DNA of 64,000 nt from Bacteroidales bacterium (GTDB lineage Bacteria > Bacteroidota > Bacteroidia > Bacteroidales > UBA932): NCBI GenBank assembly GCA_017437755.1, contig JAFRXI010000071.1:124001-188000 (forward strand). Reading direction: 5' to 3'. Below are positions 1-64,000 of this stretch, piece by piece. The position numbers and the translations under genes are program-made. The notes beneath the pieces were generated by a model. The model was not told the origin of the DNA and searched no databases. It saw only the letters and a list, made by a program, of their open reading frames with translations. Positions within the stretch are counted from its first letter, which is position 1, and every line of letters starts with the position of its first letter.

Positions 1-467
1 GTGTCCCCATCCTCCTCCATGACCCCCAGAACCGTGTTATCGCCGCCATCCATTCCGGCTGGAAAGGGACCGTACGGAAGATCGCCATGAAAACGGTCAG
101 GGTCATGGCGGCAAGATTCAACAGCCGCCCTGAAGATATCATCGCCGCAATAGGCCCTGCAATCGGCCCGGGGAGTTTTCAGGTGGGAGAGGAAGTCGTA
201 GCAAAGTTCAAGGATGCGGGCTTCCCGCTGGACGCCGTGTGGTCTTTTCAAGGCCCCGGTGACGGCAGTCCCATGTCCGGCGGTCATCATATCGACCTTC
301 CCCTTGCAAACAAATGGATCCTGCAGGAGAGCGGTGTCAGGGAGGGGCGTATCCTGGTTTCAGGGATCGACACATATCTTGACAAGTCCTTTTTCTCCGC
401 ACGCCGTGAGGGAATCGGGTGTGGACGGAACATAAACTCAATCAGGATGGATCCGAGCGATGAATAG
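1..467 (+). CDS. pgeF: PgeF-type peptidoglycan editing factor (YfiH/laccase-domain family), 5' truncated
   Basis: The reading frame is open from base 3 to the TAG at 465-467, so the N-terminal part lies outside the window. The visible part begins VPILLHDPQNRVIAAIHSGWKGT; the H-S-G-W-K-G-T stretch matches the conserved H-A-G-W-R-G-T motif that carries a metal/active-site His in this family, and the later AAIGPAIGPGSFQVG matches the conserved GPxIGPxxFEVG block. Family knowledge: these cytosolic purine-nucleoside/polyphenol oxidase-fold proteins remove or prevent wrong amino acids (L-Ser for L-Ala) on UDP-MurNAc. The C-terminal ending GCGRNINSIRM, with Arg and Asn near the end, is also typical. 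The first ATG visible (87) is internal and should not be used as the start. The next gene begins 48 nt later behind its own promoter-like element. Confidence 0.85.
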   Translation, partial: VPILLHDPQNRVIAAIHSGWKGTVRKIAMKTVRVMAARFNSRPEDIIAAIGPAIGPGSFQVGEEVVAKFKDAGFPLDAVWSFQGPGDGSPMSGGHHIDLPLANKWILQESGVREGRILVSGIDTYLDKSFFSARREGIGCGRNINSIRMDPSDE

Positions 468-482
468 GAGTATCATTTTGAT

Positions 483-490
483 TATATTTG
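483..490 (+). promoter_or_regulatory. Bacteroidales -7 element (TATATTTG) before the AraC gene
   Basis: TATATTTG fits the Bacteroidales -7 consensus TAnnTTTG. It lies 25 nt before the ATG at 516. I see no TTTG at the expected -33 distance, so only the -7 half is supported. Confidence 0.5.
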
Positions 491-515
491 CACAAAAGCC
501 ATAAATCATTCAGGT

Positions 516-1394
516 ATGCCAAAAGTGCTCAGGGAGGTAACTCCGATAACGGACCGGGACTGCTTCTATATCGTGGAGCGGCACAAGAGCGAGTTCGTTT
601 ATCCTATCCACTCACATAAAGAGTTTGAACTCAATTTCATAGAGAACGGGAAAGGAGTAAAGCGTGTAGTCGGGGACAGTATAGAGGAAATTGGCGACCT
701 GGAGCTTACGCTTGTAACCGGGGATGGACTGGAACATGCCTGGGAACAGGGGAATTGCTCATCGGCCGACATACGGGAGATCACCATCCAGTTCTCGGAC
801 ACGCTGATGGACGAGCACCTTCTGAACCGCAACCAGTTCGCTTCTATCCGGAAGATGTTTGAAAACGCCAGGCTAGGGGTCACTTTCTCTCTCACGGCCA
901 TCGCAAAGGTATACTATCTTCTGGACACGCTGTCCTCCCAGGAAGAGCGCTTTGACCAGTTCCTGAACATGCTCAAGATCCTGTATGAGCTCTCTCAGGA
1001 CAAAGGGGCCAGAACCCTTGCGTCCACATCTTTCGCCAACACCAGGCACGAAAGCGAGAGCCGTCGCGTCCTCCGCGTAAAGGAATACATATCAATTCAT
1101 TATGCCGAGCAATTGCGTCTTGAAGACCTCTCCGCACTGGTAGGTATGGCACCCAGCGCCTTCAGCCGGTTCTTCAAACAGCATACAACCAGGAACCTGC
1201 AGGATTATATAATTGATGTCCGTCTGGGAAGCGCAGCCAGGATGCTGGTCGACACCACTACCGGCATATCAGAGATATGCTATGCCTGCGGATTCAACAA
1301 CCTGTCCAATTTCAACCGCGCATTCAAGAACCGGCGCGGTTATACACCCAGGGATTTCAGGGCCCTTTTCACCAAGAACAAGGTATTTGTGTAG
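516..1394 (+). CDS. AraC-family transcriptional regulator
   Basis: A 292-residue protein. The N-terminal ~150 residues look like a cupin sensor domain (HSHKEFELNFIENGKG near residues 28-45, with the His-rich cupin pattern). The last ~100 residues form the double helix-turn-helix of AraC/XylS proteins: LRVKEYISIHYAEQLRLEDLSALVGMAPSAFSRFFK followed by DVRLGSAARMLVDTT and the second-helix signature GFNNLSNFNRAFKNRRGYTPRDFR. Such proteins bind DNA as activators in response to a small ligand, usually a sugar. The sugar symporter gene starts 20 nt downstream, so it is the obvious target along with the porin beyond it. The ligand cannot be told from sequence. The start ATG at 516 follows a -7 element at 483-490. 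Confidence 0.9.
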   Translation: MPKVLREVTPITDRDCFYIVERHKSEFVYPIHSHKEFELNFIENGKGVKRVVGDSIEEIGDLELTLVTGDGLEHAWEQGNCSSADIREITIQFSDTLMDEHLLNRNQFASIRKMFENARLGVTFSLTAIAKVYYLLDTLSSQEERFDQFLNMLKILYELSQDKGARTLASTSFANTRHESESRRVLRVKEYISIHYAEQLRLEDLSALVGMAPSAFSRFFKQHTTRNLQDYIIDVRLGSAARMLVDTTTGISEICYACGFNNLSNFNRAFKNRRGYTPRDFRALFTKNKVFV

Positions 1395-1414
1395 CCGATT
1401 TCAATTTAAAAACC

Positions 1415-2812
1415 ATGGCCAGACTGTCAGAAAAGATCGGATATGGGATGGGCGATTTTGCCTCCTCCATGTTCTGGAAAATATTCTCCTACTATCTTCC
1501 CATTTTTTATTCGGACGTCTTTGGGCTCAAGCCCGTCCATGCGGCTACGCTGCTGCTGGTGACCAAACTCTATGACGCGGTCTCCGATCCCGTGATGGGC
1601 CTGATAGCAGACCGCACTGAAACCCGTTGGGGGAAATACCGGCCCTACCTGCTCTGGATGGCCGTGCCTTTTGCCGCAATCGGCATTCTGTCATTCTATG
1701 TGCCGGACAGCACGTATGCCGTCAAGCATGTATATGCCTACGTGATGTACATTCTGATGATGACCGCATACACGGCCGTGAACGTGCCTTACGGAGCCAT
1801 GCTTGGGGTAATGACGGACGATTCCAAGGAGAAAAGCGTTTTTTCCAGTTTCCGGATGTTCTTTGCCTACATCGGAAGTTTCATCGCAATGGGTATATTC
1901 GGTCTGTTCGAGAAGAGCATAATCGGCAAGACCAACGCCGCGGGCCGGGTCATGAAAGGTGTCGGCGATGCCGATCCGATGTCATGGACCATGGTGGTCT
2001 CGGTAGTGGCCGTCCTCTGTGCCGTATTGTTTGTGCTGTGCTTTCTTATGACACGCGAACGGGTGAAGACGGAGAAGAAGGCGGAAGGTCCCGGTTCTTC
2101 CATCCGCAAAGATCTGAAGTCACTGGCGGCAAACGGTCCGTGGTGGTTGCTTCTGGGTGCGGCCATCGGACAGCTGCTGTGTGCCTCCATCCGTGGCGGC
2201 GCAGCAGCCTACTACTTTGCCAATATTCTGGATACCAGCGTTTTCCTCACATGTGCGGCATATCTTCTCATCGGCGAAATAGCCCAGATGACAGGGGTAA
2301 CCCTTACCGTGCCCCTGTCGGAGAGATTCGGGAAAAGGAATACGTTCATCGCCACCCTTGCCGGCGTGATCGTGTTCAACTGTGCAATCTGGTTTATTCC
2401 ACTGGGGTCAGCAGCCACCATCTGGTGGCTGCTTGTGCTGCACATACTCGTTTCTCTCTGCTTCGGGATCACAGCCCCTCTGACCTGGAGCATGTTTGCC
2501 GATGTGGCCGACTACTCGGAACTCAAGAACGGCAGTGCATCCACCGGCCTTATCTTCTCATCTTCGTCCATGGCCCAGAAATTCGGCGGAGCCATCGGCG
2601 GATTCCTGCTCCTGGCCCTCCTGGGGGCATTCGGCTATGACAAGGACCTGGCGGTACAGGCTCCCGGGACCCTTTCCGCAATCCGCGCCATGATGAGCTT
2701 CATCCCGGCCATCGGGGCAGGCCTCGGAATAGTTTTCCTCTGCTTCTATCCGCTCACTACGGCCCGCATGAAGGATATCCAGGACAAACTCCAGACCCGC
2801 CGCAACCAATAG
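1415..2812 (+). CDS. GPH-type (MelB-like) sugar:cation symporter
   Basis: A 465-residue polytopic protein of the glycoside-pentoside-hexuronide:cation symporter family in the MFS. Family features visible: the N-terminal block KIGYGMGDFASSMFW, the motif YDAVSDPVMGLIADRTETRWGKYRPYL (MelB-type helix II/loop with acidic cation-site residues), YTAVNVPYGAM, and in the second half GITAPLTWSMFADVADYSELK, also a hallmark of the family. About twelve hydrophobic segments are apparent. It should import a mono- or oligosaccharide or its glycoside across the inner membrane with Na+ or H+. The open frame extends upstream to 1277 inside the AraC gene, but the MelB-type N-terminus begins at the Met encoded at 1415, which is therefore the chosen start. 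AraC gene 20 nt upstream, porin downstream: a small sugar-uptake set. Confidence 0.9.
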   Translation: MARLSEKIGYGMGDFASSMFWKIFSYYLPIFYSDVFGLKPVHAATLLLVTKLYDAVSDPVMGLIADRTETRWGKYRPYLLWMAVPFAAIGILSFYVPDSTYAVKHVYAYVMYILMMTAYTAVNVPYGAMLGVMTDDSKEKSVFSSFRMFFAYIGSFIAMGIFGLFEKSIIGKTNAAGRVMKGVGDADPMSWTMVVSVVAVLCAVLFVLCFLMTRERVKTEKKAEGPGSSIRKDLKSLAANGPWWLLLGAAIGQLLCASIRGGAAAYYFANILDTSVFLTCAAYLLIGEIAQMTGVTLTVPLSERFGKRNTFIATLAGVIVFNCAIWFIPLGSAATIWWLLVLHILVSLCFGITAPLTWSMFADVADYSELKNGSASTGLIFSSSSMAQKFGGAIGGFLLLALLGAFGYDKDLAVQAPGTLSAIRAMMSFIPAIGAGLGIVFLCFYPLTTARMKDIQDKLQTRRNQ

Positions 2813-2862
2813 ATGACAAACAGCGCCTGTCATAAGGACCAGGCAGAAAGGTCCGGATAAGA

Positions 2863-2894
2863 TTTGACTTCTTATGATTATTTGCGTAAGTTTG
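2863..2894 (+). promoter_or_regulatory. Bacteroidales promoter before the porin gene
   Basis: TTTG at 2863-2866, a 20-nt spacer, then TAAGTTTG at 2887-2894: a full match to the Bacteroidales -33/-7 consensus (TTTG ... TAnnTTTG). The ATG follows 18 nt after the -7 element at 2913, so the porin probably has its own transcript separate from the symporter gene. Confidence 0.75.
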
Positions 2895-2912
2895 CGGAAA
2901 AGATTGCATACC

Positions 2913-4196
2913 ATGAGATTACCATTGCTTCTTGCCGCAATTCTCCTTCCCGCTGCCGTCATCCATGCCCAGGACAACCAATTCAGCGTAGGAGCCGACC
3001 TCCTGCAGCGGGGAGAGGTCAGGCTGGGAGGGACAGCCGAAGGCAGCACGGCCGAAGGCGACATGGCAGCCTTCCTCCTTGGCCGCTCGCGCCTCAACCT
3101 GTCCTATCAATGGAAAAACATGATAGAGACCAGCGTAACGGCACAGTATAGCGGAACATGGGGCAGCACCGGAGCCCTCTCACTGTATGAAGGCTGGTTA
3201 AAGTTCAACCCCGGAAAAGGCTTTTTCATCAAAGCAGGACGGCAGGACCTCTCGTACGACGACCTGCGTATCTTCGGATCGGACGACTGGAGCATGACGG
3301 GGCTCTCTCACGACGCACTGAAAATCGGATATGAGGGGCACGGTCATAAGGTGCATCTTTTCGGGGCCTTCAACCAGAACGCCTCGAATATCAGCGGAGG
3401 CACTTACTATACCGGCGGCCTTCAGCCATACAAGGGGATGGCAGCACTATGGTATCATTATGATTTTCAAAAGTTTCCGCTTGGCGCTTCCCTATTGTTC
3501 CTGAACGTTTCGATGCAGGGCGGCGACAAAGATGTGGACGAGAAAACCTGGCACCAGCAGATAGTGGGCACCTACCTCAGGTTCCATCCGGCCAAATGGA
3601 ACCTGGAAGCCGCCTATTACCACCAGATGGGTCATGCCAAGGACGGCCTCCCTATCCGGGCCTGGATGGCGAGCGGAAAGCTGTCGTTCGCCCCGTCACC
3701 GTCGGTGAGCCTGCAACTGGGATACGATTATCTAAGCGGGGACAGCAAGTTTGCGACTCCGGCCCAAGGACAGATCGGACTGACCAGGCATGAGGTAATC
3801 CGTGGATTCAGCTCGATTTACGGATCCCACCACAAATTCTACGGGGCGATGGACTTCTTCTATGTCAGCACCTATGTGGGCGGGTTCACTCCCGGACTGC
3901 AGAATGCCTACGCAGGCATAATGTGGAATCCCGTCCGGAATCTCAAACTCAATGCAGCCTATCATTTCCTGGCCACTGCCGCCAAGCTGGAAAGTGCCGA
4001 CAGGCCCCTTGGGCACGAACTGGAACTGTCGGCCGGGTATAACTTCCTCCCCAACCTCGGGCTGAGCATAGGATATTCCTTCATGCACGGGACACAGACC
4101 ATGGTGGTGCTCAAACGCACCTCGGAGAAACGCAACCTGAACTGGGTGTGGGTGATGCTCCGCTATGCCCCGCGCTTCTTCCAGACCAGATGGTAA
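2913..4196 (+). CDS. Alginate-export-type outer-membrane beta-barrel porin
   Basis: A 427-residue protein with a signal peptide (MRLPLLLAAILLPAAVIHAQ, cleavage after HAQ). The mature part alternates short amphipathic strands with aromatic girdle residues and ends PRFFQTRW, which fits an outer-membrane barrel. Blocks such as EGWLKFNPGKGFFIKAGRQDLSYDDLRIFGSDDW match the alginate-export domain found in many Bacteroidetes proteins: a basic-residue lined passive channel for anionic or neutral sugars (family knowledge from AlgE). The real substrate is unknown. The open frame begins at 2874, but the signal peptide and a consensus promoter fix the start at 2913. It follows the symporter gene by 100 nt. 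Confidence 0.8.
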   Translation: MRLPLLLAAILLPAAVIHAQDNQFSVGADLLQRGEVRLGGTAEGSTAEGDMAAFLLGRSRLNLSYQWKNMIETSVTAQYSGTWGSTGALSLYEGWLKFNPGKGFFIKAGRQDLSYDDLRIFGSDDWSMTGLSHDALKIGYEGHGHKVHLFGAFNQNASNISGGTYYTGGLQPYKGMAALWYHYDFQKFPLGASLLFLNVSMQGGDKDVDEKTWHQQIVGTYLRFHPAKWNLEAAYYHQMGHAKDGLPIRAWMASGKLSFAPSPSVSLQLGYDYLSGDSKFATPAQGQIGLTRHEVIRGFSSIYGSHHKFYGAMDFFYVSTYVGGFTPGLQNAYAGIMWNPVRNLKLNAAYHFLATAAKLESADRPLGHELELSAGYNFLPNLGLSIGYSFMHGTQTMVVLKRTSEKRNLNWVWVMLRYAPRFFQTRW

Positions 4197-4210
4197 GGTT
4201 GAGCGCAGTC

Positions 4211-4846
4211 TCAGATAATGAGCATGTCCACCTGCAGCTTGGGTACATAGTGAACCCCTTCTTTCCTATAGTATGAAAGACTCTGGCCGGGGGTGGATAC
4301 CGGCATGAGATACACGCTCTCGGCAGGCTTGCCAATGGCTATGACCGCAAGTGGAAGTGACGGCAGCTGAAGGGCGTCGCGGAGAGCCTCCCTGTTGAAA
4401 TTGAGGATAAAAATGCCCCCCAGGCCACTTTCAACAGCCTTCAGGAGGATACTTTGGGCTGCAATTCCAAGGTCGATGTCCACTACTTTGTCTTCAGGGA
4501 CGCCACTGCATACCACGATAAATGCACCGGGTTCCATGCCGGGTTTTGGCAGATGTTCCTCCGGGAGAGCCGCGCCCAACTTAATGTGGGGCAGCACCAG
4601 ACCGGCCTTTTCCGACGTAACCAGGCGGAAACGCAGGGGTTGCCGGTTCATGCCTGAAGCTGTCAGGGGAACCACCGACAACAGGGATCGAAGTTCCGAT
4701 TCCGTAACTACACGGGAAGGGTCATAGCCGCGGTAGCTGCGGTTGCGATGGAGCAGCGTATCCAGGGAGGGACCGCCGCGCCGTACTGTCTTTTTTCGGG
4801 CTCCGGCAAGTTCTTCCTGCCGTTTTTCCAGATAATTGTCTGCCAT
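4211..4846 (-). CDS. Nitroreductase-family FMN oxidoreductase
   Basis: A 211-residue protein. RNRSYRGYDPSRVVTESELRSLLSVVPLTASGMNRQPLRF is the typical N-terminal FMN-binding region (R-S-x-R then S/G-x-N-x-Q-P). The middle contains DLGIAAQSILLKAVESGLGGIFILNFNREAL, matching the second flavin-contact block. Such dimeric flavoproteins reduce nitro compounds or quinones with NAD(P)H; the physiological substrate is unknown. Start: the frame is open to 4867, but MADNYLEKRQEEL at 4846 is preceded 8 nt away by TATATTCG, close to the -7 consensus, so the shorter form is preferred. Stop codons of this gene and of the porin face each other across 14 nt. Confidence 0.85.
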   Translation of the reverse strand: MADNYLEKRQEELAGARKKTVRRGGPSLDTLLHRNRSYRGYDPSRVVTESELRSLLSVVPLTASGMNRQPLRFRLVTSEKAGLVLPHIKLGAALPEEHLPKPGMEPGAFIVVCSGVPEDKVVDIDLGIAAQSILLKAVESGLGGIFILNFNREALRDALQLPSLPLAVIAIGKPAESVYLMPVSTPGQSLSYYRKEGVHYVPKLQVDMLII

Positions 4847-4902
4847 ACCAAGTGCGAATATAATCAAATTCCGGTTAGTTCACTATCTTCGCAAACGAAG
4901 AA

Positions 4903-4983
4903 ATGGCCATTCCGGCCATTCTCTATTCGCTCATGATGAACATCGTCCTGCTCATCTATGTGGCGGCGGTGCGCCGGAAGTAA
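4903..4983 (+). CDS. Possible 26-residue membrane peptide
   Basis: ATG at 4903 to TAA at 4981-4983 encodes a short peptide with a hydrophobic core (IPAILYSLMMNIVLLIYVAAV) ending in Arg-Arg-Lys, the layout of a single-span membrane peptide with a positive inside end. TATCTTCG at 4884-4891 resembles a -7 element (one mismatch) just 11 nt upstream. The gene sits between the divergent nitroreductase promoter and the 3' end of the M48 protease gene. I do not recognise it; it may be chance. Confidence 0.3.
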   Translation: MAIPAILYSLMMNIVLLIYVAAVRRK

Positions 4984-4988
4984 CAGCC

Positions 4989-5771
4989 CTACTTGGCGGG
5001 ACGCTTGTAACCGTCCGTCACACAGCGCTCAGTGATGTGCTTGATACGCGAGCCTGTATCCGGATGCGAGGAGAACAGGTTGGTCACCGGGCTGCTTTTG
5101 CCGCCGCTGGAAAGATTCTGCAGCTTCTCGAACGACATCACCATGGACCAGGGGTTCTTCCCGGCCTTGCAAAGATAGTTGTAGCCGTAGTCATCGGCCT
5201 CGGTTTCCTGGTCACGGGAATACTTTGCGTTCATTATCATCTCGCCAAGGGCTCCCAGCTGTGAATCAGTAAGGGACGCAATGGTGCCGCCGGTGGAAGC
5301 CAGGGCGCCGAGGGCGGAGGATGTAATCATCGAACGCTGCATCTGCTTGCGGGTATGATGAAGGGCCACATGCCCCATCTCATGGCCGATCACTCCCAGC
5401 AGCTCGTTATCAGTCATAATGTCCATGATCCCGGTGTAAACCCTCACGCTGCCGTCGGCGCAGGCGAATGCGTTGACCTCGTCCTCCTTGTATACCTTGA
5501 AGTTGAGCGGCCGCTCGTTAACGCCGTCGAGGTTCTGGGTAAGCCGGCGGAGCCGCTTTGTATAGGAGTTGGATTCCGGAAGCACCACGCTCTGGGCATC
5601 AAGCTGCGTGATATACTGATGCACATACTCATCCACCTGTTCATCAGTAAGCGTCAGGGCCTGGAGGGCTCCAAGTCCGCTCTCCATGAGGCGACCCGAA
5701 TCAAGGTTTGACAACATGCCGCATGAAGACATCATGATTGCGGCGGACACAAGGATAACTATCTTTTTCAT
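4989..5771 (-). CDS. M48-family zinc metalloprotease lipoprotein
   Basis: A 260-residue protein. The N-terminus ends SAAIMMSSCG, giving a lipobox with Cys17, so it is a lipid-anchored envelope protein. The zinc-protease motif HEMGH is at residues 130-134 with the helix VALHHTRKQM following, and the third-ligand segment ETEAD at 189-193 (in SRDQETEADDYGY) fits family M48. A typical C-terminal SSHPDTGSRIKHI follows. The relatives of this type (YcaL/LoiP/BepA-like) act in outer-membrane protein quality control; this exact role is inference. A -7 element TATTTTTG lies 20 nt upstream of the start on the minus strand (5792-5799). The protein is close to full family length and shows no damage. Confidence 0.9.
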   Translation of the reverse strand: MKKIVILVSAAIMMSSCGMLSNLDSGRLMESGLGALQALTLTDEQVDEYVHQYITQLDAQSVVLPESNSYTKRLRRLTQNLDGVNERPLNFKVYKEDEVNAFACADGSVRVYTGIMDIMTDNELLGVIGHEMGHVALHHTRKQMQRSMITSSALGALASTGGTIASLTDSQLGALGEMIMNAKYSRDQETEADDYGYNYLCKAGKNPWSMVMSFEKLQNLSSGGKSSPVTNLFSSHPDTGSRIKHITERCVTDGYKRPAK

Positions 5772-5791
5772 TGCTCAAGGTTTGAATTATC

Positions 5792-5799
5792 CAAAAATA
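5792..5799 (-). promoter_or_regulatory. -7 element (TATTTTTG) before the M48 protease gene
   Basis: Reading the minus strand, TATTTTTG matches TAnnTTTG and lies 20 nt before the ATG at 5771. No clear TTTG was seen at the -33 distance. Confidence 0.45.
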
Positions 5800-5865
5800 C
5801 TACAAAAAGCAAGAAAATGAAAAATTATTTGTAACTTTAGCCAATCATTCATTTTTATACTGAAA

Positions 5866-5996
5866 TGGTAACCAATAAAAAATCTTATGAGTGTCCGCAT
5901 ACCAGGTACGCGGCGCTTAGGCTTGAGGAATCCTTCCTCAAGAGCAACAAGGCGATGATCGATCCGCTGGAAGAGATCGACGACACCTGGTATTGA
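5866..5996 (+). pseudogene. Small peptide ORF broken by a one-base frame change in an A-run
   Basis: An ATG at 5866 opens MVTNKN, but its frame leaves the sensible reading after the A-run at 5878-5882 and stops at a TGA about 90 nt later. The next frame from 5880 is open as KSYECPHTRYAALRLEESF..., continuing to IDPLEEIDDTWY and a TGA at 5994-5996. With one extra A in the run the two would join into a ~43-residue peptide beginning MVTNKKSYECPHTRYAALRL. That layout, basic/hydrophobic first and acidic at the end, resembles the intact small ORF at 31849-31995, which also precedes a fimbrillin-like GLUG lipoprotein. The lesion may be real, a homopolymer sequencing error, or a slippage site. The GLUG gene starts 15 nt after the stop. 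Confidence 0.5.
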
Positions 5997-6010
5997 TGGA
6001 GGGAAGAATC

Positions 6011-8617
6011 ATGAAGAAGTATTTCATCTTTGCAGCGGCAGCTGCCATGTTGTCCGTCCTTGGCGGATGCAACACCAATGAGCCGGAAGTACCCGGCGGC
6101 AAAGTAACTGTTCTTAAGGCCAACATAGCGGCCACAAAGACCGACCTCCAGTCCGACCAGAGCGTCAACTGGAGCGCCGCGGACAAGATCGTTGTCAACG
6201 GAGTGGAATCAGCCGAACTTACCGACGGCGGCGCAACCGCGAACTTCACCTTCGATGGCGAGCTTACAGCCCCCTTCAAGGCCGTCTATCCCTCCTCATC
6301 CTATGACACCGAAACTTCCGTAAACCTTCCTGCAATCCAGGAAAACGCCAACGGAAACTTCGGTACGGGAGCGGACCTTCTCTATTCCTATGTAACTGAC
6401 GGTGACGAGCTTACCTTCTCCCATGCGATGGCTTTCCTCAAGATTCCCATCACCGGCGGAGCAAAGATTGCATCTGTAAAGGTCACCGGAGGAGCGGGCG
6501 AACAGCTCAGCGGCGCCTTTGGGTTTGACATCCCCACCGGCGTCCTCACCCCTCAGGAAAACTGCTCGGAGGATGACCTTTCCGTTACCGCTACCGTCAA
6601 CGCAGTGGATCCCGTCGTCTACGTGGCCATTCCTCCGGGAAACTACGCCAAGGGATTTACCTTCGTGATCACCGACGACCAGGGCAACTCAATGGAACAG
6701 ATGAAACCCTCGGCCGACCAACTCGTTGCCGGACAGGCCAACGCCACTCCCGCCTATACCTTTGAGGTTGTTCCCGAGGGCACCGGAAGCGGTACCGAAG
6801 ACGATCCCTACCTCATCCGCACCCCCGAAGACATGGTGGGAATGAAGGCCAAGGCTCCGCTTGCATCCGAGACCTGGTTCAAGGTTGTCAACAACATAGA
6901 CATGTCAACCGTTACCACCTGGGAGCCTGTCAACTTTGACAACGGTTTCACCAGAAGGGTGCACTTCGACGGCAATCATAAGACTATCAGCAACTTCCAT
7001 ATGGAAGGCGCCAATAATTACTACTCTCTCTTCGGTGTCTTCAACGGTTCCATCAAGAACACCGTCTTCAAGGACTGCTCGGTAACATACAACGGTACAG
7101 CCAACACTCCTATCGGACTGGTCGGTGGTTGGATTGGTATTTCCAATGCCTCTTTCACCGGTGAGGTTAACGATGTCCATGCCATCAACTGCACAGTCCA
7201 CCATCCTCTCGGAGGTCACACCGGTGGAATCGGCGGCAGCGCCAACGGAGCAACCATAACGAACTGTACCTTTGAAGGAAAGGTCATTTCCGACGGAGCC
7301 GGAAGGGTTGGAGGTCTCATAGGCAATGCCGAAAAGAATGTTTTCACCATGAAAGATTGCTCCTTCGACGGCACTGTTGAAAGGACATCCACTTCCCTTA
7401 CCGACTATAAGTATACTGGTGGTCTCCTGGGTATGATGGCAACAGGAAATGCAGATTACAGTATCACTTACCCCGATGTTTCAGGCTGTAAGTCTTCCGG
7501 AAAACTTATAGTAGGCTCCGGAAATGCAGTTGGAGGCATTTGCGGCGGCAGTCATGCCAGCAGCTTTGCAAGCTTCACAGACTGCCATTCCACCATGGAT
7601 ATTGAGGCTCCCAAGAGCACTGTGGTCGGAGGTATCCTCGGATACTGCGGTGACGGCAAGTTCACCGACTGCTCTTATGACGGAACCATAACAGCCGGCA
7701 ACTTCGTGGGCGGTATTGTCCCCCACTCCAACTGGCATGTAGTATGCCTCCGCTGCCATACTACCGGCAAGATCAATTCTTCCGGACAGATCGTCGGCGG
7801 CATCATGGGCCAGAGCAATGCCGTTGCCGCTGCTCCAGAAGGGGGCGTAACGACAGCAAAGGAGTGCTGGAGCACTATGGACATCACTGCCGGAAACAGC
7901 TCCGTGGGCGGAATCGTCGGCCGTGCTTCCACCTTCTTCCCTATGCTTATCGAGGACTGCTGGTACTCCGGAACCATTACTGAAACTTCAGCCGGCGGAT
8001 ACGCCATTGGAGGAATCGTAGGTGACGCTCCCGCAAATTCCACCATCAAGAACTGCTGGAACGACGCCACCATAGTGACTGGTTTCGGTGCCGGCGGAAT
8101 CGCCGGGCGCGTCTGCGGCCGTGGCGGCGCCACTTCCGACTATTCCCTTGATGTCAGCAGTTCCGTAACCGGTTGCATCTATGCCGGAGCCTCCATCAAC
8201 ACCTGCAAAGAAGGAGGGGACCTTACAAGCAACCATTACAGCAGCGGTGCACTGATCGGGTTCTCATCAGCTCCCAACACCCTCAGCAAGAACTACCGCA
8301 ATCCTGCAATGACCTTCTTTGCCCAGAGCAATGCCGAGCAGGAATCCGGAGTGGACCTCAACGCCCTCTTCGATCAGGAAGATTCATCTCCGTCCAGTCC
8401 ACTCGTATGGCCATATGACGGTCAGGGCACCAATATTATAGTGCAGGGACCCGACGGTGATGAGACCAAGAAACATCCCCGCTATTACTGGCGTCCTTAC
8501 AACGGAAAGCCTTATGCTGCCGGCAAGACCATCTCACAGATTGCGCAGGAGATAGGCTGGAGCACCTCTGTCTGGGACCTCAGCGGCGATAAACCCGCAC
8601 TTGTCAACAACAAGTAA
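6011..8617 (+). CDS. Fimbrillin-like/GLUG-repeat surface lipoprotein
   Basis: An 868-residue protein. A lipobox (LSVLGGC) places Cys20 as the lipid anchor. Residues ~30-250 look like the fimbrillin-type fold of Bacteroidales: WSAADKIVVNG, an AVYPSSSY block, then FSHAMAFLKIPI. After a GSGTEDDPYLIRTPEDM linker, residues ~270-860 are GLUG-type repeats, each about 25-45 residues around GGIVG/GGLIG followed by a short N/D-C-x-x-x-G turn, predicted to form a right-handed beta-helix. The end GWSTSVWDLSGDKPALV is the capping motif also seen at the end of the proteins at 29772 and 33222. Probably surface-exposed; ligand or adhesion role unknown. The ATG at 6011 with GGAGGGA 8 nt upstream is preferred over the in-frame ATG at 5996. 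A perfect terminator follows. Confidence 0.75.
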   Translation: MKKYFIFAAAAAMLSVLGGCNTNEPEVPGGKVTVLKANIAATKTDLQSDQSVNWSAADKIVVNGVESAELTDGGATANFTFDGELTAPFKAVYPSSSYDTETSVNLPAIQENANGNFGTGADLLYSYVTDGDELTFSHAMAFLKIPITGGAKIASVKVTGGAGEQLSGAFGFDIPTGVLTPQENCSEDDLSVTATVNAVDPVVYVAIPPGNYAKGFTFVITDDQGNSMEQMKPSADQLVAGQANATPAYTFEVVPEGTGSGTEDDPYLIRTPEDMVGMKAKAPLASETWFKVVNNIDMSTVTTWEPVNFDNGFTRRVHFDGNHKTISNFHMEGANNYYSLFGVFNGSIKNTVFKDCSVTYNGTANTPIGLVGGWIGISNASFTGEVNDVHAINCTVHHPLGGHTGGIGGSANGATITNCTFEGKVISDGAGRVGGLIGNAEKNVFTMKDCSFDGTVERTSTSLTDYKYTGGLLGMMATGNADYSITYPDVSGCKSSGKLIVGSGNAVGGICGGSHASSFASFTDCHSTMDIEAPKSTVVGGILGYCGDGKFTDCSYDGTITAGNFVGGIVPHSNWHVVCLRCHTTGKINSSGQIVGGIMGQSNAVAAAPEGGVTTAKECWSTMDITAGNSSVGGIVGRASTFFPMLIEDCWYSGTITETSAGGYAIGGIVGDAPANSTIKNCWNDATIVTGFGAGGIAGRVCGRGGATSDYSLDVSSSVTGCIYAGASINTCKEGGDLTSNHYSSGALIGFSSAPNTLSKNYRNPAMTFFAQSNAEQESGVDLNALFDQEDSSPSSPLVWPYDGQGTNIIVQGPDGDETKKHPRYYWRPYNGKPYAAGKTISQIAQEIGWSTSVWDLSGDKPALVNNK

Positions 8618-8634
8618 GGTCACCTGAATCAATG

Positions 8635-8671
8635 AAAATAACCTGTTCCAATGCGGAACAGGTTATTTTTT
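8635..8671 (+). terminator. Rho-independent terminator after the GLUG lipoprotein gene
   Basis: A 15-bp perfect stem (AAAATAACCTGTTCC at 8635-8649 with its complement at 8655-8669) around a 5-nt loop, followed by a T-run. It lies 17 nt after the stop codon at 8617. A -7-like TATATTAG (8673-8680) for asnA begins right behind it. Confidence 0.9.
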
Positions 8672-8697
8672 GTATATTAGCGGCAATATTGAGAACT

Positions 8698-9735
8698 ATG
8701 TCCCTGCTTATTCCAAATGATTACCGGAACCTCCTGGGTTCCGTTGAACAGACCGAGAAGGCCATCAAAACCGTTAAGGACATGTTCCAGGTGAACCTGT
8801 CCGCCCAGCTTGCACTGCTCAGGGTCACCGCCCCGATGTTCGTCCTTTCCGGCACCGGCATCAACGACGACCTGAGCGGTACAGAACGTCCGGTCCGCTT
8901 CCCGGTCAAGTCGCTGGGCGACTCCTCCGCCGAGGTAGTCCACTCCCTGGCCAAGTGGAAACGGCTGAAACTCGCGGAGTTACAGGTCGAGCCCGGCCGC
9001 GGCATATATACTGACATGAACGCTCTACGTCCCGACGAGGAACTGGATAATCTCCATTCCGTTTACGTTGACCAGTGGGACTGGGAGAGGGTGATTCGCC
9101 GGGAGGACCGCAGCCTCGCATTCCTGAAAAAGATTGTACGCCGCATCTACGAGGCCGTGAAAGTCACTGAGAACAAGCTCTACGTGGAGTTTCCGCAGCT
9201 CGTTCCCGCACTTCCTGAAGAGATATTCTTCATCCATGCCGAGGAGCTCCGCCGCCTCTACCCCGGTCTTACCCCCAAGGATAGGGAAAACGCCATTACA
9301 AGAAAATACGGGGCAGTATTCATCATCGGTATAGGATGTCCCCTGGGAGACGGTTCCGTCCACGATTCCCGCGCCGCCGACTACGACGACTGGAGCACGC
9401 CGGACGAGAACGGCCTTCCCGGGCTAAACGGCGACATCCTCCTCTGGAATCCCCTCCTGGAATCGGCTTTCGAGATTTCCAGCATGGGAATAAGGGTTGA
9501 TCCCCAATCCCTTGATTACCAGCTCAAAGCCCGCGGCGAGGAGTGGAAGGAACGCCTGTACTTCCACAAGAGGCTTCTCTCCGGAGAGCTTCCCCTTACG
9601 ATTGGAGGCGGAATCGGCCAGTCAAGGCTTTGCATGTTCCTTCTGAGGAAAGCCCATATAGGTGAGATACAATCATCAATCTGGCCCGACCAAATGCGGG
9701 CCACCTGCCGCAAGGCCGGAATAGAACTATTATAA
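8698..9735 (+). CDS. asnA: Aspartate--ammonia ligase (asparagine synthetase A)
   Basis: A 345-residue protein of the class-II-synthetase-like AsnA family, which makes Asn from Asp, NH3 and ATP in the cytosol. Signature blocks: LNLSAQLALLRVTAPMFVLSGTGINDDLSG-type N-terminal region with APMFV, ERPVRFPVK, the HSLAKWKR block, VYVDQWDWE, and near the end LPLTIGGGIGQSRLCMFLLRKAHIGEIQSSIWP, which is the family's ATP-binding C-terminal motif. Length equals the usual ~330-345 residues. The open frame extends to 8632 within the upstream terminator hairpin, so the ATG at 8698 (MSLLIPNDY) is the real start; TATATTAG 17 nt upstream is a plausible -7 element. The esterase gene starts 2 nt after its stop. 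Confidence 0.95.
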   Translation: MSLLIPNDYRNLLGSVEQTEKAIKTVKDMFQVNLSAQLALLRVTAPMFVLSGTGINDDLSGTERPVRFPVKSLGDSSAEVVHSLAKWKRLKLAELQVEPGRGIYTDMNALRPDEELDNLHSVYVDQWDWERVIRREDRSLAFLKKIVRRIYEAVKVTENKLYVEFPQLVPALPEEIFFIHAEELRRLYPGLTPKDRENAITRKYGAVFIIGIGCPLGDGSVHDSRAADYDDWSTPDENGLPGLNGDILLWNPLLESAFEISSMGIRVDPQSLDYQLKARGEEWKERLYFHKRLLSGELPLTIGGGIGQSRLCMFLLRKAHIGEIQSSIWPDQMRATCRKAGIELL

Positions 9736-9737
9736 TC

Positions 9738-10622
9738 ATGAAAAGGATCATCGCCGCAGCAGTTCTGCTGCTATCCATTTGCAGCTTGTCCCAGGCACGC
9801 CCGGTGGCTGAGAAGGACAGTCTCTATTACAATGGCAGCCAGAGGTTCTACTATCTTTACATTCCGGAGGTACTCAACCCCGCGAAGCCCCTGGTGATGA
9901 TGCTCCACGGCTATGGCGGAAACGCCGACGGATATTGCCCTGTAATGCTGGAAACAGCTGAGCGCGAGGGGTTTGCGGTATGCATTCCGCAGGGTCTTCC
10001 GGACAATACCGGTAAGAATTGCTGGAACGTGGGCTATCCCATGCAAAGGGACCTCAAGAGGGACGACGCATCCTACGTATGCACCCTTGCCCAATACATA
10101 GCCGAGAGCCGGCACCTCAACACAAGGAACATGTTCCTCACCGGAATGTCCAACGGAGGCGAGATGTGCTACACCATCGCATACCGTAAACCGGCGACCT
10201 TCTCGGCCATCGCCTCGATTGCCGGACTCATAATGCACGAGATGTACAAAGGCGAGAAACCCCGCGGACAGGTGCCTTTCATGGAAGTCCACGGCACCGC
10301 CGACAAGACCTCGATGTGGGAAGGTGACCTCTCGGGAACAGGCAAATACGGCAATTACATCTCCGTTCCGTCGGCCATAGCCATGATGTCGTCAATGAAC
10401 CGGTGCAGCCAGGTGGAAACCGTTGAACTGCCGCTCAAGTCCGCGGATTCCAACAAGGTGACGCTATACCGCCACATCGGCGGCGACCCTGCATGGGAAG
10501 GCGGACCGGACACGGAAGTCTGGCTTTACAAGATCGACGGCGGAAAGCACAACTGGGGCCTTGCCGACCTGGACACCTGCGACAAGGTCTGGGAATTCTT
10601 CAAGAAATACCTCAGGCCCTAG
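9738..10622 (+). CDS. Secreted alpha/beta-hydrolase esterase (PHB depolymerase/LpqC-like)
   Basis: A 294-residue protein with a signal peptide (MKRIIAAAVLLLSICSLSQA). The oxyanion loop LVMMLHGYGGNADGY (residues 52-66), nucleophile elbow GMSNGGEM (Ser138), acidic residue in VHGTAD (Asp189) and the His of GGKHNWG (His271) give a complete catalytic triad of the LpqC/polyhydroxybutyrate-depolymerase/feruloyl-esterase group. It probably acts in the periplasm on an ester-linked plant or glycan substituent; the substrate is not evident. Only 2 nt separate it from asnA, so they may be cotranscribed. Its last 11 nt overlap the 3' end of the convergent HAD gene. Confidence 0.8.
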   Translation: MKRIIAAAVLLLSICSLSQARPVAEKDSLYYNGSQRFYYLYIPEVLNPAKPLVMMLHGYGGNADGYCPVMLETAEREGFAVCIPQGLPDNTGKNCWNVGYPMQRDLKRDDASYVCTLAQYIAESRHLNTRNMFLTGMSNGGEMCYTIAYRKPATFSAIASIAGLIMHEMYKGEKPRGQVPFMEVHGTADKTSMWEGDLSGTGKYGNYISVPSAIAMMSSMNRCSQVETVELPLKSADSNKVTLYRHIGGDPAWEGGPDTEVWLYKIDGGKHNWGLADLDTCDKVWEFFKKYLRP

Positions 10623-11496
10623 AGGCCGAGAGGAGTTCTCCCAACTCCCGTACATCCCTTACGATAAGATCCGGAGGATAGAGCTCAGGCGAAGCGGAGG
10701 AAGCGGCATTACGTGCCACTTCCTCTGCCGTTTCAAGGGTTGTCTCACCTGAAAGCACAAGCACTCCCAGAGCTCCGGCATTATGCGCCATGGCTGTATC
10801 GGTATAGATCCTGTCCCCCACCATGGCCATCTGGCCGGGCTTCAGGCCATGCCTGTCGAGGATACCGAACAGCATCGTCGGGTCGGGTTTGCCCAAGACA
10901 ATGTCGGGACGCCTGCCGGTAGCATGCTCTATGCATTTCTGGAGCGATCCGCAGTCCACGAGCACCGTCGGCTTGTCTGTGGGGCATACCCGGTCGGGAT
11001 TGGTGGCCACGTACGGAATTCCCTGCGACGCCCACCAGGCGGCCCGGCAGAGCCTCGGATAAACGAGGGTTGTATCAAACGCCACCACAAGGACGTCGGG
11101 GACGTCGTCGGGGTCGTCCCCGCAGGCCTCGAAGCCGGCCTTCTCAAACTGGGACACCATGCTCGGCGTACCAAGCATGAACAGCCTCTTAGCCACGGGA
11201 TGCTCCTTTTTGATATAATCAATGGCCGCCAGCGAGGTGGTATACATATTGTCCTCAGTGGCCTGGATTCCCATTCCGGCAAGCTTGGCGATGTAATCCG
11301 CCACACTGCGGGTGGGATTGTTGGTCAAGAAGGAATAACCTATGCCAAGGGAGCGGAGCGTTGCAAGGAAACCCGGAGTGAACGGGAACAAATTGTTACC
11401 CAGATAGATGGTCCCGTCCATATCCAGGGCTACATGGCGGATTTTTCCCAGGCACTCCCTCATGCTGACGGAAAGCTCCCTGTTATGGTTCTCCAT
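10612..11496 (-). CDS. HAD-IIA sugar/nucleotide phosphatase (NagD-like)
   Basis: A 294-residue cytosolic HAD-superfamily hydrolase. Motif I is ALDMDGTIYLGN (nucleophile Asp25, acid Asp27), motif II the SFLTNNPTRS loop typical of class IIA (large C2 cap between motifs II and III), motif III the Lys in IVLGKPDPTML, and motif IV MVGDRIYTDTAMAHNAG. NagD-type enzymes dephosphorylate nucleotides or sugar phosphates; the true substrate is unknown. The frame is open back into the fumarase gene (to 11646), but the ATG at 11496 sits 1 nt after the fumarase stop and is the natural start; an alternative Met at residue 12 is possible. Clearly an operon with fumarase. Confidence 0.85.
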   Translation of the reverse strand: MENHNRELSVSMRECLGKIRHVALDMDGTIYLGNNLFPFTPGFLATLRSLGIGYSFLTNNPTRSVADYIAKLAGMGIQATEDNMYTTSLAAIDYIKKEHPVAKRLFMLGTPSMVSQFEKAGFEACGDDPDDVPDVLVVAFDTTLVYPRLCRAAWWASQGIPYVATNPDRVCPTDKPTVLVDCGSLQKCIEHATGRRPDIVLGKPDPTMLFGILDRHGLKPGQMAMVGDRIYTDTAMAHNAGALGVLVLSGETTLETAEEVARNAASSASPELYPPDLIVRDVRELGELLSASRA

Positions 11497-11497
11497 G

Positions 11498-13144
11498 CTA
11501 AAGCCCGATGGTCTTGAAAAAGTCGTTGCCCTTGTCATCCACAAGGATGAATGCGGGGAAATCCTCCACACGGATCTTCCAGATGGCCTCCATTCCGAGC
11601 TCGGGGTACTCAACGCATTCGATGGACTTGATGCTGCTCTGTGCAAGGATGGCAGCCACGCCGCCTATCGTGCCCAGGTAAAATCCGCCGTGCTTGCGGC
11701 AGGCATCCGTCACCTGCTGCGTGCGGTTGCCTTTTGCAATCATCACGAGCGAAGCGCCCTGCGCCTGGAATTCATCCACATACGGATCCATCCGGTTGGC
11801 CGTGGTGGGGCCCATCGAGCCGCAGGGATATCCTTCCGGCGTCTTTGCCGGACCGGCATAAAGCACCGGGTGGTCCTTGAAATACTGCGGGAGGCCTTCG
11901 CCGGCATCGAGCCTTGCCTTCAACTTGGCATGGGCGATGTCACGGGCCACGATAATGGTGCCCTTGAGGTTGACACGCGTGCTCACGGGATACTTGGACA
12001 GTTCCGCCCGGACGGCATCAATGCCCTTGTCCAGATCGATCTGGACGCCCTTGGGGCCTTCGCCCGGACGGCGATACTCCTCGGGGATGAGTTCCGACGG
12101 ATTGGCGTCCATCTTCTCGATCCACACGCCGTCGGCATTGATCTTACTCTTGATATTGCGGTCGGCCGAGCAGCTCACGCCCATACCGATGGGGCAACTG
12201 GCTCCATGGCGCGGCAAACGGACCACGCGGATGTCGTGCGCGAGGTATTTGCCTCCGAACTGGGCTCCGAGCCCGATCCTGGCAGCCTCCTTGAGGAGTT
12301 TCTGCTCAAGGTCCACATCGCGGAATGCACGGCCGGTCTCATCTCCGCTGGTCGGCAGGCCGTCGTAATACTTGATGCTGGCGAGTTTTACCGTCAGGAG
12401 ATTTTTCTCGGCACTTGTGCCGCCTATCACGAAAGCGATGTGGTAAGGCGGGCAGGCTGCCGTACCCAGGCTCTTCATCTTCTCTACCAGGAACGGCAGG
12501 AGGGTCCCTTCGTTCTGGATGGTAGCCTTGGTCATGGGATAGAAATAGGTCTTGTTGGCACTGCCACCGCCCTTGGCGACCATCACAAAGCGGTATTCGC
12601 TGCCCTGCACAGCCTCGATGTCGATCTGTGCGGGCAGGTTACACTTGGTATTGACCTCATTGTACATGTCGAGCGGAGCATTCTGGCTGTAGCGGAGATT
12701 CTCCTCCGTATAAGTCTTGAACACGCCGAGGCTGAGGGCCTCTTCATCCTCGAAATCAGTCCACACGCGCTGGCCTTTCTCGCCGTGAATAATCGCCGTG
12801 CCGGTGTCCTGACAGAACGGAAGAACGCCCTTGGCCGCCGTTTCCGCGTTGCGCAGGAACTGCAGCGCGACATATTTGTCATTCTCCGAGGCCTCGGGGT
12901 CGCTGAGTATCGCCGCCACCTGCTCATTGTGCGCACGCCTGAGCATGAACTGGCAGTCGTGGAAGGACTGCTGCGCCACCAGCGTCAGCGCCTCGGGCGA
13001 AACCTCCAGGATGGTCTTTCCACCGCATCCGCAATGTCCTCCGAACTTTGAAGTCTTCACAAGCTTCTCAGAACCGGGAATCTTGTAATACTCTGTCTTG
13101 TCCTCGCCGAGCTGGAACATCGGCGCATACTTGAATTCTTTCAT
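11498..13144 (-). CDS. Class I (iron-sulfur) fumarate hydratase
   Basis: A 548-residue single-chain fumarase of the FumA/FumB type: the N-terminal (alpha) and C-terminal (beta) halves are fused as in E. coli. [35 protein letters not shown] and [21 protein letters not shown] contain the conserved substrate and [4Fe-4S]-ligand Cys regions; the C-terminal half carries [15 protein letters not shown] and MIAKGNRT. It converts fumarate and malate in the TCA/reductive branch used in Bacteroidales succinate fermentation. The oxygen-labile cluster suits an anaerobe. The HAD gene follows 1 nt after its stop. A 547-codon open frame on the opposite strand is a composition shadow. Confidence 0.93.
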
Positions 13145-13205
13145 TATCGCTAAATTATTTATGCAGTACTTGTTTCATACGGCGAAACCCCTTGGAATGA
13201 GATGG

Positions 13206-13973
13206 TTATTCAGTAACTGGACGCACCGTGAAGCCGTTGGACCGATTGAGAGTGGCCATGCCGGAATTCTCAGAACCCAAGAACATGTAGAAGGCGCTGC
13301 CCGGACCAGGGCTGCTGAGGGAGGATGACCAGTAGTAACCCCAGGCACCGGCAGCTTTGCCCAAATCCGTTCCTTCACAGTAGCCTGCGGCAGGAAAGAA
13401 TAACGAAGCCCTTGTGGAAATGCGCGTAATCCGGAGGCCACGGACAACATTACCCCTGGCGTCCTTGACAAGGGCCCAATCCTCCCAGGTGTAGTTTTTA
13501 TTTGTTTTGAGTTCCAACAGGGCTTTCAGTTCGTCCACCGTAGGCATCCGCCATTTGCCTCCCAGCTTAACTTGCGCCACATCATCGGAGGGAAGAAGAG
13601 TAGTCTCCCCGTCCGGTCCCCGGGGCTTTACCGTCGAATCCCAATAACCGGTCTGCTCCTTCGGGCAATAATCCGTGAGCTTATTGAATTGTCCGTTGGC
13701 ATGTGCGTACGTAGCCCAGGAGTAGTCCTGCTTTGCAGAGGTCTCACCCCAGGCGTAATAGCCACCGTACTCATTTTCCCTGCCGGCTCCAAGGTTGAAC
13801 GATGCCCACTTGATTATCTTTCCATCCACAACCATTCCGATATCCACGGCTTCGGGAAGCGGCGTCACGCCGTCCACGCCGTATTTGTCCCCGACGGGTT
13901 TACCGTCCTGGTTCTCCGGCGTGCAGGCAAAAAGCAACACAATGGAGGCGATTGCACACAATACTCGTTTCAT
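13206..13973 (-). CDS. Lipoprotein with fibrobacter-type major paralogous domain (copy 2)
   Basis: A 255-residue lipoprotein (VLLFACTPE lipobox, Cys17). After a short linker, the domain runs from VDIGMVVDGKIIKWASFNLGA to the end: GYYAWGET, VKLGGKWRMPTVDELKALLE, LFFPAAGYCEG, YYWSSS and a terminal RSNGFTVRPVTE. This is the Fibrobacter succinogenes major paralogous (FISUMP) domain, a C-type-lectin-like fold of unknown ligand found in many Bacteroidetes surface proteins. It is a shorter paralogue of the protein encoded just upstream on the same strand (14072-15349); both share the ATTGAT leader directly before ATGAA. Probably exported; function unknown. Confidence 0.75.
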   Translation of the reverse strand: MKRVLCAIASIVLLFACTPENQDGKPVGDKYGVDGVTPLPEAVDIGMVVDGKIIKWASFNLGAGRENEYGGYYAWGETSAKQDYSWATYAHANGQFNKLTDYCPKEQTGYWDSTVKPRGPDGETTLLPSDDVAQVKLGGKWRMPTVDELKALLELKTNKNYTWEDWALVKDARGNVVRGLRITRISTRASLFFPAAGYCEGTDLGKAAGAWGYYWSSSLSSPGPGSAFYMFLGSENSGMATLNRSNGFTVRPVTE

Positions 13974-14071
13974 ATCAATGATATATGAAGTGGAAGTAAA
14001 CTGTAATTAAAGTCTTTGTCCTCTGACATCAGTTCCTGGTTATTCTTCCTGGGAGGGCGACTCACAATCAT

Positions 14072-15349
14072 CTATTCTGTGACCGGACGGACAGAAAGCC
14101 CGTAGTCACGGAAGATGGAATACCTGTATACATCATTATTGCCTGAGCCAAAAAAGAGACTCCGTGAGTGTAACTGGTAATCCGTACTGATAGTCGAAGA
14201 CCAATAGTTGCCTTTTACGCCGAGATCGAAGAGTTCGGCCGATGAAAAGTAACCGGCTGCGGGAAGGAAGATGCTGTTGCCATCAGGGGCCGTAACGATT
14301 CTTCCTTTGATTCCTGTTCCATTATAACTGTCGGTCCAAGTCCAGGTGCACTTTGTCCTGAGTTCAGTCCATTCTTCATCTGTGGGGATACGCCATTTGC
14401 CACCGAGTTTCTTAGAAGCCACATCGTCGCCGTTCGGACCGGTTTCCAATGTGGTTTTTCCATCCGTCGCATTATACTTGGTATACGGACCTGAAAACCT
14501 GTTTCCGTACTTATACGTGTTTTCATTGTATTTGGTCTTCGCCTCCGTTTCACCCCAGGCGTAATAATCACCTGGGTTCTCGGGAGAATTCACAAATCCG
14601 CTTTCGCAGATATTCCGGGTGGACCAATACAACGTCTTACCACCGGCTGTCCTGATACCCATATCGACTTTTTCTTCAAAAACAACCACCAGACATGAAG
14701 CGGATACTCCACTGCCGTCATTTGCCGTGGCCTTGACAGTCGCATTGCCTTTTGCCTTTGCCGTAACCTTGCCGTTGTTGTCCACAGCCGCGACCGCATC
14801 ATCGGAAGACGACCATGCAAAGGTCTTGTCCGTGGCGTTATCCGGAAGTATTCCCGTAACAGAAAGAGTTGCCTCTGTGCCGATTACCAGCGACAGCGAT
14901 GCCTTGTCAAGGGTAATGCTTTCCACATTCACGACAGGAATGGCACTGGTGGTAAACTCTTTGGTTTCGCCATAGGTTTCCCGGTCGTCCTGGCGGACAA
15001 AACTGCGGAAATAGTATTTGGTCTCAGGATCAAGACCGGAAACAGAGGATGAGTAATTATAATCGGCATCAACCTCTGCAGCATCTATGGATATGGAATT
15101 CTGGGAGGATATACCCGAAGATTTGGAGTATTGGAAACCGACTTTAAGGTCTTCAGGACCGGCAGTCCCCATGATGGCCTTCCCTTTCAACACGGCACCG
15201 GTAGCGGTAACCTGCTCCGATCCCACAGTTACGGCAGTGGCCACCTCTTTGCCATCAGGAATATTATCTTCCTTTGAATTGCCATTCTTCTCCGGCGTGC
15301 AGGCAAAAAGCAGTGCTGCGGACGCCAATGCACATATTACTTTTTTCAT
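14072..15349 (-). CDS. Lipoprotein with Big_2-type and fibrobacter-type paralogous domains (copy 1)
   Basis: A 425-residue lipoprotein (ALLFACTPE lipobox, Cys17). Order of parts: residues ~35-135 a fibronectin-III-like domain (VTATGAVLKGKAI ... YFRSFVRQDDRETYGETKEF), ~140-225 a bacterial Ig-like Big_2 domain (ITLDKASLSLVIGTEATLSVTG ... NGKVTAKAKGNATVKATAND), ~230-425 the same C-type-lectin-like paralogous domain as the neighbour (YYAWGET, KLGGKWRIPTDEEWTEL, FLPAAGYF, YWSSTIS, YGLSVRPVTE). Likely displayed on the cell surface; ligand unknown. Two in-frame Met codons exist; the one at 15349 (MKKVIC) parallels the neighbour's start. It follows prfB by 23 nt. Confidence 0.78.
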   Translation of the reverse strand: MKKVICALASAALLFACTPEKNGNSKEDNIPDGKEVATAVTVGSEQVTATGAVLKGKAIMGTAGPEDLKVGFQYSKSSGISSQNSISIDAAEVDADYNYSSSVSGLDPETKYYFRSFVRQDDRETYGETKEFTTSAIPVVNVESITLDKASLSLVIGTEATLSVTGILPDNATDKTFAWSSSDDAVAAVDNNGKVTAKAKGNATVKATANDGSGVSASCLVVVFEEKVDMGIRTAGGKTLYWSTRNICESGFVNSPENPGDYYAWGETEAKTKYNENTYKYGNRFSGPYTKYNATDGKTTLETGPNGDDVASKKLGGKWRIPTDEEWTELRTKCTWTWTDSYNGTGIKGRIVTAPDGNSIFLPAAGYFSSAELFDLGVKGNYWSSTISTDYQLHSRSLFFGSGNNDVYRYSIFRDYGLSVRPVTE

Positions 15350-15372
15350 ATCAATCATTGTACCCAGAACTT

Positions 15373-16515
15373 TTATTCGACGTCAATATCGGTTACCGCG
15401 GCGCCCTTGCCCATAAGGAATGTGCGCATGAATTCGTTGATGTCACCGTCCAGGACGCCCTGCGTGTCGGCTGTGGAATAACCTGTCCTTAAATCCTTTA
15501 CGAGCTTATAGGGATGCAGGACATAATTCCTTATCTGCGAGCCCCATTCAATCTTTTTCTTCTGTCCCTCCAGTTCGGCCTGCTTCTCCTGACGCTTCTT
15601 GAGCTCAATGTCGTACAGGCGCGACTTGAGGATGCGGAGGGCGTTCTGGCGGTTGTCCTGCTGTGAGCGGGTCTCGGTGTTCTCCACCATGATTCCGGAA
15701 GGGATGTGCCTTACCCTCACGCCGGTTTCCACCTTGTTCACGTTCTGGCCGCCATGGCCTCCTGAACGGAAGGTATCCCACTCGAGGTCGCCGGGATTGA
15801 TCTCTATGTTGATGGTATCGTCCACCAGGGGATAAACAAAGACCGACGAGAACGTGGTCTGACGCTTCCCCTGGGCGTTGAACGGGGAAATCCTCACCAG
15901 GCGGTGCACTCCGTTCTCGGCCTTGAGGTAGCCGAAGGCATAGTCGCCCTCCACCTCGATGGTGACCGACTTGATACCGGCCTCCTCCCCTTCCAGCAGG
16001 TCGGTGACGGTCATCTTGAAGCCGTTGCGCTCCCCCCATCGGAGGTACATCCTCATGAGCATGGCCGACCAGTCGTTGGCCTCGGTGCCGCCGGCCCCGG
16101 AATTTATGGTAAGGATGGCGCCAAGGTTGTCACCCTCGCCGCCGAGCATATTCTTCAGTTCCAGTTCGTCAACCTCTGCCGAGGCCTCGGCAAAAGCAGC
16201 ATCAAGTTCCTTTGTCTCAGGCGTTTCCACAGCATTTTCATCATCCTGTGAGGAAACGCTTTCCTTTGCGAATTCATACAGGACGTCCACGTCGTCGGCC
16301 TTTGTCACGGCCTTGTCATAGCCTGAAACCCAAGCCTTCAGCGCCGAAAGCTTCTTGAGGAAAGCTTCCGCAGCCTTGGGATCGTTCCAGAACGAAGGGG
16401 ACTGCGACTGCAGTTCCCTCTCCGCCGCATCCTTCCTCTTTGAGTCTATGTCGAGGCAGCCCCTCAAAACCTCCAGCCGCTGGTGAAGCGCCTTTATCTG
16501 CTGTTCAGTTATCAT
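15373..16515 (-). CDS. prfB: Peptide chain release factor 2
   Basis: A 380-residue RF2. The peptide anticodon SPF is at residues 210-212 (VRISPFNAQGKR) and the peptidyl-hydrolysis motif GGQ at 255-257 (SGGHGGQNVNKVETGVR), so it reads UGA and UAA. In many bacteria the gene has a programmed +1 frameshift after ~25 codons, at LRGYL/UGA; here the same place reads V-L-R-G-C-L-D-I-D (codons 16-24) without interruption, CTC GAC in one frame. The protein has a slightly longer acidic stretch around residues 87-107. ATG at 16515 is used; the codon before it is GTG. It lies 6 nt after the L,D-transpeptidase stop, in an operon with murI. Confidence 0.95.
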   Translation of the reverse strand: MITEQQIKALHQRLEVLRGCLDIDSKRKDAAERELQSQSPSFWNDPKAAEAFLKKLSALKAWVSGYDKAVTKADDVDVLYEFAKESVSSQDDENAVETPETKELDAAFAEASAEVDELELKNMLGGEGDNLGAILTINSGAGGTEANDWSAMLMRMYLRWGERNGFKMTVTDLLEGEEAGIKSVTIEVEGDYAFGYLKAENGVHRLVRISPFNAQGKRQTTFSSVFVYPLVDDTINIEINPGDLEWDTFRSGGHGGQNVNKVETGVRVRHIPSGIMVENTETRSQQDNRQNALRILKSRLYDIELKKRQEKQAELEGQKKKIEWGSQIRNYVLHPYKLVKDLRTGYSTADTQGVLDGDINEFMRTFLMGKGAAVTDIDVE

Positions 16516-16521
16516 CACTTT

Positions 16522-17034
16522 CTATTTTCCCTTGTCTGCAAGGATATCTTCCGGACCGGGTATTATCTTGATTTTCATTCCTTTGTAAACGTATGGAAGC
16601 AGCTTCAGCAGGTCTTCGTTAAGCAGCCTTATGCAGCCCTTGCTGTCCCTGGTGCCAATCCTGTCGACCCGTTCCTTGCATGTTCCGTGAATGCCGATGG
16701 TCTTGGATACCGGGGTATTGAAATGGATGAAGAAAGGGCCGTAAGCATCCACCTTTCCGTTTCCGTCGTGGTAGTCGTACTTGATTCCCTTTGTATTCTG
16801 CACCCAGGTAACGGTGAATACCCCTTCAGGGGTCTTGCAGTCACCCTGCTTTGTCTTCTGGCCGGGATTCTCCCCTATCGCCACCGGAAACCGCATCAGG
16901 GAATCACCCTTTTCCGATAGCAGGAACAGGGTGAAGCTTCCCTTGTCGACCAGTATGGAGCACTTTCCCTTAGACTGCGCCGACGAGAAGAAACAACTGA
17001 AAATGAATAGTATTACAAGCGATATCCTTTTCAT
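16522..17034 (-). CDS. L,D-transpeptidase (YkuD family)
   Basis: A 170-residue secreted protein with a signal peptide (MKRISLVILFIFSCFFSSAQ). The YkuD catalytic core is IGIHGTCKERVDRIG ... SRDSKGCIRL-like, with His116 and Cys134 in the order HGT-x(n)-S-x-GCIR. These enzymes attach Braun-type lipoproteins or make 3-3 crosslinks in peptidoglycan, or cleave such bonds; small single-domain forms like this occur widely. Its start overlaps the murI stop as ATGA, implying translational coupling with glutamate racemase, and prfB follows 6 nt after. The role in wall synthesis agrees with murI next door. Confidence 0.88.
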   Translation of the reverse strand: MKRISLVILFIFSCFFSSAQSKGKCSILVDKGSFTLFLLSEKGDSLMRFPVAIGENPGQKTKQGDCKTPEGVFTVTWVQNTKGIKYDYHDGNGKVDAYGPFFIHFNTPVSKTIGIHGTCKERVDRIGTRDSKGCIRLLNEDLLKLLPYVYKGMKIKIIPGPEDILADKGK

Positions 17035-17834
17035 GCGTGCTCGGTTACAAGGGAGAAGAACCTCATCAGTGCCGCCGGGTCGCCCGATGACAGAAGTTCG
17101 ACTTTGGGGTTACGGGGCACCTGGGCGCCGGTCCCTATCCTGGAGAGGGCCTGGGTCGCCGACCTTTCATCAAGGAGCCCGTGCTGTACCATGAGGTATA
17201 TCAGGTGACGCGCGGCAGAAGGCGCCGGATCCAGCACTTCCACGCCCGGACCGGCGACCTTCCTGATAAGGTCCATCAGGAAGGGGTAGTGGGTACATCC
17301 AAGCACTATGGTATCCGCTCCTCCCTCGACCAGAGGGGCTACGGAGGCGCTGACTACAGACTCGGCATCCTGGCCCGTAAGTTCGCCGCTCTCAACCAGT
17401 TCCACAAAACCACGGCCCACCCTTTCCAGGATCCTGACTCCGGTGCCGTACTTCCGCTTGCCGTCGAGGTACTTCTCCGAACGGAGTGTGGCAGCAGTTG
17501 CCAGGACCCCGACCACTCCGCTCCGGGTGGATGCGGCCGCCGGCTTGAGGGCCGGTTCCATCCCCACGAACGGGACTCCGTGGAACTCCTGCCTCAACTG
17601 CTTTATGGCGGCGGCGGTTGCCGTATTGCAGGCCACGACTATGGCCTTGCATCCCTTTGAAAGCAGGAGCGACGTTATTTCCCGGGCCCGGCCGGCAATG
17701 AAATCAGGGGACTTGTCGCCATACGGACAGTTGGCATTATCGGAATAATAGACGTATCCATGTTGGGGAAGAAGCCTTGCGACCTCCCTGAAAACGGACA
17801 TCCCGCCCACACCCGAATCAAACAAACCTATCAT
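17031..17834 (-). CDS. murI: Glutamate racemase
   Basis: A 267-residue enzyme that makes D-glutamate for peptidoglycan. MIGLFDSGVGGMSV carries the conserved Asp-Ser (6-7); the two catalytic cysteines are Cys69 (VACNTATAAA) and Cys180 (VLGCTHYPF); SDNANCPYGDKS matches the substrate loop. Length is normal. The frame continues upstream to 17885 through the neighbour's terminator, so the family N-terminus at 17834 is the start. A -7 element (TATCTTTG, 17841-17848 on the minus strand) ends only 6 nt before the ATG, so the leader must be very short. The gene is coupled to the L,D-transpeptidase by a 4-nt overlap. Confidence 0.95.
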   Translation of the reverse strand: MIGLFDSGVGGMSVFREVARLLPQHGYVYYSDNANCPYGDKSPDFIAGRAREITSLLLSKGCKAIVVACNTATAAAIKQLRQEFHGVPFVGMEPALKPAAASTRSGVVGVLATAATLRSEKYLDGKRKYGTGVRILERVGRGFVELVESGELTGQDAESVVSASVAPLVEGGADTIVLGCTHYPFLMDLIRKVAGPGVEVLDPAPSAARHLIYLMVQHGLLDERSATQALSRIGTGAQVPRNPKVELLSSGDPAALMRFFSLVTEHA

Positions 17835-17840
17835 TATATG

Positions 17841-17870
17841 CAAAGATAACCAAAAAAAACAGGGCCGCAA
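17841..17870 (-). promoter_or_regulatory. Promoter of murI, nested in the preceding terminator
   Basis: On the minus strand TTG (17870-17868, in the loop of the terminator hairpin), a 19-nt spacer and TATCTTTG (17848-17841) match the Bacteroidales promoter. The -7 element ends 6 nt before the murI ATG. Confidence 0.6.
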
Positions 17871-17877
17871 GGCCCTG
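17851..17877 (-). terminator. Rho-independent terminator of the wall-recycling operon
   Basis: Minus strand: CAGGGCC, loop TTGC, GGCCCTG, then TTTTTTTT. It lies about 20 nt after the stop of the DUF6515-like gene, the last gene of the seven-gene operon. Confidence 0.88.
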
Positions 17878-17897
17878 CTTCGCAAGAGTGTGAAAAT

Positions 17898-19304
17898 CTA
17901 ATTGACGTAGCCGTAACGGGAGGCGGTGTTGCCGTACATCTGGCCCAGGACCTCGAGATAAGGCTCTCCGTCCACGAGGGTCGTACGGTAGACCGTATTG
18001 TCAACCCTGTAGTACTCTACGCCATCCATAACGATGGTCTCGTAGTCGTCCGGCAGGGAGGTAACCAGGGCTCCTGCAGGAGGGATGATTACCTGATACT
18101 GGCCGTTTGTCATCGTGTAGAACACGCCGTCCTGGTAATAGTACTGGGACGATGCATAAGCAAAGCTCTGCACGAGTCCGAGCCTGTTGGCCAGTTCATA
18201 GGCGGAAAGGGCGCGGTTGCCGTTCATCGCATAGGATGAATTCTGTGCGGCTATGGTCGCGTTGTTCTGCGCTATGATGCGGTTCTGCTCCGCAATGGTG
18301 TTGTAGTTGTCGAATACGGTATTGTAGGTCCGGTAGACATTGCTGTAGTAAGCAAATCTCACGGAATTGAAGAGTATCGCATCGACCATTCTGTCTACGA
18401 GGGTTCCGAAAGGAGGACGGCACACGAAGTACACTCCCCCATGGAGCCGGTAGTAGATACCGTCGTAGAGATAGTAGTCAATCCCCCAGTGGTGGATCCT
18501 CCTGTACCGGGGCGGCAGGTAGTTGACCCTGTAGCCGTAGTAGTGGGGATGGTCACCGTAGAAGTATCCGGGACGGTCGTAGCTCAGGAAGCCACGGTCG
18601 CGGGGATGTACCCTGCCCAGGTTGCCATGGTCGTCCATGCGGAAGTCGCCGTCGCTGTAGCGGTAATTGCCGCCACGGTCGCGGTAAGTCTCGCGTGGAG
18701 TGTTCCTGGAAGGGGAATTGGCCGCGTTCACGCTGCCGAGACCGGTGCGGGAAACGTTGCTGTTGGAACGGACCGAGCCGTCACGCGAGCTTACCACGTT
18801 TACCGAATTGTTCCTGGCCGCGGAGTGTGAGGTAGCAACCCTGGAGCTTCCGCTGCGGGTGCTCTGCGAGGAGCGTACGCTGCCGGAAGAAGGGCTGGAT
18901 GAACGTACGGACGAAGCGGAGGAAGAGCTCCTGACCGCGGTGCCGCTGCCGTTGCGGACGCTCTGCGAAGAGCTGCCGTTGGAACGGACCGCCGATGAAG
19001 AGGAAGAACTCCTGGTCGACGTGCCGCCGCCGTTGCGGACGCTCTGCGAAGAGCTGCCGCCAGAACGGACAGCCGATGAAGAGGAAGAACTCCTGGTCGA
19101 CGAACTGCCGCCCGAACGTACTGCCGTACCGGAGGACCGGCTTGAAGAAGATGAGCTTCCGGAAGACCTGCTTGAAGAAACAGAGGTTGATCTATTTGAG
19201 GAAGAAGAACTTCCGGAACGTCTCTGTGCACCCATGTCCACGGGGAATGCGGTCATTGTCACTGCTGTGAGGGCAACCGCTGCAATCTGAAATATCCTTC
19301 TCAT
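17898..19304 (-). CDS. Ser/Arg-rich DUF6515-like secreted protein
   Basis: A 468-residue protein with a signal peptide (MRRIFQIAAVALTAVTMTAFPVDMGA). Residues ~28-165 are low-complexity Ser/Arg/Gly repeats around the unit S-S-S-AVRS-x-G-SSS-QSVRNG. Residues ~205-290 are rich in Tyr, Arg, His and Asp (YSDGDFRMDDHG, RPGYFYGDHPHYYGYRVNYLPPRYRRIHHWG). From ~265 come repeated modules of the DUF6515 kind: YYLYDGIYYRLHGGVYF, and later LVTSLPDDYETIVMDGVEYYRVDNTVYR and YYYQDGVFYTMTNGQYQVI. The function is unknown; cell-envelope location is likely. Last gene of the operon starting at 26217, 18 nt after namZ and followed by a strong terminator. The antisense Glu-rich open frame here is a shadow of the Ser/Arg repeats. 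Confidence 0.7.
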   Translation of the reverse strand: MRRIFQIAAVALTAVTMTAFPVDMGAQRRSGSSSSSNRSTSVSSSRSSGSSSSSSRSSGTAVRSGGSSSTRSSSSSSAVRSGGSSSQSVRNGGGTSTRSSSSSSAVRSNGSSSQSVRNGSGTAVRSSSSASSVRSSSPSSGSVRSSQSTRSGSSRVATSHSAARNNSVNVVSSRDGSVRSNSNVSRTGLGSVNAANSPSRNTPRETYRDRGGNYRYSDGDFRMDDHGNLGRVHPRDRGFLSYDRPGYFYGDHPHYYGYRVNYLPPRYRRIHHWGIDYYLYDGIYYRLHGGVYFVCRPPFGTLVDRMVDAILFNSVRFAYYSNVYRTYNTVFDNYNTIAEQNRIIAQNNATIAAQNSSYAMNGNRALSAYELANRLGLVQSFAYASSQYYYQDGVFYTMTNGQYQVIIPPAGALVTSLPDDYETIVMDGVEYYRVDNTVYRTTLVDGEPYLEVLGQMYGNTASRYGYVN

Positions 19305-19322
19305 GACTTTAAGATTTAAAAG

Positions 19323-20588
19323 TTACTTATACAAAAGGTACTTTCTGGAAAGTGTCCTGAAAGCATAGACGTCCTTGTTCCAATAATCGACCATGTCTTC
19401 CACTTTCATGCGCCTTTGAAATGCTGTTCTTACATAATCCGTACCACAAACCTTATCGAACATGGAATTCCTGGAAGTTTGGGCGAATGGATCCTTGTCC
19501 GGATACAGCTCCCTGACCGCCTGCATCACGTAAAACTGAGTGAGTGTGATGCTGGCCCTTTCGTAATTTGTAAAGAAGAATTGGACCCCGTGGAGGAGTT
19601 TTCCCTGCATGGAACCCGCTATGGGTGTGTAGTGAATCGTGCGGAAAGCCGTGCCGGGCAAGGCATAGCTGTCGAGCCTGGCCTTGAGGGCGTCGGCGTC
19701 GATCCATTCCGCAGCAAAAGTCTCGAAGGGGATGGTATACCCCACCCCGATATTGAGGTAATTGTTGAATTCCCCGGCTATACCGGCGCACGGATAGGCG
19801 ATTGCCGAATCCATCGACGGGATGTTGGGCGAAGGAAGCACCCAGGGAAGACGGGTGTCGCGGTAGAGCATATAGCGCCGCCAGCCCTGCATCGGAATTA
19901 CGGTGAGCTTGCATTCCAAGGGGGCGTCCTTCCCCTTTTCGCCGCAGTTGAGCCCCTCGGAATTGATAAGTCTGGCCAGTTCCCCGACCGTGAGGCCATA
20001 GACATAAGGGATGCTGAACTGGCTCACGAACGAATGGAAACCAGGTTCCACCACGCATCCTTCAACCTTAAGGCCTCCGAGGGGATTGGGACGGTCCAGG
20101 ACCACCACTTCTATGCCCTTTTCCGCACAGGCCCTCATGACCAGGCCGAGGGTGCTGATGAACGTATAGGACCTTACCCCCACATCCTGGATATCGTAGA
20201 CCATTACGTCTATGCCCTTGAGCATCTCGGGCGTGGGTTTACGGGTGGAGCCGTAGAGCGAATGCACCGGAAGTCCGGTTGCGGGGTCCCTGCCGTCGGA
20301 AACCTTGCCGCCCGCCCAGACATCTCCCCTGACACCATGTTCTGGTCCGAAAAGCGCCACCAGGTTGACCTCGGGGGCGGAATAGAGGATGTCGATGGTG
20401 GACCGTAGCTTGCGGTCGACCCCGCTGGGATTGGTGACCAGGCCGACCCTCTTGCCTTCAAGCACGGAATAGTGCGACTCGCGAAGCACCTCGATCCCTG
20501 GCTTGACATCGGGACGGTAAAGCAGCTGTGCGCCCGCTCCTATGCAGACGGACAGCAGCAACGCGGAAACTGCGGCTCTCTTTATCAT
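19323..20588 (-). CDS. namZ: Exo-beta-N-acetylmuramidase NamZ-type (DUF1343)
   Basis: A 421-residue protein with a signal peptide ending in GAGA. Family blocks: GKRVGLVTNPSGVDRKLRSTIDILY, LVALFGPEHGVRGD, SLYGSTRKPTPEMLKGIDVMVYDIQDVGVRSYTF (catalytic-pocket region), VLDRPNPLGG, LPWVLPSPNIPSMDSAIAYPCAGIAGE. NamZ enzymes release MurNAc from the non-reducing end of glycan strands (known for the Bacillus enzyme; Bacteroidetes homologues are grouped here by sequence). The substrate pool would be wall fragments in the periplasm. The start is MIKRAAVSALLL at 20588, 1 nt after the ampG stop; the longer frame overlaps ampG. It fits with AmpG and SpoIID neighbours as wall turnover. Confidence 0.85.
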   Translation of the reverse strand: MIKRAAVSALLLSVCIGAGAQLLYRPDVKPGIEVLRESHYSVLEGKRVGLVTNPSGVDRKLRSTIDILYSAPEVNLVALFGPEHGVRGDVWAGGKVSDGRDPATGLPVHSLYGSTRKPTPEMLKGIDVMVYDIQDVGVRSYTFISTLGLVMRACAEKGIEVVVLDRPNPLGGLKVEGCVVEPGFHSFVSQFSIPYVYGLTVGELARLINSEGLNCGEKGKDAPLECKLTVIPMQGWRRYMLYRDTRLPWVLPSPNIPSMDSAIAYPCAGIAGEFNNYLNIGVGYTIPFETFAAEWIDADALKARLDSYALPGTAFRTIHYTPIAGSMQGKLLHGVQFFFTNYERASITLTQFYVMQAVRELYPDKDPFAQTSRNSMFDKVCGTDYVRTAFQRRMKVEDMVDYWNKDVYAFRTLSRKYLLYK

Positions 20589-20589
20589 A

Positions 20590-21846
20590 TCAATCAACCT
20601 TTTTTGCGGCAATCGCGGTTATGCCTACGGAAATGACGCTGCACGCCATGACCAGGATGAAGAATCCGGTATAGCCCATGGCCTCCTGGATCCATCCGGC
20701 GAAGAAACCGGGAATCATCATGCTGAGGGCCATGAATGCGGTGCAGAGGGAATAATGGGAGGTCTTGAATTCGCCCTCGGAGAACCAGATCAGGTAGAGC
20801 AGGTATGCGGTGAATCCGAACCCATAGCCAAACTGGTCCAGGAAGATGCAGCCCGATATTATCCATAGGCTGGAAGGCTGGGCTGCTGCCAAGTATACGT
20901 ATACCAGGCACGGGACGGCAACGCAGCAGGCCATTGGGACGAGGCTCCGGCGGAGTCCCCACCTGGAAGCGGCCATGCCCCCGAGAATGCCTCCAACTGT
21001 AAGTCCTATTATGCCGATGGTGCCGTAGGCAATTCCCACCTGGTCGGTGGAAAGGGCAAGTCCCCCCTGGGCGGCCCCGTCCAGCATGAACGGGCTCAAC
21101 ATCTTGATGCTCAATGCTTCAGGCAGGCGGAAAAGAAGCATGAACAGCAGCGCCAGGAATATATTCCGCTTTGTGAAGAATGTGGCGAAGGTCCGGCCGA
21201 ACTCCCGGAAAATGTCCCCGGCGGTACGGGCGTCGCGGGGAGAATCGTCCGACGGGCGAGGCATTACGTAAACATGGTACAGCGTTATTGCAAAAAGCAG
21301 TACGGCCGATGCCGACAGCGTGATCCTCCATGCCATGGGTACGTTGCCGAGCCGTTTTTCCAGCAACCCGGCCACAAACACCAGGACTCCCTGTCCGAAT
21401 ACCGACGAGAGCCTGTAGAACGTGCTCCTGATCCCCACGAAAAAAGCCTGGCTGGTGGAGTCCAGGGCCAGCATGTAGAAGCCGTCGGCGGCGATGTCGT
21501 GGGTTGCGGAGGCAAAGGCGGCGATCCAGAACAGCGCCAGGGTAAGTCCGAAGCCGTTTGGCGAAACGCTGAGTGCGATTGCGGCAAAACCGGCCGACAT
21601 CAATCCCTGCATCCACAGAATCCATCTTCTCTTGGTGCCGATAATGTCCACGAAAGGGCTCCAGAACGGCTTTATCACCCACGGCAGATACAGCAGGCTG
21701 GTGAGCGCGGCTATGCGTCCGTTGCTCATGCCCAGGTTCTTGAACATTATCACCGATATGGTGTTGACCAGAAAATACGGAATCCCCTCCGCAAAATAAA
21801 GCGTAGGGATCCAAAGCCATGGAGTTTTTGTCTTACTTTCCTTCAT
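20590..21846 (-). CDS. ampG: AmpG-like muropeptide permease (MFS)
   Basis: A 418-residue inner-membrane protein with about 12 hydrophobic segments. TPWLWIPTLYFAEGIPYFLVNTISVIMFKNLGMSNGRIAALTSLLYLPWVIKPFWSPFVDIIGTKRRWI matches AmpG: the EGIP motif and the WxxKPxWSPxxD motif are characteristic. In other bacteria AmpG imports GlcNAc-anhydroMurNAc peptides for recycling. In Bacteroidetes, AmpG homologues near NamZ are thought to take up muramyl saccharides; the precise cargo here is inference. The gene overlaps the DUF4922-SpoIID gene by 14 nt and abuts namZ by 1 nt. Confidence 0.88.
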   Translation of the reverse strand: MKESKTKTPWLWIPTLYFAEGIPYFLVNTISVIMFKNLGMSNGRIAALTSLLYLPWVIKPFWSPFVDIIGTKRRWILWMQGLMSAGFAAIALSVSPNGFGLTLALFWIAAFASATHDIAADGFYMLALDSTSQAFFVGIRSTFYRLSSVFGQGVLVFVAGLLEKRLGNVPMAWRITLSASAVLLFAITLYHVYVMPRPSDDSPRDARTAGDIFREFGRTFATFFTKRNIFLALLFMLLFRLPEALSIKMLSPFMLDGAAQGGLALSTDQVGIAYGTIGIIGLTVGGILGGMAASRWGLRRSLVPMACCVAVPCLVYVYLAAAQPSSLWIISGCIFLDQFGYGFGFTAYLLYLIWFSEGEFKTSHYSLCTAFMALSMMIPGFFAGWIQEAMGYTGFFILVMACSVISVGITAIAAKKVD

Positions 21847-24061
21847 AAATCCCAGCTCCCGGATAATAGTGCCCGAGAATCTCCCTGTACGATGCCCCGT
21901 GGGCGGCCATGTTCGCAGCCCCTATCTGGCAGAGTCCGACCCCGTGTCCCCATCCAGACCCGCGGAATATGACACGGTGGTCCTTGAATTCAATGTCAAA
22001 GGCCGAGCTCTTAAGGTGTGACCGCGACAGGAAACGCCTGATTATAAGCTCCTTGCCAATATCCATAGTGAGTTTCGTCCCCACTATCCTGAGTTTCTTT
22101 ATCCGCCCTGACACACCCCTTTCCAGCGGAACGAGGTCCAGTATCGTCCCAAAATCCATCCCGGAACGCTCCTTCAGGATTCCGGACAGTTCGTCCACCC
22201 CGTATTCAACCGTCCAGCGGTAGAAATCCCTGGTCTCCAGGTCGTAATCGTTAAGGACCTTGGAGAGGACTGAGTTGTCGGAAGTATTGCACCACGGGTC
22301 GTCGACCTCGGCAAGATACGGATAGTCGATATCTTCCCAGCAGGTTGAAAAGAGTTCGGTCTTTCCTCCGCAGCATTTTGAGAAACGGGCGTCGCATATC
22401 TTTCCGCCATAGGTCAGGACCTCGCCCCAGGTAAGGTCCACAGCCTTCCGGACATTCTCCCCCACCGCCATGGTCAGCCCCTGATAGCGCTGGCAATGGT
22501 CGTCGGCACAGACGTCGAACAGCTTGTGGTCGTCATGGTCGAACCAGCGGACATATTCCCTTACCAGCCCATCCGGTTTTTCCTTTGGCCCGGAGGACGA
22601 ATCCAGATACGTGACCAGTTCCGGTACATTGTTGAAGGATGGACCCGCGGGGGCGCACCTGCCTGCCTTGCGGGATTCTATCTGGGCCATTACCCACGAC
22701 CGGGAAATCACGGCATGCGCCTTGAGGAATTCCAGGTCGGAGGTGGATTTCATCTCGGAAGAAATGACGCTCAGAAGATAGTCCTCCACACCTATAACGT
22801 TGATTGCCCGGACTTTGCCGTTTTCCACAATGAACTTGAGGGTTCCTGCAAAAACAAGGTCGCGCTTCCTTTCCCAATGGAAGTCGATTCCGATATTAAC
22901 CCCGTGAAGTATGAACGAGGGCTCGGCGAACAGGGTCGACCTGGTGGCGGCCTCGAAATAGAGTTCGTCGTATAGGGCCCCGTTGTAGTCCAGCTTGCCT
23001 TCCCGGAAAGACACCATCTGGGGACCGGCCCCGTCGGAAACCACCTCGAACGTTATCCTGTCAGAGAGCATTATGCCCACTTCCAGCTTGGGCTGAGTCC
23101 GGGTGAGGCGCCATAGTATCATCCTCTCATCTTCCTCGTTTACAGATACTTCCGATAGGATTTCCCGTATTATGGAAGGATTGATCCTGCGATAATCATC
23201 CTCGAAGGGAAGTACCATGTAGCCGGCCATGTCGGTGCAACCGGGGCTGATGGTAAGACGGTCCTCCCCCCTGGAATAGAAATGGTGCGGCCTGTGCGCG
23301 GCCCTTGCTGTGACGATTGCACGGTACACTTCGCCGGTGGACCAGGCCATTACGTTGAAACGCGGCTCGGACTCGCCTTCCGGGGTGTTCATGCAGTCCA
23401 GAAGGCGGTAAAAGAGTTTTGCCATGGACTTTGCCGTCCTGGCCTCAAGGACGAAAATCCCCCTTGAGAAGCGCCGGAAATGCCAGAGCGAGGCATCCCT
23501 CACCGTGGTGACGTGCTCCATACCGGATGCGCCCCCCCCGGAGGAGGAAAGCAGCCTGTCCACCGTCCTCTCCAGGGGAAGATAGCCCCTGGGGCACGCC
23601 TGGAAATGCAGATGGTCGGGAGCGGAGGCGCCGCAGTGGGGACCGTTGTACATTATCACATAGCCCTCCAGATGGCGCGTCATGTCCAGAAGGTCGGTAA
23701 AACGGTGCCAGATAGACTGGTCGCCATGGGTCTCGGCGCTGATGACCAGGTGACGCTGGAAAATGGGATAGCGGTTCACCAGGATGTCGTACCGGCGCCC
23801 CTTCCGGCCCTCCGCCTTGAGGGACGTCTGTTCCTGGGGGCGCCCAGACTCACACAGGAAGCAGGGCCTGGCCCCTACCGAGGCCTTGTCGGTCCTTGCC
23901 GCAGTGGAAACGATCCTCTGGGGATTATGCTGAAGCGTGACCAGGATCCCGTCCACCTCCACCTGTCTTACCGGGACGCTGCGGAGCAGGCGGTAGTTCC
24001 TGGCCGCAACCGGCCAGACGGACAACTGGTCAAGGATGAATTTGTCGATATCCTTTATCAT
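21833..24061 (-). CDS. DUF4922 (HIT-like nucleotidyltransferase fold) - SpoIID/LytB fusion protein
   Basis: A 742-residue fusion. Residues 1-~300: DUF4922, related to GDP-sugar/Ap4A phosphorylases of the HIT superfamily. The active-site H-x-H-x-Q motif is at 150-154 (DHLHFQACPRG), and a CFLC pair (67-70) could bind zinc. Residues ~385-742: SpoIID/LytB domain; SVISSEMKS holds the catalytic-type Glu436, LKAHAVISRSW follows, and the C-terminal SGWGHGVGLCQIGAANMAAHGASYREILGHYYPG is the classic SpoIID ending. SpoIID cuts naked glycan strands as a lytic transglycosylase. There is no signal peptide, so the cut would be on imported material in the cytosol, unless secretion is non-classical. Its ATG overlaps the Nudix stop (ATGA) and its end overlaps ampG by 14 nt. 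Confidence 0.8.
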   Translation of the reverse strand: MIKDIDKFILDQLSVWPVAARNYRLLRSVPVRQVEVDGILVTLQHNPQRIVSTAARTDKASVGARPCFLCESGRPQEQTSLKAEGRKGRRYDILVNRYPIFQRHLVISAETHGDQSIWHRFTDLLDMTRHLEGYVIMYNGPHCGASAPDHLHFQACPRGYLPLERTVDRLLSSSGGGASGMEHVTTVRDASLWHFRRFSRGIFVLEARTAKSMAKLFYRLLDCMNTPEGESEPRFNVMAWSTGEVYRAIVTARAAHRPHHFYSRGEDRLTISPGCTDMAGYMVLPFEDDYRRINPSIIREILSEVSVNEEDERMILWRLTRTQPKLEVGIMLSDRITFEVVSDGAGPQMVSFREGKLDYNGALYDELYFEAATRSTLFAEPSFILHGVNIGIDFHWERKRDLVFAGTLKFIVENGKVRAINVIGVEDYLLSVISSEMKSTSDLEFLKAHAVISRSWVMAQIESRKAGRCAPAGPSFNNVPELVTYLDSSSGPKEKPDGLVREYVRWFDHDDHKLFDVCADDHCQRYQGLTMAVGENVRKAVDLTWGEVLTYGGKICDARFSKCCGGKTELFSTCWEDIDYPYLAEVDDPWCNTSDNSVLSKVLNDYDLETRDFYRWTVEYGVDELSGILKERSGMDFGTILDLVPLERGVSGRIKKLRIVGTKLTMDIGKELIIRRFLSRSHLKSSAFDIEFKDHRVIFRGSGWGHGVGLCQIGAANMAAHGASYREILGHYYPGAGIYEGK

Positions 24062-24648
24062 AGAAGGGCTTCCAGGGAGGACCGTATCTTCCTGAACTCC
24101 TCTTCAAAGTTAGGTGTAAATAACGACTTCCCCAAATTATCTTCAATTTCCTGCATAGGAATGTACTTCCCTTCAGGGACTTCGTCGTTATGTGGCTCCA
24201 GCGGGAAGTTCCCGACCGTCGCGAACATGCATACCATCTCACGCTCAGTGGAGGATTCCCAGACATAGTTTCCGAGGAACACCGGATTGAACGAAGTGAA
24301 CCCGAGTTCTTCTTCCGCCTCTCTGAAAAGCGCCTCCTCAATGCCCTCACCGTAGGAAACATGCCCTCCGACGGCGGTATCCCACCATCCGGGGAATAGG
24401 TCCTTGGAGAGGGAACGGCGCTGGACGAAAAGACGCGAATCCCTGTCCACAATATGCAGATGCACAACCGGATGGAGCAGGTTGGACCCGCCATGGCAAT
24501 AGCTCCGCGCCGCCTGTCCCACAACCAGCCCGCTGGGCTCGATTATCGGGAACATTTCCACATCGGGTGCCGGCGGAACGGCCCGGGTCCCTGCCTGGGG
24601 ACGAGGCAGCACAGGTGCCGGATATGGAGGATAGAAGAGTTCGTACAT
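24058..24648 (-). CDS. Nudix hydrolase (IDI-like/YfcD-like)
   Basis: A 196-residue cytosolic enzyme. The Nudix box spans residues 95-117 (GHVSYGEGIEEALFREAEEELGF), a perfect G-x5-E-x7-R-E-U-x-E-E-x-G-U. The preceding segment LFVQRRSLSKDLFPGWWDTAVGG is typical of the isopentenyl-diphosphate-isomerase-like/YfcD subgroup with unknown pyrophosphate substrate. The N-terminal ~55 residues are a short extra arm of unclear role. The open frame begins at 24696, but that would overlap the thioesterase gene by 40 nt; ATG 24648 is 7 nt after its stop and is chosen. Coupled by ATGA to the DUF4922-SpoIID gene: a nucleotide-processing pair is plausible but unproven. Confidence 0.85.
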   Translation of the reverse strand: MYELFYPPYPAPVLPRPQAGTRAVPPAPDVEMFPIIEPSGLVVGQAARSYCHGGSNLLHPVVHLHIVDRDSRLFVQRRSLSKDLFPGWWDTAVGGHVSYGEGIEEALFREAEEELGFTSFNPVFLGNYVWESSTEREMVCMFATVGNFPLEPHNDEVPEGKYIPMQEIEDNLGKSLFTPNFEEEFRKIRSSLEALL

Positions 24649-24655
24649 ATGTCCG

Positions 24656-25423
24656 TCAGTAATCGATCCGGGCGGTGAAAACGGTCTTTCCGTCAACCTT
24701 TCCCTCGATTATGTATGATACCGTGCCGTCGTCGCCCCTGCTGCAATGACGGAAAAGGTCCACCGATTCGCCGGCGACGGTTTCTTTGCTGAAATTGATA
24801 TACACATCCCTCACCCTGCGCCCTGATGTTTCAGCATAGGGTATGCAGTCCATGGACCAGACCATGTACCTGGCATTGTTGGAATGACCGAGGAAGTCCA
24901 CGTCGGAATATGCAACAGTATGGCTTGCAATCAGTTCCGGCTCCACTTCCCTGGGCATGGAGACTTTAGGTGCAGGCTCTTCGATGGCATGGCCGGCGCC
25001 GGCCGTACCGTAATCGAACTTGGCGACAATCTCGGGATCCCTTACCAGGCGGCGGCTCTCCACATCCATCACCAGCCATGAACTGGTACCGGTGATTACA
25101 GTATTCCCGGATGCGTCGTCCAGGCGGAAATCCCTCAGGAAGAAGAGCCCGTCGGAACCCTTGTGCCATGTGTTCAGGCGTACTTCGTCCCTCCAGCGGG
25201 GAGGATTGATGTAGTGGAAATGCATCCGTGAAAGAACCCAGGCAGTGTGGGTCTGTTGAAGGTCGTCATACCCGAAACCAAGGTCCTGAGCCGCCCACAT
25301 CGCTATTTCCTGGGCCATGTCCATGAAGGAAGCAGGCTTGAGGTATTTTGAGGAGTCGGTATAATAGCAAAGGATCCTGAGGTCCTCGTAAAAGAGGTTT
25401 CCCTCTCTTTTTACTTCATTCAT
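24656..25423 (-). CDS. Acyl-ACP thioesterase
   Basis: A 255-residue two-hotdog protein. The first half, YTDSSKYLKPASFMDMAQEIAMWAAQDLGFGYDDLQQTHTAWVLSRMHFHYINPPRWRDEV, matches FatA/FatB-like bacterial acyl-ACP thioesterases; the second half has VAYSDVDFLGHSNNARYMVWSMDCIP, where Asp, Asn and His fit the catalytic network. It releases free fatty acids from acyl-ACP at the end of fatty-acid synthesis in the cytosol. Two nt separate it from the HU-like gene upstream and 7 nt from the Nudix gene, so it is the second gene of the seven-gene operon. A role in wall recycling is not obvious; it may simply share the promoter. Confidence 0.88.
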   Translation of the reverse strand: MNEVKREGNLFYEDLRILCYYTDSSKYLKPASFMDMAQEIAMWAAQDLGFGYDDLQQTHTAWVLSRMHFHYINPPRWRDEVRLNTWHKGSDGLFFLRDFRLDDASGNTVITGTSSWLVMDVESRRLVRDPEIVAKFDYGTAGAGHAIEEPAPKVSMPREVEPELIASHTVAYSDVDFLGHSNNARYMVWSMDCIPYAETSGRRVRDVYINFSKETVAGESVDLFRHCSRGDDGTVSYIIEGKVDGKTVFTARIDY

Positions 25424-25425
25424 TC

Positions 25426-26217
25426 CTATTGATTTACAGGGGTTTTGAGGATTTGGAGTTCCTCGGGGGTATAAAGGACGGAATCGGCCCAGTCCGGGAA
25501 CAGCCTTGCGGCCGCCACGAAGACGATAAGGGCAAGGACCGCTGCGGCCGCCAGCGAGAACAATGCCACCAGGAAGGTCCTCCAGAAACTTTTCCCCGGG
25601 ACCGGCTGTCCGGTGACAGGTTCCGGGGCCACCCCGGGTTCAGGCACATCCGGTGCCGCTTTGGGTTCAGGCACATCCGGGACCGCGTCCGGCAACGGTT
25701 CCGCGGGGGCCTCCTCCGAGGAAGGTTCAGCGACGGTTCCGGAAATGATTCCGGACAGGCCCTGCAGGGCAGCGGAAACCTCTTCCGGAGTTTCCACATG
25801 GGTCTTCATCGACACCGGTCCGAGTCCTATCCCTTCCGGATAGATGTCCAGGTCTTCGTCGGAGATGAAGAAGAAGTTGTTCTCCCTGGTTGCCCTGAGC
25901 CGCCCCAGGCCCGGCATGGGAACCGTCTTCCTGGAACGCAGGACTTCCTTGAGGCCCGTCATGAAATCTTCCAGGCCATGAAGTGCCTTTTCCTTGGAAA
26001 TCAAGGCGTTGGCGCTATACAGGTCGACAAGGAGGGTGTCATTTCCGAGCCGCTGGGTAAAGAAAAGCCGCCGGTAGGGAGGATTGATGGTATATCCCCT
26101 GTCGGCAAATGACGCCGGGACCAGTTCGGCCACGAAGGTACCCAGAAGAGGGAGCGTAACCTCATCGTTGTCCATGATGAGGTCCTTTACCATTTTCGAC
26201 AGAAGATCAATATCCAT
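25426..26217 (-). CDS. HU/CCDC81-like domain protein with C-terminal membrane segment
   Basis: A 263-residue protein. Residues 1-~130 resemble the bacterial CCDC81-type HU-like domain: KMVKDLIMDNDEVTLPLLGTFVAEL, then YTINPPYRRLFFTQR, and a second half KEVLRSRKTVPMPGLGRLRATRENNFFF. Residues ~160-215 are a Pro/Glu/Val-rich linker with repeated PDVPEP units, and ~222-246 a hydrophobic membrane span. Relatives in Bacteroidales commonly end in a SPOR domain (HU-CCDC81-SPOR), which binds denuded peptidoglycan; here only a short tail follows the membrane span, so the SPOR part is missing. Possible role in envelope organisation, inferred from family. First gene of the operon; TACCTTTG (26240-26247) lies 22 nt upstream. 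An upstream in-frame extension (to 26304) is rejected. Confidence 0.7.
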   Translation of the reverse strand: MDIDLLSKMVKDLIMDNDEVTLPLLGTFVAELVPASFADRGYTINPPYRRLFFTQRLGNDTLLVDLYSANALISKEKALHGLEDFMTGLKEVLRSRKTVPMPGLGRLRATRENNFFFISDEDLDIYPEGIGLGPVSMKTHVETPEEVSAALQGLSGIISGTVAEPSSEEAPAEPLPDAVPDVPEPKAAPDVPEPGVAPEPVTGQPVPGKSFWRTFLVALFSLAAAAVLALIVFVAAARLFPDWADSVLYTPEELQILKTPVNQ

Positions 26218-26239
26218 GTTGTTTCCCTTTTGGCGTTTG

Positions 26240-26247
26240 CAAAGGTA
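26240..26247 (-). promoter_or_regulatory. -7 element (TACCTTTG) of the seven-gene operon
   Basis: Minus strand TACCTTTG matches TAnnTTTG, 22 nt before the ATG at 26217. The -33 element is not clear. Confidence 0.55.
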
Positions 26248-26270
26248 ATGAAAAAAATCAGCAAAAAATA

Positions 26271-26301
26271 TTTGCATTATCGGAAAAAGGTTGTACCTTT
26301 G
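26271..26301 (+). promoter_or_regulatory. Promoter of the tRNA-Asn gene
   Basis: TTTG at 26271-26274, a 19-nt spacer and TACCTTTG at 26294-26301: a full match to the Bacteroidales consensus, 28 nt before the mature tRNA. Confidence 0.8.
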
Positions 26302-26329
26302 CAATCCGCGAACGAAAAGCGGAAAACAT

Positions 26330-26403
26330 TCCTCAGTAGCTCAGTTGGTTAGAGCACCTGACTGTTAATCAGGGGGTCCTAGGTTCAAGTCCTAGCTGGG
26401 GAG
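26330..26403 (+). tRNA. tRNA-Asn (GTT)
   Basis: A 74-nt cloverleaf: acceptor TCCTCAG paired with CTGGGGA; D-arm with AGCTCAGTTGGTTAGAGC; anticodon stem CCTGA/TCAGG around loop CTGTTAA with anticodon GTT; T-arm CCTAG-GTTCAAGT-CTAGG. The 3' end reads GCA rather than CCA, so CCA is probably added after transcription, as is usual in Bacteroidetes. Own promoter upstream and terminator downstream. Confidence 0.97.
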
Positions 26404-26410
26404 CAGGATC

Positions 26411-26450
26411 GGACAAATTGCAGTTTTGGGCAGTTTGTCCGTTTTTTTTT
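26411..26450 (+). terminator. Rho-independent terminator after tRNA-Asn
   Basis: An 11-bp stem, GGACAAATTGC with GCAGTTTGTCC (one G-T pair), around an 8-nt loop, followed by a nine-T run. Confidence 0.92.
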
Positions 26451-26466
26451 ACGGGAAAGCAGAGAC

Positions 26467-27627
26467 ATGAAAGTTTTATTCGTAATCAACAATTTCTACC
26501 TCAGGGGAAACGGCCTGTGCGCATCGGCAAGGAGGACCGTTCATTATTTAAAGGAAGCAGGAGTGGACGTCCGCGTCCTGTCAGGCCGGAACAAGGACCC
26601 GGAGGGGCCACAGCCGGAGTATCCCCTCGATGACCTCAACCTGCCATTTGTCAACGGATTGGTGGAAGCACAGGGGTATCAGTTCGCCTCCACCGACAAG
26701 GAGACTATCCGCGCAGCGGTGGACTGGGCCGACCTCGTGCATCTGGAAGAGCCCATGGTCCTGGAGGCCAGGACTGCCATTTATGCAAGGAAGACAGGCA
26801 AAGCCATCACCGGAACCTATCACCTGCATCCTGAGAACATGTATGCATCCGTGGGATTGGATTATTCCAAAGCAATCAACTGGGCTACCCTCAACCTTTG
26901 GAGGGACCTTATTTTCAACTACTGCTCCCACATACAGTGCCCCACGCAGAACGTTCTTGACCGGCTTAAGAGGCACAGGTTCAAGGCTACCCTCCACCTT
27001 ATTTCTAACGGAATCATTCCCGACCCGGTCCGTTCCACGGCCATGAGGGATCCGGACGACAAGTCCTTCCGCATAGTAAACATAGGCCGCCTCTCCAACG
27101 AGAAGGACCAGATGACGCTTTTGAAGGCCGTGTCATATTCCGGTCATTCCAGGGACCTGCGGCTGATATTTGCCGGGAAGGGGCCTGAAGAGGAGGCTTA
27201 CCGGAAGAAAGCGGCCGAACTCGTGGAGAAAGGCACCCTCCGCTATCCTCCCGAATTCGTATTCCTTGATTCACAGGGACTTAAGGACCTTGCCCATACG
27301 GCAGACCTCTTTGTGCACTGTGCCTATATAGAAGTGGAGGGCCTGTCATGCCTTGAGTCGCTCAGGGAAGGTGTAGTGCCCCTGATTGCCAGGGGGAAAT
27401 ACTCCGCAACGTCCCAGTTCGCACTGGACCACCACAGCACCTTCCCGGCAAAGGACCCTAAGGCACTGGCAAGGAAGATCGACTGGTGGATAGAGCATCC
27501 TGAGAGGCGGATGCAGATGGCGCCCCGCTACGCAGCCCTTGCCGCGGAATACGACATCCACAAGTCCATCGACGCCCTTGTGGACATGTTCCAGAAAGCT
27601 ATCGGGGAGCAGAATCCGCATTCCTGA
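26467..27627 (+). CDS. GT4-family glycosyltransferase
   Basis: A 386-residue GT-B glycosyltransferase. The N-terminal half starts MKVLFVINNFYLRGNGLCASARRTVHYLKEAGVDV, a short Rossmann strand-helix start. The C-terminal donor domain has FRIVNIGRLSNEKDQMTLLKAV, LIFAGKGPEEE, and AYIEVEGLSCLESLREGVVPL, where E-x7-E is the GT4 donor-binding motif. Close relatives include lipid glucosyl/galactosyl transferases (for diacylglycerol glycolipids), but the acceptor is not clear. A standalone gene between the tRNA terminator and the convergent CDF gene; the 3' ends overlap by 29 nt. Confidence 0.83.
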   Translation: MKVLFVINNFYLRGNGLCASARRTVHYLKEAGVDVRVLSGRNKDPEGPQPEYPLDDLNLPFVNGLVEAQGYQFASTDKETIRAAVDWADLVHLEEPMVLEARTAIYARKTGKAITGTYHLHPENMYASVGLDYSKAINWATLNLWRDLIFNYCSHIQCPTQNVLDRLKRHRFKATLHLISNGIIPDPVRSTAMRDPDDKSFRIVNIGRLSNEKDQMTLLKAVSYSGHSRDLRLIFAGKGPEEEAYRKKAAELVEKGTLRYPPEFVFLDSQGLKDLAHTADLFVHCAYIEVEGLSCLESLREGVVPLIARGKYSATSQFALDHHSTFPAKDPKALARKIDWWIEHPERRMQMAPRYAALAAEYDIHKSIDALVDMFQKAIGEQNPHS

Positions 27628-28519
27628 CCGGGCGGTGCGGCTCCATGTGGATGATGATATGGGTGCTTTTGCCAAAGCGCTCCCGGAGCCTGTCCTCAGC
27701 CATGGTGGCCCTGAGATGAGCCTGTTCCAGGGGCATCCCTCCATCCATCCGGATGTGCACCTCGATGGCTATCCTGTTCCCGATGCGGCGGGTCCTGAGA
27801 TTGTGGGGCTCGGATAAGGCCGGATCGGAAAGGAGTATTTCAACTATCTCTTTTTCAGTTTCTTCCGGGAGAGAACCTTCGGTCAGTTCCGAGATTCCAG
27901 GCCAGATCAGGTCCCAGGCCACCTTGACCAGCATGGCCCCTACCACGATCGAGGCAAGGGGATCGAGTACGGTCCACCTGTTTCCAAGCAGGATGGCGCC
28001 TCCGATTCCCACGGCCGCTCCCACGGAGGAAAGGGCGTCGGAACGGTGGTGCCACGCATTGGCCTTGAGCGCCGATGATTCCAGCTTCCGCCCCTTTGCG
28101 GCAGTATACTGATACATCACCTCCTTGATCACGATGGAAAAGAGTGCCGCCACCAATGCAAGTTTTCCCGGAGCGGGCAGCTGCTCTCCTCCAAGCCATG
28201 CGGCGAACTTTACCGACCCGGATACGACTATCCCGATGGCAGCGGCCGCCAGGGCCATTCCGATGAACAGGCTTGCCACCGTCTCGAACTTTCCGTGTCC
28301 GTAATCGTGGCTCTCGTCCTCCGGCCGGGCACTTATGCCCACAAAGACAAGTACGACTATATCCGTCACAAAGTCCGACAGGGAATGCACCGCATCGGCA
28401 ATCATGGCCTGGCTGTGGCCTACTATTCCGCACACGAACTTGAAAGCCAGCAGGAGAAGATTCCCGAAACTGCCCCAAAGCGTGACCCTGTATATCCCCT
28501 TTTCCCGAGATTGTTCCAT
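27599..28519 (-). CDS. Cation diffusion facilitator (zinc/divalent-metal exporter), first of pair
   Basis: A 306-residue inner-membrane protein with about six membrane spans. The metal site of CDF proteins is visible as ADAVHSLSDFVTD (H-x-x-x-D in helix 2) and WHHRSDALSSVG (H-x-x-x-D in helix 5). The C-terminal cytosolic domain starts near residue 215 and has LRTRRIGNRIAIEVHIRMDG, a typical regulatory fold. It exports Zn2+ or another divalent ion. The second CDF gene is 19 nt upstream in the same direction, so the two are probably cotranscribed. Specificity not decidable. Confidence 0.88.
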   Translation of the reverse strand: MEQSREKGIYRVTLWGSFGNLLLLAFKFVCGIVGHSQAMIADAVHSLSDFVTDIVVLVFVGISARPEDESHDYGHGKFETVASLFIGMALAAAAIGIVVSGSVKFAAWLGGEQLPAPGKLALVAALFSIVIKEVMYQYTAAKGRKLESSALKANAWHHRSDALSSVGAAVGIGGAILLGNRWTVLDPLASIVVGAMLVKVAWDLIWPGISELTEGSLPEETEKEIVEILLSDPALSEPHNLRTRRIGNRIAIEVHIRMDGGMPLEQAHLRATMAEDRLRERFGKSTHIIIHMEPHRPVRNADSAPR

Positions 28520-28538
28520 TGTATTACGCCCCCGCTAT

Positions 28539-29642
28539 TTACTCGCTGTAATTGTGGTCGATTACGACGGTCACCTTCATATCGGGGACCAAAGCCTGTA
28601 TCTCGTCCGTAAGCCGGATGGAAAGGAAGGCATCGTCGTGACATGAGATGTCGGGCACCACATCCACGGAAAGCATGCGGTCTTTCTCCGAACAATAGAA
28701 TCCATGGACCTGGACGATCTCCTTATGGGTGGCCAGGGCCTTTGTCACCCTGGACTGAAGGTCGGCCCGCTGGTTTTCTCCGGTTGCAACGGCATAGATT
28801 CCCACCGTCATGATGATTCCGTGCCGCTCGAACATCAGCGTGGAGAGCCTGCGGGTCAGGCCATGGATTTCGTGCGCCGACATAGAGTCCAGGACACTGA
28901 TATGCAACGAGCCTATCATCACGTCGGGCCCGTAGTTGTGCAGGATTATGTCAAACACTCCCCTGACGCCGTCAACTTCCATAATCTCCCTCTTGATTTC
29001 CTTGATGAGGTCGGGCGACACCCGCGCCCCAAGCAGCTCATTTACAGGAGTTGAGAGCATCTCGATGCCTGCCTTGATGATCACGGCGGAGATCAGTGCA
29101 CCGAGTATGCCGTCCAGCGAAATGCCCCAGATCAGCATGATGCCGGCCGAAACAAGGGTAGCCGCAGTGATGACGGCATCGAACAGGGCGTCCGACCCGG
29201 AAGCCGTCAGGGCATCGCTCTTCAGCTGTTTGCCTTTCTGCCTGACATACCATCCCAGCAGGAGCTTGACCACGATGGCCACTATTATTACGATGAGTGC
29301 AGGAATGGTATAACTCGGTTCCGTGGGTTCTATGATTTTCTTCACCGACTCGATAAGCGAGGTTATGCCGGCCGACAATACGATTACTGCGATGATGATT
29401 GCGCTGAAGTACTCGATGCGTCCAAAGCCAAAAGGGTGCTCGCGGTCTGCCGGACGCTGCGACAGCTTGGTACCGATGATGGTGATGACGCTTGAGAGGG
29501 CGTCGCTCAGGTTGTTCACCGCATCCATGACGACGGCCACGCTGCCGGCGATGATGCCTGTCACAGCCTTGAATGCTGCCAGCAGCACATTTGCGACTAT
29601 CCCGATTATACTTGTGCGTATGATTTGAGTACTCCGGTCCAT
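28539..29642 (-). CDS. Cation diffusion facilitator, second of pair
   Basis: A 367-residue CDF transporter with about six membrane helices. Metal-site motifs are VVMDAVNNLSDALSS in helix 2 and TASGSDALFDAVITA in helix 5: the second helix has N-x-x-x-D instead of H-x-x-x-D and the fifth D-x-x-x-D, unlike the neighbour, and closer to Mn/Fe-type CDFs. The C-terminal domain is long (residues ~215-367) with GSLHISVLDSMSAHEIHGLTRRL. The frame is open to 29738, but ATG at 29642 with TATCTTTG 22 nt upstream (29665-29672) is preferred. The two adjacent CDFs may handle different metals (inference). Confidence 0.85.
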   Translation of the reverse strand: MDRSTQIIRTSIIGIVANVLLAAFKAVTGIIAGSVAVVMDAVNNLSDALSSVITIIGTKLSQRPADREHPFGFGRIEYFSAIIIAVIVLSAGITSLIESVKKIIEPTEPSYTIPALIVIIVAIVVKLLLGWYVRQKGKQLKSDALTASGSDALFDAVITAATLVSAGIMLIWGISLDGILGALISAVIIKAGIEMLSTPVNELLGARVSPDLIKEIKREIMEVDGVRGVFDIILHNYGPDVMIGSLHISVLDSMSAHEIHGLTRRLSTLMFERHGIIMTVGIYAVATGENQRADLQSRVTKALATHKEIVQVHGFYCSEKDRMLSVDVVPDISCHDDAFLSIRLTDEIQALVPDMKVTVVIDHNYSE

Positions 29643-29664
29643 AGCAGAATCCGATTTATTTTTG

Positions 29665-29672
29665 CAAAGATA
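29665..29672 (-). promoter_or_regulatory. -7 element (TATCTTTG) before the CDF pair
   Basis: Minus strand TATCTTTG matches TAnnTTTG, 22 nt before the ATG at 29642. It lies just inside the palindromic repeat at 29698. Confidence 0.55.
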
Positions 29673-29697
29673 CAAAAAAGAGGGATGAACATATGAA

Positions 29698-29740
29698 AAG
29701 TGCTTCCAACGTCCAAAAAACATGGACGTTGGAAGCACTT
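29698..29740. repeat. Palindromic repeat, copy A (17-bp perfect arms)
   Basis: Arms 29698-29714 and 29724-29740 are exact reverse complements (AAGTGCTTCCAACGTCC), spaced by 9 nt. Flank TTAAGGAGTGTTTAT follows. A second copy lies at 49924-49958 with TGCGTCCAACGTCC arms, which keep pairing by compensating changes. This copy sits 30 nt past the stop of the GLUG gene, so it may also end transcription of the PUL. Confidence 0.9.
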
Positions 29741-29771
29741 AAGGAGTGTTTATCCCCGGAGGGTTCAGGGG

Positions 29772-31820
29772 CTACTTTAGGGTGGGAGTGTCACCGCTGA
29801 AGTCCCAGACAGATGAGTTCCAGCCGAGGGTGGTGGAGGCAAGGGTGGAGAGCTTGGTACCACTTGCCACGTGCTTGCCGTGGTAGGCCCAGCGGCCGTA
29901 GTCGCCGGAAATGGACGTCTCGGTTGCAGGAGCCGCATTGGCTTCAACCAGGTCGGTTCCGATCCGCACGAGCGGGGCTGTTGTCCCGTTGACATTGGGA
30001 TGGTCGTAGTTTGCGCTGGGAACCCAGTAGGCAGTGAGTTGCATGTCAGGGTTGCGGTAATTGTCCGTCAGGACGCAGTTGGGATGGGTGACGCCCACCA
30101 CGGCGCCTGAGCTGTAATTGCCCAGGCCGATCTTGGTGGACGGAGGGGCAACCTTTTTGTTCCAGGCAGCGCTTTTGAGGATACTCCCGTTTTTGGTCTG
30201 CAGGGTCCCGACGAGGCCGCCCAGTCCGGCATTTCCCTTGGTGGCGCTGACTTCTCCGGCTGAATAGCAGCGCTCAACCGTGATACTGCCCAAGACGCTC
30301 CCCACCAGGCCGCCGATAAACTGATAACCATGGATCGTACAGGTGGAATAGGAGTCCGTGATGGTGGCACCGCCGGTGTTGATGCCGCCCACCAGTCCGC
30401 CCACGTGACGGCCGCTGCCGGCAGCGGTTGTGACCGTACCGGAGCTGCAGCAGCGCTGGATGGTAACGTTGGGAACATTGATGTAGGCGATAAGTCCGCC
30501 GGCATAATGCCCATAACCATTTACGGTAATATCTGTTGCAGAGCAGCCGGTCAGCGTCAATGCGGAACAATCCACATCTACTCTTCCTATCAATCCTCCG
30601 AACGCGGCGCCGGCTGACGTTGAAACGGTGCTGTTCCGGACGGAAACGCCGGTGATCTCAGCCGTGCCCTTGTCTATTGTCCGGCAAAGGACCCCGAAGT
30701 AATTCTTTGTGGACGAGATTTCCGCATCAGTAATGGTCAGGTCGGACACCTTCCCGTTGAAGAAGGAGAACAACGGTGCTTTCAGTCCGCTGACGGTCTT
30801 TCCGTCGCCGTTGAGATAGACGATCTTGTCGTCATTGCCATCGAGGCTGGTCCATGAGAATCCCGCAAGGTCGATGTCCCTCACAAGTTTGAAGGATTTT
30901 TCCGAGTCGGCGTCTTTGATTGCCTGGAGCTGGTACTTGTCCGCAATCAGGTAGGGATGAGCGGCCGATCCGTCGTCGGACGCAGAACCGGCATGGGTGG
31001 CGGTATTCGTGCAGTCGAGCGAAATCAGGCTGAGTTTCCCTTCCTTCAGGGAAATGGCCGAAGGTACCTTGTAATAGCGGGTGTAGACGCTGTGGGCCTC
31101 ATCGGTCGTAGCGAAACTGACCAGGAGCGTGGTGCCGGCAGGGATGGCGGTCTCTCCGGCAGGAAGAGTGGCGAAGATGTCCAGGATACCGTCGCTGCCG
31201 CCGTCGCCCGGGGTGCCGAGCGTGACGTTCAGGTTCCTGGCTCCGGCGAAGATGGATTCCGAGGCTTCAAGGCTGACCCCGCTGACCACGGCTGCAACAC
31301 CTTCCGGAAGCGTCGCGCTCAGGTGGAGGGCGCCGGAGGAGACGAGACTTCCGCCTTTGGACGCCGCCCAGTCGGAGGTGAAGGAAACTTCATCATAGGA
31401 ATCCACACCCACGAGGCTGAGCGAATAGCCCAGGTGGTCGGTATTCTTGTCGGCGCTCTGAATCTGGGCGGCAAAGCCGGAGGGCAGATTGCTGTAGAGA
31501 ATGTCGTAGGAGGAGGCGCTGAGTGCCTTGCCCTGGAAGACGGCCTCCTTGCCTCCTTCACCGGAAACGAGGGTAAACTCCTCGGAAGCGGCGGAGTTGG
31601 CGTGGTCGGAGATGGTAATCTTGTCGCCCGAGGCCCAGGTCAGGGCCAGGACGGATCCATCATAGGCGCCGTTAACTTTTGTCATTTCAGGGATGCTGAC
31701 CTGGATGGTCACGATTCTGTCCGAAGCCGCCGGTGTGTCATTCTGCGCCGCTTCCTTGCTGCAGGAGAGGGAGAACAGGGTAATAGACAGGGCGAAAAGG
31801 ATGAGATGATGTGTTCTCAT
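29772..31820 (-). CDS. Fimbrillin-like/GLUG-repeat lipoprotein at the end of the PUL
   Basis: A 682-residue lipoprotein (ITLFSLSCSK lipobox, Cys20). Residues ~35-265 resemble the fimbrillin-type N-terminal fold (VTIQVSIPEMTKVNG, ALTWASGDKITIS, SYDILYSNLP). A SASDDGSAAHPYLIADKYQLQAI linker leads to GLUG-type repeats (GGLIGRVD, GGLIAYIN, GGLVGGIN, GGLVGSVLG, GGLVGTLQT) that should form a beta-helix to about residue 600; the end LGWNSSVWDFSGDTPTLK is the shared capping motif. Architecture and the end region (AYHGKHVASGTKLSTLA) parallel the protein at 6011. Probably a surface glycan-binding or adhesive protein. It is preceded by the 48-residue small ORF. Confidence 0.75.
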   Translation of the reverse strand: MRTHHLILFALSITLFSLSCSKEAAQNDTPAASDRIVTIQVSIPEMTKVNGAYDGSVLALTWASGDKITISDHANSAASEEFTLVSGEGGKEAVFQGKALSASSYDILYSNLPSGFAAQIQSADKNTDHLGYSLSLVGVDSYDEVSFTSDWAASKGGSLVSSGALHLSATLPEGVAAVVSGVSLEASESIFAGARNLNVTLGTPGDGGSDGILDIFATLPAGETAIPAGTTLLVSFATTDEAHSVYTRYYKVPSAISLKEGKLSLISLDCTNTATHAGSASDDGSAAHPYLIADKYQLQAIKDADSEKSFKLVRDIDLAGFSWTSLDGNDDKIVYLNGDGKTVSGLKAPLFSFFNGKVSDLTITDAEISSTKNYFGVLCRTIDKGTAEITGVSVRNSTVSTSAGAAFGGLIGRVDVDCSALTLTGCSATDITVNGYGHYAGGLIAYINVPNVTIQRCCSSGTVTTAAGSGRHVGGLVGGINTGGATITDSYSTCTIHGYQFIGGLVGSVLGSITVERCYSAGEVSATKGNAGLGGLVGTLQTKNGSILKSAAWNKKVAPPSTKIGLGNYSSGAVVGVTHPNCVLTDNYRNPDMQLTAYWVPSANYDHPNVNGTTAPLVRIGTDLVEANAAPATETSISGDYGRWAYHGKHVASGTKLSTLASTTLGWNSSVWDFSGDTPTLK

Positions 31821-31848
31821 AATACAAAAAGCATTTAGAATCAGTGTA

Positions 31849-31995
31849 TTAGTCCGAAATGACGGTTTCTTCCTCGAAATCTTCGAGGCCTATGGTTTTG
31901 GATGATGCCATCATGGACAGGTCATGGACGAGCCGTACTGTCCTCAGGAGAGGAGGCAGATACGTTTTTTGGGTAAGTAAGGTTTTTTCAGACAT
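31849..31995 (-). CDS. 48-residue peptide preceding the GLUG lipoprotein
   Basis: ATG at 31995 to TAA at 31849-31851. The peptide starts MSEKTLLTQKTYLPPLLRTV, has a Met/Ser-rich middle (HDLSMMASSKT) and ends GLEDFEEETVISD: basic-hydrophobic start, acidic tail, no signal peptide. Bacteroidales often carry such small uncharacterised peptides before fimbrillin-like lipoprotein genes; the broken ORF at 5866 has the same layout. It lies 12 nt after the phosphodiester glycosidase gene's stop and 28 nt before the GLUG gene start. Too short for standard gene tracks. Function unknown. Confidence 0.65.
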   Translation of the reverse strand: MSEKTLLTQKTYLPPLLRTVRLVHDLSMMASSKTIGLEDFEEETVISD

Positions 31996-32007
31996 ATGAA
32001 GATGGTT

Positions 32008-33213
32008 TTATTGTGTTTTGCCTTTCAAGTCGCTCTTGATGTATACGGCATTGCCGGTTGCGCGGAGGCTCGCCTGCGGATGGTCCCAGTCATTGTTATC
32101 ACAGGGATGGTTGACGATTCCCCCGTCGCCCTCGCCGTATACATACATGGCCGTTCCGCCGCCGCCGTCGAAATTCATCGCCTTGTAGCAGCCCAGGCCC
32201 ATCATCAGCTTTCCAAGCATCGGGGTCGACATGCCGATGGCACGCTTTTCAGTATTGGTGCTGGTCCAGCGGCCGTCCACGGCTACCTGAATGACGGTTT
32301 TCCGGTCCTTGGAAAAGCCGATGGCGGTACGGGGATGGGTCGTTATCAAAAAGGCCTCATTGTTCCAGGCGGGATAATCCTGGACTTTGCCTTCCCAGAC
32401 AAGCAGCGGTCCCGCACAGCCTACATTCTTGCTGGTGAGCCGCTTGGCCCCGTAGTTGTCTTCCACCTTGACGATATCCGGTACGCCGTCGTCGATTGTG
32501 ATTGCACAGTTGACTATCCAGGGATCCTGCTGATTGGCCGCACGCTTGTCCACACCGTCCACCCGGACGAAATGGCAGCAGGCCATGGGCCCGTTGGTTC
32601 CGGCGACGGCATCGAGGTAGAGACATTTCTGGTCCAGGTTCTTCAGGCCCTCGGTGGAATAGTTGTAGTAGATGCCCAGGCTGTTGTGTTCGTTGAGGGT
32701 GGTCCGTACGATATTGATATTTCGCACCTGCCCCTCCCATTTGCCATGGAAAGAGGTCCATTCAACTCCCGGTACGATCTGTTTGGTGACGGCACCCGGA
32801 AGCTGGAGGGTCGGAGTGTCGCTCCATGGATCCTCCGGATCTTCGGGAGCGGTGATGAATTCAAGGGTGACAAAGTTCGATTCCTTCCCCCTCACGGACA
32901 CCCGGATCCTGAGCGTGAGGACATCCAGGGACGGGGCCGTGAAGACGAGGTGGTCTTCGGAGGACTCGCTCACAGGAAGGGACACCGCGTCCAGTCCCAC
33001 TCCGTACAGCACCTTATTCTCTGCGGGGACGGGGCTGAAATTCAGTCCGTTCAGGGTCACGGGTTTTCCGGCTACTGCCTTGCCTCCATACTCGGTGGAA
33101 ATGCTGGTAATGTAGGGCTCCGGCGTTTTGTCGTCAGTGCCCTGACCGCCTTTGCCGCTGCAGGACAGCACGGCAACGGCGGATATCAGGATGACGGATA
33201 ATTTACGGATCAT
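32008..33213 (-). CDS. NAGPA-type phosphodiester glycosidase lipoprotein
   Basis: A 401-residue lipoprotein (AVAVLSCSGK, Cys18). Residues ~30-115 form an IPT/TIG immunoglobulin-like domain (PYITSISTEYGGKAVAGKPVTLNGLNFS). Residues ~150-401 match the phosphodiester glycosidase (NAGPA) domain: RTAIGFSKDRKTVIQVAVDGR, then MGLGCYKAMNFDGGGGTAMYVYG, where F-D-G-G-G replaces the usual L-D-G-G-G-S, then the terminal ATGNAVYIK. Human NAGPA removes GlcNAc from GlcNAc-1-P-6-mannose; bacterial relatives act on sugar-1-phosphate diesters of glycans or wall polymers. Position inside the SusCD operon (8 nt after the DUF1735-GLUG gene) implies a glycan target carrying phosphodiesters. Confidence 0.82.
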   Translation of the reverse strand: MIRKLSVILISAVAVLSCSGKGGQGTDDKTPEPYITSISTEYGGKAVAGKPVTLNGLNFSPVPAENKVLYGVGLDAVSLPVSESSEDHLVFTAPSLDVLTLRIRVSVRGKESNFVTLEFITAPEDPEDPWSDTPTLQLPGAVTKQIVPGVEWTSFHGKWEGQVRNINIVRTTLNEHNSLGIYYNYSTEGLKNLDQKCLYLDAVAGTNGPMACCHFVRVDGVDKRAANQQDPWIVNCAITIDDGVPDIVKVEDNYGAKRLTSKNVGCAGPLLVWEGKVQDYPAWNNEAFLITTHPRTAIGFSKDRKTVIQVAVDGRWTSTNTEKRAIGMSTPMLGKLMMGLGCYKAMNFDGGGGTAMYVYGEGDGGIVNHPCDNNDWDHPQASLRATGNAVYIKSDLKGKTQ

Positions 33214-33221
33214 CTGGGTGA

Positions 33222-35075
33222 TTATTTCAGGGTCGGATAATCCTTGGAGAGATCCCAGATATCGGAGCTCCAGCCCAGAGCCCTTGCCTGAGAGGAGACG
33301 GTCCCTTCAGTGCCGAAGTAATTGCCGCTGAGCGGGACGAGATCCAGAGGGTAGCAGAACGGCAGTTCGGAGACATCCCAGGCGATGAAGCCCGTGCAGG
33401 TCACGCTGCTGCCGGCGTCGCCGCCAAGCACGGTTCCGGAGACATCCTGACGGGAGAGTCCCGTAAGGTTGCAGGTTGTGTAACCGTTCTGGATGACGAG
33501 TTTTCCGACGTTCCTGCCCACAAAACCGCTGCTCCAGCGGAAACCGACGAGTTTGCCGGTCGCGTAGCTGTTGGAAACATTGGCGGAGACGGCAGCCAGT
33601 TCCACCACGCCTATCAGTCCGCCCTCTCCGGATTTACGGGCATCCGAAGTATTGGGGAGGGTCAGGTTCCCGCTGGCATAGCACCGGCTGATATCCGCCG
33701 TGGTGGGGATATACTGGCCGTTGGCGTCCTTTATGGTGGAAAGGACGGCGACAAGGCCTCCGATATAGTGTCCCAGTCCCTCGACATCACCAGTTGCATA
33801 GCACTTTTCAATGCTTCCGCCATGGAATTCGCCCACGAGGCCGCCGGCCCTGGAATAAGTGCTCATGTTGTTGGTAACCTTGACGCCAGCGTGGCAGTTC
33901 CTGATTGTCGCATGCTCCGCATAGGCCACCATGCCGCCTTCGTAATACCCGTCTGAGGTAACGCTGCCGGAAACGGAACAGTTGAGGAGAGAGCCGTTCT
34001 CCATGCGGCCGATCATGCCGCCCGCCTGCTGCTCTCCGCTGGTGACCGTACAGTCAGTTATCTCTACATCTTCGACGATACCATCCATGAACCAGGCTGC
34101 CAGGATACCGGTCCTCTTGTAATCGTTGTTCAGTTTGGAATTCCTGATCTTGACGTTCTTTATCACCACCTCATCGGAATTGGCCGCGGGACCGGCATTG
34201 CCCACTAGGACGGCGCCGACATTGCCCATGGTGCAATTCACCTCAGCGTTTTCAATCACGAGGTTCTTTATGCTGCCCCTCAGGAAGGCGAACAACGCGC
34301 CGCCGGCCTTGAAGTTGCGGATGGCATGGTTATCTCCGTCGAGGACCATCTTGCGCTTTTCAGCAGCTGCGATTTCCTCATCAGTGGAAGCGTAGTTGAT
34401 GGGAGTCCAGGGATTTTCTTCGGTGAAGGTCATACCGGAGAAGTCGATATCCTCCGACAGCTGGAAAAAGGTGGTGGCATCATCCTTCAGCAGGTTCTGG
34501 ATCTTGAGGAAGGACGCAGCATCGCTGATAAGATAGGGGTCGGCCTGCGTTCCGCTTCCTTCCTGCTCGGCAGGAAGCATCTTGAAGATGATGTAGGCCG
34601 CCTTGTCCTCCGGCGCGGTATAATTGGTGCCGCCCTGGACGGACTCGACGATCACCGGGAGCAGGTAGGTCTCTTTCCTGTCACAGCCTTCCCCCTTGAG
34701 CCTCAGCTCACAGGGTGAGGATTTGGCGCTGTAACGGGGAAGGATGACCGATGTTGAAATGAACGCGTAGGCTTCAGAAGGAAGGGTCTTGTAGGAAGTC
34801 CCATTCTTGCTGTTATAGGATGCGACCAGGGCCGGATTGGCGGCCAGGGTTATGGTGTAAGCCTCGGACGAAGCCGGTGTGGGGACCACCTCCAGGCTGA
34901 TGGCCTGGGACTGGTGATGGACAACCTCATATATGGGTTGGGCATCCACGACCTGGACAGCGAGCTCGGCGGCATTTTCCTTTTTTCCACCTCCTTCCGT
35001 GTTGTTTTCCTTATTGCACGAGAAGGTCAGAAGGCAGGAAACAAGAATCAAGACGCATGTAAGAATTCTTTTCAT
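33222..35075 (-). CDS. DUF1735-GLUG surface lipoprotein (SusE/F position)
   Basis: A 617-residue lipoprotein (LLTFSCNKEN, Cys20). Residues ~38-165 fit DUF1735 (BT_3987-type N-terminal domain): TITLAANPALVASYNSKNGTSYKTLPSEAYAF ... YLLPVIVESVQGG. The linker GSGTQADPYLISDAASFLKIQN starts a GLUG beta-helix with GGMIGRMENG, GGMVAYAEH, GGLVGEFHG, GGLVAVLST and GGLIGVVEL; the end ALGWSSDIWDLSKDYPTLK matches the other two GLUG proteins. In PULs, the gene after SusD usually makes a surface glycan-binding protein; the fusion with GLUG repeats is unusual. Follows SusD by 31 nt; followed 8 nt later by the glycosidase gene. Confidence 0.78.
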   Translation of the reverse strand: MKRILTCVLILVSCLLTFSCNKENNTEGGGKKENAAELAVQVVDAQPIYEVVHHQSQAISLEVVPTPASSEAYTITLAANPALVASYNSKNGTSYKTLPSEAYAFISTSVILPRYSAKSSPCELRLKGEGCDRKETYLLPVIVESVQGGTNYTAPEDKAAYIIFKMLPAEQEGSGTQADPYLISDAASFLKIQNLLKDDATTFFQLSEDIDFSGMTFTEENPWTPINYASTDEEIAAAEKRKMVLDGDNHAIRNFKAGGALFAFLRGSIKNLVIENAEVNCTMGNVGAVLVGNAGPAANSDEVVIKNVKIRNSKLNNDYKRTGILAAWFMDGIVEDVEITDCTVTSGEQQAGGMIGRMENGSLLNCSVSGSVTSDGYYEGGMVAYAEHATIRNCHAGVKVTNNMSTYSRAGGLVGEFHGGSIEKCYATGDVEGLGHYIGGLVAVLSTIKDANGQYIPTTADISRCYASGNLTLPNTSDARKSGEGGLIGVVELAAVSANVSNSYATGKLVGFRWSSGFVGRNVGKLVIQNGYTTCNLTGLSRQDVSGTVLGGDAGSSVTCTGFIAWDVSELPFCYPLDLVPLSGNYFGTEGTVSSQARALGWSSDIWDLSKDYPTLK

Positions 35076-35106
35076 AATTTATCGTTTTTATGTGTTATCC
35101 AGTTAA

Positions 35107-36915
35107 TCAAAAGCTGAGGCCGTCGTTCCAGCCGGGGTTCTGGGTCAGGGCGCCGCCGGTGAGCGAACGCTGTTCCACCGGGATCGGATAGTAATAATCC
35201 TTACCGTCATCCCAGGTCCATCCAGGACGGGATTTCTGGTGGTTGTCCACACATCCGGAAGTTCCTTCCGAAAGGAGGATCTCGGAGCCTATCCTGTATT
35301 TGTTGACGGCGCTGCCCTGCGGGGCGGAACCACCTATGTAGAGGGTAACGTCGTATACGCCGTCTTCATCCAGGTCGTAATTGCCCTCTCCGGGGAAGTA
35401 CATGCCCAGGAGAGGCTGCTCAAAGGCATGGCCTTCCGCCCATCGGATTATGTCGTCATAGCGGAAGCCCTCCTCCAGCAGTTCGATGGACCTTTCCCGG
35501 CGGATTTCCAGTATGACACCCACGTTGGAGGTGTTTTTGGCCGCCACTTTGGGATAGCCTGTAGCCGGGGCAAGGAGGTACGGGTCGGGAGAGGCGTTGG
35601 CCGCCTCCATGTCCAAGTTGGGCATACCCACCCGGTCACGGAGAAGCTTGATGCTCCTGTCGATGTCCGCCTGGGTAATGGATCCGAGTTCGGCCTTGGC
35701 CTCCGCAAAATTCAGGTACACTTCCGCCGCACGGAAGAGGATCAGGTCACAGTAGGACTCATTATAGGTATCGTCCTTGGTGCCCATGAAGTATTTGATG
35801 GGCGCGTATCCGGTCTCGCAGTGGTTCAGGTTGGGAGCTATCCTTGTAGTAGTGCCCAGACGGCAGTAGCCAGGGGTCCTGATGCTCTGTGCGAGACGGG
35901 GATCCCGGTCTTTGACTTCTTCGGTGAATACCATCGTCTGCCATCCTTCCCTGTCGGTAAAACGGCTGCCGTCGGCCATAAGATAGGATGCAATGATTTT
36001 CCGGGTGACGCCAAAGCGGCTCAGCGTGGCGCTGATATATTGGTTGTTGGCGGAATGGGTCACGTTATAATTCACATTGTAGTCCCTTGCGAGAATCACT
36101 TCCTTGTTGGTCCCTTCCGAGATATTGTACTTGGTGAAAAGGCCGATGTAATTCTTGTCAGGGGTCTCGCTGCCGTAGATTCCATAGCCGCTGGCCGCAA
36201 TGAATTTATCCGCCGCATCCGCAGCCTGTTCCAGGTAGTAGGAATACGGTTTGGCATCGGCAGGAAGTGTCCTGAGGGTAATGGTTCCGTCGTGGTACTT
36301 CCGGAAGGTGCCTTCATACAGGCAGAAACGGGATTTGAAGGCCAGGGCCGTCCACTTTGTGATCCGGTAGTCGGAATGGACCGCAGGAAGATGGTCGATG
36401 GCGAAATCGATGTCTTCTATCATCTTCTGCATCACATAGTCGCGGTTGTCCCGCGGCTTGGACAGGTCGTCACTATCTGAGCCCAGGGTATGGTCGTACC
36501 AGGGCACATCGCCGTACATCTTGATTTTTTCAAAATAGAAGAAGGCGCGGAAGAAACGGGACAGGCCGATATACTGGTTGCGGAGCGTTTCGTCCTTGCA
36601 GTTGCCGGAATACTCCAGAAAGGTATTGATCCGCCTGAGATAGGTCCAGCTCCAGCCGGCGTCGCCGGAATTGATGGTGCGGGCGCCTTTCAGGGCGTCA
36701 TCCAGGCTCCGGCCCACGATGGCATCGCTCTGGCCGCCGCTCATGAAACCGCTCGGGAGCATGGGATAGAGCGCATCGGTATAGGACCGCATTTCCGTTT
36801 CCGTGGCAAAGAAGGTCTCCGGGGAGAGCGTGTCCTGGGGAAAACGGTCCAGCATTTCCTCGCAGGAGGATAAAGCGAGCATCGTGACCAGGACGGCAAA
36901 GATATATTTTTTCAT
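35107..36915 (-). CDS. susD: RagB/SusD-family nutrient-uptake lipoprotein
   Basis: A 602-residue surface lipoprotein (MLALSSCEE, Cys18). The N-terminal DRFPQDTLSPETFFATETEMRSYTDALYPM is a typical SusD start, and FRAFFYFEKIKMYGDVPWY, a conserved TPR-type block, follows. C-terminally, LFRAAEVYLNFAEAKAELG and RRERSIELLEEGFRYDDIIRWAEG are SusD hallmark motifs. It lies on the SusC barrel as a glycan-binding lid. The frame starts at 36927, but the lipobox position selects 36915. It starts 12 nt after susC. Confidence 0.95.
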   Translation of the reverse strand: MKKYIFAVLVTMLALSSCEEMLDRFPQDTLSPETFFATETEMRSYTDALYPMLPSGFMSGGQSDAIVGRSLDDALKGARTINSGDAGWSWTYLRRINTFLEYSGNCKDETLRNQYIGLSRFFRAFFYFEKIKMYGDVPWYDHTLGSDSDDLSKPRDNRDYVMQKMIEDIDFAIDHLPAVHSDYRITKWTALAFKSRFCLYEGTFRKYHDGTITLRTLPADAKPYSYYLEQAADAADKFIAASGYGIYGSETPDKNYIGLFTKYNISEGTNKEVILARDYNVNYNVTHSANNQYISATLSRFGVTRKIIASYLMADGSRFTDREGWQTMVFTEEVKDRDPRLAQSIRTPGYCRLGTTTRIAPNLNHCETGYAPIKYFMGTKDDTYNESYCDLILFRAAEVYLNFAEAKAELGSITQADIDRSIKLLRDRVGMPNLDMEAANASPDPYLLAPATGYPKVAAKNTSNVGVILEIRRERSIELLEEGFRYDDIIRWAEGHAFEQPLLGMYFPGEGNYDLDEDGVYDVTLYIGGSAPQGSAVNKYRIGSEILLSEGTSGCVDNHQKSRPGWTWDDGKDYYYPIPVEQRSLTGGALTQNPGWNDGLSF

Positions 36916-36926
36916 GGTGCCAGTCA

Positions 36927-39900
36927 TTAGAAGTTAAGGTCGATACCGAACATGAAGGTCTTCTGCCATGGATAGACAGGTGCCCTCTTGCCGATCTTGG
37001 AGGCCTGTTCCGGGTCGATGTAGTCACAGTGGAGGCCCGGGGCCAGATAGGCAAGGTTCTCGCCGGAGAAATACACGCGCAGGGATTCAATCATCACCTT
37101 CTGCGTGAGTTTCTTAGGCAGGGTGTAGCCCACGGTAAGGTTCTTCAAGCGGCAGTAGCCGATGTTCTGGAGATAGCGGTCATTGACCGTCGTGAGGGCG
37201 CGGTTGACGCCCACGCCTGCTATATAGGCGCGGGGGCGCGGGAAGTAGGCGTCGGGGTTGTCCGGCGACCAGCACCGGTCCAGGAAGTCCTTCTGGATCC
37301 AGGAAGAGAACGGTCTGGCATAGGGGCCCCAGAAATAACGGGCATCGATGCTGGGATACCAGTCCTGCTTCCCCACGCCCTGGAGGAACATGGAAAAGTC
37401 CACGCCATACCAGTTGAAGCCCAGGGTAAGGCCATACTGGAAACGGGGCTGGTAGTTGCCGATGATCTTGCGGTCGCCCGGCTTGTCAACCGTATCTGCA
37501 CCGGGGCCGATGATGTTGTCTCCGTCCAGGTCAAGGTATTTCAGGTCGCCGGCCTTCAGGCCCAGGTCACCGCCGTTCGAGGCGTAGATGATGGTGCAGA
37601 TGGGAGACTGGTCCACCGGATAGTTTGCGGCTTCCTCGTCCGAGAGGAAGTAACCTCCGGTGATGTAGCCCCACATTTCACCGTAGCGCATCCCTTCATA
37701 ATAGGTATCCAGGTTGCGGGTCGGATTGTCGAATTTGGTGATGTAGCCGATGAAATCGTTGAAGGTGGCTGTGACGTTGAAACCGAATTCGTCACCCAGC
37801 AGGGTGTAATGGTCCCGGTAACCCAGCGACAGCTCATATCCCATGGTCCTCAGGTCGGCATTGTTAGTCCGGGGTGCACTGGCTCCATAGACGGCGGGCA
37901 GCGCCTTTCCGGTGGTAAGCATGTTCCTGGTATCCCTGATGTAGGTTTCGCCGGTGAAGGTGATCCTGTTGCCGAGGAACGAGAGGTCGATGCCCAGGTT
38001 TTTCTGCGCCACGGTCTCCCAGGTCAGGTTGGAAGCGACCGGCGCGCCGAAGGTCGTGATACCGGACCTGTCCCCGCCGAAAAGATAACTCTGCGTACCG
38101 GGGTCTACGGAACGGATATAGTCGTAGTAACCGACCTGCTGGTTGCCCAGGCTGCCGTAGGAGAAGCGCAGTTTGGCCTCATTCCACCAGCCCTTGAGCG
38201 GGGCGAAGAAAGGTTCTTCGGAGATTCTCCATCCCACGGAAGCGGAAGGGAAGAAACCGTACCTCTGTCCCCTGGGGAAACGGGAGGTCCCGTCGTAGCG
38301 GGCGCTCAGTTCCAGGAGGTACCTCCCCTTGTAGTCGTAGTTTATACGGCCGAAGAAACCGAGCAGGGCATATTCATTCTGACCTCCGGACGTGGTGGTG
38401 CGCTTGTTGCCGGCCTCGTCGGCGCTCACGAGGTTCTGGTCGTTGAGTTCCTCGCTCATCAGGTCGTAGCCCGTTGCCGACAGCTTCTTGTGGCGGTAGG
38501 ATTCAAACTGGCCGCCGGCCATGACCTTGAGGTGGTGGGCATCCGCGAAGGTGTCGGAATAGGTCGCATACACGTTGGCCGAATGCAGGTCCACCGTCTG
38601 TGCCCCCTCGGAGAGCTTGTCTTCGTTGTCGTCGGTGGTGAGCGTAACGGTCTGCATGGGCATGGTGCCGGAAAAGGTTCCGTTGACCGAACGGTGCAGG
38701 CTGGAAGATGTGTTATAGGAATAGGTGTAGTTTGCTTTCACTTCCAGCTGCCTGACTGGCTTGACGGTCACCTCGGCCGTATTGGTCAGGTTGCTGGTAC
38801 GGCTGCGGTTGACGAAGTTATCGTTGTTGAGGTTTCCCAGGATCGGCTGTCCGCCCGCGCCCGTATTGTTCTGGTAAAGCCAGGTGCCTTCAGGGGTCTG
38901 AGGGAGCAGGTAGGAGAAATAGCCGGCCGTGCACTGGTAGAAAGTGGCGTCCTGGTCGGAGATGCCAGGATAGGAATAGGTGGCGGAATAGAAAGCCGTA
39001 TTGTTGCTCACGTTCATCCAGGGCGTCACGTCAAAGGAGACGTGGGAACGGAGGTTGTACTTCCGGTACTTGTCCGGGTTGATGCGGAAGATTCCCTGCT
39101 CCTGGTCGTAATTGGCCGAGAGGAAATACTTTATGCTCTTGCTGCCGCCGCGGAAGGAGAGGTTGTGGTTCTGCGACGGCTTCCGGTCATTGAAGAAATA
39201 GTGCCACCAGTCGGTGTTCCCATAGTACTTGTAGCCCTTGGCCCGGTCGTAGACGATCCAGGGGCGCTCCGGGTTTTCAGTGACGTCGTTCCGGCGTTCC
39301 CAGAGCTCGTACATGTCGTTCTCGTCGTAGAGGATGTACTGCTGGCCGCTGAAGGCATTCATGAAGAGGTTGGGGATATACACCGAGTAATAGCCGCGGG
39401 TTTCCCACTCGGTGCTGGTAGTTGGGGCGGAAAAGCCCCAGCGTCCTCTGTAACTCACATGGGCGCGGCCTTCCTCTCCTCCTGATTTGGTCGTTACCAG
39501 GATGACTCCGAAGGCAGCCTTGGCGCCGTATACGGCAGCGGAAGAAGCATCCTTAAGGACTGATATGCTCTCCACGTCATTGGGGTTCACCCGGTCCAGG
39601 GTACCCACCACACCGTCCACCAGCACCAGCGGCGTGCCGCCGGAGTTGATGGAGTTCCATCCGCGGATGTTCAGCGAGACGCCCACTCCAGGCCGGCCGG
39701 AAGGGGTCGTGATGGTCATCCCCGGCACCGTACCCTGGAGGATACTTCCCAAGTTGGCGTTGGAACGGTTTCCGATTGTCTTGGAGGAGACGACGGAAAC
39801 GGCACCGGTCAGATTCTCCTTTTTCTGGACGCCATAACCTACCACCACGGCATCTTCCAGGAACATCATCTCGTCTTCCAGCAAGACTTTGACGTAGCTG

Positions 39901-40397
39901 CGGCCGGAAACGGCCACTTCCTGCGGCTTGTACCCGATGGAAGAGATGGCCAGGGTCGCATTGGGCGCGGCCTGGATTGAAAAGGATCCGTCCACACCGG
40001 TGACGGTGCCATGGGATGTGCCTTTGATGACGACCCCCGCCCCTACTACCGGCTCACCGCCGCTGTCCACCACAAGGCCCTTCAGCGCTGCCGGCTGGGG
40101 CGCCGGCTGGGGCCGGATGATGACATGGGACTTGTTGAATGAGTAGATGTAACCGGCTTTGGGAAGGATGCTGTCCAGGAGGTTCTTCACGGTGGCCGTC
40201 CCTGAAGGAACCGCCACCAACACGCTGCCGTCGACTGAGCTGGCGTCATAGTCCACCGACAGGCCGGTCTGTCTTTCGATGGCGCTGAAGACCTCGGCGA
40301 GGCGCATCTTTCCTCCGGACAATTTCACCGGCTGGCTCTGGGCGAAGAGCGACAGGCACAGGAAAAGGCAGAGAAATGCTGCAGAAATTTTCTTCAT
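36927..40397 (-). CDS. susC: SusC/RagA-family TonB-dependent transporter with STN domain
   Basis: An 1156-residue outer-membrane protein with a signal peptide ending in LFAQ. Parts: residues ~28-85 a secretin/TonB short N-terminal (STN) domain (LAEVFSAIERQTGLSVDYD), ~98-185 a carboxypeptidase-regulatory-like beta sandwich (LKGLVVDSGGEPVVGAGVVIKG), then plug domain with the SusC signature VVVGYGVQKKENLTGAVSVV and RGWNSINSGGTPLVLVDGVVG, and a long beta-barrel ending ILDLNF-like with Phe at the C-terminus (MFGIDLNF). The STN domain is the part that talks to FecR-type anti-sigma factors, which are encoded upstream. A large antisense open frame (818 codons) is a composition effect. Confidence 0.96.
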   Translation of the reverse strand: MKKISAAFLCLFLCLSLFAQSQPVKLSGGKMRLAEVFSAIERQTGLSVDYDASSVDGSVLVAVPSGTATVKNLLDSILPKAGYIYSFNKSHVIIRPQPAPQPAALKGLVVDSGGEPVVGAGVVIKGTSHGTVTGVDGSFSIQAAPNATLAISSIGYKPQEVAVSGRSYVKVLLEDEMMFLEDAVVVGYGVQKKENLTGAVSVVSSKTIGNRSNANLGSILQGTVPGMTITTPSGRPGVGVSLNIRGWNSINSGGTPLVLVDGVVGTLDRVNPNDVESISVLKDASSAAVYGAKAAFGVILVTTKSGGEEGRAHVSYRGRWGFSAPTTSTEWETRGYYSVYIPNLFMNAFSGQQYILYDENDMYELWERRNDVTENPERPWIVYDRAKGYKYYGNTDWWHYFFNDRKPSQNHNLSFRGGSKSIKYFLSANYDQEQGIFRINPDKYRKYNLRSHVSFDVTPWMNVSNNTAFYSATYSYPGISDQDATFYQCTAGYFSYLLPQTPEGTWLYQNNTGAGGQPILGNLNNDNFVNRSRTSNLTNTAEVTVKPVRQLEVKANYTYSYNTSSSLHRSVNGTFSGTMPMQTVTLTTDDNEDKLSEGAQTVDLHSANVYATYSDTFADAHHLKVMAGGQFESYRHKKLSATGYDLMSEELNDQNLVSADEAGNKRTTTSGGQNEYALLGFFGRINYDYKGRYLLELSARYDGTSRFPRGQRYGFFPSASVGWRISEEPFFAPLKGWWNEAKLRFSYGSLGNQQVGYYDYIRSVDPGTQSYLFGGDRSGITTFGAPVASNLTWETVAQKNLGIDLSFLGNRITFTGETYIRDTRNMLTTGKALPAVYGASAPRTNNADLRTMGYELSLGYRDHYTLLGDEFGFNVTATFNDFIGYITKFDNPTRNLDTYYEGMRYGEMWGYITGGYFLSDEEAANYPVDQSPICTIIYASNGGDLGLKAGDLKYLDLDGDNIIGPGADTVDKPGDRKIIGNYQPRFQYGLTLGFNWYGVDFSMFLQGVGKQDWYPSIDARYFWGPYARPFSSWIQKDFLDRCWSPDNPDAYFPRPRAYIAGVGVNRALTTVNDRYLQNIGYCRLKNLTVGYTLPKKLTQKVMIESLRVYFSGENLAYLAPGLHCDYIDPEQASKIGKRAPVYPWQKTFMFGIDLNF

Positions 40398-40421
40398 TGG
40401 TATGTGCTAATAAATCAGTCC

Positions 40422-40437
40422 ATACTTTTGTAAGTAT
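40422..40437. promoter_or_regulatory. Inverted repeat before susC
   Basis: ATACTT-TTGT-AAGTAT: 6-bp arms around 4 nt, 25 nt before the susC ATG. It could overlap the ECF-sigma-dependent promoter or form a dyad for a regulator. No independent support. Confidence 0.3.
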
Positions 40438-40470
40438 AGACGGACTTAACGCACAGAAGAAAACGCTTAA

Positions 40471-41358
40471 TCAGAACTGATAGCAGACCCGGTTGCCGTT
40501 TATCCTGTAGCTGGATCCCGGAATGAGCATCTTCAGGATATCCAGGGCATCCTCCAGCGTCTCATCAGGAAGGAAACGGACATTGAGGGCGTTGTTATGC
40601 ATGTTTACGGAATTGTAGCTGATTGAGACGTTGAAGCGTCGTTCCAGGGCACCTGCCACTTCCGGGAAGGTAGCATCGGAGAAGGAAAGCACGCCGCTTT
40701 CCCAGGAGAGTACCCGCGCAGCATCCACCTTTGTCGTCTTCACGGATGAATGTTCCGGCGAGAAGACCAGCTGGGTATCAGGCTCCAGGATGTAGGAAGG
40801 GTTCTCCGCCGAGGGGATGTCCACCTGCACCTTCCCTTCCTTGAGGGTGGTACGGACGGTCGGTTCATTCGCATAGGAATGGACGCAGAAAGTGGTGCCC
40901 AGCGCCCGGATGTCCATGTAAGCAGTCTTTACGATGAACGGATGCTCCGGGTCCCTGGCCACAGAGAAATTGCCCTCGCCGCTCAGGAAGACAATCCGCT
41001 TGTCACCGCTGAAAGACTCCGGATACAGCAGTGTGGAACCGCCGTTGAGACGGACCGTGGTGCCGTCGGGAAGGGTGATGGATGAGATTTCCCCATTCAT
41101 CACGGTCATGCTCCGGGTGGCATACAGGGGTGTCTGCACATAGTGCCTGCGTGCAAGCGAAATCCCCACCAGGATAACGGCGGCAACGGAAGCGACTATG
41201 GTGAGGACTGAACTGATGATCCATCCGCTACGCCTTCTGCGTTCGGCTTTCTCGATCCGCTTTCCCATCCGCACGAATTCCTGGAAAGTCTTGGAGCTGA
41301 TTTCTCCGCCGCTTTCCTTCCATACCTCCTCCAGTGACAGTATCTTCTCGTTGTACAT
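40471..41358 (-). CDS. FecR-family anti-sigma factor
   Basis: A 295-residue inner-membrane protein. The N-terminal cytosolic part (to ~residue 44) is KESGGEISSKTFQEFVRMGKRIEKAERRRRSGW, followed by one membrane span (WIISSVLTIVASVAAVILVGISLA). The periplasmic FecR domain begins near residue 85 (GEISSITLPDGTTVRLNGGSTLLYPESF ... VFLSGEGNFSVARDPEHPFIVKTAYMDIRALGTTF), then DUF4974 (NVSISYNSVNMHNNALNVRFLPDETLEDALDILKMLIPGSSYRING). It holds or releases the ECF sigma and responds to the STN domain of SusC. The sigma gene lies upstream with a 13-nt gap; susC starts 73 nt downstream. Confidence 0.95.
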   Translation of the reverse strand: MYNEKILSLEEVWKESGGEISSKTFQEFVRMGKRIEKAERRRRSGWIISSVLTIVASVAAVILVGISLARRHYVQTPLYATRSMTVMNGEISSITLPDGTTVRLNGGSTLLYPESFSGDKRIVFLSGEGNFSVARDPEHPFIVKTAYMDIRALGTTFCVHSYANEPTVRTTLKEGKVQVDIPSAENPSYILEPDTQLVFSPEHSSVKTTKVDAARVLSWESGVLSFSDATFPEVAGALERRFNVSISYNSVNMHNNALNVRFLPDETLEDALDILKMLIPGSSYRINGNRVCYQF

Positions 41359-41371
41359 GACTTGCAGTTAA

Positions 41372-41950
41372 TTAGTTGTAAAACATCAGTCCGGTTACAC
41401 ACAAAAGGATCACGATTTTTATCACTTTCCTCAGTTCGGAAAGCGCCGCCGTTATGTGATTCTCCACAGTTCTCTTGCTGATTCCCAGCTTACGGGCGAT
41501 CTGCTCGTTGGGAACGCCCTGCAGGCGGCTCATGATAAACACCTTGCGCCGTTTCTCGGGCATCCGGTTCACCGTTTTCCAGATCAGGGATTCGGTTTCG
41601 TCGGCATACAGGTCCTTTTCCGAGGACGGGGTTATCCCGGGACCCGACTTGACAGTTTCGCTCCAGAAACGCTGCCTCACGGCCTGCCGGTCAAAATGGT
41701 TGTAGCATTTGAACCGGGCCATCTGGAAGAGATAGGCGGAGAAAGAAGCCACATCCCTGAACTTGCGGCGGGTGGTCCAGATGTCGTAGAATACATCCTG
41801 GGCATAGTCGAAGGCCGTATGCTCATCTCCGAGCAGGCGCGTGAAGAAGTCCACCAGTTTGGGCTGCCAGATCAGGAACAGCCACTCGAAGGCCTGTTTG
41901 TTACCCGAGGCCAGTTCCTGTAGACAATATTTCTCTTCTTCGGCAGTCAT
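41372..41950 (-). CDS. ECF-type RNA polymerase sigma-70 factor
   Basis: A 192-residue sigma factor of the Bacteroidetes ECF type. Region 2: AFEWLFLIWQPKLVDFFTRLLGDEHTAFDYAQDVFYDIWTTR; region 4: RMPEKRRKVFIMSRLQGVPNEQIARKLGISKRTVENHITAALSELRK, a clear helix-turn-helix. It ends in a hydrophobic tail (IVILLCVTGLMFYN), which is odd and may tether the protein at the membrane near FecR. Such sigma factors start the PUL when the SusC-FecR pair signals a ligand. TACTTTTG on the minus strand ends 4 nt before the ATG, so the mRNA may be leaderless. Confidence 0.94.
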   Translation of the reverse strand: MTAEEEKYCLQELASGNKQAFEWLFLIWQPKLVDFFTRLLGDEHTAFDYAQDVFYDIWTTRRKFRDVASFSAYLFQMARFKCYNHFDRQAVRQRFWSETVKSGPGITPSSEKDLYADETESLIWKTVNRMPEKRRKVFIMSRLQGVPNEQIARKLGISKRTVENHITAALSELRKVIKIVILLCVTGLMFYN

Positions 41951-41954
41951 GGCA

Positions 41955-41962
41955 CAAAAGTA
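41955..41962 (-). promoter_or_regulatory. -7 element (TACTTTTG) before the ECF sigma gene
   Basis: Minus strand TACTTTTG matches TAnnTTTG and ends 4 nt from the start codon. A transcript from here would begin at or inside the first codon, so the message would be leaderless. Confidence 0.5.
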
Positions 41963-42118
41963 ATGAGAATTTTCTTAAATATTAGGTGTATTCACAGTGA
42001 ATGCTTACTTTATTACAAAAGCTAAATACTTGACAGGGCGCATGGCGCAAGGCACTAGGGGCAGCTTGGGAAGGCATATGGCATGCCGGGCATTTGTAAA
42101 ATAGTACTCTTAGCAGAT

Positions 42119-44647
42119 ATGAAAATTCAATTGTATTTCAAGTCATCAGTATTATTGGTGTTTTGTTCGTTGATATGCGCATGCCATGTCACCGAACCAT
42201 CTGCGCAAGGACAGACGGACGATCCCGGGGATGATATCGAGGATGTTTTGAACTCGCCGCATCCCAGGATATGGATCACACAGAAGGAACGTCCCGGTTT
42301 ATTGGAAAAAATAGAGAGTACTCCCTGGGCGGCAGATCTGGTATCGGAAATGAAGTCCTTCATCAAAGCTGATGTGGAGAATTATTTAAAAGACAGGAAT
42401 TCGGTTTTGGGAAATATCCGTGAGCTGGAAAAAGACGACAATATTGCGGAGACGGATTCTTCACCTTTGAATGCCGCGCATACAAAGGTCCTTTTCAAGG
42501 CCGAATATGCCGCAATCCTTTATTTTCTATATCCGGACCGTGAAATGTCAAAGCATTATGCACAGTACGCGGCTGACATAATGATGCATTATTTCCTTCA
42601 ATTGGAAAAGAGGACTCCGGAAACCACCACGATCTGTGGCTATGAGTTCTATGACGCGCGCTGCTCCTACGCGAAACTCGCCTTGATTTACGATTTCGTC
42701 TATACATATCTGGCCCGGCGGAATTCCAAGGTTTACAGTTACTCCTCGGGAACTGAAATCGATTATGACAATGAAGTGGCCCAAAAGGCCATAAAGAACA
42801 TCGTCGGCAATATATTTCAGGAATATAACAGGCCGGACAGCCATGGAAGGACCGTCAACAATCACCCGATACTGACTGCTCCAGGCGCCCTGTATTCGAT
42901 CATGTGCGTGCAGGATCCATCGGAACAATATCGCCTGCTGAACCTGTTCTGGAATACCGGCACATGGAATCAGGCTTCACTGAGGAACACCATCATACCA
43001 ATGTTTGGAGAACAGGGTATATGGCCGGAATCGGTAAGCTACGGCTTCATGCCGAGCCTCCCTTTGGTATTGGATATTCTGGACAGATATAAACCGGACT
43101 GGAATGTCTTCGACGGGTTTGACAATATACTGGAAGGTAATTTCCTTTTTTACAGCCTGAGGTATCCCGACAGGAGTTTCGTCTCGTTCGGAGACTCCCA
43201 CAGATATAGCGACGGAACCGAGGAACTGTATTGGATAACCCGTGATATAGCCAAACGTAAAGGGAAAACCCAATTGCAGAAGAAAGCGGAAACCGCGTTG
43301 ACCCAAAGGTATTCATCCGTTGGCCCTTTTGCGCCGGCTGTTACGGAGAGCACATTTGATGTCATGTCGGTATTGCTTCCGCTGTTCTGGTGCGAGCAAT
43401 TGCCCGAGAATCAAGGCGGAAGCATGGATTTTCAAACCCCTACCGTTAATATCAAGCATGCCGGAGTCTCGCTTCAAAGGAATTATGTGGCCGAGGATAA
43501 TGTGAAATACGGTTTGTGCGGTTATATCGGTGGAGGATATTATGTCCATAATCAGGTAGCGGGCATATCCATGGAGTTATACGGGGCAGGATGCGTCATG
43601 GCACCGTCCGGAGGCTTACCCAAAACGGTTGCGGAAAGGAGCATGTCCCCACATAAGGATTACTTTGTCCGTTATGCAGGCAACAATACCGTTATCGTCA
43701 ACGAAACGTCCCATGGAAGCCAGGCCAAGGCCTGGAAGTCTAATTGGTACACATATCAGAACACAGCCCTGAATGTTGCCTGCGAGCCAGGACATTTGGA
43801 GGATCCCGTAAATGCCAGCTTCAGTTTCACCACACAGGATCTGGATGATAAGGTAAACGATTGCCTTCAGGAAAGGACCCTGGCCATCCTACGGACAAGC
43901 CCGACCACCGGGTATTATTTTGACATGTTCCGCTCAAAATCAAATACCGGTCAACAGATCCATGATTATGTTTACCATAATTTGGGCGACAGGGTTGTGG
44001 TTACCGGGCAGGACGGCAAGAGCCTTGATTTTGCATCCACATCCAAATATTCCAATCATGATAATACCACCATGTCTCCAGGGTGGAGACTTTTCGAGGA
44101 CAAGATGAGTACCGCCGGAATCACCGATGGAGTCAAAGCCCGATTTGAATTGGTTGGAGCATATATGAACATGTGGATGCCGGGAGGTATGAATCGAGAA
44201 TATACTACTGCCCTGGGCCCCGAAACCCGTGACATAGCCAACAAAACGTCGGACATGGCATATCCCTATCTTAAGAAGAAGACTCCGGTCATGGTAATCC
44301 GCCAGAACGGATCTGCCTGGGATAAGCCGTTCATCGCAGTGTTTGAACCTTCACTGACCACCGGTTCGTCTGTAAAATCAGTTGAGAATTGCTATTATAA
44401 TGACGGAATAGCAGGGTGTAAAGTGGAAAGCGAAGTGAATGGAAAGACCTTCGTCGATATTATCCTATGCAACGATTCATCAAATGGCTTGTATAAGGAT
44501 GACGTAATTACGTTCAGGGGAAGGTTTGCCGTCATCCGTACCTGCAGTGATGGCAGCGGTGAACTGTACATCGGTGACGGCGAGGAATTGACATACAGGA
44601 ATACGACATTGACGGCAAGTGGCAGGAAAGGCACAAAGAAGCTGTAA
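42119..44647 (+). CDS. Heparinase/alginate-lyase-like lipoprotein
   Basis: An 842-residue lipoprotein (CSLICAC lipobox, Cys22). Residues ~45-400 show the (alpha/alpha)-toroid layout of heparinase II/III-type lyases: HPRIWITQKERPGLLEKIESTPWAADLV, then RTVNNHPILTAPG with the Asn248-His249 pair and ESVSYGF with Tyr308, which fit the catalytic Asn, His and Tyr of these folds. The remainder (residues ~430-842) is a beta-sandwich-type domain (HAGVSLQRNYVAEDNVKYGLCGYIGGGYYVHNQVAGISMELYG). Such enzymes cleave uronate-containing polysaccharides by beta-elimination. Sequence is visibly more AT-rich than neighbours, a hint of separate acquisition. Starts at 42119; the frame to 42083 is rejected because the signal peptide begins here. 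Exact family and substrate not decidable. Confidence 0.7.
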   Translation: MKIQLYFKSSVLLVFCSLICACHVTEPSAQGQTDDPGDDIEDVLNSPHPRIWITQKERPGLLEKIESTPWAADLVSEMKSFIKADVENYLKDRNSVLGNIRELEKDDNIAETDSSPLNAAHTKVLFKAEYAAILYFLYPDREMSKHYAQYAADIMMHYFLQLEKRTPETTTICGYEFYDARCSYAKLALIYDFVYTYLARRNSKVYSYSSGTEIDYDNEVAQKAIKNIVGNIFQEYNRPDSHGRTVNNHPILTAPGALYSIMCVQDPSEQYRLLNLFWNTGTWNQASLRNTIIPMFGEQGIWPESVSYGFMPSLPLVLDILDRYKPDWNVFDGFDNILEGNFLFYSLRYPDRSFVSFGDSHRYSDGTEELYWITRDIAKRKGKTQLQKKAETALTQRYSSVGPFAPAVTESTFDVMSVLLPLFWCEQLPENQGGSMDFQTPTVNIKHAGVSLQRNYVAEDNVKYGLCGYIGGGYYVHNQVAGISMELYGAGCVMAPSGGLPKTVAERSMSPHKDYFVRYAGNNTVIVNETSHGSQAKAWKSNWYTYQNTALNVACEPGHLEDPVNASFSFTTQDLDDKVNDCLQERTLAILRTSPTTGYYFDMFRSKSNTGQQIHDYVYHNLGDRVVVTGQDGKSLDFASTSKYSNHDNTTMSPGWRLFEDKMSTAGITDGVKARFELVGAYMNMWMPGGMNREYTTALGPETRDIANKTSDMAYPYLKKKTPVMVIRQNGSAWDKPFIAVFEPSLTTGSSVKSVENCYYNDGIAGCKVESEVNGKTFVDIILCNDSSNGLYKDDVITFRGRFAVIRTCSDGSGELYIGDGEELTYRNTTLTASGRKGTKKL

Positions 44648-44696
44648 TTGACGTCGTATTTTATTATATTTATACAACTACAAAAGTTTGATCATT

Positions 44697-46877
44697 ATGA
44701 AACGTCTGGTTACTGCCTTGATCCTTCTCCTGATCCTTGTGCCATCATGCCGGAAACAGGAAGAGAAGGTGCCGGAAGAATCAAAACCAACAGACACCGA
44801 GGTGCCCACCGACCCCGAGGTACCCACGGACCCCGAGGATCCACTGGGGCCTGAAGTCCCCGATGATGCCAGGCCTCAGGAGCCGGCCCGGACGGAGGCA
44901 TTCGACATAGAACTTGTTTTCCTGTCTTCTCCCGACGCAACGGTTTTCCAATGGCCGTTCGCCACACCTCTGATGTCCGAAATTTCCCCCAGTTATTCCG
45001 TTGGCAAGGCTTCCTTCCCAGAGCAGAAAACCGCCCTGGTCCTTCCGGAAGAAGCCGGAGGATATACATTCCATATCTACGCAACAACCGGAGTGGCGCG
45101 CAACGGTGGCGGCGGTCAGGGTCTCAAGTTCGGAGGGGCCGCAGGCGACTATCTCCAGCTCCCCGCTATCAAGGGCGTTTATCTCACCAAAGTGACATGG
45201 GTTTCCGGAGGTGCCAGCGTAGCCGAACTGGTCCGGTATGACGACGCACCCGTCAATGGAGGCGATCCCATCCCCGGTGGAAACACCCTGGGCAAGGGAA
45301 TCGCCCACACCTGGACATTGTACGGCAGTGAGAAAGAGACGGCATACAAGATACGCACAGCCTCCACCTCGGTGGTCCAGGCCCAGAAGATACTCCTCCA
45401 CTACGACGTAAACGCCCTGGATCCCGCAGATGATCCGTCCTCCCAGTTCCAGGAGGTCCTTCCCGACGAGATTCCGGACTTCAGCCGCGTGGGCTACCAC
45501 TGGGGCGACAAGCCCATCCCGGATGTCCCGGTGAAGATGACGCTTGAAGCGCCTTCCGACGGCTCGGATGCCCTGGAACTCATCCAGAATGCCATAAATA
45601 CGGTCCAGACCCCGGGAGCGATCCTCCTCAAGGCCGGAACCTACCGGCTTTCCGGCATCCTCCAGTTCAACCGCAGCGGAGTCGTTCTCCGCGGGGAAGG
45701 CGAGGACAAGACCATCCTCTACAGCACCGCCACCACCCAGCAGACGACACTTATCCAGATGGGGGCCACCAACAAGTTATCAACGGGAGCCTCCAGCACG
45801 ATCATCGCAAAATATGTCCCCGTGGGGCAGATGTGGGTACCAGTCCGGGATCCCGGAATATTCTCGGTCGGGGAGACGGTCTGGATTTACCGTCCCGCGA
45901 CGGAGGCCTGGCTGGATGCGCTTCACATGAGAGAGCTTGCCGCCCTGTATTCTGGCCGCCGTGACTGGACTGTGTCTGAATACAGCATGAACTGGGAAAG
46001 GAAGATCATGAAGATCGAAGGGCATAAGATCTGGCTTGACAACCCCGTGGTGATGTGTATCGGAGGGGACGAGAGCTACGGTAAAGGTTCCCTGTGCAAG
46101 GGCAGCTGGAACCGCATCCAAGAGTGCGGAATCGAGAATCTGGCACTCGACACCCGCTATGACGGGAGCAAGAAAAACGGCAACGATTTCATAGATGAAG
46201 AACACTGCTGGTCCGGAATCACCGTATATGCAGTGGAACACAGCTGGATACGCAATGTTACCACAAAGCATTTCGGGCTCAGCTCAGTAACTCTCAATAC
46301 GGGCTCAAAAAACATAACGGTAAAGAGCTGCACCGCCCTTGAGCCCGTATCGTCCGTGGAAGGAGACAGGCGCTACGCCTTCCATATAGAAAAAGCGCAG
46401 CTCAGCATTATGGAAGACTGTCTGTGTGATGACGACCGTCACCAGTTCGTCACCGGCGGCCGGGTTCCGGGCCCCAATGTCTTCCTGCGCTGCACCGGAA
46501 CCAATTCGCGTTCCGATGCCGGCCCCCATCAGAGATGGGCGACCGGCGTGCTCTTTGACAATGTGAAAGTCAGCGGGCCGATTGATGTCCAGGATCGTGG
46601 AGGCATGGGCGGCGGACACGGATGGTCCGGGGTCAATTTCGTGTGCTACAACTGTGAAACCCCCTCCACCATCTGTATCCAGAGTCCCTGGGTGACGGGC
46701 CAGAACTGGGCAATCGGATGCGTCGGGACCAAAGTCAGGCAGGCCGCCGCCTATGCCGACAACCTCGGTATCCGTCCGGACGGCATCTGGCAGTCCAAGG
46801 GCACTCACGTCAGCCCCGCCTCACTCTACGAAGACCAGCTCCAGAAGCGCCATGCCCAGGGAGAATACATCGAATAA
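44697..46877 (+). CDS. Beta-helix (pectate-lyase-superfamily) lipoprotein
   Basis: A 726-residue lipoprotein (LILVPSCRK, Cys18). After an acidic Pro/Thr/Glu-Pro repeat (EVPTDPEVPTDPEDP), residues ~65-240 form a beta-sandwich-like unknown domain. From ~285 a right-handed beta-helix begins: DALELIQNAINTVQTPGAILLKAGTYRLSGILQFNRSGVVLRGEGEDKTIL, continuing to a GPHQRWATGVLFDNVK block typical of this pectate-lyase-like family. It should bind or cleave an acidic polysaccharide. The gene follows the lyase gene by 49 nt and precedes the esterase by 10 nt. TATATTTA (44665-44672) resembles a -7 box with one mismatch. ATG 44697 chosen for the signal peptide. Confidence 0.7.
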   Translation: MKRLVTALILLLILVPSCRKQEEKVPEESKPTDTEVPTDPEVPTDPEDPLGPEVPDDARPQEPARTEAFDIELVFLSSPDATVFQWPFATPLMSEISPSYSVGKASFPEQKTALVLPEEAGGYTFHIYATTGVARNGGGGQGLKFGGAAGDYLQLPAIKGVYLTKVTWVSGGASVAELVRYDDAPVNGGDPIPGGNTLGKGIAHTWTLYGSEKETAYKIRTASTSVVQAQKILLHYDVNALDPADDPSSQFQEVLPDEIPDFSRVGYHWGDKPIPDVPVKMTLEAPSDGSDALELIQNAINTVQTPGAILLKAGTYRLSGILQFNRSGVVLRGEGEDKTILYSTATTQQTTLIQMGATNKLSTGASSTIIAKYVPVGQMWVPVRDPGIFSVGETVWIYRPATEAWLDALHMRELAALYSGRRDWTVSEYSMNWERKIMKIEGHKIWLDNPVVMCIGGDESYGKGSLCKGSWNRIQECGIENLALDTRYDGSKKNGNDFIDEEHCWSGITVYAVEHSWIRNVTTKHFGLSSVTLNTGSKNITVKSCTALEPVSSVEGDRRYAFHIEKAQLSIMEDCLCDDDRHQFVTGGRVPGPNVFLRCTGTNSRSDAGPHQRWATGVLFDNVKVSGPIDVQDRGGMGGGHGWSGVNFVCYNCETPSTICIQSPWVTGQNWAIGCVGTKVRQAAAYADNLGIRPDGIWQSKGTHVSPASLYEDQLQKRHAQGEYIE

Positions 46878-46887
46878 TCAATTCAGA

Positions 46888-47895
46888 ATGAAATCCCTGA
46901 AAATACTCTTCCTGGCGCTTGCCGCCTCAACCTGCCTGCTGACATCCGCAGAGGCGGCAAAGCTCTACAACCGCTACGGCATGGGCCTCGTCCAAGGCAG
47001 CGACGGCTCTTACACGATAAAAGCCGCCAAAGCATATGAAGCCCTTATAGGAGATCCATACCGGCTCCCCAAGGCGCTCGTCCCATATGTTCCCAAGGTT
47101 CCGGCATACAGCAAGTCCGCCATGGAAACAGTGGTTCCCGAAACCATTGTTTACAAGAAAAGCGTCACCGGCGATGACCTTCCCCTGATGGTATACAGGT
47201 CGGGGAAGGACAACTCCCCCGTTGTATTCATCATCCACGGAGGCGGCTGGTTCTCAGGAAGTTACAAAGGGTCCTCCGCTTTTTGCAAAACCCTTGCGGG
47301 CAAGTACGGGATAACCGTCGTAAGTATTGAGTATACCTTTGCAGGCGCTCCGGGAGTGCTTATGGGCGACACCGTCCAAGACTGTTACGACGCCGTGGAA
47401 TACGTCCTTTCACGTGCACGGGAATTCGGGATCGACCCACAGAGAGTCGGATTCACGGGCGGCTCCGCCGGCGGGCATCTTTCGGCGTGCTGTGCAATGC
47501 ATTTCCCCCAGACCAAAGCCTATGCGGGCTGGTGCGGTGCATACGACCTGAAATACACAATGGACAATTATGCCCCTGAATCAAATGCCAGGATGCATCA
47601 GTACTACAGCGGGTATATGAACGGCTGGGCCCCGGACTACATGTACAGGTTCTCGCCCGTAAAGATGGCGGAGTCCATGAGCGGCCTGTCCTACAAGGCG
47701 ATACTGTTTACCGGTACTGCCGACATCACCGTGGGACCGGACAACGCCCGCCGCTACCGGGAGGCCCTCACTGGTGCAGGTATCAAGGATGTCAGGATTG
47801 TGACATACAAGAACATCGCCCACACCATCGGCCGGTCCCATGCCGCAGCGGACATGTATTCAAAGAGCATACGCCTGTTCGCAAAGACACTGTAG
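46888..47895 (+). CDS. Alpha/beta-hydrolase carbohydrate esterase
   Basis: A 335-residue secreted hydrolase with a signal peptide (MKSLKILFLALAASTCLLTSAEA). The oxyanion loop HGGGWFSG starts at residue 117, the nucleophile is Ser193 in GFTGGSAGGH, and the acid and base lie in TADITVG and NIAHTIGR near the end, so the triad is complete. The HGGGW/GGSAGG pairing is that of the hormone-sensitive-lipase/BD-FAE-like group, in Bacteroidetes PULs usually removing acetyl or feruloyl groups from glycans. It begins 10 nt after the beta-helix gene's stop; the longer frame from 46753 overlaps that gene and is rejected. Operon with the lyase-like genes. Confidence 0.82.
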   Translation: MKSLKILFLALAASTCLLTSAEAAKLYNRYGMGLVQGSDGSYTIKAAKAYEALIGDPYRLPKALVPYVPKVPAYSKSAMETVVPETIVYKKSVTGDDLPLMVYRSGKDNSPVVFIIHGGGWFSGSYKGSSAFCKTLAGKYGITVVSIEYTFAGAPGVLMGDTVQDCYDAVEYVLSRAREFGIDPQRVGFTGGSAGGHLSACCAMHFPQTKAYAGWCGAYDLKYTMDNYAPESNARMHQYYSGYMNGWAPDYMYRFSPVKMAESMSGLSYKAILFTGTADITVGPDNARRYREALTGAGIKDVRIVTYKNIAHTIGRSHAAADMYSKSIRLFAKTL

Positions 47896-47939
47896 CGTCC
47901 ATATGTCAGGGCCTGCCTCTGTCCGAATCCACGGCCCGA

Positions 47940-47971
47940 TTTGCTGGTATCCCCGAAAAACAGTATATTTG
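47940..47971 (+). promoter_or_regulatory. Promoter before the unknown lipoprotein
   Basis: TTTG at 47940-47943, 20-nt spacer, TATATTTG at 47964-47971: full match to the Bacteroidales consensus. The ATG follows 31 nt later at 48003, so this gene can be expressed apart from the PUL genes before it. Confidence 0.8.
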
Positions 47972-48002
47972 TTTTTTGAGGAACCATATATAATCCAACG
48001 AT

Positions 48003-49904
48003 ATGAAATGGCACTGTATTGCGGCGATGACCGTACTCGCCGCATTGTCTTTGGGCGTTTGCGGCTGCAAGAAGGAAAATCCCGATTATACTCAGAAAGG
48101 GCCGGTCAAGATGTCGGACCTGCTGAAGGAGAACGATATGGCGGCCATCGTCACGTGGTCATATGCAAACGATGCCGAAACCGACCACGCCCTTGCCTAT
48201 AATACGGCTTCCGCGCAATACGAGCGCAACGATTTTCCGATCACCCTCAAATCCAAAGGAAAGCTTCCCGGACTGAAAACCACTGAATCTGCAATGATCA
48301 AGGTTACGTCGGTGTATGACCGGCTGACCGGAGCGACAGAGGCTCCCGACGGTGTTTTCATCAGTATCGACAACTCCGGCGACGATTATGTGAGATGCGG
48401 CATAAGGGGCTTCAAATGGAACAGGGACTATTCCTTCACGCTAATGTGGGGAGAAAAGGAGATGAAGGGCGTCATTGCCACCGTGGACCGCAACAGGGAC
48501 GTCATCATCATGGAGATGCCCGAGTTTGTCCTCACGCTGGGCGGCGGAGAATCATACAACAAGGCCACGGACACATATACCGTCCCGGATTATGATTTCT
48601 CAGAGGCCCTTTTCAAGGAATTCGTCTCGGCCGGGATAATCAATGCCGACCGCAAACAGCCGGATTTCGCCGACGTGGATGCATTTGTGGCGAAGGAAGG
48701 GAAACTGAAAGCCAGCCCCAAGCCGGGAGATTCCGGGCTTATCAGCTTCGGCGACGACCATGCTTCGGCAAAGATTACGCCTTCGTCCAAGCTAAAGGAA
48801 GCGCTGGGCAACGGCAGTATGCTCGCCAGGCATGTAACTACCTACTGCGGGCAGGAGGTAAGGATATTCCTGCCCCTGTCGGTCATCTATCCCGATTACG
48901 ACTTCCTCCATCTGAAATTTTATACCTTCAATCCCACAAAGGAGAACGAGTTCACCAACAAACTGGATTTCGAGGGCAATGACGGATCGGTCGAGTGGTG
49001 GTCCCAAGTCTTTCCGTCCTATTTCACAACCATAGGCGGCGACCAATACCGCATCTCCAACCGTTATGCCCTGGCGGATTACGATGCCAGCTACATCAAT
49101 CTGGCTGAGCTGGCTTTCAATGTCGTTGACGGGAAGGATCAGATCATGGACGAAGCCGCGATCGAGGCCGCGGGTATCACCGTCCGCTTTGAATACGTCG
49201 ACAAAGGGCTGGGCGACCAACCTCTCCCTGCCGCTGACGTTACTTCCACGTACAAGACATACAAGGATCTCTGGGTAAATAAATGCGTGTTCTACTACAG
49301 GACCAACGAGAAAAAGTATATTCCGCTCCGGGGGGTGCTGAGCGTCCACTCGGGGAATGCCGATTTTGAGATTCCAACCCGCTTTGACCGCCCCAAGCCG
49401 ATGGAAGGCCACAAGGACATCGTGCTGGACTACAGTAAATTCGCACTGGTGGGATGGCAGCCCTTCCTTCAGCCGGAAGTATCTGATATAGAGATTGTTG
49501 TGGATGAAAATAAGATCTACCGGGTTCCCCTGGTCAAGAATCTCATGGACAACCGTCCGAACGGCGTTTCCTTTAATGTCATCAAGGATGGTCAATGGGT
49601 GGTTGGCAACGCGAATGCTTCCGATAAGGCGTCATCGGGTACCAACGGCTTCATCTCCGGCCGGAAATCGTATCAGGCATACTATATCACCTTATCCTAT
49701 GATATGGGCAGCGACATCCCGCAACAGATGAAGCATCTCTTATCCATACAGGATTATAACGGATTCCCGCATCTCTGTTTCGACTATACGTCCCAGATTC
49801 AGTTCTCCGGCAGGATCGACATTCCCGTCACCGTCACGCTGAAGAGCCCCTGGGCTGTATTGAGCTGCAACTACACAGTTACGATAAAGGGCTGGACGAA
49901 TTAA
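48003..49904 (+). CDS. Lipoprotein of unknown function (633 residues)
   Basis: The start LSLGVCGCKKENPDYTQKG gives a lipobox with Cys22. I do not recognise any domain. The first ~200 residues include GVFISIDNSGDDYVRCGIRGFKWNRDYSF and GVIATVDRNRDVIIMEMPEFVLTLGGGE, a beta-rich pattern; two further beta-rich sections follow (RIFLPLSVIYPDYDFLHLKFYTF; KDIVLDYSKFALVGWQPFL). The C-terminus is a strand-rich HLCFDYTSQIQFSGRIDIPVTVTLKSPWAVLSCNYTVTI. Probably several immunoglobulin-like or BACON/DUF-type domains exported to the surface. It has a perfect own promoter. It may belong to the PUL as a glycan-binding protein or stand alone; the next gene faces it across the palindromic repeat. Confidence 0.5.
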   Translation: MKWHCIAAMTVLAALSLGVCGCKKENPDYTQKGPVKMSDLLKENDMAAIVTWSYANDAETDHALAYNTASAQYERNDFPITLKSKGKLPGLKTTESAMIKVTSVYDRLTGATEAPDGVFISIDNSGDDYVRCGIRGFKWNRDYSFTLMWGEKEMKGVIATVDRNRDVIIMEMPEFVLTLGGGESYNKATDTYTVPDYDFSEALFKEFVSAGIINADRKQPDFADVDAFVAKEGKLKASPKPGDSGLISFGDDHASAKITPSSKLKEALGNGSMLARHVTTYCGQEVRIFLPLSVIYPDYDFLHLKFYTFNPTKENEFTNKLDFEGNDGSVEWWSQVFPSYFTTIGGDQYRISNRYALADYDASYINLAELAFNVVDGKDQIMDEAAIEAAGITVRFEYVDKGLGDQPLPAADVTSTYKTYKDLWVNKCVFYYRTNEKKYIPLRGVLSVHSGNADFEIPTRFDRPKPMEGHKDIVLDYSKFALVGWQPFLQPEVSDIEIVVDENKIYRVPLVKNLMDNRPNGVSFNVIKDGQWVVGNANASDKASSGTNGFISGRKSYQAYYITLSYDMGSDIPQQMKHLLSIQDYNGFPHLCFDYTSQIQFSGRIDIPVTVTLKSPWAVLSCNYTVTIKGWTN

Positions 49905-49923
49905 AGGAATTCTTGACACCACT

Positions 49924-50002
49924 GCGTCCAACGTCCCAAAAAATTGGACGTTGGACGCGTTTAGGGGGTGTTTTCGTGTCTAACGTCCCCGTTTTTGGGA
50001 CG
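49924..50002. repeat. Palindromic repeat, copy B, with a second hairpin
   Basis: First hairpin: arms GCGTCCAACGTCC (49924-49936) and its exact complement (49946-49958), 9-nt loop. Then TTTAGGGGGTGTTTTCGTGTC, similar to the flank of copy A. Second hairpin: CGTCCC (49984-49989) with GGGACG (49997-50002). The pair lies between two convergent genes and may serve as a terminator from both sides. Confidence 0.85.
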
Positions 50003-50025
50003 ATAGGCGCATTGGAAACGAAGCC

Positions 50026-51084
50026 TTATTGCATATAGCCGTGAAGCCGTCGCCAAACCCACTGGCTGAGCTTTGAGAAAGGAGCCCAGACCACCTCGCG
50101 GGGGTAATACCTGAGATTTGAAAAGACTCTCCGGTTCTTCCGCAGGAATCGCTTGAGGGCGGATTCGCCCTGATAGGTGTAGTTGCGCGAATCCAGTACC
50201 CCGAAATTGCCCATGGCAATCATGTCTTCCACAAGTTTCTTTCCGTGGATGCTGTCAGGAGGGCAGAGGAAGAATTCCTCTTCAAGGCCGAAATTATACC
50301 GCAGCGCCGCCATGACGCTGGCGGTGAAGCGCTTCATTCCAAGCTTCCTGAGGGTGTCCATGACCGGTTTGCGAAGGGAAGGGTCAAGGTTCAGCAGCAC
50401 GTAGTAGTAATCCATCAGCTGCCTGAGCCCGAGGCCTCCTTCCAGGTAGTGATGGAACATGTGGGCCATGCAGAACACCGCATTGAAACGCATGTCAGGA
50501 TAAGTGAGAGGGGTTTCCCCGCCGAACGGTGCCCACCTTTCCAGAACTCGCTGAAGCCTGGAATTAAGGAAGGGATTGTACATCTTGCTGGGGTGGAAAT
50601 GGATCTCCAGCTCGGTGTCCGGGAAGATATCAGCTTTCCCCTCCTTGTAGAGGACGTCCCGCAACGGATGGCCCTCCTCCCTGAAAGCCCTGAGGATATC
50701 AGAGCGGTTCCCCTTGATCCAGAGGTCTATGTCGCCGCATATCCGCTCCGACGGATCGGGATATAATCTTGCGAGCGCCGTCCCCTTGAGAATGCATCCC
50801 TGCAGGTGAAGACGCTCGAGCAGAGTCTCCAGTTCCCTGACATGATCCTCATGCAGGGAGTGTATGGCCGCTATCCGCCCTGCCGTTTCCTTCCAGCGGC
50901 CGAGCAACGGCTCGGGAGGTCTCTGCCCCTGGTCCAGACGGAGGATGCCCCCGTACAGGACCCCCTGGAGGGACTGGCTGCGGGCCATGGAATAGAGCAG
51001 CTTCCAATCCTTCTCAGAGGGCGTTCTGTCGAAGGAGGACGCCCTCCCAAGTGAGATAAGAAGCAGTTTCCGGAACGGATGCAT
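50026..51084 (-). CDS. Nucleotidyltransferase-fold family protein (NTP_transf_5-like)
   Basis: A 352-residue protein. The middle segment LQGCILKGTALARLYPDPSERICGDIDLWI matches the uncharacterised nucleotidyltransferase family: the K-G-T-A...D-I-D-L pattern gives the two acidic metal ligands of the beta-polymerase-type fold. Residues ~180-345 (AVFCMAHMFHHYLEGGLGLRQLMDYYYVL and beyond) are helical. Members of this family often lie in polysaccharide loci; the reaction is unknown. It starts 1 nt after the stop of the dehydrogenase gene. The frame to 51156 is rejected because it would overlap that gene by 71 nt. Last gene of the operon. Confidence 0.75.
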   Translation of the reverse strand: MHPFRKLLLISLGRASSFDRTPSEKDWKLLYSMARSQSLQGVLYGGILRLDQGQRPPEPLLGRWKETAGRIAAIHSLHEDHVRELETLLERLHLQGCILKGTALARLYPDPSERICGDIDLWIKGNRSDILRAFREEGHPLRDVLYKEGKADIFPDTELEIHFHPSKMYNPFLNSRLQRVLERWAPFGGETPLTYPDMRFNAVFCMAHMFHHYLEGGLGLRQLMDYYYVLLNLDPSLRKPVMDTLRKLGMKRFTASVMAALRYNFGLEEEFFLCPPDSIHGKKLVEDMIAMGNFGVLDSRNYTYQGESALKRFLRKNRRVFSNLRYYPREVVWAPFSKLSQWVWRRLHGYMQ

Positions 51085-51085
51085 T

Positions 51086-52063
51086 TTAGCGGGAATCTTT
51101 CCAGCCGAAAGGATGCGGGGAAAGAGGGAGGGCGGCCAGGGGGTGATAGTCTCCAACCAGGCCGATGGGCGTCGCTTCCCGGATCCGGCTTACGATCTCT
51201 ATGCAGGGACGCGACTCCGCGATACGGAATCCCTCCCCTGAAAGGATCTTCTGGTAGCTCAGCGTATGCAGCTCCGTGAAGCCCTGGCTGAATTCAAACT
51301 CTTCTCCGTCTATGCTGATGGACCGGTAGGTGCGTTTCTCGCCCTCCACGGCATTGTCGGGCAGACAGTCCGAATTGATGCTGAGGAAGTAACGGACCCT
51401 GGCCCGTTTCAGGCCCAGATAGCCTGCCACACGGTCGAAACTCATCACGTGGACGATATTCTCGCTCACCGGTCCGAATATCCACTGGAGCATGTCGTAG
51501 AAATGGACGCCGATGTTTGTGGCTATGCCGCCGCTCTTGTGGACATCCCCCTTCCAGGAGGTGTAATACCATTTGCCCCTGGACGTGATATAGGTCAGGT
51601 CCACGTCATAGATCTTGTCCGCGGGTCCCTCGTCTATCTTCTTTTTCAAGGCGGCGATACTGTCGTGCAGGCGGAGCTGCAGTATGGTATATGCCTTATG
51701 GTGAGTTTCTTCCTCAACCTTCAGCAGGGCGTCCACGTTGTAGGGATTAAGCACCACCGGCTTCTCGCAGATAACGTCGCAGCCCAGCCTGAGCCCGTAG
51801 CGGATAAAGGCGTCGTGGGTGTAGTTGGGTGTGCATATGCTCATCCACTGGAGCGGGTTGGAAGATGCCATCTGCTTGGAGCAGAAACGGTCAAAAAGCT
51901 CATGCTCGGTGAAGAACGAACAGTCCGGGAAGAAACTGTCCAGCCTTCCCACGCTGTCAAAACGGTCATACGCGGCAAGAAGGTCATTCCCCGTATCCTT
52001 GATTGCCTTCAGATGCCTCGGGGCGATGTAGCCCGCAGCGCCGATCAGTGCAAAATTAGCCAT
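51086..52063 (-). CDS. Gfo/Idh/MocA dehydrogenase, WbpB/WlbA-like
   Basis: A 325-residue NAD-dependent oxidoreductase. The N-terminal ANFALIGAAGYIAPRHLKAIKDTGNDLLAAYD is the WbpB/WlbA-type dinucleotide start (GAAGYIAPRH), and ICEKPVVLNPYNVDAL is the E-K-P motif of Gfo/Idh proteins. RGKWYYTSWKGDVHKSGGIATNIGVHFYDMLQWIFG carries the substrate-binding His and Tyr of this group. WbpB/WlbA oxidise C3 of UDP-GlcNAc-uronic acid in di-N-acetylated uronate synthesis. No WbpE/WbpD partner is in the window, and the uronate dehydrogenase here (56534) is WecC-like, so the actual substrate is uncertain. Three nt separate it from the autokinase gene. Confidence 0.82.
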   Translation of the reverse strand: MANFALIGAAGYIAPRHLKAIKDTGNDLLAAYDRFDSVGRLDSFFPDCSFFTEHELFDRFCSKQMASSNPLQWMSICTPNYTHDAFIRYGLRLGCDVICEKPVVLNPYNVDALLKVEEETHHKAYTILQLRLHDSIAALKKKIDEGPADKIYDVDLTYITSRGKWYYTSWKGDVHKSGGIATNIGVHFYDMLQWIFGPVSENIVHVMSFDRVAGYLGLKRARVRYFLSINSDCLPDNAVEGEKRTYRSISIDGEEFEFSQGFTELHTLSYQKILSGEGFRIAESRPCIEIVSRIREATPIGLVGDYHPLAALPLSPHPFGWKDSR

Positions 52064-52066
52064 GTA

Positions 52067-54556
52067 CTAAGCTGTTTCAGTGGAGGATTTCTTCCTGCGA
52101 TGACGGTGCTTCTTCTTGGACGAGCCGTCACCGGAATCTTCATCATCGTCGTCATACGAGCCATAGCCATACTGCTGGCCGTAACCGTAACCATAGCCGT
52201 AGCCGTAACCATAGCCGTAGCCATAGCCGGAGCCGTAGCCGTAACCATAGCCCCCGTGTTTGGGATAACGGACATCATTGATGATGATGGTCATGTTGGG
52301 GAAGGCATTGCTGTCCTTAAGTTCCTGAAGGTCAGGGAGCATACGCTTGTCAACCAGATTGGACCGAAGGATGAAGACACTCACGTCGGCAAACCGTTTC
52401 AGGATGTTCGCGTCGGCCACGAGCCCTGCCGGGACTGCATCGATGAGGATGAAATCATAACGCTTGCGAAGGACTTCGAAAATCTCATCCAGCCGCTTGC
52501 TGCTCAGGAGCTCCGCAGGATTGGGCGGAATGGGACCGGAAAGGATGGAATCCACGCCCGGGGCAACCACATCGTGCACGATCAGGGAGTCCAGGTCATT
52601 GGTCTTTCCGGAAAGATAATTGGAGAAGCCCGGGTTCTTCCTTGACGAGAACTTGTGTGTAAGGGTTCCCTTGCGGAGGTCAAGGTCCAGCAGTATGACC
52701 TTCTTCTCAACGAGGGCCAGACTGGCGGCCAGGTTGGAAGTCAGGAAAGTCTTTCCGGATGACTCCATCAGGGAGAGGAACAGGTAGCAGGTGGCGTTCC
52801 CTTCGACATTCCGGGTAAACCCGATGTTGCTCCTGAGGATACGGAATGCTTCCGATATGGGATCCCGCTTCTTGTCCTCCACAACGATGTCGCGCTTGTC
52901 CTTCTTATCGCGGGAAGGAATCTCGCCGAGGATGGGGATGTCCACGAAACGCTCCACGTCCTTGCGGTAACGGACCTTGGTGTCCATCATCCTCCTGATG
53001 ATGAAAAACGCCACGGGAATGCACATGCCCAGCAGAAGGCCCAGCAGCAGGCTGCGCTTGGGATTCGGGGCCACAGGGGAAGGGTTGACCCTGGCCCTGT
53101 CTATTATCTTGGCGTTGCCTTCAATTGAAGGCTGGCTGATGAGGAGTTCCTCCCTCTTGCTCAGAAGCGTCAGGTAGAGCTGTTCCTTGATCCCCTGGAC
53201 CCGGGCGATATTGTCGATGTAGAGCTGGCCGGTAGGAACCTGGCTGATCTTGGCGGAAGCCATCTTGCTGAGAGTCTCGGCGCTTCCGAGCTTCTGGGAC
53301 ATTGAACTGATATAAGCGGAAAGAAGCTGGTTCAGGTTGCTCTTGAGGGTAGCCTGCTCCAGTTGCATGTCCAGTACCAGGGGATTGTTGGTGGTTCCGG
53401 CCTCCTTGTATTTGTCCAGCTTCAGCACCAGGGTGTTGAACCGGCTGATTGTGGACTTGATATTCTCGTCCTCGATGTTGATGGTCATCGGGAAGAGCTG
53501 GTTGGACGTGTTGGAGTTGGTGAACTGCAGGAGGTATTCCGCATGGGATATCTGGGCCTTGAGGGTCTCTATGTCTTCCGATGCCTGGATGCTCTGCTGC
53601 ATGTAGGACTGGCCGTAATCCTGCAGGTTCAGCAGCTGGTTGTCGCGTTTGAACGATGCGATCTGCGACTCCTGCGCCCCTAGTTCGGAGTTGAGCTGGG
53701 ATATGCGGGTGTTGATGTATTCGGAAGTCTGGCGTATGATATCCTGCTTCTCTACGATGGTGCCCTCATTGTAGACGTGTATCAACTCGTTGAGGATATC
53801 GGCGGCCCGCTGCGGGGAGGTGTCCTTGAGCGAGAAGTTGATTATTCCGTCGGAGTCGCTGTTGCGCTCGATGACAACGCGGCCGCGGTAGAAGGCCGCC
53901 ACGTCGCTGATGCTCCGGTGCGAGACGGTGATGGGATTGTTGTAGTAGAGATCCCTGAGGGCCCAGGTAGGGTGGATGGAAACGCGGCCGATCCTGGTGG
54001 AAAGGGTATCCCCGAGCCGCCCGGCAACAGGCTCGCCCTCCCCTATCTGCAGTGCAAAGGTGGAATCCCGCTGCAATGTCAGCGTCATGGTGGCATAATC
54101 CGATTCCTTCAGGTCCAGGAAACTGACAATTACGGGCGTATCCTTGTAGAGGTCCTTCTGGCGCTTTACAAGGGCGGTCTGGTACGAGTAAGTGGTACCC
54201 AGGTTGAGCCGCTTGGCAACTTCCAGCATCGGGGATTCCGAGCGGAGTACGATGATCTCGTCGTTGAGGGCGTTCATCGTGGTGGCCACCCTGCGGTTGG
54301 TGATGTTCTCCAGCATGGAGGCCCCGTTGTCCAGACGGTTGCGGGTTATGGATTTTATGAGGATCCTGGCGTGGCTCTCATAGATGCGGTCCGCACGGTC
54401 CGCACGGTACCACGCGACGGCACCTCCGATTACAGCGCAGATGATGATCCAGTGGAGGTTGCGCAGGATCGTATAAAGGATATCCTTCCAGGAAAGGGCG
54501 TTGGCGTCCTCTTTCTCAAGGAAGGAAAGGTCGTTGTCAGAGGGTTTGGCTGCCAT
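52067..54556 (-). CDS. Wzc-type chain-length determinant with BY-kinase domain
   Basis: An 829-residue inner-membrane protein. Residues ~15-100: Wzz domain with a first membrane span (NLHWIIICAVIGGAVAWY); a long coiled region (~270-440, QESQIASFKRDNQLLNLQD...) in the periplasm; a second membrane span (LLLGLLLGMCIPVAFFIIRR). From ~555 a BY-kinase: the Walker A site near residue 597 reads LSLMESSGKTFL, lacking the usual P-G-x-G start; Walker A' is LLDLDLRKGTL, Walker B ILIDAVPAG. The tail has 14 Tyr in a Gly-Tyr repeat, then acidic and Lys/His/Arg-rich ends, the autophosphorylation cluster. It controls polymer length and export together with the Wza-type gene 15 nt upstream. Confidence 0.92.
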   Translation of the reverse strand: MAAKPSDNDLSFLEKEDANALSWKDILYTILRNLHWIIICAVIGGAVAWYRADRADRIYESHARILIKSITRNRLDNGASMLENITNRRVATTMNALNDEIIVLRSESPMLEVAKRLNLGTTYSYQTALVKRQKDLYKDTPVIVSFLDLKESDYATMTLTLQRDSTFALQIGEGEPVAGRLGDTLSTRIGRVSIHPTWALRDLYYNNPITVSHRSISDVAAFYRGRVVIERNSDSDGIINFSLKDTSPQRAADILNELIHVYNEGTIVEKQDIIRQTSEYINTRISQLNSELGAQESQIASFKRDNQLLNLQDYGQSYMQQSIQASEDIETLKAQISHAEYLLQFTNSNTSNQLFPMTINIEDENIKSTISRFNTLVLKLDKYKEAGTTNNPLVLDMQLEQATLKSNLNQLLSAYISSMSQKLGSAETLSKMASAKISQVPTGQLYIDNIARVQGIKEQLYLTLLSKREELLISQPSIEGNAKIIDRARVNPSPVAPNPKRSLLLGLLLGMCIPVAFFIIRRMMDTKVRYRKDVERFVDIPILGEIPSRDKKDKRDIVVEDKKRDPISEAFRILRSNIGFTRNVEGNATCYLFLSLMESSGKTFLTSNLAASLALVEKKVILLDLDLRKGTLTHKFSSRKNPGFSNYLSGKTNDLDSLIVHDVVAPGVDSILSGPIPPNPAELLSSKRLDEIFEVLRKRYDFILIDAVPAGLVADANILKRFADVSVFILRSNLVDKRMLPDLQELKDSNAFPNMTIIINDVRYPKHGGYGYGYGSGYGYGYGYGYGYGYGYGQQYGYGSYDDDDEDSGDGSSKKKHRHRRKKSSTETA
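52154..52255. repeat. Gly-Tyr codon repeat in the autokinase tail
   Basis: A hexanucleotide-like repeat (GGC/GGT then TAC/TAT on the coding strand) encodes Gly-Tyr units; eight uninterrupted units lie at 52178-52228. Codons vary (GGC/GGT, TAC/TAT), which lowers slippage, but gain or loss of whole 6-bp units would stay in frame and alter the Tyr count. Confidence 0.8.
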
Positions 54557-54571
54557 ATGGTTCAGGCTTTA

Positions 54572-55372
54572 TTAATCTTTTACCTTCCGGTATATCATGA
54601 CGGTGAAGAAAGTGGACGCTAAGCCCACCGCGGTAGATACGATTGACAGCACCGGTCCCCAGTTGCTGTAACTGCTCAGGGCGTTCTTGTACCCGAAGTC
54701 GCGGGTGATGATGAAGTCGTTCTGCTGGAGCATAAAGTAAGGGTCCATGAAGACCTTGGAGGAACGCGGGTCAAGGTACCGCATGACCATCTTCCCGTCC
54801 ACTTCACGCATAACCGCTATCTTTTTGCGGTTGGTGTGGATATTCAGGTCCCCGGACAGCGCAAGCGCCTCCAGGAAGGTGCAGCGCTCGTTGGGAACGG
54901 TTATGGCCTTGCCTCCGTTCGATCCCAGGAAGAATATCTTGAAATCCCTGAAGCGCACCAGGACGAAAGGGTCGTTCAGATAACCGCCGGAAACCAGCAT
55001 CTTCTCAATCTCTTCCTGGAGTTTGAGGCGGGTCTTGCCTGCGGCATGGATAGTCCCCAGGACTGGCAACTCTATGTTGCCGTTCTGGTCCACCAGATAG
55101 CCTATGTTCTGGTTTCCGGTTGTACGCATGACATTCTGGGTGATGGCCTGCAGGTTGAACGGCTTGGCCAGCTCGCTGTCATAGCAGGAAATGATCACAT
55201 CCAGTTCGTCATAGGGGCTTATTACGGCCTCGAACCGGTTTTCCAGCTGGATCTGCGAGTTATGCTCCATGTCCTGAAGGTAGGCAACCCTTCGGGTGGT
55301 CACGCAAGATGCGGTTAACATGGCAAGGAGTGCCAGAAGGCATGCCTTTATGATAATGCTCCGGTTTTTCAT
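54572..55372 (-). CDS. Wza-type polysaccharide export lipoprotein
   Basis: A 266-residue outer-membrane lipoprotein (LTASCVTTRR, Cys23). The Poly_export domain (FEAVISPYDELDVIISCYDSELAKPFNL) and the SLBB-like region NGNIELPVLGTIHAAGKTRLKLQEEIEKMLVSGGYLNDPFVLVRFRDFKIFFLG follow. It ends with a membrane helix (GPVLSIVSTAVGLASTFFTVMIYR), typical of Bacteroidetes forms. It forms the channel for exopolysaccharide secretion together with the autokinase, which starts 15 nt later. TATCTTTG (55397-55404) is 24 nt upstream of the ATG. Two starts exist; 55372 (MKNRS) fits the signal sequence better. Confidence 0.9.
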   Translation of the reverse strand: MKNRSIIIKACLLALLAMLTASCVTTRRVAYLQDMEHNSQIQLENRFEAVISPYDELDVIISCYDSELAKPFNLQAITQNVMRTTGNQNIGYLVDQNGNIELPVLGTIHAAGKTRLKLQEEIEKMLVSGGYLNDPFVLVRFRDFKIFFLGSNGGKAITVPNERCTFLEALALSGDLNIHTNRKKIAVMREVDGKMVMRYLDPRSSKVFMDPYFMLQQNDFIITRDFGYKNALSSYSNWGPVLSIVSTAVGLASTFFTVMIYRKVKD

Positions 55373-55396
55373 TGTCAATGCGTTTTATTCAACTTA

Positions 55397-55404
55397 CAAA
55401 GATA
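55397..55404 (-). promoter_or_regulatory. -7 element (TATCTTTG) before the export operon
   Basis: Minus strand TATCTTTG, 24 nt before the ATG at 55372, in the 37-nt gap after the WecB stop. No clear -33 box. Confidence 0.5.
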
Positions 55405-55409
55405 ATCAA

Positions 55410-56534
55410 TTATCTTAATTTATCCACAATCCGCCGGCATGCCATGCCGTCCCCGTAGGGGTTTACGGCCTGACTCATGGCGGTGTAGGCATCATGGTCA
55501 TCCAGCAGGGTGGAGACCTCCCTGACAATCTTATCCCGGTCGGTTCCTACCAGTTTCACGGTCCCCGCCTCCACGGCCTCGGGGCGTTCCGTGGTATCCC
55601 TCATCACCAGAACCGGCTTGCCGAGTCCGGGGGCCTCCTCCTGGATACCGCCCGAGTCGGTCAGGACCAGCGTGCTCTCCCTCATAAGGAAGACGAAATC
55701 CAGGTAATCCAGCGGCTCCATGAAATGGAGGTTGCCGGAGGGTGCCTCGCCGAAAATCTCCCTGATGGGCTGCCTGACGTTAGGGTTCAGGTGCATGGGA
55801 TAAACAAAATCCACGTCGGGGTATCGTCCGGCCAGCTCCTTGATCGCCAGGCAGATGTTCCTGAAGCCCCCGCCGAAATTCTCCCGGCGGTGACCGGTGA
55901 TAAGGACCATCCTTTGCCTGCCGCTCTGAAGGAGCGAAGCGGCGGAAGGATCCCTTGGCTCATACCCCTTTTCCATCACGTTTCCCACCACCCAGTGAAG
56001 GGCATCGATGACGGTGTTCCCCGTTACCGTAATCTTCTCAGGGTCAACTCCTTCCTCAAGCAGGTTCTGCCGGCTCAAGGGGGTTGGCGCAAAATTATAG
56101 GTGGCTATCCGGCCCGTAATCTGGCGGTTCATCTCCTCGGGCCATGGACTGTAGATATTGCGGGTGCGCAGGCCGGCTTCCACGTGTCCCACGGGAATCT
56201 GGCGGTAGAACGACGCCAGTGCAGCCGCCATGCTCGTGGTCGTATCCCCGTGAACCAGGACCACGTCCGGCCCCACCTCGTCCAATACGCCACGCATGCC
56301 GGTCAGGACCTTGGCGGTCACGTCGTACAGGTCCTGCCCCTGTTTCATTATATTCAGGTCGTAGTCCGGCCTGACATCAAAGATTCCAAGCACCTGGTCC
56401 AGCATCTCCCGGTGCTGCCCGGTAACGCAGACGACAGTCTGGAATTCAGAGGGATTATTCTGGAACTCCTTGACCAGGGGGCACATCTTTATAGCCTCCG
56501 GCCTGGTTCCGAAAACGATAAGTATCTTCTTCAT
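55410..56534 (-). CDS. wecB: UDP-N-acetylglucosamine 2-epimerase (non-hydrolysing)
   Basis: A 374-residue GT-B-fold epimerase. MKKILIVFGTRPEAIKMCPLVKEF is the characteristic start; VHGDTTTSMAAALASFYRQIPVGHVEAGLRTRNIYSPWPEEMNRQ and LITGHRRENFG follow; LTDSGGIQEEAPGLGKPVLVMRDTTERPEAVEAG is the C-terminal nucleotide-binding block. It interconverts UDP-GlcNAc and UDP-ManNAc in the cytosol. The WecC stop and this ATG share one base (TGATG). With WecC it supplies UDP-ManNAcA for the surface polymer. Length is normal. Confidence 0.95.
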   Translation of the reverse strand: MKKILIVFGTRPEAIKMCPLVKEFQNNPSEFQTVVCVTGQHREMLDQVLGIFDVRPDYDLNIMKQGQDLYDVTAKVLTGMRGVLDEVGPDVVLVHGDTTTSMAAALASFYRQIPVGHVEAGLRTRNIYSPWPEEMNRQITGRIATYNFAPTPLSRQNLLEEGVDPEKITVTGNTVIDALHWVVGNVMEKGYEPRDPSAASLLQSGRQRMVLITGHRRENFGGGFRNICLAIKELAGRYPDVDFVYPMHLNPNVRQPIREIFGEAPSGNLHFMEPLDYLDFVFLMRESTLVLTDSGGIQEEAPGLGKPVLVMRDTTERPEAVEAGTVKLVGTDRDKIVREVSTLLDDHDAYTAMSQAVNPYGDGMACRRIVDKLR

Positions 56535-57742
56535 CAAATGTGATATGTTCCGGGTAACGGGCAGATATTATGGCAGTCCAGTATGACCTTGCCCCTGAGC
56601 TTGTCCCAGTTCTGCCTGATCTGGTCATGCTTGACCATTATCACCACAAGGTCCACATCCTCCAGGAAAGCGTCAAAGTCGTGATATTGATCGGGAACGA
56701 TATCTTTCCCTATCAGGGGGTCATAGACCTTCAACGGTTCCGCGAGATGCCGCTCCTGGCATTCAAGCAGCTGCAGGGTGGGACTCTCCCTGACATCATC
56801 CACATTCTCCTTGTAGGTAAGGCCGTAAAGACCCACCCGGCGGGTGTCGCCCAGACCGTTCTCCTTCATGATTTCATGTATGCGGTTGAGAACATAGGCG
56901 GGCTGGCTGTCGTTGGTCTTCATGGACTCGTCGATGACCTTTGCCAACGACGGGTAGTCCCCCACCAGGAACCACGGGTCCACGCTGATGCAGTGGCCGC
57001 CCACGCCGGGACCCGGCTGGAGGATGTTCACCCTCGGGTGCATGTTGCAGATGCGGATGATCTCGTAGACATCCATCCCGTCGTGCCGGCAGATCCGGGC
57101 CAGTTCATTGGCAAAGGCGATGTTCACGGCGCGGAAGGTATTCTCCACCACCTTGGTCATTTCCGCCGTGCGGATGTCCGTGACCACTATTTCGCCCTGG
57201 CAGAAACTGGAATACAGGGCCTTCACCCGCTCGCCCACCGCCCTGTCATCGGCCCCGATGGTGCGGTTGTTATGAAGCAGTTCGTAAACCATGTTCCCCG
57301 GGATGATGCGCTCCGGGGCGTGCACCAGGTTTACGGCCTTGCCGCTCTCCGCAATGACGGGGCGCACCGACTTGTCGATGGTGCCAGGCGAGATGGTACT
57401 CTCGATTATGACGGTGGCGCCGTCCGTGCAGTGCTCCAGCACCGTCCTGACGGCCTTGATGACATACCCGGGATCCACTTTCTTGGAGAACTTGTCGTAC
57501 GGCGTGGGAACGGACACGATGTATGTATCCGTCTTCTGGTACTGCGTGGTGAAGCGGATGCCCTGCCTTACGGCCTGGTTGAAAAGCTCTTCCAGCCCCT
57601 TTTCCTTGAAGGTGGTCTTACCCGCCCTGAGGGTATCGACAAGTTCTTTATTATAGTCAGTACCAATAACTTCCACACCATGGGAAGAGAGCATCAGAGC
57701 GGTGGGCAGGCCGATATAGCCAAGTCCGATAACGTTGATCAT
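56534..57742 (-). CDS. wecC: UDP-N-acetyl-D-mannosamine dehydrogenase (WecC-like)
   Basis: A 402-residue UDP-sugar dehydrogenase. MINVIGLGYIGLPTALMLSSHGVEVIGTD is the NAD+-binding start; FRAVNIAFANELARIC and NMHPRVNILQPGPGVGGHCISVDPWFLV, with the catalytic Cys in GGHCISVDPW, match WecC closely (N-R-HPRVNILQPGPGVGGHC in E. coli). It oxidises UDP-ManNAc to UDP-ManNAcA. WecB follows with one base shared between stop and start codons. The pair is a standard module in capsule and O-antigen loci. DUF354 gene 7 nt upstream. Confidence 0.93.
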   Translation of the reverse strand: MINVIGLGYIGLPTALMLSSHGVEVIGTDYNKELVDTLRAGKTTFKEKGLEELFNQAVRQGIRFTTQYQKTDTYIVSVPTPYDKFSKKVDPGYVIKAVRTVLEHCTDGATVIIESTISPGTIDKSVRPVIAESGKAVNLVHAPERIIPGNMVYELLHNNRTIGADDRAVGERVKALYSSFCQGEIVVTDIRTAEMTKVVENTFRAVNIAFANELARICRHDGMDVYEIIRICNMHPRVNILQPGPGVGGHCISVDPWFLVGDYPSLAKVIDESMKTNDSQPAYVLNRIHEIMKENGLGDTRRVGLYGLTYKENVDDVRESPTLQLLECQERHLAEPLKVYDPLIGKDIVPDQYHDFDAFLEDVDLVVIMVKHDQIRQNWDKLRGKVILDCHNICPLPGTYHI

Positions 57743-57749
57743 AGGGTTA

Positions 57750-58814
57750 CTATTTTTTATTCAATACGGAGTCGGGATAGGATTCTATGAACCGGGTCAG
57801 GAACTGGGCAAAGTCGATTTTCTCAGAGAGCATTTTTCTCCGACGCTCCTGGAAGACCGCCTTTCTGTCCGGCATGGAAAGAAGATTTTTCACGGCCTCG
57901 TAAAGCTGATCCGGCTCGTTGGTCTTAATCCCGAAACCGAGGTGGTATACGTCTTCCAGTTCACGGAGATAGCCGATTCTCCCTACGAAGTCATTGAATC
58001 TGACGAAGGGAACTCCAAGCACACCGGCCTCGGCGGCCATCGTCTGGCTGTCGCCGATATAAAGGTCAGCGAAGGCCATCACGTGGTGCATGTCAATCGG
58101 TTTTATATGAATTCTATAGGGCTCAAACTCCGGTTCCAAGACCCTCTCCGATGAGATGAAGATGCGTCCGTGAGGCTTCAGGATGCGGATTAATTCCCTG
58201 GCTATGTCCGTGCTGATGCCTTTGATGCCGGTGTCGTGATGTGCCTTCAGTTTCGCAAAGCGGATCAGGAAATAAGGCGTGTCAATCGGAAAATACTGCT
58301 CAACGATGCTTCGCTCGGGAGTGAAATTGTCCGGATGAAGATACGCCAGTTCGTGGTAACTGTTGTACTTGATGGATTTATCGTTCCATTTCCCGTTGTC
58401 GCATACAGTAGGCGTGAGAATGACGGTTGCCCACGGATAGCTGAGTTTAGCATATTTGGGCACCACATCGGCATCATCCTCATTGATGTTAATCACCGGG
58501 ATATGCCGGAGTTTTCCAATCAAGGAGTTCTCTACGCTGGTCCCTGTAAGGATGTCGGGCTTGAATTTCGCACAAAAAGCATTCAGCCGCCATGCCCTTT
58601 TGAGGGTTCCCCAGAGTATGCCGAGTTTAGAATCCTTCCGCCCTTCCTTGAGGATATTATGGTAGGGAATGCCGACATTGTCCAACAGCTCCTGCAGGAC
58701 GTCTTTCTTCTTGATCAGGATTTCCACCTCATGCCCGTCCTCCTTGAGTTTGGGGATGACGTTCTTGTAATTATAGAAATGGGCCGGATGGCCGAGGTAA
58801 ATGAGGATTTTCAT
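57750..58814 (-). CDS. DUF354-family protein (GT-B fold, polysaccharide locus)
   Basis: A 354-residue protein. MKILIYLGHPAHFYNYKNVIPKLKEDGHEVEILIKKKDVLQELLDNVGIPY is the usual start of DUF354, and HVMAFADLYIGDSQTMAAEAGVLGVPFVRFNDF its later conserved part, resembling UDP-GlcNAc epimerase and GT-B donor domains. It may act as a glycosyltransferase or epimerase, but no reaction is proven. The ATG overlaps the WbsX gene's stop (ATGA). The frame to 58901 is rejected. Common in Bacteroidetes surface-polysaccharide loci. Confidence 0.85.
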   Translation of the reverse strand: MKILIYLGHPAHFYNYKNVIPKLKEDGHEVEILIKKKDVLQELLDNVGIPYHNILKEGRKDSKLGILWGTLKRAWRLNAFCAKFKPDILTGTSVENSLIGKLRHIPVININEDDADVVPKYAKLSYPWATVILTPTVCDNGKWNDKSIKYNSYHELAYLHPDNFTPERSIVEQYFPIDTPYFLIRFAKLKAHHDTGIKGISTDIARELIRILKPHGRIFISSERVLEPEFEPYRIHIKPIDMHHVMAFADLYIGDSQTMAAEAGVLGVPFVRFNDFVGRIGYLRELEDVYHLGFGIKTNEPDQLYEAVKNLLSMPDRKAVFQERRRKMLSEKIDFAQFLTRFIESYPDSVLNKK

Positions 58815-59920
58815 AATGATTCCGAAAGTGCTTGACGAAGAGCGTTGATATAACCATGCCCGTATTTTAAGCAGGGCTCCATGTAGTTCCCTTCGCCCCA
58901 TTCATTCCACGACTTGAGGAAAACGATCTTGTCTTGCTTGTCTTTTATCAGGTCAAAGACTTCCTTGCAGTGAAGATAGAATTGCTGCGGGGTGGCGTCA
59001 TGCAGGATAAGTGCACCGGCTTCCCGGCGTGGGGTGTTGTCCCAGTTCGGGAAAAGAACGGGCAGGATTCGTTCTTCGCTATACTCCTTCATGGCCAATT
59101 TAGAGCGAATGTCTTTGTAATTGAACCTATTAAGGGGGATACGGACTGTTTTTGAGACAAAACTTTTGACAAAACTCGACAGTTTCCTGATTTTTCGGGA
59201 TGATCCGACGGACTCAATGTTGTATTTGCCGCTGAGGATGATTCTGTCACAGAACTCGTATGAAGGATGAACGGTGCGCGCATGGTCGTCGGCATAGGCT
59301 AGGAACGTGAAAGGCGGCACTCCTTCTTTTGCTGCGAGTTCCTGCCATCTGTCCAGAAACAATTTCGCATCGGGCATCTCGTCTACATGGTAAATTACAA
59401 AGACGTTTTTTCCGTCAATTTTGTAATATCGATTGTCCTTGAAGCAGTCCAGAAGCGAATAAAAATGATTGTCAATGTCTTCCTTCCCCGGGTATTCCTG
59501 TTTGACAAGAGGCTGATTGTTAAGTGTATTCGTGGATGAATCCCAGGTCTTCTTGAACCAAGAATGATTGGCCCAGCAGATACAAAATGGGAAGTCCGGT
59601 TCTTTTAGCCGAATTACTTCATTCAATGGCATTTCCAGTTCTTCTTTGCCGTTTCCAAACCAATAGTGGTAATAGCAAAAAGCGGAAATCCCTGCTTCCT
59701 TTGCAAGTTCTGCCTGTTTTGCCCGAACTTCCGGAATCCGCAGATCATAATACCCCAGATCTGCAGGCACCTTAGGTTGATAATGTCCTTTGAACAAGGG
59801 TTTTGCCTTACCGACATTGGTCCATTCCGTAAATCCGGTGCCATACCACGCATCATTCTCAGGGGTAGGGTAGTATTGCGGAAGATAAAAAGCTATTACT
59901 TGTACGTTATTCTCGCTCAT
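58811..59920 (-). CDS. WbsX-family (GH99-like) glycosyl enzyme
   Basis: A 369-residue protein. The start VQVIAFYLPQYYPTPENDAWYGTGFTEWTNVGKAKPLFKGHYQPKVPADLGYYDLR is the WbsX signature, and KIVFLKSWNEWGEGNYMEPCLKYGHGY is the conserved C-terminal part. WbsX proteins share the fold of family 99 endo-glycosidases; they are found in O-antigen and capsule clusters and are usually called glycosyltransferase WbsX, though the activity is unproven. The gene overlaps both neighbours by 4 nt (ATGA). Confidence 0.9.
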   Translation of the reverse strand: MSENNVQVIAFYLPQYYPTPENDAWYGTGFTEWTNVGKAKPLFKGHYQPKVPADLGYYDLRIPEVRAKQAELAKEAGISAFCYYHYWFGNGKEELEMPLNEVIRLKEPDFPFCICWANHSWFKKTWDSSTNTLNNQPLVKQEYPGKEDIDNHFYSLLDCFKDNRYYKIDGKNVFVIYHVDEMPDAKLFLDRWQELAAKEGVPPFTFLAYADDHARTVHPSYEFCDRIILSGKYNIESVGSSRKIRKLSSFVKSFVSKTVRIPLNRFNYKDIRSKLAMKEYSEERILPVLFPNWDNTPRREAGALILHDATPQQFYLHCKEVFDLIKDKQDKIVFLKSWNEWGEGNYMEPCLKYGHGYINALRQALSESL

Positions 59921-60855
59921 TTCTTTTTGTTGAGGACATCTTGATAGATTGCTATCAGTTGTTTGGCAACTTCCGGATTGTCCAATTTCATTGTGTCTAT
60001 TTTTTGCCTTCCGTCAGACCGTTCTCCCGCTTGGATGATCTTCTCGATGCAGCGGGCTATCTCTACGGCGTCAAATCCGGTAACATAAGACTGTGAAACC
60101 CCGGAAAGAAGCTCCGGAATATCAGCAACACCCGTGGCGACTATAGGACAATTGCAAGCCATTGCCTCTTTGACTACCTGAGGGGAACCTTCACTTTTCG
60201 TGGGCAATAAAAACAAATCACATCCACACAAAAGTTTATTGACTTGACTGCGGCTATATCCCTTCAACTCAATCAGATTGACGGGGAAAGGTAGCAGACT
60301 TACGGCTTCTTTTGCCAAAGGATAATTCTTTCTTTCATTGGAGAAGGAACCGCCAAAAAGGATGTTGGGCCGGTCCTGTGGCAATCCTAACTCTCGTGCG
60401 CTATCTGTTTTCTCACAAAGGGGAAGCTTCTTCAGGTCTATTCCACACGGGAGAATGCTATATCCGTCGGGAATGGATAAGAGTTTGTCGTGAATATGTT
60501 GTGCGACGAAAATATTGTGAGCACTGAATCGGGCTGCTATGCTAGAAAGGATTCTCCCTTTGGTTGTCAAGGTCTCGCCATTATGGAAAGTTATGATTAC
60601 AGGGACGGTACGTTGAAGAACACATAAGGTTCCACAAAGCCCATAATGAGCATGAATCAGGTCGATTCGGTTATCCTTGATGGCCTGCTTCAGTTTGGGT
60701 AATGCAGATAAATACCCCTTCGCTCCTTTCCCAACAACAGAAAAGTAAGACACATGGACACCCAAATCAGTCAAGGCATCGCCTTGTTCCCTGACAAAAG
60801 TGTATTCCTGACTGTCTGAGACAGCGTTCCCGCTATGGACAATCAATACGTTCAT
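59917..60855 (-). CDS. GT4-family glycosyltransferase
   Basis: A 312-residue GT-B glycosyltransferase. The N-terminal half holds LIHAHYGLCGTLCVLQRTVPVIITFHNGETLTTKG; the donor half has ILFGGSFSNERKNYPLAKEAV and LPTKSEGSPQVVKEAMACNCPIVATGVADIPELL, the E-x7-E motif of GT4. It probably transfers one sugar in polymer repeat assembly at the inner membrane. Start and stop overlap its neighbours by 1 and 4 nt. AT content is higher than upstream regions. Confidence 0.87.
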   Translation of the reverse strand: MNVLIVHSGNAVSDSQEYTFVREQGDALTDLGVHVSYFSVVGKGAKGYLSALPKLKQAIKDNRIDLIHAHYGLCGTLCVLQRTVPVIITFHNGETLTTKGRILSSIAARFSAHNIFVAQHIHDKLLSIPDGYSILPCGIDLKKLPLCEKTDSARELGLPQDRPNILFGGSFSNERKNYPLAKEAVSLLPFPVNLIELKGYSRSQVNKLLCGCDLFLLPTKSEGSPQVVKEAMACNCPIVATGVADIPELLSGVSQSYVTGFDAVEIARCIEKIIQAGERSDGRQKIDTMKLDNPEVAKQLIAIYQDVLNKKK

Positions 60856-62264
60856 TATATCGACCCCCTTCCCTTCAGCTTAAACCAGTTCCATCCCAAG
60901 ATGATGAAGAATTCGGCTATGAGGAAATAGTCAAACCAGGATGCTTGTTTTTTGCTTCGGATACTGTTGATCCCAAGTGAGGCGAAAACCAGTTCTATAG
61001 GTAAAACCGGGTGGTGGAAACGCCCGGATTGGGCGAACGAACTTAACGCCAAGACCATCAGGTATCCAATCAGATAGGCGATGATCATAACATTCCCTTG
61101 CCATTGCTTTTTTATGAGGAGAAGGAATAAGGCAAACAGGCAGAAAAATGAAAGGATGTTCTTGAGGAAATATCCTCCATTCTGCAATTGTTGGATATTT
61201 TGCCCCTCGATGCTGACCATAGTAGGGAATGGCAACGTAAACATGATGGGGGCAAATGCTGCCTTACTCAGATTGGCAACGAGTTTATTCCCTCCTTTCC
61301 GGTTTGCCCGGTACTCGAAGTTTTGTCCTTCGGAATCAACCTGCTCAAGAAGATCTTCTGTCTGTTCAATGATGGTGCCTCCAAATATCGTTATTCCAGC
61401 AAAGCCAAGAACGAGCAGGATGGTCCATCGTCTGGTTGCCTTCATGACTCTTTCAGAGGAAAACACCAGGGCGCATAGGAAAGCCAGGACGATTACCCAG
61501 GCCAAGGCGGTTCGGAAGAAGGATACCAGTAGGGATAAAATGATAAACTCTATGATGCATAGTACTTTGGAATCGTCCAGCCGAATGGCTTTATCACCTC
61601 GCTCCAACGCCCACATCGCCAGCATCAGCATCAAAGATTCTTTCATGGTTACCCCGGCGTAGAAGAAAAGCTGGGGCAGGAGAAGGGTAAAAATGGCGGC
61701 AAGACGACCATTCTTTTCTCCGAAATTCCTTTTGGCAATCCGGTACGTCAGGATCACGGTCCAGGCATCGAAGAACGCATTCGGCAGCCGGGTCAGAAGA
61801 ATGTTGTCCTTGATGATGAAACTCAAAAGGGCCAGGAAAACCGGATATCCGGCGTCGGAGGGATTGGCATATTCCAAATAGGGAGAAATGTCACGCATCC
61901 GGATCATTTCGGCCAGCCACATAGCCTCGTCATGATATGCATATGAGTCCATGGAAGTACCGATGGGCTGTTCCCAAGGAGTATGCCAGACCGACATGGT
62001 AAACCAATAGTAGAGCAGTATCCACACAATCCGTGAGATGGCGGTGACAGCAAACAGAGTCCTTTCAAAAGACTTCTCCGCCGACTTGCCCCATGAAACC
62101 TCCCAGGTGGAGGATAGGTAATAGAACAGCGTTACCTCCAGCAATCCCATCAGTGCCCAGTACCACTGCATAAAGTGGGAAAAGAGCAATAGCAGAACAA
62201 CCATCAAAGAGACGATGTACAGGATGGTGGCCCTGCGAAGGAAGTATCTATTCAGCGTTTGCAT
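60855..62264 (-). CDS. Polytopic GT-C/O-antigen-polymerase-like membrane protein
   Basis: A 469-residue protein with about 11-12 hydrophobic segments. The first outer loop contains GTSMDSYAYHDEAMWLAEMIRMRDISPYL, resembling the acidic (D-x-E) motif loop of GT-C transferases (ArnT/PMT-like), and the pattern SDAGYPVFLALLSFI follows as in that family. C-terminally VDSEGQNFEYRANRKGG, then the GRFHHPVLPIELVFASLG part. It could be a lipid-linked-sugar-using glycosyltransferase or a Wzy-type polymerase; the sequence does not settle it. 13 nt overlap with the GT32 gene upstream. Confidence 0.65.
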   Translation of the reverse strand: MQTLNRYFLRRATILYIVSLMVVLLLLFSHFMQWYWALMGLLEVTLFYYLSSTWEVSWGKSAEKSFERTLFAVTAISRIVWILLYYWFTMSVWHTPWEQPIGTSMDSYAYHDEAMWLAEMIRMRDISPYLEYANPSDAGYPVFLALLSFIIKDNILLTRLPNAFFDAWTVILTYRIAKRNFGEKNGRLAAIFTLLLPQLFFYAGVTMKESLMLMLAMWALERGDKAIRLDDSKVLCIIEFIILSLLVSFFRTALAWVIVLAFLCALVFSSERVMKATRRWTILLVLGFAGITIFGGTIIEQTEDLLEQVDSEGQNFEYRANRKGGNKLVANLSKAAFAPIMFTLPFPTMVSIEGQNIQQLQNGGYFLKNILSFFCLFALFLLLIKKQWQGNVMIIAYLIGYLMVLALSSFAQSGRFHHPVLPIELVFASLGINSIRSKKQASWFDYFLIAEFFIILGWNWFKLKGRGSI

Positions 62265-62983
62265 AGCCTTTCCAAACTTCTCTTTATCTTGATGATACGG
62301 ATTCTTCCGGATTGAGGAAACAAACTGAGAATCCGGGATTTCAGCCCCGTTGGTTTGTTGTCCCAGGAGCCCATGAAGTGATGGTCACAATAGGTGTTTT
62401 CGGTGATGAGGATCTCGCCTGTTGTCTGCCTTGGACAGAAATAGTCGGAGGGGAAGACATACATGTCCTTATATACCTGCGCTTGTCCATTCTGCCTAAA
62501 TCCCTGCTTGGTCATTATGCCGGTAATCCTCGTCGGATTTGTCATAAGGTCATAACTCCCGTCGGATTTTTTAAAATGAATGTCATCGTAGGCGTGAAGT
62601 TGTTCGCAAACCCACTCCCCTTTAGCCTGACATGCAATTGTTCCCGTTCCAACGGGGAGGTGTTTCGTTCCGTCAAAACCTATAAAACCAGAGAGGTGAA
62701 GGAGGTTGTCATACGATTTGAGTACCTCAACATCCGTATCCATGTAGATACCCCCTTCATTATATAAAGCAAATAGTCTAACATAATCAGATACGAATGC
62801 ATACTTCTTGGCTTCATAGGCCTCACTTACATATTGATTAGAATTGATGTCGAAGTTATCTTCATTCCATAGTTTATATTCGTAATCAGGCAAGTACTTA
62901 TGCCAGGATTCAATGCATTTGAGCGCCAATTCCGGCATCGGCCCGCGTCCGAACCAGCAATAGTGTATGATTCGCGGTATCAT
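62252..62983 (-). CDS. GT32-family glycosyltransferase (DXD)
   Basis: A 243-residue protein of the capsular-sugar-transferase type: IPRIIHYCWFGRGPMPELALKCIESWHKYLPDYEYKLWNEDNFD is the family start and GGIYMDTDVEVLKSYDN holds the DXD metal site. ATG at 62983 overlaps the GT2 stop as ATGA, so it is chosen over the GTG/ATG extension at 63001. It overlaps the next gene by 13 nt. Likely adds a hexose or HexNAc to the growing repeat unit. Confidence 0.88.
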   Translation of the reverse strand: MIPRIIHYCWFGRGPMPELALKCIESWHKYLPDYEYKLWNEDNFDINSNQYVSEAYEAKKYAFVSDYVRLFALYNEGGIYMDTDVEVLKSYDNLLHLSGFIGFDGTKHLPVGTGTIACQAKGEWVCEQLHAYDDIHFKKSDGSYDLMTNPTRITGIMTKQGFRQNGQAQVYKDMYVFPSDYFCPRQTTGEILITENTYCDHHFMGSWDNKPTGLKSRILSLFPQSGRIRIIKIKRSLERLCKR

Positions 62984-63924
62984 AGGTTTCTGATTAACCA
63001 TTGCTTGATTTCAGATCCACATTTCAAGAGAAAACGACGACATTTCAAAATGAAAACAGGCTGTTTATATAGCGCTTGAGTTCTCTTTGATTGCTTGTTC
63101 CAGTCAACTTTATTCAGTTCGGTTTGGGCCGCATCATGGTATTGTCTGGACAAATAGTAGGGTAGCAAACTATATGTCCTAAGGTTGTCAATAAGTTTTT
63201 TATAATCAGGATTGGTCATTTCCTCAAGTGAGAGATAATCCAGATTCCAAAGCATATGAGTCTTGGGGTCATGTAACTTCCCTACAAGTCTCCATGTTGT
63301 GTCTGAGTCCTGATAATAATAGGAAAGCGGCTCATTAAGAAAAGCGACCTTATACTTCAAAGCGATTCTAATCCAAAGATCAAAATCTTCTCCCAGTTTC
63401 AAGTGAGAACGGAACCCTCCCATCTCATCAAATACGGAATGAGGGACACAGACAGCGCCCGTCCAGAGGGGCATCTGCATTTTTTCTGCATATACGCGAC
63501 AATAGTTGATATATCCAGTCTCGGCAATGGTAACACTTACACTCTGTTTCCCATTTTTGACATAATAGTAGTTAGTTCCGTATATTCCGGCATCCGAGTA
63601 AGAGTGAATCAGGTTATCCATCCTCTCCAGAAAGGTAGGAGCCCACCAGTCATCTGCGTCAAGGAAACAAAGATAATCGCCATGAGATGAAGCAACCCCA
63701 TTATTCTTGGCGGTGCTGACACCGGCATTCGCTTGATAGATCAATTGATAGGGGATAGGGCTCCCCTTTAGAATGGACTCGGCGACTGCATTAGAATCAT
63801 CCGAACTTCCATCGTCTACGACCACTAGCTCAAAGTCCCGCCAGGTCTGCGCCAAAACACTCTCTATTGCTTTTTTGACATAGGGAGCCTTGTTGTAAAG
63901 CGGTATGATGACGGAGAATCTCAT
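62980..63924 (-). CDS. GT2-family glycosyltransferase
   Basis: A 314-residue GT-A glycosyltransferase. MRFSVIIPLYNKAPYVKKAIESVLAQTWRDFELVVVDDGSSDDS is the classic start, DYLCFLDADDWWAPTFLERM carries the D-x-D, and GGFRSHLKLGEDFDLWIRIALKYK the E-D acceptor/base motif. It acts on the cytosolic side of the inner membrane. The ATG overlaps the stop of the preceding gene by 4 nt, as in most junctions here. Length normal. Confidence 0.92.
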   Translation of the reverse strand: MRFSVIIPLYNKAPYVKKAIESVLAQTWRDFELVVVDDGSSDDSNAVAESILKGSPIPYQLIYQANAGVSTAKNNGVASSHGDYLCFLDADDWWAPTFLERMDNLIHSYSDAGIYGTNYYYVKNGKQSVSVTIAETGYINYCRVYAEKMQMPLWTGAVCVPHSVFDEMGGFRSHLKLGEDFDLWIRIALKYKVAFLNEPLSYYYQDSDTTWRLVGKLHDPKTHMLWNLDYLSLEEMTNPDYKKLIDNLRTYSLLPYYLSRQYHDAAQTELNKVDWNKQSKRTQALYKQPVFILKCRRFLLKCGSEIKQWLIRNL

Positions 63925-63998
63925 TGGTAAAGTGTTTGAGCAGAACGTTTCCTCTGTCTCTTTTCAACTTTAAAGAGGCAACGCTCCAAGAACCAGAC
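63921..63998 (-). CDS. 3' end of an unknown gene running off the window
   Basis: On the minus strand the frame from 63998 is open as VWFLERCLFKVEKRQRKRSAQTLYQ and ends in a TGA (63923-63921) that overlaps the GT2 ATG as ATGA, the same junction style as in the rest of the operon. The basic tail would suit the end of a membrane protein such as a flippase, but this cannot be judged from 25 residues. Confidence 0.6.
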   Translation of the reverse strand, partial: VWFLERCLFKVEKRQRKRSAQTLYQ

Positions 63999-64000
63999 CA

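Follow-up and report, generated by a model that had tools for sequence, protein, structure and literature searches.

A DUF4922–SpoIID fusion encoded beside AmpG as a candidate cytosolic enzyme of peptidoglycan-sugar salvage in a Bacteroidales bacterium

What might a protein that joins a HIT-like nucleotidyl enzyme to a SpoIID domain do, and on which side of the membrane? The question is raised by a gene on the reverse strand (21833..24061) of the 64,000-nucleotide stretch of Bacteroidales DNA that was analysed, referred to here as the window. The gene is a single unbroken frame of 742 codons encoding a protein of 742 aa, in which a DUF4922 domain (PF16269; residues 9–156, 23594..24037, reverse strand; Pfam E 9e-53) precedes a SpoIID part (residues 316–742, 21836..23116, reverse strand) that corresponds to the entire stand-alone SpoIID proteins of relatives. 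An earlier, sequence-only reading had proposed a fusion of a HIT-type enzyme with SpoIID, and this single frame with its two Pfam assignments bears it out. Fused frames were found at 57 other loci (between L032 and L131), which rules out a one-off fusion or an assembly join; 46 of them are full length, the SpoIID part is truncated in 6, and another 5 are cut off by the end of their contig. The fusion of DUF4922 (HIT-like) with SpoIID is real. The same reading had proposed looking in other taxa for the two domains as adjacent separate genes, and where they are separate they lie side by side in 30 of 39 loci.

Genes concerned with cell-wall sugars adjoin the fusion. Downstream on the same strand is a gene for an AmpG-like muropeptide transporter (20590..21846, reverse strand), whose ORF shares 14 bases with the fusion gene, followed by one for a NamZ-type exo-beta-N-acetylmuramidase with a hydrophobic N-terminus (19323..20612, reverse strand; Pfam NamZ_N E 3e-86, NamZ_C E 4e-36). 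As listed, the NamZ ORF shares 23 bases with ampG, and its true start may lie further in. Upstream, a NUDIX hydrolase gene (24058..24696, reverse strand) overlaps the fusion gene by 4 bases; a NUDIX gene also lies near the fusion in locus L032 of the same genus and is a candidate functional link only. In relatives, the cluster comprises GT2, DUF4922, SpoIID, AmpG, NamZ and often MurT–MurK–MurQ. The window has SpoIID followed by AmpG and NamZ, as in the T. forsythia-type operon; MurT, MurK and MurQ, which adjoin the module in several relatives, are absent within the window, and the GT2 orthologue of this genome lies on another contig (G000:C15:74414-75724) rather than directly upstream of the fusion. 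Among loci with enough flanking sequence, AmpG lies at most 4 kb downstream of 40 of 42 intact fusions (L035 and L036 being the two without it) and of 33 of 35 separate DUF4922 genes. These neighbour counts, like the co-loss, export and 99-row conservation counts below, leave out L039, which comes from the same genome as L117; L075 and L097, both cut by contig ends, were dropped from the counts for separate DUF4922 genes and from the co-loss pair test. In neighbourhoods from outside the order, SpoIID occurs without DUF4922 or AmpG in 8 of 14. A promoter and terminator scan of positions 19000–26600 gave no more matches than shuffled sequence.

To which compartment the protein belongs is suggested by its N-terminus. 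The frame measured from stop to stop is 756 aa, so at most 14 further N-terminal residues are possible, and the most hydrophobic 11-residue stretch within residues 1–70 has a mean of 1.2 on the Kyte–Doolittle scale. No export-type N-terminus was found in 58 fused frames or in 41 DUF4922-only frames, and 1 of 35 SpoIID-only frames rose above the threshold; the NamZ proteins of the same loci, used as a positive control, have one in 70 of 72 cases (frames open at the contig start were left out throughout). A missed signal peptide or an upstream start, the objection that the sequence-only reading had itself foreseen, was rejected on the basis of the frame length, the low N-terminal hydrophobicity and the same picture in relatives, and its statement that no signal peptide is visible holds. 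These observations point to a cytosolic location of the fusion.

Both halves retain conserved motifs of their families. The SpoIID domain matches the Pfam profile (PF08486) at residues 414–551 (E 6e-21; 75.2 bits against a cut-off of 23) and the NCBIfam model SpoIID_LytB (TIGR02669; 1e-50, 173.2 bits against 83.3), the latter match reaching residue 738. In the alignment, Glu436 (22754..22756, reverse strand) is the counterpart of Glu101, the catalytic residue of C. difficile SpoIID (PMC6221140), and is present in 82 of the 82 full-length rows that remained after removal of five contig-cut and six truncated rows. The stretch containing H512, C518, H522 and C523 (22493..22528, reverse strand) corresponds to the zinc ligands H134, C140, H145 and C146 of the same C. 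difficile protein (PMC6221140), and these residues are kept in 82, 82, 81 and 82 of the 82 rows, respectively. At the C-terminal end, the GHGVGLCQ motif (residues 705–712, 21926..21949, reverse strand) has H706, G709, C711 and Q712 in every full-length row (82/82).

The DUF4922 profile scores 178.5 bits on the fusion against a cut-off of 23.6. Both cysteines of its CxxC motif (CFLC, residues 67–70, 23852..23863, reverse strand) occur in 99 of 99 rows, as do H150, H152 and Q154 of the HIT motif HLHFQ (residues 150–154, 23600..23614, reverse strand), although most of these loci were chosen by a motif containing the histidines themselves; in rows picked without use of the HIT motif, the three residues are present in 19 of 19. 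The four motifs and residues listed in the sequence-only reading (CxxC, HLHFQ, Glu436 and GHGVGLCQ) are thus where it placed them, and the loss of His or Glu residues in most homologues that would have told against it is not seen. In alignment, HLHFQ falls on the corresponding motif of yeast Ap4A phosphorylase 2, and the half gives a sequence profile match to Apa2 (E 4e-8), a faint one to GalT that spans the motif (hhalign probability 9.5%) and none to HinT. The label of Ap4A phosphorylase was rejected, the Ap4A_phos_N score of 19.1 bits being below the cut-off of 23.1. We take the HxHxQ motif here to be of the transferase/phosphorylase type of the HIT superfamily rather than the hydrolase type, with His152 as the presumed nucleophile. 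Judged from its sequence, the earlier HIT-type label can be refined to DUF4922 with an HxHxQ motif.

A third protein belongs to this setting. GT2 is fused to DUF4922 in L184 and L185, and to DUF4922 and SpoIID together in L178; it keeps a DxD motif and has no membrane span. Only 19 of 39 fused loci have it upstream, and one genome (G295) has an intact fusion and AmpG and lacks GT2. Across 178 genomes, the cytosolic SpoIID is present in 40, DUF4922 in 39 and orthologous AmpG in 39, the latter two sets each being a subset of the 40; the threshold for AmpG orthologues (E <1e-140) was set after the gap to the paralogues (best 1.7e-126) had been seen. One genome (G111) has AmpG at the paralogue level only, and another (G096) has SpoIID and AmpG and lacks both DUF4922 and GT2. 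All 5 genomes in which only a decayed SpoIID half remains lack AmpG, and all 11 with an intact copy have it, as assessed in 16 of the 80 genomes behind L052–L131 (six with truncated copies and ten selected ones with an intact copy). The decayed lineages retain DUF4922 without AmpG, intact SpoIID or GT2. In L071 and L073, one deletion could account for the joint loss, and the co-loss with AmpG comprises only two well-supported independent pairs and is not significant.

Because the protein has no export signal and its gene lies beside that of a cell-wall-sugar importer, the fusion probably processes imported wall pieces inside the cell, and its placement in the AmpG/wall-sugar pathway is well supported. 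We propose, with a probability of about 0.5, that this two-domain protein is a cytosolic enzyme for the salvage of peptidoglycan sugars and processes AmpG-imported GlcNAc-(anh)MurNAc. We infer its location, its substrates, the order of steps, the ring opening and the reactions as follows. Outside the cytosol, exported enzymes including NamZ would cut wall glycan, and AmpG would carry GlcNAc-MurNAc and GlcNAc-anhydroMurNAc inward; the AmpG of T. forsythia is described in excerpts of PMC7670621 as importing GlcNAc-MurNAc and GlcNAc-anhMurNAc, mainly disaccharides without peptides. In the cytosol, the SpoIID domain would use its Glu436 and zinc site to act on the MurNAc end, most likely by admitting water to the 1,6-anhydro ring so that it opens, a hydrolytic version of lytic-transglycosylase chemistry, or by hydrolysing short oligomers, and so might do the job done by AnmK elsewhere. 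The excerpts of SpoIID literature examined contain no earlier case of a SpoIID opening such a ring. The DUF4922 domain would form a nucleotidyl-His152 intermediate and act on a nucleotide sugar, most obviously UDP-GlcNAc or UDP-MurNAc, by phosphorolysis or nucleotidyl transfer, and the soluble GT2 glycosyltransferase would often take part. MurNAc could subsequently pass to MurK/MurQ or to UDP-MurNAc.

The distribution of AnmK bears on this proposal. AnmK is found in 12 of 74 genomes with the module (defined by best E <1e-40, our own threshold) versus 187 of 221 other genomes, a split that largely follows clades, and the available text of PMC7670621 gives it as not predicted in T. forsythia. 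The 12 genomes that have both AnmK and the module come from 10 families and include Bacteroides ihuae (G165), and SpoIID as a strict replacement of AnmK was therefore rejected. An export-type N-terminus is present on every NagZ-type match in 22 genomes. A tentative extension of the salvage reading is that peptidoglycan sugars would be recycled in the cytosol by a third route that needs neither NagZ nor AnmK, in which a non-exported SpoIID would be an anhydro-muramyl hydrolase, running lytic-transglycosylase chemistry backwards with water, and GT2 and DUF4922 would split GlcNAc-MurNAc by nucleotide-dependent phosphorolysis. GT2 in reverse would move the sugar to a nucleotide and the HIT enzyme would then free the sugar-1-phosphate, retaining the bond energy as GlcNAc-1-phosphate.

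It is also conceivable, if unlikely, that the cytosolic SpoIID cuts MurNAc-GlcNAc bonds of imported oligosaccharides of at least four sugars, with DUF4922 acting on a later metabolite. The intact catalytic and zinc residues, the linkage to AmpG and the muramidase activity of a chlamydial SpoIID on denuded glycan (PMC6635528, in part) agree with this. However, the cargo of T. forsythia AmpG, mainly peptide-free disaccharides, contains no MurNAc-GlcNAc bond (PMC7670621, in part), and the lytic products would be anhMurNAc, yet AnmK is missing in 62 of the 74 module genomes. A related option in the sequence-only reading, SpoIID acting on imported naked glycans in the cytosol, is supported as to imported sugars and the cytosol (no export-type N-terminus in 58 fused frames); the published AmpG cargo consists of disaccharides and not of naked strands. 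A SpoIID part that only binds muropeptides, sensing them or activating an amidase and steering the HIT enzyme, would be in keeping with the amidase enhancers named in the SpoIID/LytB family (PMC5388701, in part); we consider it improbable, as binding alone would not need Glu436 and zinc ligands kept in 82 of 82 rows (81 for one ligand). We give similarly little credence to the idea that a glycan or glycosyl precursor is made and trimmed in the cytosol by GT2, DUF4922 and SpoIID, with AmpG and the MurNAc genes merely supplying sugar: GT2 with its DxD motif and no membrane span would suit such a role, and the operon was earlier described as glycosylation related (as mentioned in PMC5388701, in part), but the cluster has no recurring flippase, polymerase or other gene for glycan assembly, and the distribution tracks AmpG. 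An unknown export route, which would let SpoIID work on denuded glycan of the wall in the periplasm like the signal-peptide-bearing or membrane-located SpoIIDs described in parts of PMC6635528 and PMC6221140, is very improbable and, as an option of the sequence-only reading, unsupported: none of the 58 fused and none of the 41 DUF4922-only frames has an export-type N-terminus, whereas 70 of 72 NamZ proteins do, and some genomes fuse DUF4922 to a GT2 bearing a DxD motif of the nucleotide-sugar type.

The salvage reading addresses a gap in T. forsythia, where the processing of AmpG-imported wall disaccharides is stated to be an open question (PMC7670621, in part). Three candidate proteins for that processing come from one conserved cluster and are fused to one another in different genomes, and two of them track AmpG across the 178 genomes. 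If the SpoIID domain opens anhydroMurNAc, a well-known fold would turn out to have a new activity, one that could account for recycling wherever the module occurs without AnmK (62 of 74 genomes). Beyond the sequence-only reading lie the AmpG/NamZ/MurT–MurK–MurQ setting, the partnership and fusions with GT2, the joint loss with AmpG and the cargo published for AmpG. Among the best matches in the open-licence literature (titles and abstract openings), we found no account of a cytosolic SpoIID or of DUF4922 in recycling.

The closest known system is the MurNAc/muropeptide operon of T. forsythia (Tanf_08345-08385), which in the available part of PMC5388701 comprises a xanthan lyase-like gene, a glycosyltransferase, a second 'glycosyltransferase', lytB (SpoIID), ampG, ybbC (NamZ), murT, murK and murQ. 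Its gene order is that of the relatives of the window's bacterium, from which we infer that Tanf_08355 is DUF4922; unlike in the window, that operon encodes SpoIID separately from its upstream neighbour. The NagZ/AnmK recycling of E. coli shares GlcNAc-anhMurNAc delivered by AmpG as cargo (PMC7670621, in part), whereas here AnmK is missing from most module genomes and no NagZ-type protein without an export-type N-terminus was found among the matches of the 22 genomes. With the SpoIID lytic transglycosylases of sporulating bacteria and chlamydiae (PDB 4rwr, 5i1t, 5txu; PMC6221140 and PMC6635528, in part), the fusion shares sequence similarity, the catalytic Glu and the zinc ligands. In contrast to them, it has no signal peptide or anchor, which sets it outside the exported kind though within the family by sequence, and it carries about 100 extra residues ahead of the domain and is joined to, or encoded beside, DUF4922. 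Finally, the DUF4922 half resembles the Apa2 and GalT/GDP-sugar phosphorylase branch of HIT proteins in its HxHxQ-type motif and its profile match to Apa2, but differs in forming a Pfam family of its own that is tied to wall-sugar genes.

The DUF4922–SpoIID fusion occupies one open frame of 742 codons (21833-24061, minus strand), in which Pfam places the HIT-like DUF4922 domain at residues 9–156 and SpoIID at residues 414–551, and the NCBIfam SpoIID_LytB match extends to residue 738. The fusion noticed in the sequence-only reading is thereby confirmed, and every residue quoted there was found at its place. The interpretation offered with it, a plausibly active fusion whose SpoIID part cuts imported glycans in the cytosol or which is exported whole by an undescribed route, is supported in part, with the cytosolic option faring better. 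Upstream of the start, the frame holds 14 further codons, too few for a signal peptide, which excludes one arising from an earlier start. N-terminal hydrophobicity was also scored against a threshold, with the frames of NamZ (exo-β-N-acetylmuramidase) from the same loci as a control. The threshold was reached by 70 of the 72 control frames, by 0 of 58 fused and 0 of 41 DUF4922-only frames, and by 1 of 35 SpoIID-only and 7 of 68 GT2 frames. Separate SpoIID frames mostly start where the domain starts, and in 11 of 14 loci elsewhere in the phylum the match begins no more than 15 residues into the frame. These N-terminal data therefore define a SpoIID branch without export signals, which was found at E < 1e-30 in 45 of 345 genomes sampled from the phylum, including 42 from beyond the order.

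The catalytic residues of this branch are retained. Glu436 aligns with residue 101 of the solved C. difficile SpoIID (5txu), and H512, C518, H522 and C523 align with residues 134, 140, 145 and 146. According to PMC6221140, E101 of that enzyme is catalytic, H134, C140, H145 and C146 bind zinc, and E101, C140 and H145 are required for activity in vitro. Among 82 full-length relatives (47 fused and 35 separate), Glu436, H512, C518 and C523 are conserved in all and H522 in 81.

In the DUF4922 part, Cys67, Cys70, His104, His112, His150, His152 and Gln154 are present in 99 of 99 aligned rows, although the conservation of H150 and H152 is circular for loci L052–L131, which were picked by the motif GASAPDHxH; all seven residues are conserved in the 19 rows not picked in this way. 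A DUF4922 profile hits yeast Ap4A phosphorylase 2 (E 4e-8) across the HxHxQ motif, which we take to be of the transferase/phosphorylase type. The substrate of DUF4922 is probably a nucleotide or a nucleotide sugar.

In the window, the fusion frame shares 14 bases with the gene for the muropeptide transporter AmpG, and ampG shares 23 with namZ (frame as listed). The common order in relatives is GT2, DUF4922, SpoIID, AmpG and NamZ, in many cases with MurT-, MurK- and MurQ-type genes after them. Where flanking sequence suffices, the 4 kb downstream contain AmpG for 40 of the 42 fusions that are intact, for 33 of 35 stand-alone DUF4922 genes and for 25 of 30 stand-alone SpoIID genes, and for none of the 4 truncated fusions. 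GT2 is found upstream in 33 of 34 loci with a separate DUF4922 gene versus 19 of 39 with an intact fusion. SpoIID adjoins the separate DUF4922 gene in 30 of 39 cases.

Several other features were seen in these neighbourhoods. Downstream of the cluster on the same strand, a YkuD L,D-transpeptidase and an Asp/Glu-racemase-type gene (16522-17885, minus strand) are possible wall genes. The window also carries two tandem cation-efflux genes of the zinc-transporter type (27599-29738, minus strand) and its sole detected tRNA gene, tRNA-Asn (gtt) (26330-26404, plus strand), followed by a terminator-like hairpin (26410-26441). In Bacteroides ihuae, a 955-residue FAD-linked oxidase with an iron-sulfur/CCG part (L039:12343-15207), with relatives in loci L040 and L050, sits between NamZ and MurT. 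Some relatives of AmpG (L048:10037-11911, L047:4803-6662 and L045:8772-10643) contain a mid-transporter insertion of about 185 residues that, by alignment, is absent from the window's AmpG.

Among 178 genomes of the order, 40 encode the cytosolic SpoIID, 39 DUF4922 and 39 an orthologue-level AmpG, and the latter two sets each fall within the 40; genome G111 lacks the AmpG orthologue and G096 lacks DUF4922. The best AmpG match in G111, G087 and G142 is a lower-scoring AmpG-type protein. Six fusions have lost the C-terminal half of SpoIID; in every one of them three or more of the four zinc ligands are gone, and in five Glu436 is gone as well. With assembly completeness left aside, none of the 5 genomes with a truncated copy only gave an AmpG match, versus all 11 genomes in which the copy is intact; on the DUF4922 tree the truncations amount to three changes, giving two well-supported independent pairs, too few for significance. 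Two shortened fusions (L071:1643-3073 and L073:428-1846) stand in window-like surroundings, with HU-like or NUDIX, DUF6515-like and racemase-like genes, and AmpG and NamZ are gone; set against the gene order of the window, a single deletion could account for the loss of the SpoIID end and its neighbours. Loci L084 and L089 have NamZ nearby and no AmpG.

Explaining the fused and separate states takes three changes across 97 rows of the DUF4922-domain tree, gains and losses not being distinguished. GT2 is joined to DUF4922 in G059 (L184:3171-5660) and G139 (L185:3359-5887), with SpoIID as a separate gene. In G126, a genome of the same family as the window, one frame of 1006 codons that reaches the contig end (L178:982-3999) combines GT2 and DUF4922 with the beginning of SpoIID; a second contig of G126 opens with the remainder of a SpoIID (L179:3-518), followed by AmpG and NamZ. 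GT2 retains a DxD motif (QLDSDD), and no membrane span was found in 18 sequences (top 19-residue mean 1.48). In the window's genome it sits on a different contig. Among 32 genomes tested at E < 1e-20, GT2 was found in 17 of 18 with cytosolic SpoIID and in none of the 8 that lack it. Nor was it found in any of the six genomes G295–G300, of which G295, with AmpG and an intact fusion, is a counter-example.

The enzymes of the known cytosolic route were also sought. AnmK occurs in 12 of 74 module-positive genomes (P0001 match at best E < 1e-40; one AnmK match partial) versus 187 of 221 others (Fisher p 8e-27, kinship ignored), and clade structure accounts for much of this pattern. Nor is the exclusion strict, because the 12 genomes with both are spread over 10 families. 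A search with E. coli NagZ covered 23 genomes, of which 16 carry the module, 3 have a decayed version and 4 lack it. Matches turned up in 22, and in every one of these the best match has an export-type N-terminus; for the window's genome and for that of its genus-mate the match is weak.

The simplest reading is that AmpG would import disaccharides into the cytosol, where SpoIID and DUF4922, often with GT2, would process them, because SpoIID and DUF4922 lack export signals, travel with AmpG and fuse with each other, and because the usual cytosolic tools that were sought, AnmK and a NagZ without an export-type N-terminus, were mostly not found. GlcNAc-anhMurNAc offers SpoIID no MurNAc-GlcNAc bond; it contains the anhydro bond that SpoIID's own chemistry produces. 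PMC6635528 describes mostly non-anhydro products of a chlamydial SpoIID on denuded glycan, so water can serve as the acceptor. The step we favour, tentatively and with the odds somewhat against it when taken alone, is that SpoIID would open this anhydro ring. DUF4922 persists in lineages without AmpG, intact SpoIID or GT2, which points to a step after the initial attack on the AmpG cargo, or to a second role.

The module order in relatives is that of the T. forsythia transcription unit Tanf_08345-08385, as given in PMC5388701, and by gene order Tanf_08355 would be DUF4922. PMC7670621 reports that T. forsythia AmpG takes up GlcNAc-MurNAc and GlcNAc-anhMurNAc, predicts no AnmK orthologue and treats the fate of the imported fragments as an open question. 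The fusion described here joins a non-exported SpoIID to a HIT-type enzyme within a known type of operon.
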